Position numbers and translations under genes: made by a program. Positions 1 through 48,827 of a DNA stretch of 48,827 bases are shown here, piece by piece. Source of the DNA: Bacteroidota bacterium (GTDB lineage Bacteria > Bacteroidota > Bacteroidia > Bacteroidales > B39-G9); assembly GCA_015222055.1 (NCBI GenBank), contig JADFUR010000071.1:1-48827 (forward strand), written 5' to 3'. A model generated the notes under the pieces. That model did no database searches. It had not been told where the DNA came from and saw only the letters and a list, made by a program, of their open reading frames with translations. Position 1 is the first letter of the stretch; the number at the start of each line of letters is the position of its first letter.

Positions 1-82
1 TATATCCATTTTTATTCTATTTAATTATTTTTTCTACAAAGTTAATTTTTATTAGATAGTCCACAAAAATATTACTTGACCC

Positions 83-111
83 TGAAAAAAGCGTAGATAA
101 AATCTACGCTT
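83..111 (-). terminator. Rho-independent terminator after the toxin-antitoxin pair
   Basis: Perfect 9-bp inverted repeat (AAGCGTAGA, TAAAA loop, TCTACGCTT) at 89-111. Read on the minus strand it is followed by a run of T, as expected for a terminator about 40 bases past the antitoxin stop codon. Confidence 0.7.
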
Positions 112-151
112 AGGTGGAAAAACACCGATAATTAGAGTTATACACTATGGT

Positions 152-493
152 TTATGATGCAATGTTTAATTCTATATTTTCTAACTCTACTATGAATTTA
201 ACATTTGCTTTAAGAGTTTTGAATATTCTCAGTACAGTACTTATAGTCATATTTCTGGCGTTTCTTTCCAGTTTAGATATTTCTGATTTTTTTACTCCAA
301 CCAATTCTCCTAATTGCTCTTGAGTCAGATTTCTTTCTTTCCGAGCTTTTTTTATCATCTCTCCCAATATGTCTAATTTTAGATCAAATTCATATTGTTC
401 TCTTTCATCTGTACCAAGCTCGCCAATATATTTATCCTTTAATTTATCAAAACTCTTAAATTTTATATCTTTTGTTCCCATATCAAAAATCAT
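152..493 (-). CDS. XRE-family helix-turn-helix antitoxin
   Basis: Probable antitoxin of a type II toxin-antitoxin pair, expected to bind the toxin and the operon promoter. The second half carries a Cro/C1-type helix-turn-helix (ARKERNLTQEQLGELVG followed by KSEISKLE); the first part (KDKYIGELGTDEREQYEF) is the extension usual in antitoxins paired with Gp49-like toxins. The frame is open from a TTG at 499, but ATGs at 493 and 481 are better starts; the one at 481 lies just after the toxin stop, so the two genes overlap or abut and are probably translationally coupled. The toxin gene comes first, the HigBA order. A terminator follows. Role by family resemblance; the specific family name is not certain. 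Confidence 0.85.
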   Translation of the reverse strand: MIFDMGTKDIKFKSFDKLKDKYIGELGTDEREQYEFDLKLDILGEMIKKARKERNLTQEQLGELVGVKKSEISKLERNARNMTISTVLRIFKTLKANVKFIVELENIELNIAS

Positions 494-821
494 TTTCAAA
501 GTAAATATGCCTTATTTTCATTGCTTTTTTAATCTCAGCTTTTAGTGTTTTTTGAGATTTCTTAACTATTCCATGTGTTGCTATTACCAATGTATGCTTA
601 TTGTCACTTTTATCCCAAAAAGCAAAAAGCCTGTATTGAATAGTATTGAATTTTGTTCTAAACACCCAGATTTCTTCAGTTAATTTTTTTAATAATTTTG
701 AATCAAGTGTAAGTTTTGCTTTATCAATATTGTAAAGGATTTTCCTTCTTGCTTTGTCATCTAAGCTGTCAAGAAATGTTTCAACTTCATCAGAATACAA
801 AATTCTAAAATATTCAAGCAT
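483..821 (-). CDS. RelE/HigB-type (Gp49-like) toxin
   Basis: Probable ribosome-dependent mRNA interferase of the RelE/HigB superfamily, phage Gp49-like branch. It is 112 residues, normal for the family. Recognisable elements are the N-terminal VETFLDSLDDKARRKIL, the core segment IWVFRTKFNTIQYRLFAFWD and the C-terminal HGIVKKSQKTLKAEIKKA, matching the family pattern of a basic strand, YRLFxxWD and HGFxKKxxKTPxxEI. It precedes and overlaps the antitoxin. A -7-like box (TACTTTTG on the minus strand, 846-853) lies about 25 bp upstream of the ATG, and a 29-bp repeat shared with two other minus-strand genes lies 85 bp upstream, which suggests the pair arrived as a mobile cassette. Confidence 0.87.
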   Translation of the reverse strand: MLEYFRILYSDEVETFLDSLDDKARRKILYNIDKAKLTLDSKLLKKLTEEIWVFRTKFNTIQYRLFAFWDKSDNKHTLVIATHGIVKKSQKTLKAEIKKAMKIRHIYFENDF

Positions 822-845
822 AAATTTCTTAAAAAATTATACGAA

Positions 846-853
846 CAAAAGTA
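846..853 (-). promoter_or_regulatory. Bacteroidota -7 box upstream of the toxin gene
   Basis: On the minus strand the sequence is TACTTTTG, an exact match to the Bacteroidota -7 consensus TAnnTTTG, about 25 bp before the toxin ATG. A -33 TTG/TTTG element at the right spacing was not clear. Confidence 0.45.
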
Positions 854-905
854 TGATAAAGTTTCTATATACAGAAACTTTCTTCAATTTTTTTCCAAAC
901 TTTGA

Positions 906-934
906 GAATAAAAATTAACTAACCCGTCCATTCC
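906..934 (-). repeat. 29-bp leader repeat, copy 1
   Basis: Ungapped 29-base match to copies at 5608-5636 (21/29) and 15936-15964 (21/29); the strongest blocks are AATTAA and ATTCC. It lies 85 bp upstream of the toxin start. This is the most diverged of the three copies and lacks the GTTAT end seen in the other two. Confidence 0.5.
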
Positions 935-1026
935 CATCTATTCCATTATAGTAATAAAATTCTATCCATATATTGACAATAACTTTAATCTGTAAGAAAA
1001 ATTGGATTTTTTGTTATAAGTGAAAT

Positions 1027-1204
1027 GTAGCAAAAAAGGTATTGTTTTAGATACAGTTTTTTATTACTCAGGTAAATTTACAAAATTTGCTTGAGCTGAC
1101 AAATAAACTTTTAGTAAATCTTTTTTATGAGTGAAATTATGTGACTTATAAGCTTGCAGCAACGAGAAAGATAAGGCTTCGTCAGAGACTACACCTAGCG
1201 TGAG
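1027..1204 (-). repeat. Dispersed repeat with conserved reading-frame tail, copy 1
   Basis: On the minus strand this stretch is open and reads ...GVVSDEALSF, then NFTHKKDLLKVYLSAQ and finally NFVNLPE, then stop. The protein-like tail and the roughly 30 bases after the stop recur at 5653-5845 and, in shorter form, at 1484-1600. Conservation beyond the stop argues for duplicated DNA rather than three functional genes. It is in the same frame as the small Cys-rich ORF just upstream (1220-1387), separated from it by one TAG. I do not recognise the protein. Confidence 0.6.
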
Positions 1205-1219
1205 ATATGTTTTCGAAAT

Positions 1220-1387
1220 CTAATCTAAGCTCATACAATCAATAACAGTCCCATTACAATCTGGTGCGTTTGGGCAACAAACAAATTCATTACCGCTATT
1301 GGTCTTAAAAACTTTAAAGTCTCCCACTGTAAATATTTTATTACAATGGATACAGCGTTTCTTGTCGGTGAGCTTAGGTATGCCCAC
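1220..1387 (-). CDS. Small Cys-rich (zinc-ribbon-like) protein, 55 residues
   Basis: A short frame starting at GTG (1387-1385), with an in-frame stop 9 bases earlier, and ending at TAG (1222-1220). It encodes a Cys-rich peptide with C-I-H-C at residues 12-15 and C-C-P-N-A-P-D-C at residues 37-44, the spacing of a small zinc-binding fold. It begins with the basic KLTDKKRC segment. The composition and Cys pairs look like real coding sequence, but expression is uncertain because the frame is flanked by decayed repeats and continues, after the TAG, into a conserved repeat-encoded tail. It could be a small cassette gene, or the N-terminal part of a longer gene broken by the amber codon. Function unknown. 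Confidence 0.45.
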   Translation of the reverse strand: MGIPKLTDKKRCIHCNKIFTVGDFKVFKTNSGNEFVCCPNAPDCNGTVIDCMSLD

Positions 1388-1483
1388 AAACTTTTATTGT
1401 CTGATTTAAATTACTTATATCTACGAAGTAGAGATGCATAATTATGCGTATCTACCGTAAAAAAAATTGATTTCTTTTTATAA

Positions 1484-1600
1484 AACTGCAGCAAAAAAAT
1501 ATTTTCTTGCTACAGTTTATATTACTCTGGCAAATTTTTAAATTTTGCAGGATATAAAAAATAATTTTTCTGATGCATTCTTAAATTTCCATACTTTTTC
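1484..1600 (-). repeat. Dispersed repeat with conserved reading-frame tail, copy 2
   Basis: The minus strand reads LEKKYGNLRMHQKNY then FKNLPE and stop, followed by TAATATAAACTGTAGCAAG-like sequence nearly identical to the post-stop sequence of the copies at 1027 and 5653. The coding part upstream is only about 35 codons before a stop, so this is a remnant. Confidence 0.55.
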
Positions 1601-1604
1601 TCCA

Positions 1605-1921
1605 ATTTATTGCCATTAAAAATGATGCTTTAATAATCTGTTTAAATTACTTCACACTAAAGTATTAAAACAAACATTAGTTAGTCTTAATTTTTAGAGT
1701 ACCTTTGTAATGGATTACATATCTTTTGATGTCAATCATTTACTATCATTTTTGTTAATAAGCTTTATAAAGCAATTAACCACCTCGTTAGCAGACTTTA
1801 TTCTTAATCGTTGAGTTATCAATTACCAATCCAAGCATCAAAGTGCTAAAAATTAGTACGACTAAGTGCCCCTAAATCGAGTATTTACGTTTTTTTTTGA
1901 TGTACCCTAATTGAATAAAAT
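1605..1921. other. Gene-free upstream region of the head-group operon
   Basis: About 300 bases with no convincing frame. The only recognisable element is TACCTTTG at 1700-1707, matching the -7 consensus TAnnTTTG on the plus strand but about 215 bp from the next start codon. A T-rich run (about 1891-1899) immediately precedes the operon. Confidence 0.3.
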
Positions 1922-2719
1922 ATGAATATTAATTCAAAAAATTATTATGGTGATAATCGAATTACCACTGCATTACTTCTAGCTGCCGGAACAGGTAGTC
2001 GTCTTTACCCTTTAACCAAAAGCTCACCCAAATGTCTTACCCTTGTAAATGAAATATCAATTCTTGAAAGATTAGTAAATAATTTGAAAAAACAGGGTTT
2101 TACCCGACTTGTAATAGTTACAGGCTATGAAAAAGAATGCATCATGAATTTTTTGGGTAATAAATCGGGAAACTTAAACATTGAGTACATTAATAGTCCT
2201 CTTTACAGAACCACAAACAACATTTATTCTCTTTGGATGGCTCGCAATATAATAGACGAACCATTTGTTCTATTTGAAAGCGATTTGGTTTTAAACACAT
2301 CATTGCTTAACAAAATGGTTTACCCAGATAAAATGGCTGTTGCTTTAATGCAACCCTGGCTTAACGGTACAACTGTGTCGCTTAATAAACAAAATCAGGT
2401 TACTCATTTTCAAAAAGGAACAAGCAATAGCTATTCTGACATTCGTTATAAAACTGTTAATATATATAGCTTTTCGCGTTCATCATGGCGGGCAATTGTT
2501 AAAAAGCTCAATCAATATATTTCAGAAGGCAGTGTAAACTGTTATTATGAGGTCATTTTTTCTGAGATGATTGATGACAAAAGTTTGTCGCTTGAATCAG
2601 TTTCGTTCGACCATAAACCATGGTACGAGATTGATACTATTCATGATTTGGCTGAAGCAGAAAAACTTTTCCCTATCAAAATGAAAAAACATATTAAGAG
2701 AGAAAAAGCAATTGCATAG
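1922..2719 (+). CDS. Sugar-phosphate/phosphocholine-type nucleotidyltransferase (LicC-like)
   Basis: Predicted NTP transferase of the GT-A-like nucleotidyltransferase fold, probably a cytidylyltransferase activating a small phosphorylated alcohol or phosphonate. The signature ALLLAAGTGSRLYPLTKSSP at residues 17-36 holds the nucleotide-binding GxGxR loop and catalytic Lys region; FESDLVL near residue 118 supplies the metal-binding Asp; the NNIYSLWMAR segment and the C-terminal WYEIDTIHDLAEAEK are typical of LicC-like phosphocholine cytidylyltransferases. Length 265 is normal. It is the first gene of a three-gene operon (31 bp to the next start). Next to a CobD/HisC-like PLP enzyme and a CDP-alcohol phosphatidyltransferase, a CTP:phosphoethanolamine or aminoethylphosphonate role is the best inference; a sugar-1-phosphate substrate cannot be excluded. 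Confidence 0.8.
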   Translation: MNINSKNYYGDNRITTALLLAAGTGSRLYPLTKSSPKCLTLVNEISILERLVNNLKKQGFTRLVIVTGYEKECIMNFLGNKSGNLNIEYINSPLYRTTNNIYSLWMARNIIDEPFVLFESDLVLNTSLLNKMVYPDKMAVALMQPWLNGTTVSLNKQNQVTHFQKGTSNSYSDIRYKTVNIYSFSRSSWRAIVKKLNQYISEGSVNCYYEVIFSEMIDDKSLSLESVSFDHKPWYEIDTIHDLAEAEKLFPIKMKKHIKREKAIA

Positions 2720-2750
2720 TGGAATAGAATAAATAATTAATAAACGTATA

Positions 2751-3851
2751 ATGGAAAACAAATACAAAACACAAGCTGAGAAATACGAATACTTATCGAA
2801 ACAACATGGTGGTTATTACAGACATAATTTTACCGACCATTCTTACTTATATAATCTTTATTTTCCACCCAAAGCAGTGTTTACCCATCTTAAAAATAAT
2901 ATTCAAGATTTAGTATTGAATTACCCCGTAGCACAAGATGCACTTGACGAACTTATTGGGGAAATAATTAAGCAACCAGCCGAGAGAATAATTGTTGGAA
3001 ATGGTGCTGCCGAAATTATTAAAATACTTTCGGGGCATTTAGCTAAAAAAATAATTGTTCCTGTACCCTCATTTAATGAATATGCTAATGCTGCACCTAA
3101 AGGACATGCAATAGAATTCCCACTTGAATTTCCTTCATTTAAACTTGATGTAGACAAATTTGCAGCCGAGGCTATAAAAGTTGGAGCCGATATGGCTGTT
3201 GTGATAACACCCAATAATCCTACTTCGATGTTGGTGCCAAAAGCAGATATAATACGCTTGGCACAAAAGCTGGATAAACACAATTGCATGCTTATTGTTG
3301 ATGAATCATTTATTGATTTTGCTGAAAATAAAAAACAAACAAGCCTAGAACAAGACATTGATAAGTATCCAAATATGGCTATTTTAAAAAGCATGAGTAA
3401 GGCTTATGGAATATGTGGGCTTAGAATAGGATACATGTTAACGGCTAACCTTGAATTTGCCGCAGCAGTTAGAAACGGTATTCATATTTGGAATATTAAT
3501 GGATTTGCCGAAGAGTTTCTTCGAATATTACCCCAGTATAAACAAGAATTTGAAGCTAGTTGCGAAAAAGTTAAAACAGACCGGGATATGCTCTATAAAA
3601 ATTTGTGCACCATAAATGACATGACTGTTTTTAAACCTGATGCAAACTATATTTTTTGTCGTTTACCCGATACCGCTTTAAGTGGACCGGAAGTTACAAA
3701 GCGACTTTTTATTAAATATAATATTTATATAAAAGATAGTGTTGGAAAAACACAACCCGACGCCGATAGATATATTCGAATTGCAAGTCGCACCAATGAG
3801 GAAAACAATAAGCTTGTTGATGCCTTGAAGGATGTAATGTATTTAAAATAA
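2751..3851 (+). CDS. PLP-dependent class I/II aminotransferase (CobD/HisC-like)
   Basis: Fold-type I PLP enzyme of the histidinol-phosphate aminotransferase / threonine-phosphate decarboxylase group. Visible elements: HGG near residue 19, GNGAAEIIK, the TPNNPTS motif, IVDESFIDF with the pyridine-binding Asp (about D184), SMSKAYGICGLRIGY with the PLP Lys (about K217), and the C-terminal RYIRIASR with the phosphate-binding Arg. The HGG start, DESFIDF and RYxRxAxRxxxxN patterns resemble CobD more than a plain HisC. No histidine or cobalamin genes are adjacent; neighbours are a LicC-like transferase and a CDP-alcohol phosphatidyltransferase 5 bp downstream. Two roles fit: decarboxylation of O-phospho-serine to phosphoethanolamine, or a PntC-like aminoethylphosphonate transaminase. 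Family confident, substrate inferred. Confidence 0.85.
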   Translation: MENKYKTQAEKYEYLSKQHGGYYRHNFTDHSYLYNLYFPPKAVFTHLKNNIQDLVLNYPVAQDALDELIGEIIKQPAERIIVGNGAAEIIKILSGHLAKKIIVPVPSFNEYANAAPKGHAIEFPLEFPSFKLDVDKFAAEAIKVGADMAVVITPNNPTSMLVPKADIIRLAQKLDKHNCMLIVDESFIDFAENKKQTSLEQDIDKYPNMAILKSMSKAYGICGLRIGYMLTANLEFAAAVRNGIHIWNINGFAEEFLRILPQYKQEFEASCEKVKTDRDMLYKNLCTINDMTVFKPDANYIFCRLPDTALSGPEVTKRLFIKYNIYIKDSVGKTQPDADRYIRIASRTNEENNKLVDALKDVMYLK

Positions 3852-3856
3852 ACAAG

Positions 3857-4489
3857 ATGAATAACAAAAAACAGCCAGGCATGCTTACTTTTGCCAAAGA
3901 GTTACCAAATATTTGTTCCCTATTGGGATTGTTTAGTGCAGCAGCAGGAATCTATTTTGCAATAAAAGGAAATTTTCAGTTAGCAATTATTGGTGTGTTG
4001 TGGGCTGTATTATTCGATTGGTACGATGGAATTATAGCACGGAAAATGAAAGGCAGGACAAAAGTGCAAGGCGAATTCGGAGGGCAATTAGATTCCCTGA
4101 TTGACATTGTGAGCTTTGGTATTTTACCTGCGATTCTGCTTTTAAGCTATGGAAATTATGGTGTATGGTTTATACCCGGAGCATTTGTAATTATAGCCAC
4201 GGCTGCAATTCGTTTGAGTTATTTTAATGTATATGGTCTTATTAATAGCAATACATATAAGGGGCTTTCATTGGATAATAATGTACTCATTCTAGCTTTT
4301 GTCTTTTTATTTGAAGGTTTCTTCGAGCATTTTACTTTTTCTATAATTATTTATATAATACTAATGGTGCTATCAGCATTTAATTTATCATCAATATCAA
4401 CACCAAAATTTGCAGGAAAGTGGGTTTATGTGCTAGTAATATATGTAATTGTATTAACATCCATCTTTGGATGGATTCTGTATAATTGA
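3857..4489 (+). CDS. CDP-alcohol phosphatidyltransferase family membrane protein
   Basis: Integral membrane enzyme transferring a phospho-alcohol between CMP and a lipid or small alcohol. The family signature is complete: DWYDGIIAR, then GGQLDSLID, giving DxxDGxxAR...GxxxDxxxD at about residues 55-86. LDSLIDIVSFGILPA is close to phosphatidylserine synthases. About six hydrophobic segments are visible, including the last about 20 residues, for 210 residues. Only 5 bp separate it from the preceding PLP enzyme, so the genes are almost certainly cotranscribed. In this context it may join a CDP-activated amino-alcohol or aminophosphonate to diacylglycerol; ordinary PssA activity is the main alternative. 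Confidence 0.85.
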   Translation: MNNKKQPGMLTFAKELPNICSLLGLFSAAAGIYFAIKGNFQLAIIGVLWAVLFDWYDGIIARKMKGRTKVQGEFGGQLDSLIDIVSFGILPAILLLSYGNYGVWFIPGAFVIIATAAIRLSYFNVYGLINSNTYKGLSLDNNVLILAFVFLFEGFFEHFTFSIIIYIILMVLSAFNLSSISTPKFAGKWVYVLVIYVIVLTSIFGWILYN

Positions 4490-4534
4490 GCTTAAAAACA
4501 CCAAATTACATAGTTTAAGAGTCTCTTGTATGAA

Positions 4535-4621
4535 ACCTAACGACTGACATATGGCGATGTTCTGCCAATCATTAAAATTGTTTCGTTTGCAAATACTTTT
4601 TAAATTCCATACGGCATTCGC
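4535..4621 (-). repeat. attC-like imperfect hairpin downstream of ketopantoate reductase
   Basis: Two arms (4540-4554 and 4607-4621) pair at 11 of 15 positions. The hairpin starts just after the ketopantoate reductase stop and ends, in the gene's direction, with GTTAGGT (complement of ACCTAAC at 4535-4541), matching the attC core-site consensus GTTRRRY. Attribution to integron recombination is inference. Confidence 0.4.
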
Positions 4622-4632
4622 AATATGCTTTT

Positions 4633-5562
4633 TTATGTGCTTTGGTTTCGATATTTTTTCTCTATTAATTTGACAAATCCATATACGAAATTATTTACTG
4701 GTGTGTCAATCCCGAGTTCCTTTCCGAATTTTACTACAGTACCATTTTGATATTCAATCTCTGATCGTTTTCCACTCAGCACATCCCGCGACAATGATGA
4801 CATTGAATTAGCAGGATAAGTATCTACACAAGCCAATGATTCTTCAACAATATCATTTTTAAGATTTATATTTTTAGCTTTAGCAATCATGCTTACCTCA
4901 GTCAATGAATCAATTATCATTTGTCTTGTTTCAGGTGTTTCTCTAATTAATCCATATCCAGAATTTGAGATGGTTCCAAATCCACTTAAACAAATTAAAA
5001 TAAACTTTCTCCATAATGCAGCTTCAATATCATCCGATAATGTGCAAGAAATACCAGCTTTTTCAAATAAAAGCTTTAATTGAGTTGTCCGTTTATTTAT
5101 TGTTTTATCAATTTCTCCAAATGTAATTGACGGGTCAAGCCCCATATGATTTATCACCCCGGGTGATTCAATACTACTAAAAATCATGCATAATCCTCCA
5201 ATTATTTGACTTTTATCAAAGCTCTGCAACAATTCATCTGCTGCTAACACTCCATTTTGTAGAGGCAGAATCATAGCATCTTTATTTAAAGTACCTGCTA
5301 ACTCCTTTGCAACGCCTTTTATCTGCCATGCTTTTGTCCCCAAAATAACCAATTCACAATCTGCCAATTCACTTAATCTATCAGTTGCAGTTGCCGGACA
5401 AATATTTATATCTCCTTTTATACTCTTTACCCTTAATCCATTTTCTTTGATATACTCTAAATGTTTCCCCCTAGCAATAAAGGTAAGCTGATTTCCGGAT
5501 GAAGCTAATCTTGCACCAAAGTATCCTCCAACTCCACCAGTTCCAATTATTCCAATTTTCAT
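4633..5562 (-). CDS. panE: 2-dehydropantoate 2-reductase (ketopantoate reductase, PanE/ApbA family)
   Basis: Predicted to reduce 2-dehydropantoate to pantoate with NADPH in pantothenate/CoA synthesis. The N-terminus MKIGIIGTGGVGGYFGARLA is the family Rossmann motif; LVILGTKAWQ follows, and LPLQNGVLAADELL matches the family LxNG motif. The C-terminal half has the helical pattern with the ALWRKFILICLSG segment, where the Lys is the expected catalytic residue, and MSSLSRDVLSGKRSEIEYQNG, which aligns with the family SMxxDxxxGRxTEIDxxNG stretch. Length 309 is usual. It is a lone gene, not beside other pan genes, bounded by an attC-like hairpin downstream and a 29-bp leader repeat 46 bp upstream, so it may be a mobile cassette copy. 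PanE-family proteins can act on other ketoacids. Confidence 0.88.
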   Translation of the reverse strand: MKIGIIGTGGVGGYFGARLASSGNQLTFIARGKHLEYIKENGLRVKSIKGDINICPATATDRLSELADCELVILGTKAWQIKGVAKELAGTLNKDAMILPLQNGVLAADELLQSFDKSQIIGGLCMIFSSIESPGVINHMGLDPSITFGEIDKTINKRTTQLKLLFEKAGISCTLSDDIEAALWRKFILICLSGFGTISNSGYGLIRETPETRQMIIDSLTEVSMIAKAKNINLKNDIVEESLACVDTYPANSMSSLSRDVLSGKRSEIEYQNGTVVKFGKELGIDTPVNNFVYGFVKLIEKKYRNQST

Positions 5563-5600
5563 AGTTAACTATTTAATGTATGTTGTATCAGCCTGCTACA

Positions 5601-5645
5601 CCATTGTGCATAACAATTAAACAAACAGACAATTCCGGTTATTTT
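5601..5645 (-). repeat. 29-bp leader repeat, copy 2 (attC-end-like)
   Basis: The core at 5608-5636 matches 24 of 29 bases of the copy at 15936-15964 without gaps. In the direction of the ketopantoate reductase gene the core ends with TTGTTATGC, resembling the 3' core of attC sites and the GTTATGCG end of the hairpin at 12049. It lies 46 bp before the start codon. Confidence 0.55.
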
Positions 5646-5652
5646 TCTTTAT

Positions 5653-5845
5653 AAAAACGCAAAAAAATATTTTCTTGATACAATTTATATTACTTGGTAA
5701 ATTTATAAATTTTGTTTGAGCAGACAAATAATCTTTTGGTTAATATTTCTTATGAGTGAAATTGGGTGACTTATTAGCTACACTATGCAAATGAGCATCA
5801 ACTGAAAAAAATAAGCCGTAGTCAGAGACTACGTCTATCGAGGGG
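5653..5845 (-). repeat. Dispersed repeat with conserved reading-frame tail, copy 3
   Basis: The minus strand shows VVSDYGLFFS, SPNFTHKK, then a TAA, then DYLSAQTKFINLP. It corresponds to copy 1 at 1027-1204 but is broken by the stop. The post-tail sequence (TATAAATTGTATCAAG) is again conserved. It lies between the leader repeat of the ketopantoate reductase gene and an attC-like hairpin. Confidence 0.6.
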
Positions 5846-5859
5846 GGTAACGTTTTTTG

Positions 5860-5981
5860 CTTAACAGTAGTGCATAGTGCAGGTTTCCGCCGCGTTTCAA
5901 TGTCCGCCGTTAAACAACATTACCAAGATAAAACTTAGTCAGCAAACCACAAAACCCCGCTTGATTTCGACTTGCTGTTAG
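5860..5981. repeat. attC-like palindromic element
   Basis: About 120 bp bounded by TTAACAG (5861-5867) and CTGTTAG (5975-5981), an inverted pair, with further internal inverted blocks (for example AGCAAACC near 5941 against GGTTTCC near 5900 and TTGCT near 5973). The segment is GC-richer than its surroundings. The arrangement, terminal core-like heptamers plus internal arms in about 120 bp, is that of integron attC sites. Recombination function is inference. Confidence 0.4.
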
Positions 5982-6360
5982 AGGTTGGGAATTTTTAATA
6001 TACTGACTTGTCAGTTTGTTATACTTTATCCAAGAAATACCAATATTTTAGTTTAGGGTTGGAATTATTATTGCCGCAAGGCAAAATTGGGTTGGTATTA
6101 CAAGCTTTTTTACAATTAGATTGTGTGTAAGTTCTGGTTGAATTGTAAAAGTACTTGTAATAGCTATGGATAAAGGGTTTTATACTGTCATCTGCCTGTA
6201 CTGAATAAGCTTCCCTCTGCAATGAATTGTTGTCGGTGTGTGCTGAATTGTTATCGATATGAAATTAGGGTTTGTTCAATGAACTGTGTCATTTTTTGCC
6301 TGCACACTTTGCAGCCTTTGGCTACATTATAGTAAAAGCCTAAATTTGACTGTCCAAAAA
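5982..6360. other. Region without a supported gene
   Basis: Contains a 67-codon minus-strand frame (6019-6222) with no recognisable domain and unusual composition. It is bounded by cassette-like DNA on one side and the sigma-factor promoter on the other. It is most likely decayed cassette sequence; no other function is seen. Confidence 0.35.
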
Positions 6361-6368
6361 TAACTTTG
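6361..6368 (+). promoter_or_regulatory. -7 box upstream of the sigma-factor gene
   Basis: TAACTTTG matches the Bacteroidota TAnnTTTG consensus exactly, 33 bp before the ATG of the sigma-factor gene. A TTTG at 6345-6348 is too close to be a standard -33 box. Confidence 0.4.
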
Positions 6369-6400
6369 CTTAGAAATAGTAATTTTCATAACTTTCGCTC

Positions 6401-6961
6401 ATGGATAATATTAGTTTTGAAGCCATAAAAAAAGGAGATGAAAAAGTATATCAGTTTGTTTTTAATGAACTGTATGAATATTTGTGTAAATATGCCTTTC
6501 TATATGTAAATGATGAATCTACCTCAAAAGAATTAATTCAAATACTATTCATTAGACTTTGGGAGAAACGACAAACTATAAATATTAAAACTTCATTGAA
6601 ATAGTATTTATTTCGTTCTGCACATAATGCATGTTTAAATCATATTCGTGATAATAATGTAATAGAGCGTTTAGATGATGTATGCTCTGAATTAGAAAAA
6701 GATATGCTACAAGAAATGTCAGACTTTGAAAGTTTGGATAAAATACTTGTTCAGCAAAAAATAGACGAAGCTATTGAGAATCTTCCTCCAAAGTGTAAAG
6801 AAATTTTTCTATTAAGTAGAAAAAACGAATTGACTTACACTCAAATTGCTAATGAATTGGATATTACTCGAAAAACAGTTGAAAATCAAATGGGAATTGC
6901 TTTAAAGAAACTAAGAGATAAGTTATCTCCAATTTTATTTTTATTCGTTTGGTATTTCTAA
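6401..6961 (+). pseudogene. FecI-like ECF sigma factor interrupted by an in-frame amber codon
   Basis: Extracytoplasmic-function sigma factor of the Bacteroidota FecI-like family. Region 2 is seen at the start (VYQFVFNELYEYLCKYAFLY and IQILFIRLWEKR) and region 4 at the end (LPPKCKEIFLLSRKNELTY followed by TRKTVENQ). A TAG at 6602-6604 interrupts the frame between TSLK and YLFRSAHNACLNHIR; the frame is the same on both sides, so one base change (for example TCG to TAG) explains the break. Total length, about 186 codons, is normal. If the stop is genuine, the product lacks promoter-binding region 4 and the locus would be off unless suppressed or reinitiated; a sequencing error is the other explanation. 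FecR and the receiver-type transport genes downstream are intact. Confidence 0.8.
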
Positions 6962-7049
6962 CAATATACTTTTGGCATATAAGCTATGTATTTTTATTAA
7001 TAAATTTCTTTTTGATAAAAAAATAACAAATTTTCTGAAAAAAAATAAT

Positions 7050-7092
7050 ATTTTCTTTGGGGGTGGATGGATCTTCTTGTGTCTTTCTTGTG
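7050..7092 (+). promoter_or_regulatory. Candidate ECF-dependent promoter region between sigma factor and fecR
   Basis: The spacer holds a G-run (TTTGGGGGTGG) followed by TCTTCTTGTGTCTTTC about 20-40 bases before the fecR ATG. From memory, a G-run with a downstream TCTTTT-like block is common between fecI-like and fecR-like genes in Bacteroidota and may be the target of the cognate sigma factor. Recognition rests on position and general pattern. Confidence 0.3.
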
Positions 7093-7109
7093 AAACGTAA
7101 TAAAAGGAC

Positions 7110-8066
7110 ATGGAAAATATACAAGGGCTAATAGTAAAATACCTTAATAAGGAGTGTTCAACAGAAGAAATTGAGCAACTAAATTTATTACTTAAGCAGT
7201 CGGAAGAAAATAGGCGGCTTTTTAAGCAAATAATAAAAACTGATCGTTTATATAAGTCAACAAATTTAAATATTGATACTTTAAATGATTGGAAAAAACT
7301 TCAACAAAAATTAAGTTTTAAAAAGAATAAGAAGCGTTCATTAATATTATATGCAAGTAGTATTGCGGCTATTTTATTGATTGGGTTCCTTGGATTAGGA
7401 ATATTTCAATCAAGAGATGTATTATTAAAGATCGGATGGGAAAAAGTATACAGTGATAATTTTCAAAAAAAAATTTTCTTAAGCGATAGTACAGAAGTCT
7501 GGTTAAATAAAAACTCATATCTACAATATCCTAAATATTTTAATAAAGACCAACGATTAGTAAGATTACAAGGTGAAGCTTATTTTCAAGTGAAACCTAA
7601 TCCCCATAAACCTTTTATTATTGAGACACAAAATACCTATACTAAGGTATTAGGTACATCATTTAATATTCGAGCGTACCCTGATGAAAAGAGGGAATCC
7701 ATTCAAGTACTTACAGGTAAAGTGAAATATTCCGATAAAAAACAAAATACAGTTGTTCTTAGGTATAATATGGCAGCACAATATTTGAAAGATCAACAGA
7801 GCATTGCTAGCATAAATAATATTGATGAGAATATCTTGGCTTGGAAAACACGGGAATTTCTTTTCAAAGATCAAACCATAGCACAAGTAATGATATGCCT
7901 GCAAAAAGTTTATGGTTTCGAATATTATTTTACTAATGAAAATATGAAAAAGCAACAAATTACTACGAAATTTCAGGGTTTGCAAATAAACGACGTAATG
8001 GAATTATTATCAGAAAGTTTAGGATTCACATATCAAATTAAGAATAATACAATTCATATTAATTAA
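7110..8066 (+). CDS. FecR-family anti-sigma factor
   Basis: Inner-membrane regulator that holds an ECF sigma factor and receives a signal from the TonB-dependent receptor. The cytoplasmic N-terminus (1-76) binds the sigma factor; a hydrophobic segment at about 78-99 crosses the membrane; the periplasmic FecR domain follows with LSDSTEVWLNKNSYLQYP, GEAYFQVKPNPHKPFIIE, VLGTSFNIRAY and VLTGKVKY; the C-terminal 80 residues carry a DUF4974/STN-like fold (QVMICLQKVYGFEYYF, MELLSESLGFTYQI). Length 318 is normal. It sits between the interrupted sigma factor and the receptor gene (17 bp downstream), so it is the anti-sigma partner of this locus. The ATG at 7110 follows AAAGGAC. Confidence 0.93.
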   Translation: MENIQGLIVKYLNKECSTEEIEQLNLLLKQSEENRRLFKQIIKTDRLYKSTNLNIDTLNDWKKLQQKLSFKKNKKRSLILYASSIAAILLIGFLGLGIFQSRDVLLKIGWEKVYSDNFQKKIFLSDSTEVWLNKNSYLQYPKYFNKDQRLVRLQGEAYFQVKPNPHKPFIIETQNTYTKVLGTSFNIRAYPDEKRESIQVLTGKVKYSDKKQNTVVLRYNMAAQYLKDQQSIASINNIDENILAWKTREFLFKDQTIAQVMICLQKVYGFEYYFTNENMKKQQITTKFQGLQINDVMELLSESLGFTYQIKNNTIHIN

Positions 8067-8083
8067 TAAAAAACAACGAAAGA

Positions 8084-10720
8084 ATGAATAAAAGATGGGT
8101 ATTAGTAATCGGATTAATATTACTAACGGGAGCAAGAATGTTTCTTAGCGGACAGGAGAAAGAACAAAATGCGATAAATTTAAAATTTGATAATCAAAGC
8201 TTTAAAAAGGTTATACAGGCAATAGAGCTCGCTTATGATTGTAGCTTTACATATTCGTCAGATTTAATTGAAAAACAGCAAAGCGTAAGTTTAAGCGTAA
8301 GTAACTTGAGTTTACATGATGCATTAGAAATTTTATTAAAAGATAGAAACATTAAATATTCCATTAAAGGGAAAAATGTGGTTCTTTCCGAAAATAAAAT
8401 TGTTAAGCAATACACCATTAGTGGATTAATTATTGAAAAAGGCTCTGGAGAATCGTTAATTGGAGCTACGATTTATAGCCCAAAGCAAGGAAAGGGAACA
8501 GCAAGTAACCAGTTTGGTTTTTATTCAATTCGATTAGATGAAGGAGAGTATATGCTGGAAACATCTTATATTGGTTATGAAGTAATGCACAAAAAAATAA
8601 AATTAAATAAAGACACAAAACTTGATGTTGCGTTAAACCCTGAAACTACTCTTTTGAAAGAAGCAACTGTAATTGCTCGCAAAGTGGATGCTAATGTTAC
8701 AGCAATAAAAATGAGTAGAGCAAAGATGGAGATTAAAACTATAAATGCAATGCCTGCTTTTATGGGTGAGACAGATGTAATGAAATCATTGCAGATGCTA
8801 CCCGGAGTGCAAAGTAGTGGTGACGCTACTGCAAATCTGAATGTAAGAGGAGGTTCTTATGATCAAAATTTAATTTTACTTGATGATGCTCCAATTTATA
8901 ATCCTTCTCATGCCTTAGGTTTTTTCTCGGTTTTTAATGCCGATGCAATTAAAAATGTCGAAATCTATAAAGGAGGGATGCCTGCACAGTATGGAGACAG
9001 ACTATCATCTGTTGTAGATATACGTATGAAAGATGGAAATTTAAATGAATATGAAGGAGTTGCTAATGTTGGAACTATTGCTTCAAAATTATCTTTTGAA
9101 GGACCAATCCAAAAAGGAAAGGCTTCATTCATAATATCAGGAAGATACTCGTATGCAGGATTTACTGCAGATAACTTCTCGAAATTAGCAGATGGAATTG
9201 GTATTTTCAAAGAAGAATTGGGGAATTACCAAGAAGGAAACAAAGTAAATTTTTATGATTTGAATCTAAAGCTAAATTACATTCTTAATGATAAAAATCG
9301 TTTTTATCTCTCGGCATATACAGGAAGAGATAACTTCTATTTTAAATTAATTGATGAAAAAAGTAGTATGGATTGGGGAAATACTACATCAACTTTACGA
9401 TGGAATCATATTGTGAATCAACGTTTGTTTTCGAATACAACAATTACTTTTTCAAATTTCGACTACTCATATTATATTAAAGATGACATTCGTAATTTTG
9501 AGTGGAGTTCTGATTTACAAGAAATAGATTTAAAAAACGATTTCGACTTTTATCTTAACCCTCAAAATCATATTAAATTTGGATTTGCTGCAAATTACCA
9601 TTACGTGAATCCTGGAGAGATAGCTCCCCGTTCCGAAACATCAATTACAGAAGCTGTTCAGCTTGAAAAAAATAAAGGAATAGAAAGTTCGGTATACCTC
9701 AGTAATAAAAGCAAATTCACCAAAAATTTTAGCGTAGAATATGGAATTCGCTTTTCTTCTCTTATTAGGTTTGGAAAGGGTGAAGTATATCAATATGCAA
9801 CAGAAAACAAGGAAACTATTGTTGGATCAAAAAAATATAATTCTGGAGATATCCGAAAAACATATGCTGGGCTGGAACCCAGATTAAATTTTCGGTACAG
9901 TGTGAATACAAAAAGCTCTATTAAAGGTTCTTATTCTCGAACTCGACAGTATATGCATTTACTTTCAACATCGAGTATTGGTTTGCCAACAGATGTGTGG
10001 TATATGGCTGATGAACATATTAAACCTCAAATTGCAGATCATTTAGCCTTGGGATACTTTAGAAATTTTAAAGAGAATATGTATGAATCTTCTATAGAGT
10101 TATATTACAAAGACATGCAAAATCAAATTGATTTTATTGATAATTCCGATTTATTCCTAAATCCTTATATAGAACAGGAAATTAAAATTGGTGATGGATG
10201 GGCGTATGGAGCAGAGTTTTTATTTCGCAAAAAAACTGGAAAATTGAAAGGTTGGTTTTCTTATACATGGGCAAAAACAGAACGACAAATCGAAGGTATT
10301 AACAATGGAAATTCTTATCCAACACGTTACGATAAAAGAAACGATTTATCAATTATGTTATCATATGCATTAAATGAACGTTTGTCAATTTCCACAAACT
10401 TTACATATTCCACAGGTGGAGCAATCACAGCCCCTTCTGGTAGTTATAGCTTCCAGGGAATTACGGTTAATCAATATACAGATAGGAATGCTTATCGATT
10501 ACCCAATTATCATCGTTTAGACTTATCTATAACGCTAAAATCGAAGAAAAAGCTACCTTGGGATGGTGAGTGGATTTTCTCAATATATAATATTTATAAC
10601 AAACATAATGCTTTTAGTATTTATGCTAAAGCAAATGATTATGATGTATCTAGTTCCGAAGCATATATGATTTATATGTTTGGAATAGTACCATCTATCT
10701 CATATAAAATTAATTTTTAA
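8084..10720 (+). CDS. TonB-dependent outer-membrane receptor with STN signalling domain
   Basis: Outer-membrane beta-barrel transporter that can also signal. In order: signal peptide (about 1-23), an STN domain (about 30-105) that contacts the FecR protein, a carboxypeptidase-like beta-sandwich (about 112-190, with GESLIGATIYSPKQGKGTASN), the plug (about 215-320, with LQMLPGVQSSGDATANLNVRGG and GMPAQYGDRLSSVVDI), then a long barrel ending in an aromatic-rich strand (IVPSISYKINF). The length, 878, is typical. It is followed 11 bp later by a DUF4249 lipoprotein, a known partner of such receptors in Bacteroidota. The STN domain ties it to the upstream fecR. Substrate unknown; iron, cobalamin or peptide are possible. 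Confidence 0.93.
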   Translation: MNKRWVLVIGLILLTGARMFLSGQEKEQNAINLKFDNQSFKKVIQAIELAYDCSFTYSSDLIEKQQSVSLSVSNLSLHDALEILLKDRNIKYSIKGKNVVLSENKIVKQYTISGLIIEKGSGESLIGATIYSPKQGKGTASNQFGFYSIRLDEGEYMLETSYIGYEVMHKKIKLNKDTKLDVALNPETTLLKEATVIARKVDANVTAIKMSRAKMEIKTINAMPAFMGETDVMKSLQMLPGVQSSGDATANLNVRGGSYDQNLILLDDAPIYNPSHALGFFSVFNADAIKNVEIYKGGMPAQYGDRLSSVVDIRMKDGNLNEYEGVANVGTIASKLSFEGPIQKGKASFIISGRYSYAGFTADNFSKLADGIGIFKEELGNYQEGNKVNFYDLNLKLNYILNDKNRFYLSAYTGRDNFYFKLIDEKSSMDWGNTTSTLRWNHIVNQRLFSNTTITFSNFDYSYYIKDDIRNFEWSSDLQEIDLKNDFDFYLNPQNHIKFGFAANYHYVNPGEIAPRSETSITEAVQLEKNKGIESSVYLSNKSKFTKNFSVEYGIRFSSLIRFGKGEVYQYATENKETIVGSKKYNSGDIRKTYAGLEPRLNFRYSVNTKSSIKGSYSRTRQYMHLLSTSSIGLPTDVWYMADEHIKPQIADHLALGYFRNFKENMYESSIELYYKDMQNQIDFIDNSDLFLNPYIEQEIKIGDGWAYGAEFLFRKKTGKLKGWFSYTWAKTERQIEGINNGNSYPTRYDKRNDLSIMLSYALNERLSISTNFTYSTGGAITAPSGSYSFQGITVNQYTDRNAYRLPNYHRLDLSITLKSKKKLPWDGEWIFSIYNIYNKHNAFSIYAKANDYDVSSSEAYMIYMFGIVPSISYKINF

Positions 10721-10731
10721 ATTTCTTACAG

Positions 10732-11622
10732 ATGAAAAAAATAGTTTATTTAATAATAAGTTTAGCTTTTATAACAGTTTCTTGCACTGAAGAATTTGAA
10801 TTTGAATTTGATTCTAATGCTCAAGTTCTTGTTGTCGATGGAGTATTAACAGATCAAGATGTAGATCATTATATTCGCCTTACTAAGTCAAAGAATACTC
10901 TTGTAAATGCTGATTTTTCAGGATCTTCGAATTCTGCCGCACAATTTGAAGCAATTAAGGATGCTAAAATAACTATCTCTGACGATGCTGGTAATACCGA
11001 AGTGCTTTCTTACGTAGGAATAAGAGAAAACTATTATCCTTATACAGAAGGATATTACAAAATCGAAAATATAAGAGGGGTTGTAGGTAGAACTTATACA
11101 TTGAAAATTGAATGGTCAGGGAAATTGTATCAATCAGTATCAATGTTAAAAGCAGTGCCCGAAATAGAACAAGTTACATTTAAAGATAAATACTTAGAAG
11201 CAAAAGAGGAGACAGTTACAATACCTCTTCTTCATTTTGCTGAACCCCAAAATACTAGCGATTATTACTTATTACACTATAAAATAGATGGATTTGGGGG
11301 GTCTGATAGAAATTGGGAATATTCAATCATTAGTGATAAATATTTGACTGAACAGGTTAATGGATTGGAAATTGATGATGGACAATCTGCCTCTGGGCGT
11401 GATTTTTATAGTAAAATTTCATTAGGTGCCGAAGTTGAAGTATTTATGGAATCTTTAACTAAAGATGCCTACGAATTTTATAAAGGTATAATAGATCAAT
11501 TTGATTCTGATGGTGGATCATTTTCGCAAACTCCGGCTAGTCCTTCTGGAAATATAAGTAATGGTGCATTAGGATTATTTCGTTGTTCTGCTGTGGCTTC
11601 AAAAAGCTTAATTAAAGATTGA
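10732..11622 (+). CDS. DUF4249-family outer-membrane lipoprotein
   Basis: Predicted lipoprotein: the signal MKKIVYLIISLAFITVSC ends in a lipobox Cys at residue 18, followed by acidic residues. The body is beta-rich, with VLVVDGVLTDQDVDHYIRLT and GRTYTLKIEWSGKLYQS matching the DUF4249 layout of two N-terminal beta-sandwich repeats, and a C-terminal segment (YEFYKGIIDQF, NGALGLFRCSA) typical of the family end. Length 296 is within range. It follows the receptor by 11 bp and is the last gene of the sigma-FecR-receptor operon. A role as surface accessory to the transporter is known only by association. Confidence 0.85.
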   Translation: MKKIVYLIISLAFITVSCTEEFEFEFDSNAQVLVVDGVLTDQDVDHYIRLTKSKNTLVNADFSGSSNSAAQFEAIKDAKITISDDAGNTEVLSYVGIRENYYPYTEGYYKIENIRGVVGRTYTLKIEWSGKLYQSVSMLKAVPEIEQVTFKDKYLEAKEETVTIPLLHFAEPQNTSDYYLLHYKIDGFGGSDRNWEYSIISDKYLTEQVNGLEIDDGQSASGRDFYSKISLGAEVEVFMESLTKDAYEFYKGIIDQFDSDGGSFSQTPASPSGNISNGALGLFRCSAVASKSLIKD

Positions 11623-11650
11623 TATTTTAAAAAACATGATATAAATATTC

Positions 11651-11690
11651 TGGTAAGCTAGGTTGTTCAGTTAGCAATCAGGCTTACCAA
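11651..11690 (+). terminator. Hairpin after the DUF4249 gene
   Basis: TGGTAAGC (11651-11658) and GCTTACCA (11682-11689) form a perfect 8-bp arm pair, extended by GGTTG/CAATC. It lies about 30 bp after the stop codon. There is no long T-run after it (AATAAATTT), so it is a weak terminator or another palindromic element. Confidence 0.4.
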
Positions 11691-12048
11691 TAAATTTGTA
11701 ATCTAATGTAATTTTGCTTTTACAAGTAATATGAATTTCTTTCTAAAAAAATGTGTTTGTTTTTCATAGTAACCGAATTTGCCAAATAAACATAGATTGT
11801 CTTTTTGCACCCAATTTGTAACAATTTGTCATAAACCAAAATGCCAATTATATAAATTATGGTATGATTTATAAAACTTATTTGTGAAGGGAAACTAAAT
11901 AAATGTGTTTAATTATCGATAGAATTTTTTCATTGCACCTTAGTGAAAAAGAGTGCAGGAAAACTAAAATATTATTTATCCTTTTTGCAGAATAATTCTA
12001 TTTAGAAAATGTTGTCAGATTAATATTTTGGATTTTTTTTACTCCTTA
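11691..12048. other. Gene-free AT-rich spacer
   Basis: About 360 bases, very AT-rich, with no frame above 60 codons that I would support and no recognised RNA. It separates the plus-strand receptor operon from the minus-strand cassette-like gene. Confidence 0.4.
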
Positions 12049-12181
12049 CGCATAACGTTGTGCTAAAAATTGTAACGGACTTACTTGCAGATCATTATTA
12101 ATTTGTAATGTAGTTATTTTCTTGTAAAATCCTTTCATTTTTCACTTCGCCCCGTTATTGTTTTTAACGCCTTGTTAGCGT
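12049..12181 (-). repeat. attC-like hairpin downstream of the giant TPR/PIN gene
   Basis: In the gene's direction the element begins AACGCTAACAAGGCGTTAAA, continues to AATAACGG, and after a central spacer resumes with CCGTTACA, ending TTAGCACAACGTTATGCG. The two ends are imperfect inverted repeats over about 29 bases (outer CGC/TAAC with GTTATGCG; inner TAACGG with CCGTTA), the R''-L''...L'-R' plan of integron attC sites in about 133 bp. It lies 40 bp after the stop codon. The structure is visible in the sequence; recombination is inferred. Confidence 0.5.
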
Positions 12182-12217
12182 TTCGTACTTATTAATTCAA
12201 CATAATTCTTAAACTTT

Positions 12218-15200
12218 TCATATACTTCTATTTTTTATATCTAAAGCTGTTAAAAATGCTTCAAGTGTTAAATATTGATAATCAAAAAGTAATTCAAATT
12301 CTTTTGAAATTATTGTTTTTACTTGAAAGACTAATTTCAAATCTGGAAAACTATTAATTAACATTAAAAACATGTTTGTTGCGGTTTGTTTATATATGTC
12401 TTTACGAATAATTGGGTTAAGAGCTAATTTTTTTAAATAACTAACAGCCATATTTATATTTTCTTTACAATAGTTTTCTCTCAATGAAAGATTTCTAAGA
12501 CAATAGTTATAGATATGTCCTTTACCTTCTTTGTTTTGATTAATATACGCTGAATATAGAACTTCTGAATTCAAAGTTATTCCAACGTATTTTAATTCCA
12601 ACATATACTCAAGTATTCTATTTTTCTTTTCGGGAAAATTCTCAATTAGATACTTTTCTGTTGTAATATTTTTATCAGGTGAAAGTTTGTCATTATATAC
12701 TAAATCATCAGTTAAAAGTATATAACCATCTCTAAGAGCTAAAAACATATTATCAGTAAAAAGGTCTATGGCTAAAGTTACCTGACCTTTCTCGTATAAT
12801 GGGGCAACTATGTTTAATTTTTCTTTGGGTATATCGGATTCAGTATTTTTTTCAAACCAGTTTTTTATTTCTTTCAGATAATTAATTCGAGTGTCATGAA
12901 ATTCGTCTGAAAAAATATGTGGTACAACCCTGTTATTATAAACGGATAAAGTCATTTTCGAGTTTTTATTTTTATCTGTTTCGTATATTGTCTTATCTAT
13001 AAAATGATAAATATTTTTAGATACTATGAACTTACTATTGTATTTTAAATCAAATTTTTTAGATATATTAAACAATAACAACCCGCTTGTGAAATCAATA
13101 ACTATTTTCTTCCCTTTAAAAGAGAAATTTTTAAATACATGTTGCAATGGCTTCACCAAATAGCCATTATTTAATGTTAGTGTTAAATAAGCATCAACAA
13201 ACGATCCCTTAAAATTGGCTGATACTAATTGAAAAAAGGGCATTCTATATATATTGTAAGCACTTAAGTTTTCCTTTGCTTTTTTTCGATACTCTTCTTC
13301 TTTTGCTCCAAAATTTTCAATAAATGCTTTATTTATTGATTCTAAATCGTTTTTCTCAAACTTAATCGTCTGTATTAGTGGATTTGAAATTGAAGTTTCG
13401 GCATTTTCACGAATCTCATCTAATAAAGCTAAATATTTGTTTGTAATTCTTTTAATTCTTACTTGTTCAAGCGTACTATTGAATTTACCCTCAAGTAAAA
13501 ACGTTTCATTTACTGATTTACCGTATGATTTTTTTATAATTGGCAATTCTAAACTTTCCCCTTCAAGATAGATAGTTTTTTCTTTTCCATTTATTTCATA
13601 TGTAACATATCTTCCTTCTTCAACTGTTTCATAGAGATTAAAAAACTCTTGAAATTCTGTAGTGCTAAAACCAAAATAACTAAGTCGTGCGTCAGAGTTA
13701 TTTTCATCTTTGGCTTCATTGTAAACTATATCTAATACTTCTTTTAGATATCCTTGTCTTAGAAGTATTCCTGCGGCTCTTAATGCCCATTCAGTCTTTT
13801 GGAATTGAAATTCTTTTATTTTCTGTACTTCTTCTTTAATTCTTTTAGATTTTTTATCATTTTCTAGAGCATTTAACAAGCATATGTAAAAATATTCCTC
13901 ATTGGGAAATTTTGACAAAACATAATCTGCGATATCAATTACATCTTTCCAGATTTGTATCATTTGCTTATATTGAATCTCATAACCTAATAACTGAATA
14001 TCAAAAGGATATTCTTTTTCTCTCCAATCTTTTAACAATCTCATTAATTTAACCTTGTCTGAATTGGAAGATGCTTTTAAAGACTCAATAAGAAGTAGTA
14101 AGCTTGGAGACAATATATTTTCATCAATATAAGATTCAATAAATTTTATGCTTTCATTGAAATATTCATTTTCATAATATAATGAGGCAATCAAATGATT
14201 TAATTCAGGTTCATTTGAAAGTCTATCTCTTAATTTGTCTATTTCTTCAATTTGCAAATTGCTTTCACTCGGATAATGGCTTTTGATAGTGAGTTTTATC
14301 AATTCCGAATAGTTAGGGTTCGATACTTCTAACTTATTTGTATATTTCTGTAGGTCTTGTTTTTCTGTAACATTTTTGCGAATTATTTGAATTATGAATT
14401 TACAATAATTTTGAATATTATTTTCAGTTACACTTTTTTCAAATTCAAGGAAGTCTGAAATATTTTTACGGATTTCTGTATTATCTGAAGTATATAGAGT
14501 AAGAAATGTTTTAAGTGTCATTAGTTGTTCATCCATTTCACCCTTAAAATCATTGATGATTTTTTTTGCCATCTTTTTTTCACCCTGCTTTTGAAAAGCA
14601 TTTGCAAAAAGCGTTGTATGAAGGGCATCCTTAATTTTTAAATTATCATAAGATTTTCTGAGATTTCCCAATGTATTTGGTTTAACTTCAAGTTCGCTCT
14701 CCATCCAATAGTACATAAAATGAATAGAATGATCCATATTTTTTAACTCACTTTTGGCTATAGTTTCAGAAAGCAACTTTGATAATTCAAACAAATAGAT
14801 TATTTTCTCATCTTTTTCTATAAAATCAAAAAATTTTATAGTTGGTTTAGAAAATAGTAAATCGTTTATTAAAAAATTGAGAATCAATATCCAATCATAC
14901 AAATCATAATATGTTATTTTTTCAGGAAGCGGGCCTATAATTTTTGGAATATTAAGAACTTTGGTTATTGAACTTATAATTTCATATTTTTCATTGAGAG
15001 ATTTATTGAAAACATTACGTTTATAGATTGTTTTATCTATTACATTTTCAGGCACATGATTTTCAATGAAACTTATGATTTCCTCTGCTTCCAAAGTTTT
15101 AATAGCCCAAAGTCTTGGATTAAATTCATCCTCTTTTTCTAACTTTTTTAAAAGTTTTATATATTTTTCGTTTTTATGAAGATAATATAATATGCAAGCT

Positions 15201-15883
15201 TTTTCTAAGTATTTTATATCTGAGGGTACAGCATTGTAGGCTTTTATAAAATATTCGTAACTTTCATTTGACTTTCCTATAGCCTCGTAACATGTAGCTT
15301 TATAAAACCATACATTTGCTTTAATGGTTTCAGAAATTTCTTGGGGTTTTTGATTTATATATTCTTCGAGTTTATTTACTATCTTTAATGCTGAAGCAGG
15401 TTTGAGTTCTAGAATGAATGGATTACATATTTCTGTTATTCTTTCAATTGTTATTATAAATCCTGATTCTTTTATTTCTTTACTGAAATTTTTAAATTTA
15501 TCTTTAAGATATTGTGTGTCTTCTTTAATATCTTGAATGCTTGATATAATTTTTTTAAATCGGTTGTCATCTCTAATATCACTTAAAAAGTCTTTTGCGA
15601 AGGTTGTTTCACTAAGTCTTTTTTGAAATTTAATGTAAAAGTCATATCGTTCTTTGTTACTTATTTCATCAAAAATTTTAGGATTTTCATACAATTGATT
15701 TAAATATATTTTTAATTCACTTTCCTTTATGAAGCTAAGCTCGTGTTTTGACCAGTCCTTTTTTGCCTTTTCAAATGCTTGTTTTATCTCTTTATCAACA
15801 TTTGTGGCTTTGCTGAGCTGATTATTTACTATCCCAGCTGCAATACTAACTGCAAATGATGTAATTATTATTATTGGTTCCAT
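12218..15883 (-). CDS. Giant TPR-like / GreAB-C-like / PIN-like protein, possible defence effector
   Basis: Large protein of unknown function; residue numbers count from the upstream in-frame ATG at 15976. The preferred start is the ATG at 15883 (MEPIIIITSFAVSIAAGIV), which gives a hydrophobic N-terminus and leaves the upstream repeat outside the gene. After it comes a helical segment like the N-termini of bacterial conflict-system NTPases (KDWSKHELSFIKESEL), then about 600 residues of helical TPR-like repeats. Residues about 786-855 resemble the C-terminal FKBP-like domain of GreA/GreB (SYGKSVNETF, VRIKRITNKY). Residues about 955-1110 look like a PIN-like nuclease: KKIVIDFTSG with an Asp after strand 1, AIDLFTDNMFLALRDG and YILLTDD. 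I recall a reported TPR-GreAB-C-PIN architecture in conflict systems; that assignment is tentative. Single-gene transcription unit inside cassette-like DNA. Confidence 0.7.
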   Translation of the reverse strand: MEPIIIITSFAVSIAAGIVNNQLSKATNVDKEIKQAFEKAKKDWSKHELSFIKESELKIYLNQLYENPKIFDEISNKERYDFYIKFQKRLSETTFAKDFLSDIRDDNRFKKIISSIQDIKEDTQYLKDKFKNFSKEIKESGFIITIERITEICNPFILELKPASALKIVNKLEEYINQKPQEISETIKANVWFYKATCYEAIGKSNESYEYFIKAYNAVPSDIKYLEKACILYYLHKNEKYIKLLKKLEKEDEFNPRLWAIKTLEAEEIISFIENHVPENVIDKTIYKRNVFNKSLNEKYEIISSITKVLNIPKIIGPLPEKITYYDLYDWILILNFLINDLLFSKPTIKFFDFIEKDEKIIYLFELSKLLSETIAKSELKNMDHSIHFMYYWMESELEVKPNTLGNLRKSYDNLKIKDALHTTLFANAFQKQGEKKMAKKIINDFKGEMDEQLMTLKTFLTLYTSDNTEIRKNISDFLEFEKSVTENNIQNYCKFIIQIIRKNVTEKQDLQKYTNKLEVSNPNYSELIKLTIKSHYPSESNLQIEEIDKLRDRLSNEPELNHLIASLYYENEYFNESIKFIESYIDENILSPSLLLLIESLKASSNSDKVKLMRLLKDWREKEYPFDIQLLGYEIQYKQMIQIWKDVIDIADYVLSKFPNEEYFYICLLNALENDKKSKRIKEEVQKIKEFQFQKTEWALRAAGILLRQGYLKEVLDIVYNEAKDENNSDARLSYFGFSTTEFQEFFNLYETVEEGRYVTYEINGKEKTIYLEGESLELPIIKKSYGKSVNETFLLEGKFNSTLEQVRIKRITNKYLALLDEIRENAETSISNPLIQTIKFEKNDLESINKAFIENFGAKEEEYRKKAKENLSAYNIYRMPFFQLVSANFKGSFVDAYLTLTLNNGYLVKPLQHVFKNFSFKGKKIVIDFTSGLLLFNISKKFDLKYNSKFIVSKNIYHFIDKTIYETDKNKNSKMTLSVYNNRVVPHIFSDEFHDTRINYLKEIKNWFEKNTESDIPKEKLNIVAPLYEKGQVTLAIDLFTDNMFLALRDGYILLTDDLVYNDKLSPDKNITTEKYLIENFPEKKNRILEYMLELKYVGITLNSEVLYSAYINQNKEGKGHIYNYCLRNLSLRENYCKENINMAVSYLKKLALNPIIRKDIYKQTATNMFLMLINSFPDLKLVFQVKTIISKEFELLFDYQYLTLEAFLTALDIKNRSI

Positions 15884-15930
15884 AAATATTTTGTATACTA
15901 AATATAATTGAATTATAGATCTTTCACAGT

Positions 15931-15972
15931 ATGAACGATAACAATTAAATAAACGGACTATTCCGTTTATTT
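15931..15972 (-). repeat. 29-bp leader repeat, copy 3, with internal palindrome
   Basis: The core at 15936-15964 matches the copy at 5608-5636 at 24/29 bases. The segment also holds a perfect inverted repeat, AAATAAACGG and CCGTTTATTT around a 6-base centre (15947-15972). In the giant gene's direction the core ends in TTGTTATCG. It lies 53 bp upstream of the preferred start, inside a longer open frame that begins at 15976. Confidence 0.55.
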
Positions 15973-16143
15973 CCATTATATTTTAATTTTGATTCTATTA
16001 AAACATTATTGTAAATGTATTAATATTTTTTTTTGACAACAAACTATTTATATTCTTTCTCCACAAAAATGCAATTTTTATATATGATAGTATCATTCAA
16101 ATAACACAACGATTTTTGCAACAATAATTACTATTAACGGCAT

Positions 16144-16177
16144 AAAAAAAGCTTATTCAAAAAAATGAATAAGCTTT
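16144..16177 (-). terminator. Terminator of the rnf operon
   Basis: A 12-bp perfect stem (AAAGCTTATTCA / TGAATAAGCTTT) with a short A-rich loop. On the minus strand it is followed by a T-run, about 25 bp after the rnfA stop. Confidence 0.8.
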
Positions 16178-16202
16178 ATCTATAAATAAATTAAATACGA
16201 AT

Positions 16203-16775
16203 CTATACAATACCGGTAAATCCCATAAATGCCATTGCCATTATACCAGCAGTAATTAAAGCTATTGGAGTACCTTGCATTCCTTTAGGAACACGCACTA
16301 AATCGAGATGCTCACGAATGCCTGCAAAAGTAATTAATGCTAATCCGTAACCTATTGAAGTTGCAACTGCAAAAACAACACTCTCCATCAAATTAAAATC
16401 CTTTTGAATAACTAAAATTGCAACACCAAGCACAGCACAGTTTGTTGTGATTAAAGGTAAAAAAATACCAAGAGCTTGATACATTGCTGGGCTAACTTTT
16501 TTTAATATTATCTCAACCATTTGAACCAATCCTGCAATAACTAAGATAAAAGTTATTGTTTGCATAAACTCAATGTGAAGAGGGTTTAAAACAAAATATT
16601 GCAATAAATAGGTTACAATTGTTGCCAATGTCATAACAAACATAATTGCACCAGCCATTCCAACGGAGGTTGATATTTTTTTAGAAACACCTAGAAATGG
16701 ACAAATTCCAAGGAATTGGGATAAAACAATATTATGAACAAATATTGCTGATATAATAATTATAATATAACTCAT
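16203..16775 (-). CDS. rnfA: Rnf electron transport complex subunit A
   Basis: Integral membrane subunit of the ion-pumping ferredoxin:NAD+ oxidoreductase. It has about six hydrophobic helices in 190 residues and the RnfA/NqrE landmarks NIVLSQFLGICPFLGVSKK at the start and LPLITTNCAVLGVAIL in the centre; the Cys residues in these two conserved loops are those that bind the intramembrane iron-sulfur centre in the family. It is the last gene of the rseC-rnfBCDGEA cluster, 28 bp after rnfE, and is followed by a strong terminator. Paralogous to the neighbouring rnfE. Confidence 0.97.
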   Translation of the reverse strand: MSYIIIIISAIFVHNIVLSQFLGICPFLGVSKKISTSVGMAGAIMFVMTLATIVTYLLQYFVLNPLHIEFMQTITFILVIAGLVQMVEIILKKVSPAMYQALGIFLPLITTNCAVLGVAILVIQKDFNLMESVVFAVATSIGYGLALITFAGIREHLDLVRVPKGMQGTPIALITAGIMAMAFMGFTGIV

Positions 16776-16803
16776 GATAAAATATTTTAAATTATTTTAT
16801 TAA

Positions 16804-17394
16804 TTATGCTTGTTTCTTGATTTTATTTACAATAGCAATTAAATAGCCTAAGACTAAAAATGCTCCTGGTGCTAAAATAAATAATAATATACCATCGGAA
16901 TTTGCAGGAATAAATTTATAATTAAAAATAGCTCCAGCTCCTAACATTTCTCTCACAGAACCTAAAATTGTAAGAGCTAAGGCAAAACCAAGTCCCATTC
17001 CTAAACCGTCAAGCAATGAAGACCAAACACCATTTTTTGATGCAAAAGCTTCTGCTCTACCTAAAATTATACAGTTAACAACAATAAGTGGAATAAATAA
17101 TCCCAGTTGAGCATATAATGCAGGAAGATAAGCCTGAAGTACCATTTGAACTATTGTTACAAACGAAGCTATAACAACAATGAATGATGGTATTCTAACT
17201 TTATCGGGGATAAAACCCTTAATTAAAGAGATTACTATATTTGACATAACTAATACGAATGTAGTTGCCAGTCCCATTCCAAGACCGTTTATTGCCGAAG
17301 AAGTAACTCCTAATGTAGGACACATCCCAAGTAAAAGTACAAATACAGGATTTTCCTTTATAAAACCTTTAGTGAAATTTTTCCATTGATTCAT
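16804..17394 (-). CDS. rnfE: Rnf electron transport complex subunit E
   Basis: Membrane subunit homologous to RnfA/NqrD. It begins [20 protein letters not shown] with [20 protein letters not shown] and has the matching half-motif [20 protein letters not shown], the two Cys-bearing loops of the family. 196 residues with about six membrane segments. Its ATG overlaps the stop of rnfG (TAATG), and a strong Shine-Dalgarno (GGAGGAA) lies inside the end of rnfG, so translation is probably coupled. Confidence 0.97.
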
Positions 17395-17975
17395 TATTTA
17401 TTTCCTCCTTTATTTTTAAATGATTGATAAGCTCTATTAACTGCATCACAAAAAGCACGAGAACTAATTGTAGCTGCTGTTATTGCGTCTACATCTCCGC
17501 CATCTTTTATTACAGTCAGCTTAAATTGTTCCGGATTTTTTTCTTTAAATTGATTTTTAAATTTTGGACTTGTCATCTTTGTTCCAAGACCAGGTGTTTC
17601 GTTTTGTTCCAATACTGAAATATCATTTATTGTACCATCAGTTTTAAAACCAACCATTAACCATACCAATCCTCCAAAACCATTCTTTGTGTATGTTTTT
17701 ACTGCTGTACCAACTAGCTCATCATCTTTTTTGGCAGGATAACATTCTAAACTATCTGTGCCATCAAAAGTTGAAATTTTGTACATATCAGCACTGGGAT
17801 TATTATTAAAATCAGGAACAACAATTTTAATTGCCTGTAATTTTTTGCTTTCCTTCATTTGAGAAATCGGTTCTATAGTTAGTTCATAAATATACCCAAG
17901 TGCAGCTGATGCTACAAGAGTTATTACAAACAAAGTAAACACCATATTTACTAATGACGATTTTTTCTTAGCCAT
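17394..17975 (-). CDS. rnfG: Rnf electron transport complex subunit G (covalent flavoprotein)
   Basis: Periplasm-facing flavoprotein subunit anchored by an N-terminal helix (about residues 8-28). The FMN-binding domain ends in the covalent attachment motif [13 protein letters not shown], where the second Thr of the ITAAT run is the expected FMN-phosphodiester site. [12 protein letters not shown] and [11 protein letters not shown] are further family motifs. 193 residues. Overlaps rnfE downstream and is separated from rnfD by a 114-bp repetitive spacer, unlike the tight spacing elsewhere in the operon. Confidence 0.96.
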
Positions 17976-17987
17976 AACTTTGTTATT

Positions 17988-18062
17988 GTTTATTGTTTAT
18001 TAATTATTGTTTATTTAGTATTGATTGTTGACTATTGTTTATTGATTATTGATTAATAAAAA
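17988..18062. repeat. Imperfect tandem repeats of TTATTGTTTATT type between rnfD and rnfG
   Basis: Several imperfect copies of a roughly 10-14 base unit (ATTGTTTATT, ATTGATTATTG and relatives) fill most of the spacer between the rnfD stop and rnfG start. No hairpin terminator or promoter box is clear. Confidence 0.5.
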
Positions 18063-18089
18063 AATGAAACAATAATCAATTTTTAATTA

Positions 18090-19082
18090 TCAAACCTTTT
18101 CTCCAAATAACTTTGGTTTACAATACTTATTAATTAATGGCACAAACATATTCATTATTAAAATTGCAAATGAAACGCCTTCAGGATATGCACCAAAATT
18201 TCTAATAATAATTGTTAGAACTCCAATACCTACTCCAAAAATAATCATTCCCTTTTTCGACATTGGTGATGTTACCATATCGGTTGCCATAAATATTGCA
18301 CCTAACATAACACCTCCTGTTAATAAATGAAATACTGGGTCTGCAAATCTTTCAGGATTAGCAAAATGAAGAATTTCTGAAAAAACAAATATTGTTCCCA
18401 ACATTGTAAGCGGAATATGCCAACTAATAACTTTCTTCATCAACATATATAAAAGACCTATTATCAATGCAAAAGCAGATATCTCGCCTAAAGAACCTCC
18501 AACATTTCCAAAAAACATATCCAGATATGGAGGGATTTGAGATAATAAATCAGTAACTTTTTCGCCATTCTTAACACCTTCTTTTAATATTGCAAGAGGT
18601 GTTGCTCCTGTAACAGCATCAGGATTTATTGCTAGAGCAAAGCGATTGCTTGGCCATGTTGTCATATCAACAGGAAAAGATATTAATAAAAACACACGCC
18701 CTACTAAAGCTGGGTTAAAAGGATTTTTACCTAATCCACCAAATGTCATTTTACCTACTCCAATTGCTATCAATGCACCAAGAATAATCATCCAAATAGG
18801 CAAATTGCTAGGTACGTTAAAAGCTAAAAGCACTCCTGTAATAATTGCAGAACCATCGGTAACTGTTGTCTTTCCTTTTATCAAAAACTTTTGGATTATG
18901 TATTCAAAAAATACTGAAGCTGCTACTGCTATGAGGATAACACGTACAGCATCAAATCCAAAATAATAAATTGAAACTGCCAATGCAGGAACTAGTGCAA
19001 TTAAAACACTATACATTATTTTTTTCACTGTAAAATCGCCTTCAACATGAGGTGATTGTGAAATTGTAATTAATTTATTCAT
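18090..19082 (-). CDS. rnfD: Rnf electron transport complex subunit D (covalent flavoprotein)
   Basis: Membrane flavoprotein subunit, 330 residues with about ten hydrophobic segments. It opens with ISQSPHVEGDFTVKKIMYSV, close to the usual SPHxxxxxSxxxIM start. The covalent FMN site is in AVTGATPLAIL (Thr of the TGAT motif). FGGLGKNPFNPALVGRVFLL and ATDMVTSPMSKKGMIIFG are RnfD/NqrB signatures. The start follows the rnfC stop by 3 bp, so the genes are coupled. Confidence 0.97.
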   Translation of the reverse strand: MNKLITISQSPHVEGDFTVKKIMYSVLIALVPALAVSIYYFGFDAVRVILIAVAASVFFEYIIQKFLIKGKTTVTDGSAIITGVLLAFNVPSNLPIWMIILGALIAIGVGKMTFGGLGKNPFNPALVGRVFLLISFPVDMTTWPSNRFALAINPDAVTGATPLAILKEGVKNGEKVTDLLSQIPPYLDMFFGNVGGSLGEISAFALIIGLLYMLMKKVISWHIPLTMLGTIFVFSEILHFANPERFADPVFHLLTGGVMLGAIFMATDMVTSPMSKKGMIIFGVGIGVLTIIIRNFGAYPEGVSFAILIMNMFVPLINKYCKPKLFGEKV

Positions 19083-19085
19083 TAT

Positions 19086-20417
19086 TTATTTTTTTCGTGA
19101 TCTTTTAATTTTTGTAACTGTTGATTTGCCTAACCTGATATAATCAAGTAATGGTCGTTGAGATGGACAAGTAAACATACAAGAGCCACACTCAATGCAA
19201 TCTAATACATTATTTTTTTCAAGCTCTTCCCACATTTTACTTTCAACCATGTTCATTAATAAATATGGCTCAAGTCCCATTGGACAAACCGATACACATT
19301 TACCACATCTGATACAATTTTGGACATCTTGTCGTTTTGATTCTTTTTCTTCAAAAAGCAAAACTCCTGATGAGCCTTTTGTGATAGGCACATCTGTATT
19401 CACAAGTGCTTTTCCCATCATTGGTCCACCACTTACGATTTTACCTGTATTTTCAGGTATTCCTCCAGCGGCCTCAATTAAATTTATAGTAGGAGTTCCA
19501 ACTCTTACCAATAAATTTAAAGGATTTTTTACTGATTTTCCTGTAACAGTAACAACCCTTTCAAACAAAGGTTTATTTTTTTGAATTGCTTCATATACAG
19601 CAAAAGCAGTACCTACATTGTGAACAACGGCACCTACATCAATAGGCAAAGCTCCTGACGGAACTTCTCTTTTTGCAACTGCTTTAATAAGTTGTTTTTC
19701 ACCACCTTGAGGATATTTCATTTTTAAAGGAACAACTTGAATGCCATCATAATTTTCAACAAATTTGTTAAAACGATTAATAGCATCAGGTTTATTATTT
19801 TCAATACCAATAAAAGCTTTATCAACATTCAAAGCCTTCATCAAAATTTTTATTCCTACTAAAATCTCATCAGTTTTTTCTAACATTAAGCGATGGTCGG
19901 CAGTAAGATAAGGTTCACACTCAACACCGTTAAGAATTAAAACCTCAGCTTTTTTTCCTTTTGGGATTGATAGTTTAACATGAGAAGGAAAAGTTGCACC
20001 ACCTAATCCAACAATACCAGCTTCACTAACTTTTTTGAGAATTTCTTCAGCACTTAAAGAGATATCTTTCTTTAAATCTTTAGATTTATCAATATTCTCT
20101 TCCCACTCGTCACCTTCAACATTTATTATAACACATGGTTTTTTATATCCGCTAGCATCAAAAATTTTATCTATTTTTGAAACAGTACCTGAAACAGATG
20201 AATGAATATTGGCTGAAACAAAACCGCCACTCTCAGCAATTTTTTGTCCAACTTTTACTTTATCACCTTTTTTAACAAGTAGTTTTGCAGGGGCTCCAAT
20301 ATGTTGTGAGATTGGAATCGTAACTGTTTTAGGTAATGGCAATATCTCTATTGCTTTATCTGCTGATAATTTGTTAGCAGCAGGATGAACACCACCTTTT
20401 GAAAATGTTTTTAACAC
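19086..20417 (-). CDS. rnfC: Rnf electron transport complex subunit C
   Basis: Peripheral NADH-dehydrogenase-like subunit. N-terminal barrel-sandwich (FSKGGVHPAANK, PISQHIGAPAKLLVKKGDKV), a nucleotide/FMN-binding region (GIVGLGGATFPSHVKLSIPK, NGVECEPYLTADHRLMLE) and two C-terminal [4Fe-4S] motifs (CIRCGKCVSVCPMGL and CIECGSCMFTCPSQRPL). 443 residues. The start codon is GTG, chosen because AGGAGGT lies 7 bases upstream. Part of the rseC-rnfBCDGEA operon, 11 bp after rnfB. Confidence 0.97.
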   Translation of the reverse strand: MLKTFSKGGVHPAANKLSADKAIEILPLPKTVTIPISQHIGAPAKLLVKKGDKVKVGQKIAESGGFVSANIHSSVSGTVSKIDKIFDASGYKKPCVIINVEGDEWEENIDKSKDLKKDISLSAEEILKKVSEAGIVGLGGATFPSHVKLSIPKGKKAEVLILNGVECEPYLTADHRLMLEKTDEILVGIKILMKALNVDKAFIGIENNKPDAINRFNKFVENYDGIQVVPLKMKYPQGGEKQLIKAVAKREVPSGALPIDVGAVVHNVGTAFAVYEAIQKNKPLFERVVTVTGKSVKNPLNLLVRVGTPTINLIEAAGGIPENTGKIVSGGPMMGKALVNTDVPITKGSSGVLLFEEKESKRQDVQNCIRCGKCVSVCPMGLEPYLLMNMVESKMWEELEKNNVLDCIECGSCMFTCPSQRPLLDYIRLGKSTVTKIKRSRKK

Positions 20418-20428
20418 TTATTTACCTC

Positions 20429-21331
20429 CTAATTTAATTTGTTTTCAGAAGTTTTATTTATTTCTTCTTTGATCTCTTCTGTTTGTTTTTTCTTTTCGGG
20501 CTTAGCAACTGCTTTTTTTGCTGGGAAATTCACTTCATGAATAGCTCCAGTAGGGCAAACAGCAACACATTTACGGCATAATTTACATTTTTCGAAATCA
20601 ATATAAGCTAAATTGTTTTCAATAGTAATTGCACCAAAAGGACAAACCTTTGCACACTTACCACAACCAATACATGCAGATTTGCACGCTTTCATTGCAA
20701 GAGCTCCTTTATCTTTGTTTACACAAGAAACAAAAACTCTTCTGTCTTTTGGACCTTTTTTTCTAAGCTCAATAATATTTCTAGGACAAGCTTCAACACA
20801 AGCACCACATGCCACACAATTATCTTGATTTACAACAGGCAATCCAGTTGTTTTATCAATTTTGATTGCATCAAAATTACAAGCTTTAACACAATCGCCT
20901 AATCCAAGACATCCATATTCGCAAGCAGTATCGCCAGAATATAGATTTGCAGCCATAACACATGTTGCAGAACCATCGTATTGGTTTGTTCTTTTACGTT
21001 TTTCGAAATTGCCGTTACATCTCACAACTGCAACCATAGGATCTTTTGCAGTAACCTCTTTACCTAAAATTTTTGCAACCTCTGCCATTGTTTCGTTTCC
21101 ACCAACAGTGCAAAACAATGTAGAAATATCATCTGCGTTAACTAAGGCTTCTGCCATTCCTCTGCAACCAGGAAAACCACAACCTCCGCAATTTGCTCCT
21201 GGTAATGCTTCTTCGACCTCATCAATTTTTGGATTTTCGAAAACCTTAAATTTTTGTGCTACAAGAAATAAAATTACAGCAGCAATTACACCAATCGAGA
21301 CTAATGTAATAATTGTAACTAAAATTGTCAT
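20429..21331 (-). CDS. rnfB: Rnf electron transport complex subunit B (multi-cluster ferredoxin-like)
   Basis: Electron-entry subunit that accepts electrons from reduced ferredoxin. N-terminal membrane anchor (1-25), the GANCGGCGFPGCRGMAEAL cluster motif at about 43-61, then a Cys-rich region with CLGLGDCVKACNFDAI, CVACGACVEACPRNI, CIGCGKCAKVCPFGAI and CKLCRKCVAVCPTGAI, i.e. several [4Fe-4S] sites. The last about 30 residues are a charged Lys/Glu tail. The 300-residue length is that of the long, polyferredoxin-type RnfB of anaerobes rather than the roughly 190-residue proteobacterial form. Sits between rseC (65 bp) and rnfC. Confidence 0.97.
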   Translation of the reverse strand: MTILVTIITLVSIGVIAAVILFLVAQKFKVFENPKIDEVEEALPGANCGGCGFPGCRGMAEALVNADDISTLFCTVGGNETMAEVAKILGKEVTAKDPMVAVVRCNGNFEKRKRTNQYDGSATCVMAANLYSGDTACEYGCLGLGDCVKACNFDAIKIDKTTGLPVVNQDNCVACGACVEACPRNIIELRKKGPKDRRVFVSCVNKDKGALAMKACKSACIGCGKCAKVCPFGAITIENNLAYIDFEKCKLCRKCVAVCPTGAIHEVNFPAKKAVAKPEKKKQTEEIKEEINKTSENKLN

Positions 21332-21395
21332 GTTCGTTTATTTATTATTTTGTTGTTAATTATTATTATTAATATTGATAAATTATTTTCAACAG

Positions 21396-21815
21396 TTATA
21401 TTTTTTGTAATCTAAATGTAAAAATTTTCTTAAATCTTGCTTTATAAAACGATAACACTGCATAATATGGAATAAGAATAATCAGTGATAGAAATCCAAT
21501 TATTGCCTCACTACTTGAAAAAAAAGAAGTGATAATTAATGTAGAAACGACTAAAATAAAGGGTAATAGATATGCGTAGAAAAGGGCTTTAAATCCTAAT
21601 GATTCTTCTGCAATTACGTTTACTTGTTCTCCTACTGAAAAATTTTTTCCTGAATTAAAAACCTCAATTATTTTATTTGCGGTTTCGGCAGCACCACAAG
21701 CACCTTTTAAATGACATGATGAGCAAGCTGAAGCACTTAGTATGTTAATTTTTACAATATTATTTTCAATACTTTCAACAATACCTGAGTGTTCAATAAT
21801 ATTTGATTTTCGCAT
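21396..21815 (-). CDS. rseC: RseC/MucC-family positive regulator of sigma(E)-like protein
   Basis: Small membrane protein of the RseC/MucC family, commonly the first gene of rnf clusters in Bacteroidota. A cytoplasmic N-terminal domain carries the Cys-rich motif ACSSCHLKGACGA; two hydrophobic helices follow (about 75-95 and 102-120). 139 residues, standard length. A -7 box (21838-21845) lies about 25 bp upstream, so this is probably the first gene of the rnf transcript. Function in this phylum is unproven; assistance to Rnf or redox control is inferred from linkage. Confidence 0.9.
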   Translation of the reverse strand: MRKSNIIEHSGIVESIENNIVKINILSASACSSCHLKGACGAAETANKIIEVFNSGKNFSVGEQVNVIAEESLGFKALFYAYLLPFILVVSTLIITSFFSSSEAIIGFLSLIILIPYYAVLSFYKARFKKIFTFRLQKI

Positions 21816-21837
21816 TTTATTGTTTTAAAATCCTCAG

Positions 21838-21845
21838 CAAATGTA
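21838..21845 (-). promoter_or_regulatory. Probable -7 box of the rseC-rnf operon
   Basis: TACATTTG on the minus strand matches TAnnTTTG, about 25 bp before the rseC ATG. It is the only good match in the divergent spacer on that strand. Confidence 0.5.
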
Positions 21846-21849
21846 TAAA

Positions 21850-22235
21850 AAAATACACTTTTTAAAAAGAATCGATAATAAAGGTTTTTCCAATTCAACA
21901 ATTTATATATGTAAATTGTTGATTATAACTTTTCTATTCATTATTATAAAGGCAAATACAATCTTTTTAGATAATTTTTTTTTATTATTAATATTCAGTT
22001 ATTCTATTTTTTTTTATAAAAAAAGCTCTGTTTTACCTTCAAACTATTAAAAAAAAATTATAATATCATCAATAGATAAAAGACATTTTTTAGCAATTAG
22101 CTTTATAGAACAGGAAAATCCAAAATTAATATTGAAAATAGAAAACCAAGCACATTATCAATATTTTTTAGTTATTGGAATTCGTTTTTAAATAATTAAT
22201 TTTTGTTATTACATCTTAATAATAAAATTAATTTA
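21850..22235. other. AT-rich divergent spacer without a supported gene
   Basis: A 69-codon plus-strand frame (21841-22050) overlaps the rseC promoter box and encodes a low-complexity Ile/Phe/Leu-rich string. It is probably chance in very AT-rich DNA. Nothing else is seen. Confidence 0.4.
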
Positions 22236-22243
22236 TATATTTG
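22236..22243 (+). promoter_or_regulatory. -7 box upstream of the receiver-domain gene
   Basis: TATATTTG, exact match to TAnnTTTG, 74 bp before the ATG of the receiver-only protein. The nearest TTTG upstream is too far for canonical spacing. Confidence 0.45.
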
Positions 22244-22316
22244 TATTGTATAAATTTAAATGCTCATATATATAACTTAATTTATATGTTTTTATAATAA
22301 TAAACTTTTACATCAA

Positions 22317-22700
22317 ATGAAAAAAAAGTATAATATAATATTAGTAGATGACGATTTAATTTTTTTAGAAATGTTAAAAGAATCGTTATTGGACAATCCA
22401 GACTTAAATATAATAGCTTTTCAAACTGGAGAAGAGTGTTTAAGTCATATGAATTTGAAGCCTGATGTTATTGTTCTTGATTATTTTTTAAATAATGAAA
22501 AAGATGATGCAAAGGATGGACTTGAAATATTAAAAGAAATTCATCAAATTGATCCTAAATCAAAAGTCATTATTTTATCTGGTCAAGAAGACGGCAACTT
22601 AGTATATGACTTTGTAAGAGAAAATGCCACAAATTATGTAGTAAAAGATGATAGTGCTTTTGAAAATGTAAAAAGAGCTATTGAAGATATTGTGTATTAA
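22317..22700 (+). CDS. Single-domain response regulator (CheY-like receiver)
   Basis: Stand-alone phosphoreceiver of 127 residues with no output domain. The acidic pocket is D11-D12-D13, the phospho-acceptor is D55 (VIVLDYFL), the switch Ser is S88 (IILSGQ) and the conserved Lys is K110 (YVVKDD). An insertion after the phospho-Asp (NNEKDDAKDG) is larger than in CheY but common in Bacteroidota. It is monocistronic, with a promoter box upstream and a bidirectional terminator downstream. The kinase partner is not adjacent. Confidence 0.92.
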   Translation: MKKKYNIILVDDDLIFLEMLKESLLDNPDLNIIAFQTGEECLSHMNLKPDVIVLDYFLNNEKDDAKDGLEILKEIHQIDPKSKVIILSGQEDGNLVYDFVRENATNYVVKDDSAFENVKRAIEDIVY

Positions 22701-22728
22701 TTTTCTTATTATTAATTCGAAATTATAA

Positions 22729-22761
22729 AAAAACCTCAAGAAATACTTGAGGTTTTTTTTA
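22729..22761. terminator. Bidirectional terminator
   Basis: Stem CCTCAAG / CTTGAGG flanked by A-run and T-run, so it can act for the receiver gene on the plus strand and for lolA on the minus strand, whose stops lie 30 and 15 bases away. Confidence 0.85.
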
Positions 22762-22776
22762 TACAATAAATTTTAT

Positions 22777-23442
22777 TTATTCCCGCATATCAATAAGCTC
22801 AACATCTGGATTTGTTTTTGTATTATAAGTAAACATTGCATCGTTCATTTTTACATTCGGTCTAAAATTTTTAACCTTTATAGTATATCTACTCCCATCT
22901 TTACTAAAATATTTAATTGAATATAAATGGTATTTAGCTTTGTCAACTTTCACTTTAATCTTGAAAAAACGTTTTTTCTTATTACGTGGCACTAATTCAA
23001 TAAGATACAATTTTCTACCATTTTCAACCACTTCGCTAATATATTTATATTTAAAACCTTTACTATAAATAGTAAACAAATCGCTTGGATTACTTAAAAC
23101 ATCATCATCTTTATTCTTTCTATCTTTTTTTTCTACATCATAAAGATTAACCTCATCTTCATCTGGCATATAAACCCATCTTTGTTTTCCATTAGAATAT
23201 GTTTCTGTTCCCATAAGTAAAAGTTTAAATTTATCTCCTTTTACAAACACTGTCCCCTCAAAAGTCTCATTAACACCATCTTGAAGATTTTCCATATTAT
23301 ATGAAAAATCTGATTTTATCGTTTTATAAGATTTTGTTTTTGAAGAAACCTTATCTAAAATCGACTTTGCTTTAGGCTCTTTTTGTCCATATCCAACTAA
23401 TGCGGTAGTTAAAAATATAATAATAATTGATAATCTTGTCAT
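22777..23442 (-). CDS. lolA: LolA-like outer-membrane lipoprotein carrier
   Basis: Periplasmic chaperone of the LolA/LolB fold with a signal peptide (about 1-19, ending GYGQ). The body shows the family's long beta pattern: IKSDFSYNMENLQDG, GTVFVKGDKFKLLL, GKQRWVYMPDEDEVNLY, and then SIKYFSKDGSRYTIKVKNF with the C-terminal MFTYN. 221 residues. It follows ftsK by 78 bp in the same orientation, an order often kept in Bacteroidota. A phosphorylation or regulatory motif is not seen. Assignment to the LolA family is firm, to lipoprotein carriage somewhat less so. Confidence 0.88.
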   Translation of the reverse strand: MTRLSIIIIFLTTALVGYGQKEPKAKSILDKVSSKTKSYKTIKSDFSYNMENLQDGVNETFEGTVFVKGDKFKLLLMGTETYSNGKQRWVYMPDEDEVNLYDVEKKDRKNKDDDVLSNPSDLFTIYSKGFKYKYISEVVENGRKLYLIELVPRNKKKRFFKIKVKVDKAKYHLYSIKYFSKDGSRYTIKVKNFRPNVKMNDAMFTYNTKTNPDVELIDMRE

Positions 23443-23520
23443 GTTTAAATCTGTTTTTTTTTATTAATATTTAAGTCAATTAAAAATATGTACGATTATA
23501 GCATCTAGATGTTTCATCGT

Positions 23521-25995
23521 TTATTGATTATTAACTCTGTTTAGTAATTGCTCTAACGAATATTCATCAGGTATTAAAACTTGTCGGGCTTTACTTCCTT
23601 CATTTGGACCAACTACACCTGCAGCTTCAAGTTGATCAATAATCCTTCCTGCTCTATTATAACCTATTGAGAATTTTCTCTGAATAAGAGATGTTGAACC
23701 TTGTTGATGATTAACAATTAAGCGAGCAGCATCATCAAAAAGACCGTCTCTTTTTTTCAAATCTACCTCATTAAGACCTTTTGAAGCATCGTCAACATAT
23801 TCAGGTAATAAAAAAGCACTTGGGTAAGCTTGCTGTTTTTCAATATATTCGATAACTCTCTCTATTTCAGGAGTATCAACAAAAGCACATTGCACACGGG
23901 TTAAATCGCTCGCATTTGAAATAAGCATATCACCTCTACCAATTAATTGATTTGCTCCTGTTTGATCCAATATTGTTCTAGAATCCATACTTGAAGTAAC
24001 TCTAAAAGCTATTCGAGTTGGAAAATTTGCTTTTATCAAACCTGTAATAATATTAGTTGTTGGTCGCTGAGTAGCAATAATTAAATGAATACCTATAGCA
24101 CGAGCAAGTTGGGCTAAACGAGCAATCGGCATCTCAATTTCTTTTCCGGCAGTCATTATTAAATCAGCATACTCATCAATTACAACAACTATATAAGGTA
24201 AGAAACGATGTCCTTTTTCGGGATTTAATTTTCGTTTAATAAACTTTGCATTGTATTCTTTAATATTACGTGTATGAGCTAATTTTAAAAGGTCATATCG
24301 TTGATCCATTTCGACACATAAAGAATTAAGAGTGTTTACAACTTTTTGAGTATCTGTAATAATAGCTTCTTCTGTATCTGGCATTTTTGCTAAAAAATGC
24401 TTTTCTATTAGCGAATATAGTGTAAGTTCAACTTTTTTTGGATCGATTAAAACAAATTTCAATTGTGATGGATGTTTTTTATAAAGCAATGAAGTTAATA
24501 TTGCATTTAATCCAACCGATTTCCCTTGACCTGTAGCACCCGCAACAAGCAGATGAGGCATTTTAACTAAATCAACTACATACGTTTCGTTTGAGATTGT
24601 TTTTCCCAAAACAATAGGTAACTCATATTGAGATTCTTGAAATTTTTTGGATGATATTACCGAGCGCATTGAAACAATTTCCGGATGAATATTTGGCACT
24701 TCAATACCAATTGTACCTTTACCCGGCATTGGTGCAATTATTCTAATTCCAAGAGCGGCTAGGCTTAATGCAATATCATCTTCAAGGTTTTTTATTTTGG
24801 ATATTCTTACTCCAGGTGCAGGAATTATTTCATATAAAGTAATTGTAGGACCTATTGTGGCACGTATCTTATCAATTTTAATCTTATAATTTGCTAATGT
24901 TTCAACAATCTTATTTTTATTACTTACTAATTCTTCATTAGTAACAGCATTGCTATCTTTTTCATGTATATCTAATAAATCAACTGTTGGCAAACGATAT
25001 GAAGAGAGGTCTAATGTTGGATCATAATCGCCAAGAGCTTTTGAATGAATTTTATCAGCATCATTATCTTCTTCTGTTGCTTTATTTACAATTGTTAAAT
25101 CTAATCCGCCTTCATTTTCATCAACACTTTCCTCATCAGTACTTCCTGAAACATTACTCACAGATTCTTTGACTTCAAGAGTTTGAATATTGTCGTCAAA
25201 ACTTTCTTTAGAATCTTCATTTTTGTTTGTTTCTTCTTGAGGTTGAGTAACTTCAAAAGACAAATCATCTAAATTTATTGGGGCTTCATTAATTTCTTGT
25301 TTTTCCTCTTCTTGAGCCTTATTTTTCTCAGTAGTTTTTTCAACTAACTTTTGCTTTAAACAAGACTTATTTACGTTTACGATATTTTTTAATCTAATAA
25401 AAAATCTATCAAAAGTTAAAATTAAAAATGCAAACAAGGCGATTAAGGTTACGAATGCAGTGCCTGCTTTACCAACCAAAGCATTAAGCCATTTACTAAT
25501 AAAATATCCATGAGCACCACCTAAAAAGAAATAAGTATCTCCAAACAAATAACCTAAAGTAATTGACATCCATATTGATATCAGAATTGAATTCTTCACG
25601 GTTTTTTGTAAAGAAAGCAATCTTATACTAACTAGCTTAAAGGCTAAGACAATGAGAATAATAATTAATGAAAATGAAGCAATACCAAACCATTTATGAA
25701 TAAATAAATGTGCTAAAAACGCACCTGTTTTTCCAGCCCAGTTCTCAACAGAAATATCAGCATCAGAAATTAGGGTGGAGAAATTAACGTCCAATTTACT
25801 TTGATCAACACGCCAAGTAAATAAATATGAGACAAAAGCTAACAAGAAAAATATTGCAAAAGACAAAAACGCCAGACCAAGAATAAATTTAATACGTTCA
25901 TCCTTAATTAAAGAATATTTTTTTTTTGCAGGCTCGGTCTTTTCGTTATTCTTTTGTTTTTGTTGCTGGTTAACTTGTTGCTTCTTCTTAGCCAT
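23521..25995 (-). CDS. ftsK: DNA translocase FtsK/SpoIIIE
   Basis: Septum-located, ATP-driven DNA pump for chromosome segregation. Four hydrophobic segments lie within about residues 33-200; an acidic linker of about 120 residues follows (many Glu/Asp, DENEGGLDLTIVN); then the alpha/beta motor with Walker A GATGQGKSVGLNAIL (about 485) and Walker B VVVIDEYADL (about 601), and the RecA-like arginine region FPTRIAFRVTS. The C-terminal winged-helix gamma domain (IQRKFSIGYNRAGRIIDQLE) reads KOPS-like sequences. 824 residues, usual for the phylum. Promoter box about 20 bp upstream of the ATG. Confidence 0.97.
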   Translation of the reverse strand: MAKKKQQVNQQQKQKNNEKTEPAKKKYSLIKDERIKFILGLAFLSFAIFFLLAFVSYLFTWRVDQSKLDVNFSTLISDADISVENWAGKTGAFLAHLFIHKWFGIASFSLIIILIVLAFKLVSIRLLSLQKTVKNSILISIWMSITLGYLFGDTYFFLGGAHGYFISKWLNALVGKAGTAFVTLIALFAFLILTFDRFFIRLKNIVNVNKSCLKQKLVEKTTEKNKAQEEEKQEINEAPINLDDLSFEVTQPQEETNKNEDSKESFDDNIQTLEVKESVSNVSGSTDEESVDENEGGLDLTIVNKATEEDNDADKIHSKALGDYDPTLDLSSYRLPTVDLLDIHEKDSNAVTNEELVSNKNKIVETLANYKIKIDKIRATIGPTITLYEIIPAPGVRISKIKNLEDDIALSLAALGIRIIAPMPGKGTIGIEVPNIHPEIVSMRSVISSKKFQESQYELPIVLGKTISNETYVVDLVKMPHLLVAGATGQGKSVGLNAILTSLLYKKHPSQLKFVLIDPKKVELTLYSLIEKHFLAKMPDTEEAIITDTQKVVNTLNSLCVEMDQRYDLLKLAHTRNIKEYNAKFIKRKLNPEKGHRFLPYIVVVIDEYADLIMTAGKEIEMPIARLAQLARAIGIHLIIATQRPTTNIITGLIKANFPTRIAFRVTSSMDSRTILDQTGANQLIGRGDMLISNASDLTRVQCAFVDTPEIERVIEYIEKQQAYPSAFLLPEYVDDASKGLNEVDLKKRDGLFDDAARLIVNHQQGSTSLIQRKFSIGYNRAGRIIDQLEAAGVVGPNEGSKARQVLIPDEYSLEQLLNRVNNQ

Positions 25996-26014
25996 TTATT
26001 TCTTTTTTAGTACA

Positions 26015-26022
26015 CAAAAGTA
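26015..26022 (-). promoter_or_regulatory. -7 box upstream of ftsK
   Basis: TACTTTTG on the minus strand, exact TAnnTTTG match, about 20 bp before the ftsK ATG. Confidence 0.5.
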
Positions 26023-26144
26023 AACAGAATCAAACAGTTTTAATAATAAAAAATTAAAGATTATAAAATCTACATTAAAAAATTTAATCTTTATTATTTG
26101 AATTAATTGATTATCAATCATTAACTATTTACAAATAAATAGAA

Positions 26145-26834
26145 TTATATTAGGCTGTCTAAAATGTTTTGAATCCTTTTTTTCTCCACCTTAATATATG
26201 AAGAAGGAACGTAAAAAACATCATCTGATACTTTAGCAGGTTTAACTTTATTAATAGTTAACCTCATAGGAATTTTTTGCATTTCTATATTAAATTCCAT
26301 TAAAACGCCGTCAATATTTTTAAAAGGAGTGTTAAGAGTTAAATTCTTAATTTTAATCTCATTTGTATAATAAACTTCAAAGGGAGGTTTATCTTCATCT
26401 TGAAAAGTCACAATAACTTTTTTACAATTATATCCTAATATTTCTTTAGTATCATCTGTAAATTGTAAGTTCATTCCTTCAAGATCATCAAAAACAAAAT
26501 TAGTATCTCTGAAATTACTTGAATAATAATATTCTTTATCCATTATTTTCAGCAGGGTTGTGTTTGTTTCATTTTCACTATTTGAAATATAGGAGAGACT
26601 AAAAACGCCCATCCATCCTTTAATAAATGTATAAGTGCTATTATTTTTAAACTTAATATACATTGATGGTGGTAATAGGTTAACTATGGGAGTTTCCTTT
26701 TTATTTGTTAAATATTCAATCTTATATTCTAAAACTCCCTCATCAAATACTTTTTCATTAACAGTACATGAATTAATAAGAGTTAATAAAATTATTATTA
26801 TCGTCGTTTTTATTATGTTGCTATGATTCTTCAC
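26145..26834 (-). CDS. Putative lipoprotein (GLPGLI/DUF4412-like)
   Basis: Unassigned envelope protein. Signal peptide with lipobox LLTLINSC (Cys at about residue 23). The body resembles the GLPGLI/DUF4412 type: EGVLEYKIEY at the start, KEILGYNCKKVIVTF in the centre (the typical ILGYxCKKA turn), and PFEVYYTNEI afterwards. 229 residues. It lies between the siaC-like operon terminator and ftsK on the same strand and appears to be transcribed alone. No enzymatic motif is seen; substrate or partner unknown. Confidence 0.75.
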   Translation of the reverse strand: MKNHSNIIKTTIIIILLTLINSCTVNEKVFDEGVLEYKIEYLTNKKETPIVNLLPPSMYIKFKNNSTYTFIKGWMGVFSLSYISNSENETNTTLLKIMDKEYYYSSNFRDTNFVFDDLEGMNLQFTDDTKEILGYNCKKVIVTFQDEDKPPFEVYYTNEIKIKNLTLNTPFKNIDGVLMEFNIEMQKIPMRLTINKVKPAKVSDDVFYVPSSYIKVEKKRIQNILDSLI

Positions 26835-26865
26835 TAATACTTATTAAAAAAATTCATTAAGAAAA

Positions 26866-26901
26866 TAAAAAAACTTTCAGTGTATTACACATAGAAAGTT
26901 T
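26866..26901 (-). terminator. Terminator after the siaC-like gene
   Basis: Stem AAACTTTC / GAAAGTTT with a nested GTGT/ACAC pair; on the minus strand it is followed by a T-run. It separates the siaC-like gene from the lipoprotein gene. Confidence 0.75.
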
Positions 26902-26958
26902 AATGTTTTATTAAAAAAAAAGGATTTAACATCAAATGGCATATATTATTAAATAAAA

Positions 26959-27333
26959 TTACAAAGAATGAAAATTAAAAGGCATATCTAATAATTCCTG
27001 ATAATATTTCCCACATTCTTGCATATCTTCATCTTCTTCTTTAAAAAACCACTCAACTTTAACATCTCTCCCTTTTTTATATATTAAATTAAATTTTTTT
27101 AAAACTTCAAATATTACTTTTGAAGAAGCTGAGTTGTAATATTTCATCTTAAAAATTATAGCGGTATTCTCGTTTGGTGCATCTGAATACTCATCAATCC
27201 ATGATAAAATAGGTTGATATAATTTTTGAACATTCTCTGGTAATGATTGACCAGAAAATTCAAAAATATTTTTCTCTTGATTTAAAATAATATTAGGGTT
27301 CTGTCTTGTACCTTTTATTATTAATTCTTTCAT
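26959..27333 (-). CDS. SiaC-like (DUF1987) regulatory phosphoprotein
   Basis: Small cytoplasmic protein of the DUF1987/SiaC group, which in Pseudomonas is switched by phosphorylation and binds a diguanylate cyclase. Family pattern seen: FEFSGQSLPENVQKLYQPIL, the YYNSASSKVIFEVL segment (the family's phospho-site region; Ser68 here is a candidate by inference), and the C-terminal KVEWFFKEEDEDMQECG. The preferred start is the ATG at 27333 (MKELIIKG); a TTG eight codons earlier is possible but unneeded. It lies next to a receiver-domain protein, a likely signalling partner, and has its own promoter box. No cyclase, kinase or phosphatase is adjacent. Confidence 0.82.
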   Translation of the reverse strand: MKELIIKGTRQNPNIILNQEKNIFEFSGQSLPENVQKLYQPILSWIDEYSDAPNENTAIIFKMKYYNSASSKVIFEVLKKFNLIYKKGRDVKVEWFFKEEDEDMQECGKYYQELLDMPFNFHSL

Positions 27334-27362
27334 CACTAATGATTTTTTTCTATGCAATTATA

Positions 27363-27370
27363 CAAAAATA
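27363..27370 (-). promoter_or_regulatory. -7 box upstream of the siaC-like gene
   Basis: TATTTTTG on the minus strand, exact TAnnTTTG match, 30 bp before the ATG at 27333. Confidence 0.4.
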
Positions 27371-27412
27371 TTTTTATAAAAATACAAAAATTAATTCTTT
27401 ATATAAATTTTT

Positions 27413-27790
27413 TTAAACAAAATTATTTATCTTATCAAGAAATTCTTTAAAATTAATTGGTTTAGATACATAATCACTACAACCTGCAACTAAACTTTTT
27501 TCTTTGTCTTCTGCCATTGCATAAGCTGTTTGTGCAATAATAGGCAAATCGTTATTAAAACTCCTAATTTGCCGTGTTGCTTCATGTCCATCCATAATTG
27601 GCATTTTAATATCCATAATTACAAGATCAATCTTATCATTATTTCTACACTCTTCTACGGCTCTTTTACCGTCTGTAACCCAAATTATTTCAACTTTTGT
27701 TTTTCTCAACATAGCTTGAATTAGCTTATAGTTGCTAACTTCATCTTCTACAACGAGAAAAAGTTTGTTTTCCCAATTATAATTTTCCAC
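27413..27790 (-). CDS. Single-domain response regulator (hybrid-kinase-type receiver)
   Basis: Receiver-only protein of 125 residues resembling the receiver of hybrid histidine kinases. Pocket E15-D16, phospho-acceptor D60 in LVIMDIKMPIMDGHEATRQI, switch Thr T88 (AQTAYAM), conserved K110 (YVSKPI). Probably cotranscribed with phoH upstream (53 bp) and close to the siaC-like gene downstream (79 bp). Its kinase is not in the window. Confidence 0.92.
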   Translation of the reverse strand: MENYNWENKLFLVVEDEVSNYKLIQAMLRKTKVEIIWVTDGKRAVEECRNNDKIDLVIMDIKMPIMDGHEATRQIRSFNNDLPIIAQTAYAMAEDKEKSLVAGCSDYVSKPINFKEFLDKINNFV

Positions 27791-27843
27791 TTTTCAATAT
27801 TTTAAATAAAAACAAATTAAAAAAAATTGCGAATCAAAATTTA

Positions 27844-29163
27844 TTACAACAAATTACTCGCTAATTCAGCCAAATAGCTTCTCTCTCCTTTAACAAGGTT
27901 GACATGAGCAAATAATTTTTGTCCCCTCATTTTTTCAGATAAATATGATAGTCCATTTGATTTTTCATCTAAATAAGGGCTGTCAATCTGTTGAACATCT
28001 CCGGTAAAAATTATTTTAGTTCCTTCTCCTGCTCTGGTAATAATTGTTTTCACCTCGTGTGGTGTTAAATTTTGTGCTTCATCAACAATAAAAAACACAT
28101 TTGACAAACTTCTTCCTCTAATAAATGCCAAGGGTGTGATTACCAACTTTTCTTCTTTTAAATATTCTTCTATTTTCAAATACTCTTTACTATTCGATTT
28201 AAATTTATGCTTAATTACAGAAAGGTTATCAAATAACGGCTGCATATATGGACCAATTTTGTCTTTAACATCACCCGGTAAAAATCCAAGATCTCTATTA
28301 GAAAGAGGAACAATTGGTCTTGCTAGCAATACTTGCTCAAATTTTTCAATTTGCTGTAAAGCTGATGCTAATGCCAGCAATGTTTTTCCTGTACCGGCTT
28401 TACCTGTAAGCGAAACTAATTGTATCTCAGGTCGTGCTAATGCATCTAAAGAAAAAGTTTGTTCGGCATTTCTCGGTTCAATACCATAATAAGGACGCTT
28501 CACAACTCTATTAATAACCTGATTAATAGGATCAAAATGTGTCAAAACGCTTGACTTACTGCTCTTTAATATTGAATATTTATGAGGGTCTGGTTTTTTA
28601 GGAAATTCAAAATCTTCGACCGGAACTCCTTCAAAATTTTTATACAATCGTGAAATTATTGCATCATCAATATCATTAACTGTTGGAATTACTTTATTTA
28701 TTGCTTTTATATCTTTTATTTTCCCTGTTTCATAATCTTGTGCAACTATACCAAGAGATTTTGCTTTTAACCTAAGATTTATATCCTTTGTTATTAACAC
28801 TGTGTTCGGATTTTTTTTTCTTAAATAATCGGCTACAGCTAAAATTCTATGATCTGGGGTATCTTGAAAAAAAGAATCTTTTAGTTCTTCAGAAAAAGCT
28901 TTGCCGGTTACCACATATAATTTTCCCTTGTTTTCGCCAAGACTAACACCTTCTTTAAAGAGTAAATTGCCGGCAACTTTATCTAGTTCGCGTGTAAACT
29001 CTCGGGCATTATAATTTATTATTTCGTTGCCTTTTTTAAACTTATCTATCTCTTCTAGCACAACAATGGGAATCACAACGTCATTTTCATGAAAATTATA
29101 AATACATTTATGATCATGAAGAATAACATTCGTATCTAATACAAAAGTCTTTTTACTGTTCAT
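27844..29163 (-). CDS. PhoH-like ATPase with N-terminal PIN domain
   Basis: Predicted RNA-acting fusion. Residues 1-140 form a PIN nuclease (TFVLDTNVILHDHKC, VVLEEIDKFKKGN, PDHRILAVADYLR, TKDINLRLKA), and residues about 225-439 a PhoH-type ATPase with Walker A LTGKAGTGKTLLALA, Walker B FFIVDEAQNLTPHE and FTGDVQQIDSPYLD. 439 residues, the usual length for the PIN-PhoH (YlaK-type) group. Unwinding plus RNase activity is known for relatives. It is the first gene of a probable phoH-receiver(-siaC) unit. Confidence 0.94.
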   Translation of the reverse strand: MNSKKTFVLDTNVILHDHKCIYNFHENDVVIPIVVLEEIDKFKKGNEIINYNAREFTRELDKVAGNLLFKEGVSLGENKGKLYVVTGKAFSEELKDSFFQDTPDHRILAVADYLRKKNPNTVLITKDINLRLKAKSLGIVAQDYETGKIKDIKAINKVIPTVNDIDDAIISRLYKNFEGVPVEDFEFPKKPDPHKYSILKSSKSSVLTHFDPINQVINRVVKRPYYGIEPRNAEQTFSLDALARPEIQLVSLTGKAGTGKTLLALASALQQIEKFEQVLLARPIVPLSNRDLGFLPGDVKDKIGPYMQPLFDNLSVIKHKFKSNSKEYLKIEEYLKEEKLVITPLAFIRGRSLSNVFFIVDEAQNLTPHEVKTIITRAGEGTKIIFTGDVQQIDSPYLDEKSNGLSYLSEKMRGQKLFAHVNLVKGERSYLAELASNLL

Positions 29164-29285
29164 ATTTCTATATTTAATATTTAATAATAAACTTTTAAAT
29201 TTAACAAAATTTAGCGATTAATTAAAATTTTATGATTTAAAAAATACAAAAATTCAATAATGATTTTATTTTATTATGTTTTTTT

Positions 29286-29293
29286 TATATTTG
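29286..29293 (+). promoter_or_regulatory. -7 box upstream of pncB
   Basis: TATATTTG, exact TAnnTTTG match, 55 bp before the pncB ATG. The divergent phoH-like gene starts 120 bp away. Confidence 0.55.
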
Positions 29294-29347
29294 CTTCGTC
29301 ATAGTAATGAATTCTAAACCAATATTAATTAGTTAAAATAATACCAC

Positions 29348-30514
29348 ATGATTAGTTCAATTCTCGATAATGACTTTTATAAATTCACAATGCAAAATGC
29401 TGTTATAAAAATGTTTCCGAGAGCAATAGTCAGATATGAGTTTATTAACCGAGATAATACAAAATTCCCCGATGGCTTTGACAATGAGTTAAAGACGTAT
29501 ATAAATAATATGAGTAAGCTCAGATTAACACCATCTGAGCAACAATTTTTATCCGAAAAGTATTATTTTCTCCCTCCTACTTATGTCGATTTTTTAAAAG
29601 GTTATGTATATAATCCTGATGAAGTAAGTGTGTCGATGAAAAATGGCGAATTAAAAATTTTTATTGAAGGTTACTGGTACAGAACAATATTGTGGGAAGT
29701 TCCTTTGCTGGCTATTGTTTCTGAGCTATATTTTATTAAAACAAAACAGAAAATTTTTGATAAAAATAAAATAATTGATATTGCCCGACAAAAGGCACTA
29801 CGCTTTAATAAACTGGGGGTTAAGGTTGCTGATTTTGGTACACGACGTCGTTTCTCTTTTAATAATCAAGACTTAATAGTTAGAGAAATGTCAAATTATG
29901 GAAAAGAAGCATTTACCGGCACAAGCAATGTTATTTTGGCAAAAAAACATAATATTTCGGCAATAGGAACACATGCCCACGAGTGGTTTATGTTTCATAG
30001 TGCCAAGTATGGGTATAAAATGGCAAACAAATTATCGTTGGAACATTGGGTAGATATTTACAGAGGTGATTTGGGTATTGCTTTATCTGACACTTTTACC
30101 TCACCTGTTTTTTTTAAAGATTTTGATACAAAATTAGCCAAACTGTTTGACGGCATAAGACAAGATTCCGGTGACCCTTTAAAATTTGCCGACAAAACAA
30201 TTAATCATTATAAAAAATTGAATATTAATCCTTTATCGAAAACAATTATTTTTTCAGATTCTTTAAACCCCGACAAAGTAGAAGAGATTGCGAATTATTG
30301 TAAAGACAAAATAAAAATATCTTTTGGTATTGGTACAAATTTAACTAATGATGTTGGCGTTCGCCCATTAAATATTGTGATTAAGATGACCGGAGCCAAA
30401 CCTGAAGGTCAAAACTGGATTAATACAATTAAGTTATCTGATGACTTAGGTAAAATCACGGGAGAAAACAATGCAATAAAACTTTGTAAGGATGTTTTGG
30501 GGATTAAGCATTAA
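29348..30514 (+). CDS. pncB: Nicotinate phosphoribosyltransferase
   Basis: Makes nicotinate mononucleotide from nicotinate and PRPP (NAD salvage, Preiss-Handler route). Characteristic stretches: LDNDFYKFTMQNAVIKMFP at the N-terminus, ADFGTRRRFSF, SNVILAKKHNISAIGTHAHEW with the His region phosphorylated in the family, and LFDGIRQDSGDPLKFADK. 388 residues, typical. Monocistronic, with a promoter box upstream; it converges with the arsC-like gene 12 bp downstream. Confidence 0.97.
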   Translation: MISSILDNDFYKFTMQNAVIKMFPRAIVRYEFINRDNTKFPDGFDNELKTYINNMSKLRLTPSEQQFLSEKYYFLPPTYVDFLKGYVYNPDEVSVSMKNGELKIFIEGYWYRTILWEVPLLAIVSELYFIKTKQKIFDKNKIIDIARQKALRFNKLGVKVADFGTRRRFSFNNQDLIVREMSNYGKEAFTGTSNVILAKKHNISAIGTHAHEWFMFHSAKYGYKMANKLSLEHWVDIYRGDLGIALSDTFTSPVFFKDFDTKLAKLFDGIRQDSGDPLKFADKTINHYKKLNINPLSKTIIFSDSLNPDKVEEIANYCKDKIKISFGIGTNLTNDVGVRPLNIVIKMTGAKPEGQNWINTIKLSDDLGKITGENNAIKLCKDVLGIKH

Positions 30515-30526
30515 CTAATTAATTGA

Positions 30527-30949
30527 TTAGTTTCCAATTTTAATATAGAAAGTAAGAAACTCCTGTTTTATTTCATCTCGAATTTTTCTGTAAACCAATA
30601 ACTTTTCTGCTGTAGAGCCTTTTGCTGCTGCAGGGTCATTAAATCCAATATGCAACATTTTTTTTACTTTTCCATTAAATGCAGGGCACATTTCTTTTGC
30701 ATTATCGCAAACAGTTATTACAAAGTCGAATGATTGATTAATAAATTGATTAATATTTTTTGGTTTATATTTACTTATATCAATACCGACTTCGTTCATT
30801 ACTTTTATAGTGTAAGGATTAATGTTCTTTTCGGGTTTGGTGCCAGCAGAATAAACAGCTATACTTTTATCAAACGATTTTAAAAATCCTTCTGCCATTT
30901 GGCTTCGACATGAATTTCCTGTACACAATATTAATATTTTTATCATCAT
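30527..30949 (-). CDS. arsC: Arsenate reductase, thioredoxin-coupled type (low-MW phosphatase fold)
   Basis: Low-molecular-weight tyrosine phosphatase fold. The P-loop is C-T-G-N-S-C-R-S (C9 to S16), and a Cys pair sits at C81 and C88 (ITVCDNAKEMCP), the triple-Cys pattern of thioredoxin-linked arsenate reductases. IGFNDPAAAKG supplies the general-acid Asp-Pro. 140 residues, with MM at the start; either Met could be used. No other ars genes are adjacent. A protein-tyrosine-phosphatase role is the alternative, but the Cys pair favours ArsC. Confidence 0.88.
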   Translation of the reverse strand: MMIKILILCTGNSCRSQMAEGFLKSFDKSIAVYSAGTKPEKNINPYTIKVMNEVGIDISKYKPKNINQFINQSFDFVITVCDNAKEMCPAFNGKVKKMLHIGFNDPAAAKGSTAEKLLVYRKIRDEIKQEFLTFYIKIGN

Positions 30950-30952
30950 AAC

Positions 30953-30985
30953 AAAAAAAAGGGCAGTGTTAAAAAAACACTGCCC
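30953..30985 (-). terminator. Terminator of the methylmalonyl-CoA decarboxylase operon
   Basis: Perfect 10-bp stem GGGCAGTGTT / AACACTGCCC with a 5-base loop; on the minus strand it is followed by a T-run, 20 bp past the beta-subunit stop. Confidence 0.85.
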
Positions 30986-31005
30986 TTAAATATATAAATA
31001 ATATT

Positions 31006-32649
31006 TTACATTAAGAAACTCAACAATATACCTGCACCAACGGCAGAACCAATAACACCTGAAACATTAGGAGCCATAGCATGCATTAGTAAATGGTTTG
31101 AAGGGTCGGCAGCTAAGCCTAAACTCTGTACAACTCTTGCACTATCGGGAACCGCAGAAACTCCGGCAGCACCAATCATTGGGTTAACAGGATTATCTTT
31201 GCTTGAGAACCAGTTCATAATTTTAGCAAAAATTACACCACCTGCAGTAGCAACCATAAATGATAATGCACCTAAAACAAATATTAGTATTGAGTCTGGT
31301 GTTAAGAATACATCTGCTTGTGTAGATGCTCCAACAGTTAAACCCAACATAATTGTAACAATATCAATAATAGAATTACTTGCAGCACTTGCAAGACGTT
31401 TTGTTCGTCCACATTCTTTTAAAAAATTACCAAAGAACAACATCCCTAATAAAGGTAAAGATGTAGGTGCAATATAACCTGTAATTAATAATGCAATAAT
31501 AGGGAACATCATTTTCTCTAATTTAGATACTGCACGAGGAGGTTTCATTTTTATACATCGCTCTTTTTTAGTAGTAAGCAACTTAATAATAGGTGGCTGA
31601 ATAACAGGAACTAATGCCATATACGAATAAGCCGCAATAGCGATTGGTCCAATTAAATTTTTCACAGTTTCACCATTAGCCATCACGTTTATTCCGTTAG
31701 CTAATTTTGATGATAAGAAAATAGCAGTAGGGCCATCAGCACCACCAATAATTCCAATAGCACCAGCTTCAGGAGGTGCAAATCCAAGGTATAAAGCACC
31801 AAGGAAAGTTGCAAAAATACCTATTTGAGCTGCTGCTCCTAAAAGCATTAGTCTGGGTTTTGAAATAAGTGACGAGAAATCAGTCATGGCACCAATTCCC
31901 AAAAATATTAATGGAGGATACCATCCTTGTACTACACCAGAGTACAGATAATTCATGACACTACCAGGCTCGTATATACCTAATTTAAGATTAAAATCCT
32001 GAGATTGAAACATTGGAATATTACCAATAAGAATTCCAATACCAATAGGAATTAATAATAAGGGTTCATAATCAAATTTAACAGCTAAGAAAATAAAAAG
32101 CAGACCAAAAAAAATCATAATGATATGCCCAAAAGTAGCATTTGAAAATCCTGAGAACTCCCAAAAATTCATAACACCTGCAATTGCACTTGAATAATTT
32201 TTATATTCAAAACCACAATTATCTTTAAGCAGACCATCATTATTAATATTTAAAAATCTATCATTAAGAATAACTGTTTCATCATTTGTAACATAATGAT
32301 ATGAAGTAGCATTGGGATCCATATTTTTATGCAAATGCGTAATTACTTTCGGATTGAAGTGCAAAATTATTTTGCTGTTCTCATTTTGAGCTTCTTCAAT
32401 TCTCCAAGTTCCCGTGTATGTTTGTTTAGAAGAATCTAAAACAAAACTTTTATCTGCATCAAAATTAAAAGTTTTATATCTTTCAACTCTAATCGATGTA
32501 TTACCTGTTGGATTTGGTATATAACCACCAGATTGATTAAGCCATTTTCCTTCAATTAATTTGATCGCAACTTTATTATCACTTGCTTTTACATTAAATT
32601 GTGATAAAACAAATAATAATGTCAATACAACAAAATAAATTTTTTTCAT
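31006..32649 (-). CDS. mmdB: Na+-translocating decarboxylase beta subunit with N-terminal secreted domain
   Basis: Membrane pump subunit that decarboxylates carboxybiotin and exports Na+ (OadB/GcdB/MmdB family). The last roughly 380 residues carry the family core: FDYEPLLLIPIGIGILIGNIPM, MTDFSSLISKPRLMLLGAAAQ, GIIGGADGPTAIFLSSKLA (the Asp-bearing ion site) and MIGAAGVSAVPDSARVVQ. Unusually, residues 1-165 form an extra part: a signal peptide (MKKIYFVVLTLLFVLSQFNVKA) and a beta-rich, lipocalin-like segment (LIEGKWLNQSGGY, YTGTWRIEEA), giving 547 residues against about 380-430 normally. It is the last gene of the operon; a 116-bp AT-rich spacer with a TTTATGAAA/TTTCATAAA hairpin (32718-32756) separates it from the biotin-carrier gene. 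Confidence 0.93.
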   Translation of the reverse strand: MKKIYFVVLTLLFVLSQFNVKASDNKVAIKLIEGKWLNQSGGYIPNPTGNTSIRVERYKTFNFDADKSFVLDSSKQTYTGTWRIEEAQNENSKIILHFNPKVITHLHKNMDPNATSYHYVTNDETVILNDRFLNINNDGLLKDNCGFEYKNYSSAIAGVMNFWEFSGFSNATFGHIIMIFFGLLFIFLAVKFDYEPLLLIPIGIGILIGNIPMFQSQDFNLKLGIYEPGSVMNYLYSGVVQGWYPPLIFLGIGAMTDFSSLISKPRLMLLGAAAQIGIFATFLGALYLGFAPPEAGAIGIIGGADGPTAIFLSSKLANGINVMANGETVKNLIGPIAIAAYSYMALVPVIQPPIIKLLTTKKERCIKMKPPRAVSKLEKMMFPIIALLITGYIAPTSLPLLGMLFFGNFLKECGRTKRLASAASNSIIDIVTIMLGLTVGASTQADVFLTPDSILIFVLGALSFMVATAGGVIFAKIMNWFSSKDNPVNPMIGAAGVSAVPDSARVVQSLGLAADPSNHLLMHAMAPNVSGVIGSAVGAGILLSFLM

Positions 32650-32765
32650 TTGTATATAATTTTATAATTTTTTGATATATAGCAAATTAAATATTTACTA
32701 ATTAAAATTTGTACTTTTTTATGAAAAACTTTTTTAAAAAAATTGTGTTTCATAAAAAAACAAAT

Positions 32766-33191
32766 CTATTCAATATCTAATAATGCATCATTTTGTAAAA
32801 CATTATCTCCTACTGCAACGCTAATTGATTTAACAACTCCGTCTTTTTCAGCTAATACATTGTTTTCCATTTTCATTGCTTCCATAATCAAAAGATTATC
32901 GCCTTTTTTAACAGAATCGCCAACAGCTACTAAAATTTTAATAATACTACCTGGTAATGGAGATTTTATTTGAAGTCCACCTACTGATGGAGTATTAACA
33001 ATAACTCCCTCGCCTGGTCTTTTGGCAACTGGTTTTCTCACCAAAGTTGGAGTTTTGAGTTTTTTAATCTCGCTTTCAACTTCAACTTGATATTTTGTAC
33101 CGTTTACTTCAATGTCAGCAATTTTTCCGTCGAAATCGTTTACCTCAACTTCATATTGCGCACCATTTATTTTAAATTTATAATTTTTCAT
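32766..33191 (-). CDS. mmdC: Biotin carboxyl carrier protein of the decarboxylase (gamma/biotin subunit)
   Basis: Carries biotin between the carboxyltransferase and the membrane pump. C-terminal biotinyl domain with the modified Lys at K107 in EAMKMENNV, preceded by the Gly/Pro hinge (LPGSIIKI) and followed by the SVAVGDNV turn. A flexible linker (TPTLVRKPVAKRPGEG) joins it to an N-terminal beta-rich part (MKNYKFKINGAQYEVEV). 141 residues, 11 bp after the oadG-like gene. Confidence 0.95.
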   Translation of the reverse strand: MKNYKFKINGAQYEVEVNDFDGKIADIEVNGTKYQVEVESEIKKLKTPTLVRKPVAKRPGEGVIVNTPSVGGLQIKSPLPGSIIKILVAVGDSVKKGDNLLIMEAMKMENNVLAEKDGVVKSISVAVGDNVLQNDALLDIE

Positions 33192-33202
33192 TTTTTATAA
33201 AA

Positions 33203-33562
33203 TTATCTTTGTGGTAAATTTGTTACTCCATAAATTTTTGAACTCCAAGGAGAATATGTTTTAGCTGCATGCTTAATGGTAATAACATGAAATTCTTCAT
33301 CATGTATTTCATTATCATACAAATACAAAGCCATACTAATTGCAGCACTAACATCTGCAGGCATACTTAAATCCTCATCAGGAGATACTTCTTTTTGGGT
33401 TGTTTTAAAAATATTTCGCTTTATCTTAATATTAATTAATTTAGGAATATTATCAAAAACAATAACTAGAATAATAAGGGCAAAAAATACTATGCTCCAT
33501 CCAACTGCAGCAATTATGTAACCTTGATTAGTAATTAATAATAAATTATTTAATAAACACAT
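33203..33562 (-). CDS. mmdD: OadG-like decarboxylase small membrane subunit (delta/gamma)
   Basis: Small membrane protein with one hydrophobic helix (about residues 14-35, IIAAVGWSIVFFALIILVIV) and a soluble C-terminal tail, matching the OadG family that stabilises the complex and binds the carboxyltransferase. The tail shows MPADVSAAISMALYLYDNEIHDEEFHVITI, common in Bacteroidota members, and ends near YSPWSSKIYGV. 119 residues. Lies between mmdA and the biotin carrier in one tightly spaced operon. Confidence 0.88.
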   Translation of the reverse strand: MCLLNNLLLITNQGYIIAAVGWSIVFFALIILVIVFDNIPKLINIKIKRNIFKTTQKEVSPDEDLSMPADVSAAISMALYLYDNEIHDEEFHVITIKHAAKTYSPWSSKIYGVTNLPQR

Positions 33563-33573
33563 AATTATAAATT

Positions 33574-35133
33574 TTATAATGGGATATTAGAATGTTTCTT
33601 AGGAGGATTAACCAATTTCTTAGTAGATAGAACCTCTAATCCTCTAATAATTCTAAATCTTGTATTTCTTGGTTCAATCACATCGTCAATATAACCATAA
33701 GAAGCTGCTTTATAAGGATTTGCAAATTTATTTAGATATTCTTCTTCTTTTTCTGCAATGAATTTTGCTTTTTCTCCATCGTCAGTCAGAGATTTTACTT
33801 TTCTACCTTCTAAAATTTGAATAGCTCCTTTAGCACCCATAACAGCAATCTCTGCATTTGGCCATGCGTAGTTCAAGTCTCCACGTAATTGTTTACTGCT
33901 CATCACATCGTGAGCACCACCATACGATTTTCTTAATGTAATAGTAATTTTTGGTACAGTTGCTTCACCGTAAGCGAACATTAATTTAGCTCCGTTTGTG
34001 ATAATTCCACCATACTCTTGAACACTACCTGGTAAAAATCCCGGAACGTCAACCAATGTTACAATTGGAATATTAAAAGCATCACAGAAACGTACGAAAC
34101 GAGCTGCTTTTTTCGATGCATCAATATCTAAAACACCAGCTAAAAAGCTTGGTTGATTAGCAACAAGACCTACCGAAGTACCGTTAAATTTACAAAAACC
34201 TACAACAATATTCTTTGCATAATCGCGGTGAATTTCTAAAAATTCAGAATCGTCGATTATAGAATAAATAATATCTTTAACGTTGTAAGGTTTATTAGGA
34301 TTCTCAGGAATAATTGAATTTAGAACATCATCAACTCTATCTATTGGATCATTACAAGTAGTTACAGGGGGATCTTCAAGGTTGTTTTGAGGAAGATATG
34401 TCATTAATTTTCTTATTATCATTAATCCTTCTTCTTCATTTTCTGCTGTAAAATGAGAAACTCCTGATTTTGATGCATGAATATTAGCACCACCCAAATC
34501 TTGAGTTGAAATATCTTCACCTGTAACGGTTTTTACGACTTTAGGACCTGTAACAAACATATAACTTGTTTTCTCGGTCATCATAATAAAGTCTGTTAAA
34601 GCCGGTGAATAAACAGCTCCTCCAGCACATGGACCAAATATTGCTGAAATTTGAGGGACAACACCAGAAGCTAATATATTACGTTCAAATATCTCAGCAT
34701 AACCTGCAAGAGAATTAACTCCCTCTTGGATTCTTGCTCCACCACTATCGTTGACACCAATAATTGGTGCTCCAACTTTCATTGCCTGATCCATAACTTT
34801 ACAAATTTTTTGAGCATATGCTTCGGAAAGCGAACCTCCAAAAACTGTAAAATCCTGTGCATAAACAAAAACAATACGACCATCTATTGTACCATGACCG
34901 GTAACAACTCCATCGCCATAAAATTTTGTTTTTTCCAGTCCGAAATCGGTACAACGATGAGTTACAAACATGTCGTACTCTTCAAAGCTACCTTCGTCTA
35001 AGAGTAAATCAATTCTCTCCCGGGCAGTTAACTTTCCTTTTTTATGCTGAGATTCAATTCTCTTCTCACCACCACCCATTCGAGCCTGTTCTCTTTTTTC
35101 AATTAATTCTTTTATTTTATCCAGCTTCGCCAT
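33574..35133 (-). CDS. mmdA: Methylmalonyl-CoA decarboxylase alpha / acyl-CoA carboxylase carboxyltransferase subunit
   Basis: Moves carboxyl between methylmalonyl-CoA and biotin. The crotonase-fold halves carry the expected motifs: [56 protein letters not shown] and, in the second half, [20 protein letters not shown] with [19 protein letters not shown]. 519 residues, normal. In the same operon as the epimerase, biotin carrier, OadG-like and beta subunits, so the sodium-pumping decarboxylase assignment is better than the ATP-dependent propionyl-CoA carboxylase, although no biotin carboxylase gene is visible in the window to test this. Confidence 0.96.
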
Positions 35134-35151
35134 GATTTAAATTAATTATTA

Positions 35152-35559
35152 TTATTTATTTTTTTCACAAAATTCTGTTAATACTCCAAATGTTGATTTG
35201 GGATGCAAGAAACCAATTTTCAATCCCTCTGCTCCATCTCTCGGTGTTTTGTCAATAACTCTTACGCCATTATTTTCTGTTTCTTTCAAACATTCCTCAA
35301 GGTTTTCAACAGCAAAAGCCATGTGATGTAGGCCTTCTCCTTTTTTCTCAATAAATTTCCCTATTGGGCCTTCAGGGTCGGTAGATTCTAATAATTCTAT
35401 CTTTGTTTGTCCTACTTTGAAAAATGCAGTTTTAACTTTTTGCTCTTTTACTTCTTCTACAGAATAACATTTTAATCCTAAAACATTCTCGTAAAAAGGA
35501 ATTGCTTGTTCAAGACTTTTTACTGCGATTCCAATATGCTCTATATGAGTTGGTTTCAT
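35152..35559 (-). CDS. mce: Methylmalonyl-CoA epimerase
   Basis: Interconverts (R)- and (S)-methylmalonyl-CoA, linking the mutase product to the decarboxylase. Vicinal-oxygen-chelate fold: THIEHIGIAVKSLEQAIPFY with the metal His, KTAFFKVGQTKIELLESTDP with Glu, GLHHMAFAVENLEE with the second His, and TEFCEK with the last Glu. 135 residues, typical. First gene of the mmd operon with a -7 box about 30 bp upstream. Confidence 0.96.
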   Translation of the reverse strand: MKPTHIEHIGIAVKSLEQAIPFYENVLGLKCYSVEEVKEQKVKTAFFKVGQTKIELLESTDPEGPIGKFIEKKGEGLHHMAFAVENLEECLKETENNGVRVIDKTPRDGAEGLKIGFLHPKSTFGVLTEFCEKNK

Positions 35560-35587
35560 ATTTTAAATAATTTTAAATTTTATTTTA

Positions 35588-35595
35588 CAAAAGTA
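35588..35595 (-). promoter_or_regulatory. -7 box of the mce-mmd operon
   Basis: TACTTTTG on the minus strand, exact TAnnTTTG match, about 30 bp before the mce ATG. Confidence 0.55.
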
Positions 35596-35714
35596 TTAAA
35601 CTAAATAAGTTAATGCAATGATATATTATTGTTTTTTAACATATAAGTAAAAAAATTGTAAAAAAAACGATTATTAATTATTAAGAAGGAATATTTACCC
35701 ACCTTTTTTATTGA

Positions 35715-38678
35715 TTATTTTTTTAAAGCATCATAAAAAGCCTTCTGTATATTTGTTCTAACATTCATTTCAACCAATTTATGATTATCTTGACTTGGGT
35801 TAATTCTGTTTGACAAAAACACATATATTGTTTGATTTTTAGGATCAACCCACATCATTGTTCCTGTAAATCCTGTATGTCCAAAACTTTTTGATGACAC
35901 ACAATGATCGGTAGGTCCTTCTTTTGAAAAATCCATCTCAGGCTTGTCAAAGCCAATTCCTCTTCGGTTTCCTTTATTACGAAATGGGGAAGATGTAAAA
36001 CGTTTTACTGTTCGCGACTTAAAATATTTTTCTTCTGCATATTGTCCTTTTTGTAAAAACATTTGTGCAATTTTAGCAAGGTCGTTGGCGTTAGTAAACA
36101 ATCCCGCATGCCCCGCAACTCCTCCTAACATTGCCGCCCCTGGGTCGTGAACATAGCCTTGAATCAATTGTTTACGAAATAAACTATCATACTGAGTTGG
36201 TGCAATTTCTTCTCGGTTAAACTCTTCTAATGGATTATAACAAATTCTATTAGCACCAAGAGGTTTATAAAAAGTTTTTGTCACATATTCTTGCAAGGGC
36301 TGTTGCGTAATTTCTTCAATTATCTGATATAAAAAATAATAACCTAAGTCACTATATTTATAACCATCTTCTTCTCTTAAACTTGTATCAACAATACTTT
36401 GATAAATACTATCGTGATAGCTATTAAGAATATACAAACTATCGCAAACTTTAACCGAATAATTTTTAGAATAAGTGTTGCTGTAGATGTTGCTTTTTAA
36501 ACTATCGCCAACCATTGTGTTTAAATAAAAAGGAATCCATGGTCGAAGGTGTGCTTGGTGAGTTAATACATCAATTATTTTAATGTCTTTTTTATCTGTG
36601 GTGTCAAGATAACATAAATAATCCGACAGTTTATCGTCAATTTCAAACTTATGTTCATCTTTAAGCTTCATTAATGATGCTGTTGTTGATGCAACTTTAG
36701 TAATTGATGCAATATCATAAATATCATTATTTTTTACAGAAACAGAATCCTTGTAAGAATGATAACCAAACGATTTATGATAAAAAACAACTCCTTTTTT
36801 GGCAAATAATATTTCACATCCCGGTGTTGATTCCTCGTTAATAGCATCTAATATGATTGAATCAACTTTTTGAATTTTTTTTTTATCAATACCCAATTCT
36901 TGAGGAACAGAATATTTTAAGCGTATTTGCTTTTTTAAAATTATTCCCGAATTTATTTTAAATTGTTTACTTGCTGTTACAGGTAATTTACCTAAAGCAG
37001 GTATTCCTCCAAATAATAATTGAGCTGACATTTTCTGCGTTAGTTTATTATCTCCATAAGACATTAATAATACTTTAATATTACTAATATTTTTAAAATA
37101 ACTCAAACTATAAGGATTTGCGAAAACAGCTAACACAACATTTGTTTTTGTAGATAAGCTATTAACAAAATCAATTGTTTGTTGAGTAATACCAAATTTT
37201 CTTGTTGGTCGCATATCGGTATTATGGATACTCACAATTACAGAATTAAAATTTGAAAGAGAATCAACCAATGAGTCAAATATCTTTTTATCTGCATTCT
37301 TATTAATATTAAAATTACTAATTGAATTATATAGACTTAGTTGTTTTTGAAATAAATTTTCAGATTCTGTACCAATAGCAATTGAAGCCATTTTTAAAGT
37401 ATCTAATCTTTTAAATGGGATTAAATTGTTATCGTTTTTTAAAAGAGTTAATGATTTTTCAATTAACTTTTGATTAACGTAAAAAGATTTTTCATCATTC
37501 AGGTCAGCATATAAATTTTCAATTTCAACGGGCTTGTAGTTGTCGAGACCTTGCCATTTTTTTGCAGCTATAATTTTTTTACATTTTTCATCAATGTCTT
37601 CCCACGAAAGAATACCATTTGATAAAGCAATTTTTATTTTACTTATTGCTATTGGCACATCTTTAGGGAATAGCAAAATATCATTACCGGCACTTAGGGC
37701 TTTCACTTCAATATCTCCTGGTTTATAATATTTTGTAACGCCTTTCATGTTTAATGCATCGGTAAAAATCAGACCTGAAAATTTCAGTTTCTCTTTTAAT
37801 ACATTAGTAATAACTTTTCTTGACAGGGTTGAAGGTAAATTTTTAGTGTTATCTATAGCTGGAATGTAAAGATGAGCAACCATAACAGCCCCCAAACCTT
37901 TGTTAATAAGAAGTTTAAACGGAAATAATTCTACTGATTTTAAACGCGAGTATGATTTTTTAACAACAGGCAAGGTTTTGTGAGAATCTGTATCAGTATC
38001 GCCATGACCCGGAAAATGCTTTGCTGTTGCCAAAACATTATTGTCTTGAAGTCCCATCATATAGGCAAGACTTTTGTATGCTACATTTTGCTTATTTTCA
38101 CCAAAAGAACGGCTGTTAATAACAGGATTGTTAGGGTTGTTATTAATATCAACTACAGGTGCAAAATTCACATTAATATTCATTCTTTTACAATTATGAG
38201 CTATTGCCTCTCCCATTTCATAAATCAAACTATTGTCTTGAATTGCACCTAATGCCATTTGATTGGGAAAACGAATTGTGCTGTCTAAACGCATAGCCAA
38301 ACCCCATTCAGCATCTGTTGCAATCATTAAAGGAGTTTTTGATATTGACTGATAATAATTAGTTAGTTTTGCTTGACGAACAGGACCTCCCTGAAAAAAA
38401 ATCAAGCCTCCAATTTTATATTTAGTAATCAGTTCTGAAACATTATTTACATGATTTGAATCTTTGTTTGAATATGCAGCAACCATAAATAGTTGTGCAA
38501 TTTTCTCATCATTAGATAATGAATTATAAACAGAATCAGCCCAAGCAGATTTTATTTTTTCAAATGGTGGGTTCTTCTTAAAATCATTAGGCTTGCTTTC
38601 AAAATTTGAGGATAAAAAACTTGCATTTAAAACTATTATTATAATTAATGTAATTAATTCAATTCCTTTTTTAATCAT
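35715..38678 (-). CDS. GH3 beta-N-acetylhexosaminidase fused to a beta-lactamase-type serine hydrolase
   Basis: Exported two-enzyme fusion of the kind found across Bacteroidota and linked to peptidoglycan recycling. N-terminal signal/anchor (1-24). The GH3 catalytic part (about 45-370) shows the NagZ motif AKHFPGHGDTDTDSHKTLP (about 223) and GLIFTDALNMKGV with the nucleophile Asp. A GH3 C-terminal-like domain (about 400-590) follows. The serine hydrolase (about 600-987) has S-I-T-K (about 658), YSDLGYYFLY as the Y-x-D/N box and HTGFTGT as the third motif. 987 residues. It is followed by no gene on the strand for 150 bp; trmD lies upstream. Confidence 0.92.
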   Translation of the reverse strand: MIKKGIELITLIIIIVLNASFLSSNFESKPNDFKKNPPFEKIKSAWADSVYNSLSNDEKIAQLFMVAAYSNKDSNHVNNVSELITKYKIGGLIFFQGGPVRQAKLTNYYQSISKTPLMIATDAEWGLAMRLDSTIRFPNQMALGAIQDNSLIYEMGEAIAHNCKRMNINVNFAPVVDINNNPNNPVINSRSFGENKQNVAYKSLAYMMGLQDNNVLATAKHFPGHGDTDTDSHKTLPVVKKSYSRLKSVELFPFKLLINKGLGAVMVAHLYIPAIDNTKNLPSTLSRKVITNVLKEKLKFSGLIFTDALNMKGVTKYYKPGDIEVKALSAGNDILLFPKDVPIAISKIKIALSNGILSWEDIDEKCKKIIAAKKWQGLDNYKPVEIENLYADLNDEKSFYVNQKLIEKSLTLLKNDNNLIPFKRLDTLKMASIAIGTESENLFQKQLSLYNSISNFNINKNADKKIFDSLVDSLSNFNSVIVSIHNTDMRPTRKFGITQQTIDFVNSLSTKTNVVLAVFANPYSLSYFKNISNIKVLLMSYGDNKLTQKMSAQLLFGGIPALGKLPVTASKQFKINSGIILKKQIRLKYSVPQELGIDKKKIQKVDSIILDAINEESTPGCEILFAKKGVVFYHKSFGYHSYKDSVSVKNNDIYDIASITKVASTTASLMKLKDEHKFEIDDKLSDYLCYLDTTDKKDIKIIDVLTHQAHLRPWIPFYLNTMVGDSLKSNIYSNTYSKNYSVKVCDSLYILNSYHDSIYQSIVDTSLREEDGYKYSDLGYYFLYQIIEEITQQPLQEYVTKTFYKPLGANRICYNPLEEFNREEIAPTQYDSLFRKQLIQGYVHDPGAAMLGGVAGHAGLFTNANDLAKIAQMFLQKGQYAEEKYFKSRTVKRFTSSPFRNKGNRRGIGFDKPEMDFSKEGPTDHCVSSKSFGHTGFTGTMMWVDPKNQTIYVFLSNRINPSQDNHKLVEMNVRTNIQKAFYDALKK

Positions 38679-38817
38679 AATCTTAACATATTTCTATAAA
38701 AAAAAGTAAATATACTTAATAATATTATAATCCCGATATATTACTAAATTGTTAATCTAATAATATTTGAAACGCTAAAAAAGCTTATAAAAATTAACAT
38801 TAGTTGTTAATCTTTCT

Positions 38818-39495
38818 CTACTCATCCAGCAAATCTGGTCTTAATTTTTTTGTTCGCTCCAATGATTGCTCAAAACGCCATTTGTCAATCTCTTTTGTGT
38901 TCCCAGATAAAAGGACCTCAGGAACTTTCCAATCGTTATAAACCTCAGGGCGAGTATATATTGGTGGCGACAAAAGATTATCTTGAAAACAATCGGTTAA
39001 TGCTGATGTCTCATCAGAGATAACACCCGGAATTAATCGTATAATGCTATCACAAATAACAGCAGCAGCTAGCTCACCTCCTGTTAATACATAATCTCCA
39101 ATTGAAATTTCTTTAGTAATATAATTATCTCTTATACGCTGGTCAATTCCTTTGTAGTGGCCACACAAGATTATTAAATTTTGCTGAATTGAGAGAGTGT
39201 TTGCAATTTTTTGCTTATAGCTTTCACCGTCGGGCGAGGTATAAATTATTTCATCATAATCTCGTTGCTTTGTCAAACTCTCAATAGCTAAAGCAATGGG
39301 TTCTATAGTCATTACCATACCCGCTTCTCCACTATAAGCATAATCGTCTACACGTTTATGTTTATCTTTTGAAAAGTCTCTTATATTATGGATATATATC
39401 TCAACAAGTTTTTTTTCTTTAGCTCTGTTAATAATTGAATGACCTAAAGGTCCTACTAATAATTCGGGTAGAACTGTCAAAATATCTATTCTCAT
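38818..39495 (-). CDS. trmD: tRNA (guanine-N1)-methyltransferase TrmD
   Basis: SAM-dependent knotted methyltransferase that makes m1G37 in tRNA. Knot residues seen: [49 protein letters not shown]; the C-terminal domain ends with the DNA/tRNA-contacting RRT-like [18 protein letters not shown]. 225 residues, normal. It is separate from rimM/rplS, unlike proteobacterial operons. Confidence 0.97.
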
Positions 39496-39972
39496 AATTC
39501 TTTTATTGTTGATGAATTTTTAATATCTTATTTTTAATATTTGATTTTTCAATTTAATATCCATAATACTGAATAATAATTTAATTTATTGAGTTAAAAA
39601 TTAAAAATTTAAGAATATTTATTTTATTTTAAATTTCTAATAATCACAATTAATATTGATTAATATAAATATTAATCTGTTCTAATACATTATAAAATAA
39701 AGAAATTAAGACGTAAAATTATAATATGTTAGTGTTAATTCATTAAAATTTATTAAATTTATTTTATTTTTTTTTAAATCTTGAAGTACCATCGTCTAAT
39801 TAACTGATTGTAAGTTTATTAACGGCAATTACAAAATATTAATATAAAAAAAAATAATTAATATTAAAAAATACCTTGAGTATTAGTAGTTAAATATATA
39901 TTTTCGTATTCTGAAATAAAAAATATTTTTATTAAAAAGTATTTATATAGCTTTTTTAACAAAGTAGAATTA
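39496..39972. other. Gene-free AT-rich divergent spacer
   Basis: About 480 bases between divergent trmD and the DUF349 gene, extremely AT-rich. The only open frame there is antisense to the DUF349 gene and unsupported. No clear promoter box, hairpin or RNA was recognised. Confidence 0.4.
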
Positions 39973-41994
39973 ATGGAAAATAAAGATTTGAGTAAGCAAG
40001 AAATTAATGATTCAGAAAATATATCTGAAAAATTAAATGAGAATTCAGTTAAAGAATCTGAAGATGAAATAATTGAACAAACAGGAAACTCAACTGTAAA
40101 AGCTGAAGATTCAAAACAGTTAGATACTGAATTAAAAGAATTTTCTGAGGTGAAAATAATAGCTGAAAAAAGTGATAAAACTATTAAAAGCACTCATACT
40201 GAAAGTGTTGAATTAATCGTGTCTGAAGAAAAGCTTAATACAGAGGAAGAAAAAAGTTTGAACAACAAAAAGGATTCAAAAACTGATTACTCAACATTAA
40301 ACAAATTAGAATTAAACAATACTCTTGAGAAACTAATTGAAGAAAACGGCATTGAAAAAATAAAATTAGATGTTGATAACATCAAAATTAATTTTTACAA
40401 AAAGCATAAAGCCGAAATAGTTGCCAAAAAAAATAATTTTGTTAAAGAAGGTGGTGAACCAGACGAGTTCGTTATTGATGAAGATCCCGACGAAACAAAA
40501 TTTAAAGAGATATATAAAAAATATAAAACATTAAAAACAGAGTATAACGAAAAAATTCAACAACAAAAGGAAAATAATTTAGAAGCAAAATACTCAGTAA
40601 TTAAAAGCATTGAAGACCTTATTAATAATAAGGAGACTTTTGACAAAACTTTTCAAGAATTTAGAGAATTACAAAAACGTTGGAGGGAAATTGGCTTAGT
40701 AGCTCAGAAAGAATTAAAACACTTGTGGGAAAAATACAACTACACTGTTGAAAAATTTTACGATTTTGTAAACATAAACAAAGAATTAAGAGACTTAGAT
40801 TTTAAGAAAAATCTTGAAAGGAAAATTAGCCTTTGCGAAAAAGCTGAAGAGTTACTATTAGAATCTTTTACTAACAAAGCTTTTAACACGCTACAAGAAT
40901 ATCATAATCAATGGAGGGAAATTGGTCCTGTTCCACAAGAAAATAGAGAAAATTTATGGCAAAGATTCAAAGAAGCTACTTCAAAAATCAATAAAAAACA
41001 GCATGAATATTTTCAAAATATAAAAGAAGAACAAGAAAATAATTTAACATCAAAAACTACGCTTTGTGAAAAAGTTGAAAGCATTACAAGTTTGCATCTT
41101 ATTAAACACAAAAAGTGGGAAGAAAAAACACAAGAAATAATTGAAGTTCAAAAACTTTGGAGAACCATTGGTTTTGCTCCAAAAAAGCACAACAATAAAA
41201 TTTATCATCGTTTTGTTACTGCATGTGATTTATTTTTTAACAAAAAACGTGAATTCTACGAAGGGCTAAAAAATGAACAAGAAGATAATTTACAATTAAA
41301 ATTAGATTTATGTGTTCAAGCTGAAGCTCTGAAAGAAAGTACAGAATGGAAAAAAGCAAGTATAGATTTTATTCAATTACAAAAAAAATGGAAAGAAATT
41401 GGTCCTGCTCCAAGAAAACACGCTGAAAAAATTTGGCGACGATTCAGAACAGCATGCGACTACTTTTTCAACAATAAATCTGAATATTATTCTACTATTG
41501 GAGAAAAAGAAGGGGAAAATCTGATCTTAAAAGAACAATTGATTGAGGATGTGAAAAATTTTGAAGCTGGAGAAGACCCTAAAGAAAATCTAAAAGCATT
41601 ATTTGCATTTGAAAAGGAATGGACTAAAATAGGTTATGTGCCATTTAAAAAGAAAGACGAACTTCAAAAACGCTTTAAAAGTGCACTTAACGAAAACTTC
41701 AGCAATTTAAATATTGATAGTCAAGAAAAAGAAATAATAGAATTTAAAAATAAAATTTCAGACTTTTCTTCTTCTAAATATTCAATAAATAAAATTGAAA
41801 AAGAACGAAGCTTCATTATCACAAAACTTAAAGAAATTGAAAATGAAGTATTATTATTTGAAAACAATTTAGGATTCTTTGCGAAATCAAAAAATGCAGA
41901 CGTTCTTATAGCAGAGATGAATAAAAAAAATGAAAAATTAAGAAATCAAATAACAACTCTTAAACAAAAATTAAGACTTTTGAATAATCTATAA
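39973..41994 (+). CDS. DUF349-repeat protein with acidic N-terminus
   Basis: Protein of unknown function built from repeats of the DUF349 helical bundle. Residues 1-110 are acidic and Ser/Lys-rich, likely disordered. Five recognisable repeats follow, each with a WR/WKEIGxxP-like turn: RWREIGLVAQKE, QWREIGPVPQEN, LWRTIGFAPKKH, KWKEIGPAPRKH and EWTKIGYVPFKK, spaced about 65-75 residues apart. A coiled-coil-like C-terminus (about 590-673) ends it. 673 residues is usual for Bacteroidota members. No motif suggests catalysis; nucleic-acid or ribosome association is only a guess. Confidence 0.88.
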   Translation: MENKDLSKQEINDSENISEKLNENSVKESEDEIIEQTGNSTVKAEDSKQLDTELKEFSEVKIIAEKSDKTIKSTHTESVELIVSEEKLNTEEEKSLNNKKDSKTDYSTLNKLELNNTLEKLIEENGIEKIKLDVDNIKINFYKKHKAEIVAKKNNFVKEGGEPDEFVIDEDPDETKFKEIYKKYKTLKTEYNEKIQQQKENNLEAKYSVIKSIEDLINNKETFDKTFQEFRELQKRWREIGLVAQKELKHLWEKYNYTVEKFYDFVNINKELRDLDFKKNLERKISLCEKAEELLLESFTNKAFNTLQEYHNQWREIGPVPQENRENLWQRFKEATSKINKKQHEYFQNIKEEQENNLTSKTTLCEKVESITSLHLIKHKKWEEKTQEIIEVQKLWRTIGFAPKKHNNKIYHRFVTACDLFFNKKREFYEGLKNEQEDNLQLKLDLCVQAEALKESTEWKKASIDFIQLQKKWKEIGPAPRKHAEKIWRRFRTACDYFFNNKSEYYSTIGEKEGENLILKEQLIEDVKNFEAGEDPKENLKALFAFEKEWTKIGYVPFKKKDELQKRFKSALNENFSNLNIDSQEKEIIEFKNKISDFSSSKYSINKIEKERSFIITKLKEIENEVLLFENNLGFFAKSKNADVLIAEMNKKNEKLRNQITTLKQKLRLLNNL

Positions 41995-42094
41995 TTAATT
42001 CAAAAAAAACATCCTATTTTTTCACATATATATACACACTTATATGTACATATACATTTATATATGAGTGTGTATATTTCAAAAATACATTTTA

Positions 42095-44416
42095 ATGAAA
42101 TATCTAAAGTCATTAATATTTCTCATTTTTTTATCTCAACAAATAATTGCACAAACAGGTACTGTTCGTGGTTTTGTATATGATAAAAGTAATGGAGAAC
42201 CTATTATTTTTACTAATGTATACTTAAAAGGAACAAACTATGGAGTTGCCACAGATGTAAATGGATTTTATAATATTTCAAGAGTAAAAGAAGGTAAATA
42301 TTTTTTAACTGTCAGCTATGTAGGATACGAATTGTTAAGTATTCCAATAACAATAATAAAAGATGAAATACTAACAAAAAAATTACACCTAGTAAAATCT
42401 TCAATAAAGCTTGATGAATTTACTGTTACAGCCGAAAAGCAAGAGAAACAAAAAGCAATATACGCTTCAATTGTAAAAATTACACCTAAACAAATTGATA
42501 GAATACCATCGATGGGAAGCGAGCCTGATTTAGCTCAATATTTACAAGTTGTACCAGGAGTTATTTTCACAGGAGACCAAGGAGGACAACTTTATATTCG
42601 TGGTGGTTCACCTATACAAAACAAAGTTCTTTTAGACGGTATGATTGTTTATAACCCATTCCACTCAATAGGTCTTTTTTCGGTTTTCGATTCAGATATA
42701 ATACGTAATGCAGATATATACACCGGTGGTTTTGGTGCTGAATATGGTGGTCGAATATCTTCAATAATGAATGTTACTACTCGTGATGGCAATAAATCTC
42801 GACTGGCAGGAAAAATATCCACTAATCCCTTTGGTTCAAAATTATTATTAGAAGGCCCGTTAAAAAAGAGCAAAAATGGAGGAAGTCATTCTTCCTTTTT
42901 ATTATCTGCCAAAACATCTTACCTTGAACAAACATCAAAAATTTTATATAAATATGCCAATTCAGACGGTTTACCATTTAACTATAATGACCTCTACGGC
43001 AAGATATCAATGAATTCTAAAAATGGCTCTAAAGTTAGTTTTTTTGGTTATAACTTTTCCGATCAAGTTAATAATTATCAATTAATATCAGACCTTAACT
43101 GGACAGAATCTGGAGCAGGAACAAATATTATTTTGATTCCTTCTTCTTCATCTGTATTAATAAAAGCCAATTTTGCATATTCTCGCTATTATATTGAGCT
43201 TAACAGTGAAGACCAAACACCAAGAAACAGTCTTATAAATGGATATAACTTTGGCTTATCATTTATTTATTATTTTGGTGAAGATAAATTAGACTATGGT
43301 ATTGAGACATTAGGGTATAAAACAAATTTTGAATATACAAACTCTATTGACAGAAAAATTTACCAAGAAGAAAACACAACCGAATTAGCAGGTTATGTTT
43401 CGTATAAACACAGTTTTGGAAAACTTTTAATAGAACCAAGTTTCAGATTACAATATTATGCATCCCTATCTGAAGCATCACCAGAGCCTCGACTTGGCAT
43501 GAAATATAAAATTACAGATGACTTAAGATTAAAATTTGCCGGTGGGTTTTACTCACAAAATCTAATAGCTAGTAATTCTGACCGCGATGTAGTGAATCTT
43601 TTTTCAGGCTTCCTTTCCGGATCAGGTAATATTCAAAAAGAATTTGACGGAAAATCTATTAAATCAAAACTACAAAAATCACAACATTTAATTCTCGGTA
43701 TTGAATATGATATTAATAATAGGCTTAATGTAAATATTGAGGGGTATTTTAAAAACAACAGTCAACTTACAAACCTTAATAGGAATAAAATTTTTGATGA
43801 TAATGCCACAAACTATGACAAACCAGATTGTTTGAAAAAAGATTTCATTGTTGAGACAGGCGATGCATATGGTGTAGATTTTTTATTAAAATATGATTAC
43901 AAAAGACTTTTCTTATGGGTTGTTTACTCTTTAGGGTATGTTGACAGATATGCAGAAGTAATTGAGAATACAAACGAGATTACTATTCAAAAATATTCAC
44001 CACATTTTGACAGAAGGCATAATATCAATTTTGTTTCATCATATACCTTTGGCAAAAATTTAAATTGGGTATTTAGTACACGCTGGAACATAGGATCTGG
44101 TTTTCCGTTTACTCAAACAGCAGGATTTTATGAATTGCTCCCTTTTACTGATATCAATACAGATTATACTTCTGCCAATGGAAATATGGGCATACTTTAT
44201 TCTGACATAAATAAGGGTAATCTACCTTATTATCACCGATTAGATATTTCGATGAAACGCAAATTCGAATTATCAGACAATTCAACACTTGAGGCTTCAT
44301 TTAGTGTTACAAATGTGTATAATCGTAATAACATTTTTTACTTTGATAGAGTTAAACAAAAAAGAATTGACCAACTTCCTTTCTTACCAAGTTTTGGATT
44401 AAGTTTAAAGTTTTAA
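42095..44416 (+). CDS. TonB-dependent outer-membrane receptor
   Basis: Outer-membrane transporter. The preferred start is the ATG at 42095 (MKYLKSLIFLIFLSQQIIAQ), giving a clean signal peptide; a GTG nine codons earlier is possible. Domains: carboxypeptidase-like sandwich (about 25-105, GTVRGFVYDKSNGEPI), plug (about 125-240, MGSEPDLAQYLQVVPGVI and GGFGAEYGGRISSIMNV), then barrel ending in PFLPSFGLSLKF. It has no STN domain, so it is not expected to signal through FecR. No SusD-like or DUF4249 partner follows. Substrate unknown. Confidence 0.92.
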   Translation: MKYLKSLIFLIFLSQQIIAQTGTVRGFVYDKSNGEPIIFTNVYLKGTNYGVATDVNGFYNISRVKEGKYFLTVSYVGYELLSIPITIIKDEILTKKLHLVKSSIKLDEFTVTAEKQEKQKAIYASIVKITPKQIDRIPSMGSEPDLAQYLQVVPGVIFTGDQGGQLYIRGGSPIQNKVLLDGMIVYNPFHSIGLFSVFDSDIIRNADIYTGGFGAEYGGRISSIMNVTTRDGNKSRLAGKISTNPFGSKLLLEGPLKKSKNGGSHSSFLLSAKTSYLEQTSKILYKYANSDGLPFNYNDLYGKISMNSKNGSKVSFFGYNFSDQVNNYQLISDLNWTESGAGTNIILIPSSSSVLIKANFAYSRYYIELNSEDQTPRNSLINGYNFGLSFIYYFGEDKLDYGIETLGYKTNFEYTNSIDRKIYQEENTTELAGYVSYKHSFGKLLIEPSFRLQYYASLSEASPEPRLGMKYKITDDLRLKFAGGFYSQNLIASNSDRDVVNLFSGFLSGSGNIQKEFDGKSIKSKLQKSQHLILGIEYDINNRLNVNIEGYFKNNSQLTNLNRNKIFDDNATNYDKPDCLKKDFIVETGDAYGVDFLLKYDYKRLFLWVVYSLGYVDRYAEVIENTNEITIQKYSPHFDRRHNINFVSSYTFGKNLNWVFSTRWNIGSGFPFTQTAGFYELLPFTDINTDYTSANGNMGILYSDINKGNLPYYHRLDISMKRKFELSDNSTLEASFSVTNVYNRNNIFYFDRVKQKRIDQLPFLPSFGLSLKF

Positions 44417-44495
44417 TTCTTTTTCACAAAATAATCTCGTAAAAGTTAAGTCAAATAAAAATTTATTCGTTATTTTGTAAATTTTAATACTTTAA

Positions 44496-46109
<1,614 letters not shown>

Positions 46110-46128
46110 TCTATATGCAATATTTCTC

Positions 46129-46136
46129 TATATTTG
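46129..46136 (+). promoter_or_regulatory. -7 box upstream of yidC
   Basis: TATATTTG, exact TAnnTTTG match, 45 bp before the yidC ATG and just past the pyrG stop. Confidence 0.5.
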
Positions 46137-46180
46137 TAGTTTAAATATTGACTTTTTACTAATAAATAAAATAATTTAAA

Positions 46181-48052
46181 ATGGACAAAAATTCTATTGT
46201 AGGAATAGTACTTATATTTCTTGTTTTAATTGGTTATAGCTACCTCACAAAACCGACTGAAGAAGAAAGACAGGTAGCAATAAGAAAGCAAGATTCTATT
46301 GCACTTGTAACAAGACAAAACGTTATAGAAGAAACTAAAATAAAAGAAGAGACAAAAAATGCACTTCCTGTTATTCAGCCTCAAGAAGTATCAGAAAGTA
46401 CAAAAAATACAAATCAAATAAACCAGTATGGTTCCTTTGCAAAAGTTTCACAAGGAGAAAACCAATTCGTTACCTTAGAAAACAACTTAATAAAAGTTAA
46501 ATTTTCTTCAAAAGGTGGTAGAGTTTACTCAGTGCAACTAAAAAATTATGAGACTTACGATTCTTTACCTGTAACACTTTTCGACGGAGATTCAACAATT
46601 TTTGGATTAAATTTCTTCGCACAGAATAGATCAATAGCAACTAACGAATTATTTTTCACACCAGGCACTACTCAAAATCAAATAGTTATAGATTCAAGCA
46701 AATCAGTATCGTTAAAACTCAAATTAGCGGACAATCAATTTATTGAATATTCATACACGCTTGAAGCTAACACATATATGTTAAAGTTTGATATAAATTT
46801 TGTTGGCATGAATAATATTATTGCCAATAATTTAAACTACTTAACATTGAATTGGGAAGCAAATATTCCACGACAAGAAAAAGGTAAAAAATGGGAAAGT
46901 GATAATACAACCGTTTTTTATAAATATCTTAATGATGAAGTTGATGAGTTAAGTATTAGATCGAAAGATGCTAAAGAAGAGCTTCAGACCAAAGTTAAGT
47001 GGGTTGCATTCAAACAACAATTTTTCTCTTCTTTTTTAATTGCAGACAATTCTTTTATTAATGGTTTTGTAAAAGTTAAAAAAATTGAGAACTCTGATAA
47101 ATATTTAAAAAAATGCTATGCAGAACTTACAATACCTTATAAAAATAAAGCATCGGAAAATATTCCAATGAAATTTTATTTTGGTCCTAATAAATATAAA
47201 ACTCTTCATCAATACAAATTAAAATTAGAAGACGTTATTCCTTTAGGTTGGGGTATTTTTAGTTGGGTAAATAAATTTGCAATTATTCCTCTCTTTAATT
47301 TATTGAGCAAGTTTATTTCAAACTATGGAATTATAATTTTAGTAATGACAATTATAATAAAATTAGTATTATTCCCCTTTACACGTAAATCATATCTTTC
47401 TTCTGCCAAAATGAGGGTGTTAAAACCTCAAATTGATGAATTAGGCAAAAAATTTCCTAAAAAGGAAGATGCAATGAAAAAACAACAAGCGACTATGGCC
47501 TTGTATAAAAAAGTTGGAGTAAATCCAATGGGTGGGTGCTTGCCAATGGTATTTCAGATGCCAATTTTGATTGCGATATTTAGATTTTTCCCCTCTTCGA
47601 TAGAATTAAGACATCAGGGCTTTTTATGGGCTACCGATTTATCTACATATGATTCTATACTTAGCCTTCCTTTCACAATACCTTATTATGGTGACCATGT
47701 AAGTCTTTTTTGTTTATTAATGACAATTGTAAACCTGTTTTATATTAAAATAAACAATGAACAAACAAACATGTCGAGCCAACAAATGCCGGGCATGAAA
47801 GTAATGATGTATTTTATGCCAGTAATGATGCTTTTCTGGTTTAACGATTATGCTTCTGGTTTAAGCTATTATTACTTCCTTTCTCTTTTAATTACAATTT
47901 TGCAAACAGTCTTTATTAAAAAAACTATTGACGAGAAAGCCCTTTTAGAAAAATTAAATTCTAATGTAAAGAAGCCTGCAAAAAAATCTAAATTTCAACA
48001 AAAACTTGAGCAAGCTGCTAAACAAAAAGGTTATTCTCAAAAGCACAGATAA
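46181..48052 (+). CDS. yidC: Membrane protein insertase YidC
   Basis: Inserts and folds inner-membrane proteins. First helix at about 3-20, a charged linker, a beta-rich periplasmic domain (about 85-360), then the conserved five-helix core: WGIFSWVNKFAIIPLFNLLS, IIILVMTIIIKLVLFPFTRK with the groove Arg, MGGCLPMVFQMPILIAIF, and the C-terminal helices. The basic tail (KPAKKSKFQQKLEQAAKQKG) is typical of ribosome-contacting C-termini. 623 residues, usual for the phylum. Follows pyrG by 71 bp and is ended by a hairpin terminator. Confidence 0.97.
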   Translation: MDKNSIVGIVLIFLVLIGYSYLTKPTEEERQVAIRKQDSIALVTRQNVIEETKIKEETKNALPVIQPQEVSESTKNTNQINQYGSFAKVSQGENQFVTLENNLIKVKFSSKGGRVYSVQLKNYETYDSLPVTLFDGDSTIFGLNFFAQNRSIATNELFFTPGTTQNQIVIDSSKSVSLKLKLADNQFIEYSYTLEANTYMLKFDINFVGMNNIIANNLNYLTLNWEANIPRQEKGKKWESDNTTVFYKYLNDEVDELSIRSKDAKEELQTKVKWVAFKQQFFSSFLIADNSFINGFVKVKKIENSDKYLKKCYAELTIPYKNKASENIPMKFYFGPNKYKTLHQYKLKLEDVIPLGWGIFSWVNKFAIIPLFNLLSKFISNYGIIILVMTIIIKLVLFPFTRKSYLSSAKMRVLKPQIDELGKKFPKKEDAMKKQQATMALYKKVGVNPMGGCLPMVFQMPILIAIFRFFPSSIELRHQGFLWATDLSTYDSILSLPFTIPYYGDHVSLFCLLMTIVNLFYIKINNEQTNMSSQQMPGMKVMMYFMPVMMLFWFNDYASGLSYYYFLSLLITILQTVFIKKTIDEKALLEKLNSNVKKPAKKSKFQQKLEQAAKQKGYSQKHR

Positions 48053-48071
48053 TATTAAATAAATTTTTATT

Positions 48072-48109
48072 AAAAAACCTCATCAGTCAAATGACAGATG
48101 AGGTTTTTT
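48072..48109 (+). terminator. Terminator after yidC
   Basis: AACCTCATC / GATGAGGTT stem followed by a T-run about 25 bases past the yidC stop; the A-run on the other side could allow termination from the opposite strand. Confidence 0.85.
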
Positions 48110-48178
48110 TTATTTATCTAATCTTAAGCAGACAAGGAACGGGTCACTTCATAAAGTTGTGGAGAATCATTATAATCC

Positions 48179-48285
48179 GGGCTGAATCGAGCCTGAGAGC
48201 TCACGTAAGTAAAGCCCAATTTAATTTTGCCCGATGGCAACGCCTCGGGTTAGATTATAGATCATTTTGACGTCCTGAAAGGACA
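48179..48285. repeat. REP-like palindromic cluster, left
   Basis: Holds GGGCTGAATCGAGCCTGAGA, a direct relative of the sequence at 48799-48827; then CCCGATGGCAACGCCTCGGG, an imperfect palindrome related in inverted orientation to CCCAAGGCGTTGCCTTTGGG near 48781; then GTCC-TGAAA-GGAC, a small hairpin. These sit just beside a transposase remnant of the REP-associated type. Confidence 0.6.
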
Positions 48286-48293
48286 AGTTAATA

Positions 48294-48660
48294 TTAGTCA
48301 CGCCAAAGATATTTTTCGTTATAATCAATACCATATTCTTCTTTATAACTCATCTTTTGATGATATTTCTCCTGAAACTGAATGTATTGTTTTGTTTTAT
48401 CGTGTAACGAAGGACTTACCGAGAAACCGCCATATCCACCTTGCCAAGCAAATTTAGTGTAATAACTCCCTTTGTTTTTAATCCATCTGCTACTGTATCG
48501 TTTTATTTCTTCAACCAGCTTTGCCACAAAAATATTTTTTGACATTACACACAAAATATGAACATGGTCTTCAATACGATTAATCATTGTGGGTATATAT
48601 TTATTATCTTTTATAATTGAACCAATATATGAATACAATTCACCTTTATTCGGATTTCTA
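48294..48660 (-). pseudogene. 5'-truncated IS200-like / REP-associated tyrosine transposase (Y1_Tnp)
   Basis: Remnant of a Y1 transposase. The HUH motif is present (EDHVHILCVMSK), as are KLVEEIKRYSSRWIK and the catalytic-helix segment with Tyr (TKQYIQFQEKYHQKM). Homology begins in the frame around NPNKGELYSYIGS (upstream limit about 48660, just after a TAA), and the first roughly 25 residues of a normal family member (including YxHIxFSTK-like sequence) are missing; there is no ATG, only TTG. Flanked by REP-like palindromes, so it may be a RAYT rather than a classical IS. Probably inactive. Confidence 0.75.
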
Positions 48661-48769
48661 CATTAGGATTCTTTATATGAAAAATAATATGAACATACAA
48701 TTTTAATAATCACTATGACATAATATTTATTTTTTTAAGCGGTCATTTACAGGGCGATATTTTTTATAA

Positions 48770-48827
48770 TACACATTTTACCCAAGGCGTTGCCTTTGGG
48801 CTGAACCGAGCTTGCGAGCTCACCGAA
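48770..48827. repeat. REP-like palindromic cluster, right (runs to window end)
   Basis: CCCAAGGC-GTT-GCCTTTGGG is a near-perfect hairpin, followed by GGCTGAACCGAGCTTGCGAG, which matches the left cluster in direct orientation and itself contains a GAGCTTGCGAGCTC near-palindrome. It is cut by the window end. Confidence 0.6.

Follow-up and report, generated by a model that had tools for sequence, protein, structure and literature searches.

A mobile three-gene cassette that may make a phosphoethanolamine diester from serine

We describe a compact three-gene unit, P1-P2-P3, in a 48,827-nucleotide stretch of DNA (the window) from a Bacteroidota bacterium, contig JADFUR010000071.1. We tentatively regard it as a mobile cassette for converting serine into a phosphoethanolamine diester, a reading with substrates and product that we infer and that we hold at somewhat below an even chance. 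The part of the pathway that leads to CDP-ethanolamine is, taken alone, probable, and serine as the acceptor of P3 is a serious possibility that falls short of an even chance. In the proposed pathway, P2 would decarboxylate O-phospho-L-serine to phosphoethanolamine, and P1 would use CTP to convert it to CDP-ethanolamine. The membrane enzyme P3, which would have arisen from a phosphatidylserine synthase (PSS), would then transfer phosphoethanolamine to L-serine, or to a near homologue such as threonine, at its hydroxyl group; with serine the product would be serine-phosphoethanolamine, which is soluble. This diester may act as a zwitterionic compatible solute, and some lineages might N-methylate it or couple it to an amino acid.

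The three open reading frames are intact, lie on the plus strand and are arranged as in an operon, with intergenic gaps of 31 and 5 bp (Table 1). All three exceed the Pfam cut-off, P1 as NTP_transferase (PF00483), P2 as Aminotran_1_2 (PF00155) and P3 as CDP-OH_P_transf (PF01066). The open reading frames and the family scans thus bear out the compact operon, with its LicC-like, CobD/HisC-like and CDP-alcohol transferase labels, that a preliminary description of this DNA had drawn from the sequence.

Table 1. Coordinates of the cassette genes and of selected codons and motifs in the window
Feature	Position	Strand	Remarks
P1, LicC/PntC-like cytidylyltransferase	1922..2719	+	265 aa; ORF list, family scan, structure-relative search
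P2, CobD/HisC-like PLP enzyme	2751..3851	+	366 aa; ORF list, family scan, structure-relative search
P3, CDP-alcohol transferase, phosphatidylserine-synthase type	3857..4489	+	210 aa; family scan, fold comparison
P1 Glu119 codon	2276..2278	+	aligns with Tde-PntC Glu104; codon verified; E in 77/78 P1 sequences
P1 Glu210 codon	2549..2551	+	aligns with Tde-PntC Glu196 (amine contact); codon verified; E in 77/78 P1 sequences
P2 Lys217 codon (SMSKAYG)	3399..3401	+	invariant in 7/7 alignment rows; codon verified; by family knowledge presumably the PLP-binding lysine
P3 CDP-alcohol motif DWYDGIIAR-x12-GGQLDSLID	4016..4105	+	spacer 12, elsewhere in family 7-8
P3 Asp140 codon	4274..4276	+	takes the place of the second Pro in GLPxPA of phosphatidylserine synthases; codon verified

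The order P1-P2-P3 is kept in 67 of the 80 loci fetched, and this recurrence argues that the grouping is not a matter of chance. Fusions of the P1 and P2 genes also occur, and one locus (L108) has P1 and P2 and lacks P3. The carriers are Bacteroidota, Desulfobacterota-type, methanogen and other genomes, covering several phyla and both domains, with P2 identities of 52-88% across the 80 loci. Within the source genome's own order, P3 is confined to 6 of the 247 genomes sampled. Such rarity, together with the wide spread across phyla, is what one expects of a unit that moves laterally. Cultured carriers include Carboxylicivirga marina, Saccharicrinis aurantiacus, Flavivirga rizhaonensis and Labilibaculum sp. 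K2S. The loci overlap with the genomes of relatives, L075 lying within G004 and L150 within G055, so that G121 in the 50-genome surveys of PepM and Psd reported below is the same genome as G004. Judged by titles and the openings of abstracts in the open literature, with subscription papers outside the scope, no paper on the three-gene unit was found.

The best solved relatives of P1 are LicC (1jyk) and the PntC-AEPT protein (6pd1). P1 has the PntC-type pair of glutamates for small primary amines, the comparison being with Tde-PntC (6pd1) only. According to PMC6697681, Glu104 of Tde-PntC contacts the amine. On these grounds P1 likely catalyses the formation of CDP-ethanolamine from CTP and phosphoethanolamine.

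For P2, the best solved relative by profile is 6oux (227.9 bits), followed by 3ftb (189.1) and CobD 1lc5 (152.3), and 6oux scores far above HisC. Within NCBIfam, CobD (TIGR01140) ranks first with 184.6 of 290.55 bits and HisC (TIGR01141) second with 148.9 of 276.55 bits, both below the cut-off. SMUL_1544 presumably decarboxylates phosphoserine. The molecule name of 6oux is identical to that given for SMUL_1544 in PMC7755780, a link through the name alone. A different enzyme, Cj1436, forms ethanolamine phosphate out of serine phosphate according to PMC12409886. We judge that P2 likely acts as a decarboxylase that converts O-phospho-L-serine to phosphoethanolamine.

P2 is also the best HisC-like match in the source genome (148.4 bits), as would be expected if it were the genome's histidinol-phosphate or threonine-phosphate enzyme placed in the operon by chance. 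Profile searches of the source genome, however, found no HisC over the cut-off, no histidinol dehydrogenase and no CbiB, which rules out P2 as the HisC or CobD of this genome. Of ten cassette genomes, five have histidinol dehydrogenase, and exactly these also have a HisC over the cut-off; in the remaining five, the source genome among them, neither was found, yet P2 is present in all ten (in G230 as a 265-residue frame). Since CbiB occurs in only 4 of 19 cassette genomes and P1-P2 fusions join the enzyme to its neighbour, chance placement seems hardly credible.

A different amine or acceptor is harder to dismiss, although we consider it rather improbable. With threonine phosphate as its substrate P2 might yield aminopropanol phosphate, and with dihydroxyacetone phosphate, serinol phosphate; alternatively, P3 might use another small acceptor, e.g. 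glycerol. Among relatives of P2, such reactions are catalysed by CobD, which has a known activity of this kind, and by Cj1437, which we take to be a relative by its family. According to PMC12409886, Cj1437 forms serinol phosphate. Moreover, the IxIR position holds Lys in 7 of 7 P2 rows, in place of the Arg of CobD 1lc5 and 6oux, implying that the pocket of P2 differs from theirs; use of threonine phosphate by P2 would count against the serine-phosphoethanolamine reading as well. Against another amine stand the best solved relative, 6oux rather than CobD, and a gene neighbour. In a survey that counted families present in at least 3 of the 80 loci, a methyltransferase adjoins the cassette in 11, and its best solved relatives are phosphoethanolamine N-methyltransferases, which points to phosphoethanolamine.

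The same survey returned an ATP-grasp-like neighbour in 14 of 80 loci, two of these proteins being fragments; the match is weak, below the Pfam cut-off and with three weak matches in a PDB profile search. No locus has both this protein and the methyltransferase. A metallophosphoesterase occurs in 8 of the 80 loci at varying distance (one was scanned), and a class III aminotransferase and a LicD group in 3 each. Seven further groups (9, 4, 4, 3, 3, 3 and 3 loci) were set aside as unrelated; on visual inspection they include proteins resembling sensor kinases, sigma factors and a protein resembling an efflux pump.

The PntC-type glutamates of P1 would also suit a phosphonate route, in which P1 is a PntC, the amine is aminoethylphosphonate and the product of P3 is a phosphonolipid. 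The preliminary description had raised this alternative while finding no PEP mutase or phosphonopyruvate decarboxylase in the window. That absence holds for the window but not for the genome, where the search for pepM and ppd found both on another contig (contig 29). There they are accompanied by an iron alcohol dehydrogenase, and the PepM bears a cytidylyltransferase domain of its own; this domain, with Ppd and the dehydrogenase beside it, suggests a cluster for hydroxyethylphosphonate, as far as gene content can tell. PepM exceeds the cut-off in 2 of 50 cassette genomes, with the genome of L108 falling just under it (310.5 of 319.55 bits), and no PepM relative was found among the open reading frames of the 80 loci. 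The first of these counts rules out phosphonate supply as a general explanation and leaves the aminoethylphosphonate alternative unsupported. P2, in addition, matches the class I/II aminotransferase family, not class V. A phosphonate route is therefore very improbable.

P3 is a derived enzyme of the phosphatidylserine-synthase type: its serine site is kept, while a motif on the lipid side has changed, as have the CDP loop and the final helix. Its match to PssA (TIGR00473) reaches 73.4 of 107 bits, under the curated cut-off. According to PMC8633023, PSS contacts serine through D62, S63, D66 and F105. Counterparts of the first three are present in 71 of 71 P3 sequences and that of F105 in 69 of 71, and the counterparts of MjPSS D41, D44 and R101 are likewise kept in all 71. 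The proline of GLPxPA, present in 9 of 9 PSS of the same order, is Asp in 71 of 71 P3 sequences, and the motif becomes G-x-x-x-D-N-N, with N141 in 68 of 71. An Arg/Lys of PSS (MjPSS Arg104) is Tyr in 70 of 71. The motif spacer has 12 residues in 70 of 72 P3 rows; the search expression missed the remaining two, the first because it contains unknown residues and the second because it has AQ in place of AR. Other members of the family, 23 sequences from ten cassette genomes with two identical to each other, all have a spacer of 7 or 8 residues.

The predicted model of P3 has seven long helices. It superimposes on MjPSS (7b1k) over helices 1-7 (Z 21.5, rmsd 1.9, 176 residues), the alignment ending at residue 178 of the 200-residue MjPSS chain, and a counterpart of helix 8 is missing. 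In MjPSS, helix 8 is described as holding the alkyl chains together with helices 5 and 7. In the tree, P3 falls among PSS-type rows at nodes of only moderate support, so that the serine residues may have been retained simply by descent; its stem of 1.82 changes per column implies that P3 may do something else.

The main competitor is a Kennedy-like lipid route, which the preliminary description had favoured. P2 and P1 would again give CDP-ethanolamine, while the acceptor of P3 would be diacylglycerol, archaeol, ceramide or another lipid alcohol, and the product phosphatidylethanolamine or a special ethanolamine lipid. Of that proposal, the steps from phosphoserine through phosphoethanolamine to CDP-ethanolamine still account best for P2 and P1, judged by their families and residues, but the diacylglycerol acceptor finds no support so far. 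P3 is, to be sure, akin to phospholipid enzymes, and a phosphoethanolamine-methyltransferase-like neighbour would suit choline-type head groups. That P3 is a membrane protein, which is natural for a lipid enzyme, speaks against a soluble product, and the loss of helix 8 is read from a predicted model. Nor is the occurrence in both domains alone an argument against a lipid product, because MjPSS takes both bacterial and archaeal lipid precursors.

The search for pssA and psd, however, found both a PssA-like and a Psd gene in the source genome, the former ruling out P3 as its only PssA. Psd was found in 45 of 50 cassette genomes, so phosphatidylethanolamine from the cassette would be mostly redundant. 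Where Psd was not found (5 of 50), the genomes may be incomplete, or the cassette could make an ethanolamine lipid there. The P3 model is also far nearer PSS than the choline/ethanolamine phosphotransferases (Z 7.4-9.4), a likeness of fold that shows no function, and it is the lipid-side features that are altered and the serine site that is kept. We consider the lipid route unlikely, though it deserves attention.

Serine-phosphoethanolamine as the product would agree with a known reaction, since EC 2.7.8.4 converts CDP-ethanolamine and serine to serine-phosphoethanolamine. We know of no sequence for this activity, and hence there is nothing to compare P3 with. In fish, serine- and threonine-phosphoethanolamine are described as osmolytes (PMC6918250). 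A salt-protecting role sits less easily with the origin of at least one carrier, L142, in groundwater; in L142 the glutamate pair of P1 is missing as well. We put forward only with reserve, leaning slightly against it, that the cassette is an undescribed bacterial and archaeal route to serine-phosphoethanolamine and its N-methylated or aminoacylated forms as compatible solutes, with P3 as the first serine-phosphoethanolamine synthase gene, its lipid donor swapped for CDP-ethanolamine and its serine acceptor kept.

On a cautious reading, the cassette is a laterally spread route from phosphoserine to CDP-ethanolamine common to bacteria and methanogens, without an ethanolamine kinase gene in it. 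It also sets LicC-like genes with CobD-like partners apart from true phosphonate genes. If serine-phosphoethanolamine is the product, an activity that to our knowledge has no gene would gain one, the known microbial solutes would gain one more phosphodiester, and a phospholipid enzyme would be seen turning into a maker of small solutes.

Several known systems resemble the cassette in part. P3 shares with MjPSS the fold over helices 1-7 and the serine-side residues, and differs in its spacer, the Tyr at Arg104, the lack of GLPxPA and of helix 8 in the model, and its position beside P1 and P2. P1 shares its nearest structures and glutamate pair with the PntC/LicC cytidylyltransferases; its partner, however, is a CobD-like enzyme, whereas that of PntC is a class V AEP transaminase, and PepM relatives are absent from the cassette loci. 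Among the CobD-family decarboxylases (SMUL_1544, Cj1436 and CobD), P2 is nearest in structure to 6oux, with Cj1436 compared by reaction only and not by sequence; P2 is set apart from CobD by its subthreshold score and the missing CbiB, and from the family by adjoining, or being fused to, a cytidylyltransferase. With the eukaryotic Kennedy pathway the cassette would have CDP-ethanolamine in common, but phosphoethanolamine would come from phosphoserine and not from a kinase, and the nearest fold of P3 is PSS, not CEPT1 (Z 7.4).

In its logic the cassette would parallel the archaeal pair IPCT and DIPPS, whose product, formed from a CDP-alcohol, is a soluble solute, an inositol phosphodiester of hyperthermophiles: a small phosphate is activated with CTP and then passed to a CDP-alcohol transferase in the membrane. 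Among the matches of the cassette proteins are NF041135 and 4mnd. P3 nevertheless is of the PSS type, its model matching 4mnd with a Z of 11.8 as against 21.5 for MjPSS, and P1 is nearer LicC and PntC; in the cassette, moreover, the substrate would come from a PLP enzyme resembling decarboxylases.

The cassette consists of three plus-strand ORFs with gaps of 31 and 5 bp, bearing Pfam/NCBIfam labels of an NTP transferase (P1, LicC/PntC-like cytidylyltransferase), a class I/II aminotransferase (P2, CobD/HisC-like PLP enzyme) and a CDP-alcohol transferase (P3), although none of the families listed for them reaches its NCBIfam cut-off (P2: best 25 of 62). Close P1 copies occur in 3 of 119 genomes, the host genome and two others at 79% and 77% identity, and all adjoin P2 and P3. 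When one genome per species was scanned, at least 592 stretches matched, and 575 of these were confirmed. Among the best 80, two of which overlap with the genomes carrying close P1 copies, the genes are adjacent on the same strand in 67, often with overlapping ORFs. With these ORFs, labels and recurrent order, the preliminary description was right about the three genes.

Positions of the cassette and of related or neighbouring features
Feature	Location	Position	Remark
P1	window	1922-2719	plus strand
P2	window	2751-3851	plus strand
P3	window	3857-4489	plus strand
2-dehydropantoate-reductase-family gene	window	4633-5562	convergent with P3
Gp49-like + HTH protein pair	window	152-821	minus strand
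PepM fusion, Ppd, iron alcohol dehydrogenase	L034, host contig 29	4033-7576	
Phosphatidylserine-decarboxylase-like matches	host contig 85	25649-26249; 44751-45365	
Fused cytidylyltransferase + CobD-like protein	L037	8195-10006	
Fused cytidylyltransferase + CobD-like protein	L038	8988-10793	
Fused cytidylyltransferase + CobD-like protein	L039	4761-6560	
Fused cytidylyltransferase + CobD-like protein	L040	7756-9570	
ATP-grasp-like family	L085, L094, L098, L101, L112, L114, L118, L125, L134, L135, L138-L141		after cassette

P2 lies near a contig end in seven of the 13 remaining loci (L078, L079, L104, L117, L137, L145, L148), and in four (L142, L146, L147, L149) P1 and P2 form a single long chain of 607-639 aa. 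P3 is missing from L108 and L115, where a class III aminotransferase, present also in L146, or a 202-residue piece of one comes after P1 and P2. By record title, carriers among the best 80 loci include Bacteroidales, Flavobacteriaceae, Desulfobacteraceae, Methanosarcina, Methanolobus, Pontiella, Planctomycetota and Chloroflexi, with P2 identities of 52-88%, yet P3 was found in only 6 of 247 sampled Bacteroidales genomes (E at most 1e-40), a pattern suggesting lateral transfer. The assembly of one Methanosarcina MAG (L107) shows two tandem copies of P1-P2-P3.

A profile of seven P2 relatives scores 227.9 bits against 6oux, 189.1 against 3ftb, 152.3 against CobD (1lc5) and 95.4 against HisC (1fg3). 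SMUL_1544, which shares its name with 6oux, reportedly decarboxylates O-phosphoserine. That name, 'threonine phosphate decarboxylase-like enzyme', is given to SMUL_1544 in an excerpt of PMC7755780, and Cj1436 converts serine phosphate to ethanolamine phosphate (excerpt of PMC12409886). As regards possible histidine and cobamide roles of P2, histidinol dehydrogenase occurs in 5 of 10 cassette genomes, with HisC over its cut-off in exactly those five and P2 in all ten (in G230 as a 265-residue frame); CbiB occurs in 4 of 19 and was not found in the host genome. Four of the ten and 13 of the 19 genomes were reached via cassette loci and carry no completeness figure.

According to PMC6697681, the amine is contacted by Glu104 and Glu196 in Tde-PntC, equivalent to Asp105 and Asp192 in LicC, which favours phosphocholine 2700-fold over phosphoethanolamine (earlier work cited there). 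The alignment places Glu at both positions in P1, and in 77 of 78 P1 sequences (eight being fusions, including the sole exception, L142), so that a small primary amine is the likely substrate. Since phosphoethanolamine and aminoethylphosphonate are near twins, the amine source decides between them. PepM exceeds its cut-off in 2 of 50 cassette genomes, with some match in eight, the third-best reaching 310.5 of 319.55 bits. The host PepM is fused to a CTP_transf_like domain and followed by Ppd, which scores over its cut-off, and an iron alcohol dehydrogenase, among genes of glycan type as judged by eye; this cluster is probably a hydroxyethylphosphonate pathway with its own activation, serving a surface glycan. 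Phosphonate supply is therefore not the common thread of the cassette, which speaks against the aminoethylphosphonate route offered initially as an alternative.

In a 45-row tree, which carries the tool's long-branch warning, all 12 P3 rows cluster together (98/100) on a long stem, among bacterial and archaeal phosphatidylserine-synthase-like rows with moderate placing nodes (81/88 and 90/76). The P3 model (mean pLDDT 92.2) matches the phosphatidylserine synthase MjPSS (7b1k) over 176 residues with Z 21.5 and rmsd 1.9, the alignment ending at residue 178 of the 200 in the MjPSS chain. Inositol-phosphate-type enzymes score lower, at Z 11-13, and choline/ethanolamine transferases lower still, at 7.4-9.4. 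As excerpted from PMC8633023, MjPSS contacts serine through Asp62, Ser63, Asp66 and Phe105, holds the alkyl chains with helices 5, 7 and 8, and uses the helix 5 N terminus to help hold CDP-diacylglycerol. The serine contacts are retained in 71, 71, 71 and 69 of 71 P3 sequences, whereas Asp replaces the Pro of GLPxPA where helix 5 begins (71/71, versus 0/9 phosphatidylserine synthases), Tyr stands for Arg/Lys104 (70/71), the helix 2-helix 3 loop is longer by four residues (70 of 72 rows, two unmatched; the corresponding spacer is 7 or 8 in all 23 other family members read), and helix 8 is missing from the predicted model. The simplest account would be a donor switch from CDP-diacylglycerol to CDP-ethanolamine with serine kept as acceptor; Asp140, at the Pro position, would face the new ammonium group. 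Against a serine acceptor, the kept residues may be mere ancestry.

A lipid product of P3 seems less likely than the serine diester. In its favour, P3 has a membrane fold, and MjPSS takes lipid precursors of bacteria and archaea alike, so that crossing domains does not exclude it. Psd was found in 45 of 50 cassette genomes and not in the other five, which may be incomplete or may use the cassette for the ethanolamine lipid. Further CDP-alcohol transferases occur in all 10 cassette genomes examined, phosphatidylserine-synthase-like by motif label in nine but not in G162, where one match was unread. The genes named for a genome search, pepM, ppd, pssA and psd, all have counterparts in the host: PepM and Ppd on contig 29, a PssA-like gene on contig 89 and Psd-like genes on contigs 92 and 85. 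One of the two contig 85 matches is in two pieces with an internal TGA. The first two steps of the originally proposed Kennedy-like pathway are probably right; as for its diacylglycerol step, the findings point rather to something other than ordinary phosphatidylethanolamine.

A methyltransferase adjoins the cassette in 11 of the best 80 loci (opposite strand in three), and four of the top five solved relatives of its profile are phosphoethanolamine or phosphomethylethanolamine N-methyltransferases. An ATP-grasp-like protein, weakly similar to amino acid ligases and below the Pfam cut-off where scanned, lies downstream in 14 of the 80 (fragments in L112 and L139), none shared with the methyltransferase loci. 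Both neighbours fit, without proving, an amine or amino acid product. The reductase-family gene of the window was not seen beside the cassette in two relatives, G004 and G055, and the Gp49-like pair is likely a toxin-antitoxin module.

P1 and P2 are also fused in four other Bacteroidales genomes (L037-L040), as proteins of 599-604 aa whose two halves are 32-38% identical to P1 and P2. Their neighbours include LicD, an octopine-dehydrogenase-like protein, a mu-crystallin-like protein or another CDP-alcohol transferase, and N-(carboxyalkyl)ethanolamine phosphate decorations might be their product. LicD is likewise a neighbour of the L147 and L149 fusions and of the L132 cassette. With such varied partners, P1-P2 looks like a module supplying a CDP-activated amine to different transferases. 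The same logic with another amine or acceptor is rather improbable for the cassette.

Weighing ancestry, foreign-lipid tolerance, membrane fold, Psd gaps and the fact that we know of no such metabolite in cassette-carrying organisms, we only tentatively favour the full account from phosphoserine through CDP-ethanolamine to serine-phosphoethanolamine, which would be the P3 product. The activity that forms this compound, EC 2.7.8.4, acts in lombricine synthesis. Serine-phosphoethanolamine and its threonine twin have been described as osmolytes in the lens and gills of fish (PMC6918250). The former is also reported from bird seminal plasma, where it was proposed to inhibit lysophospholipase (PMC7460616).
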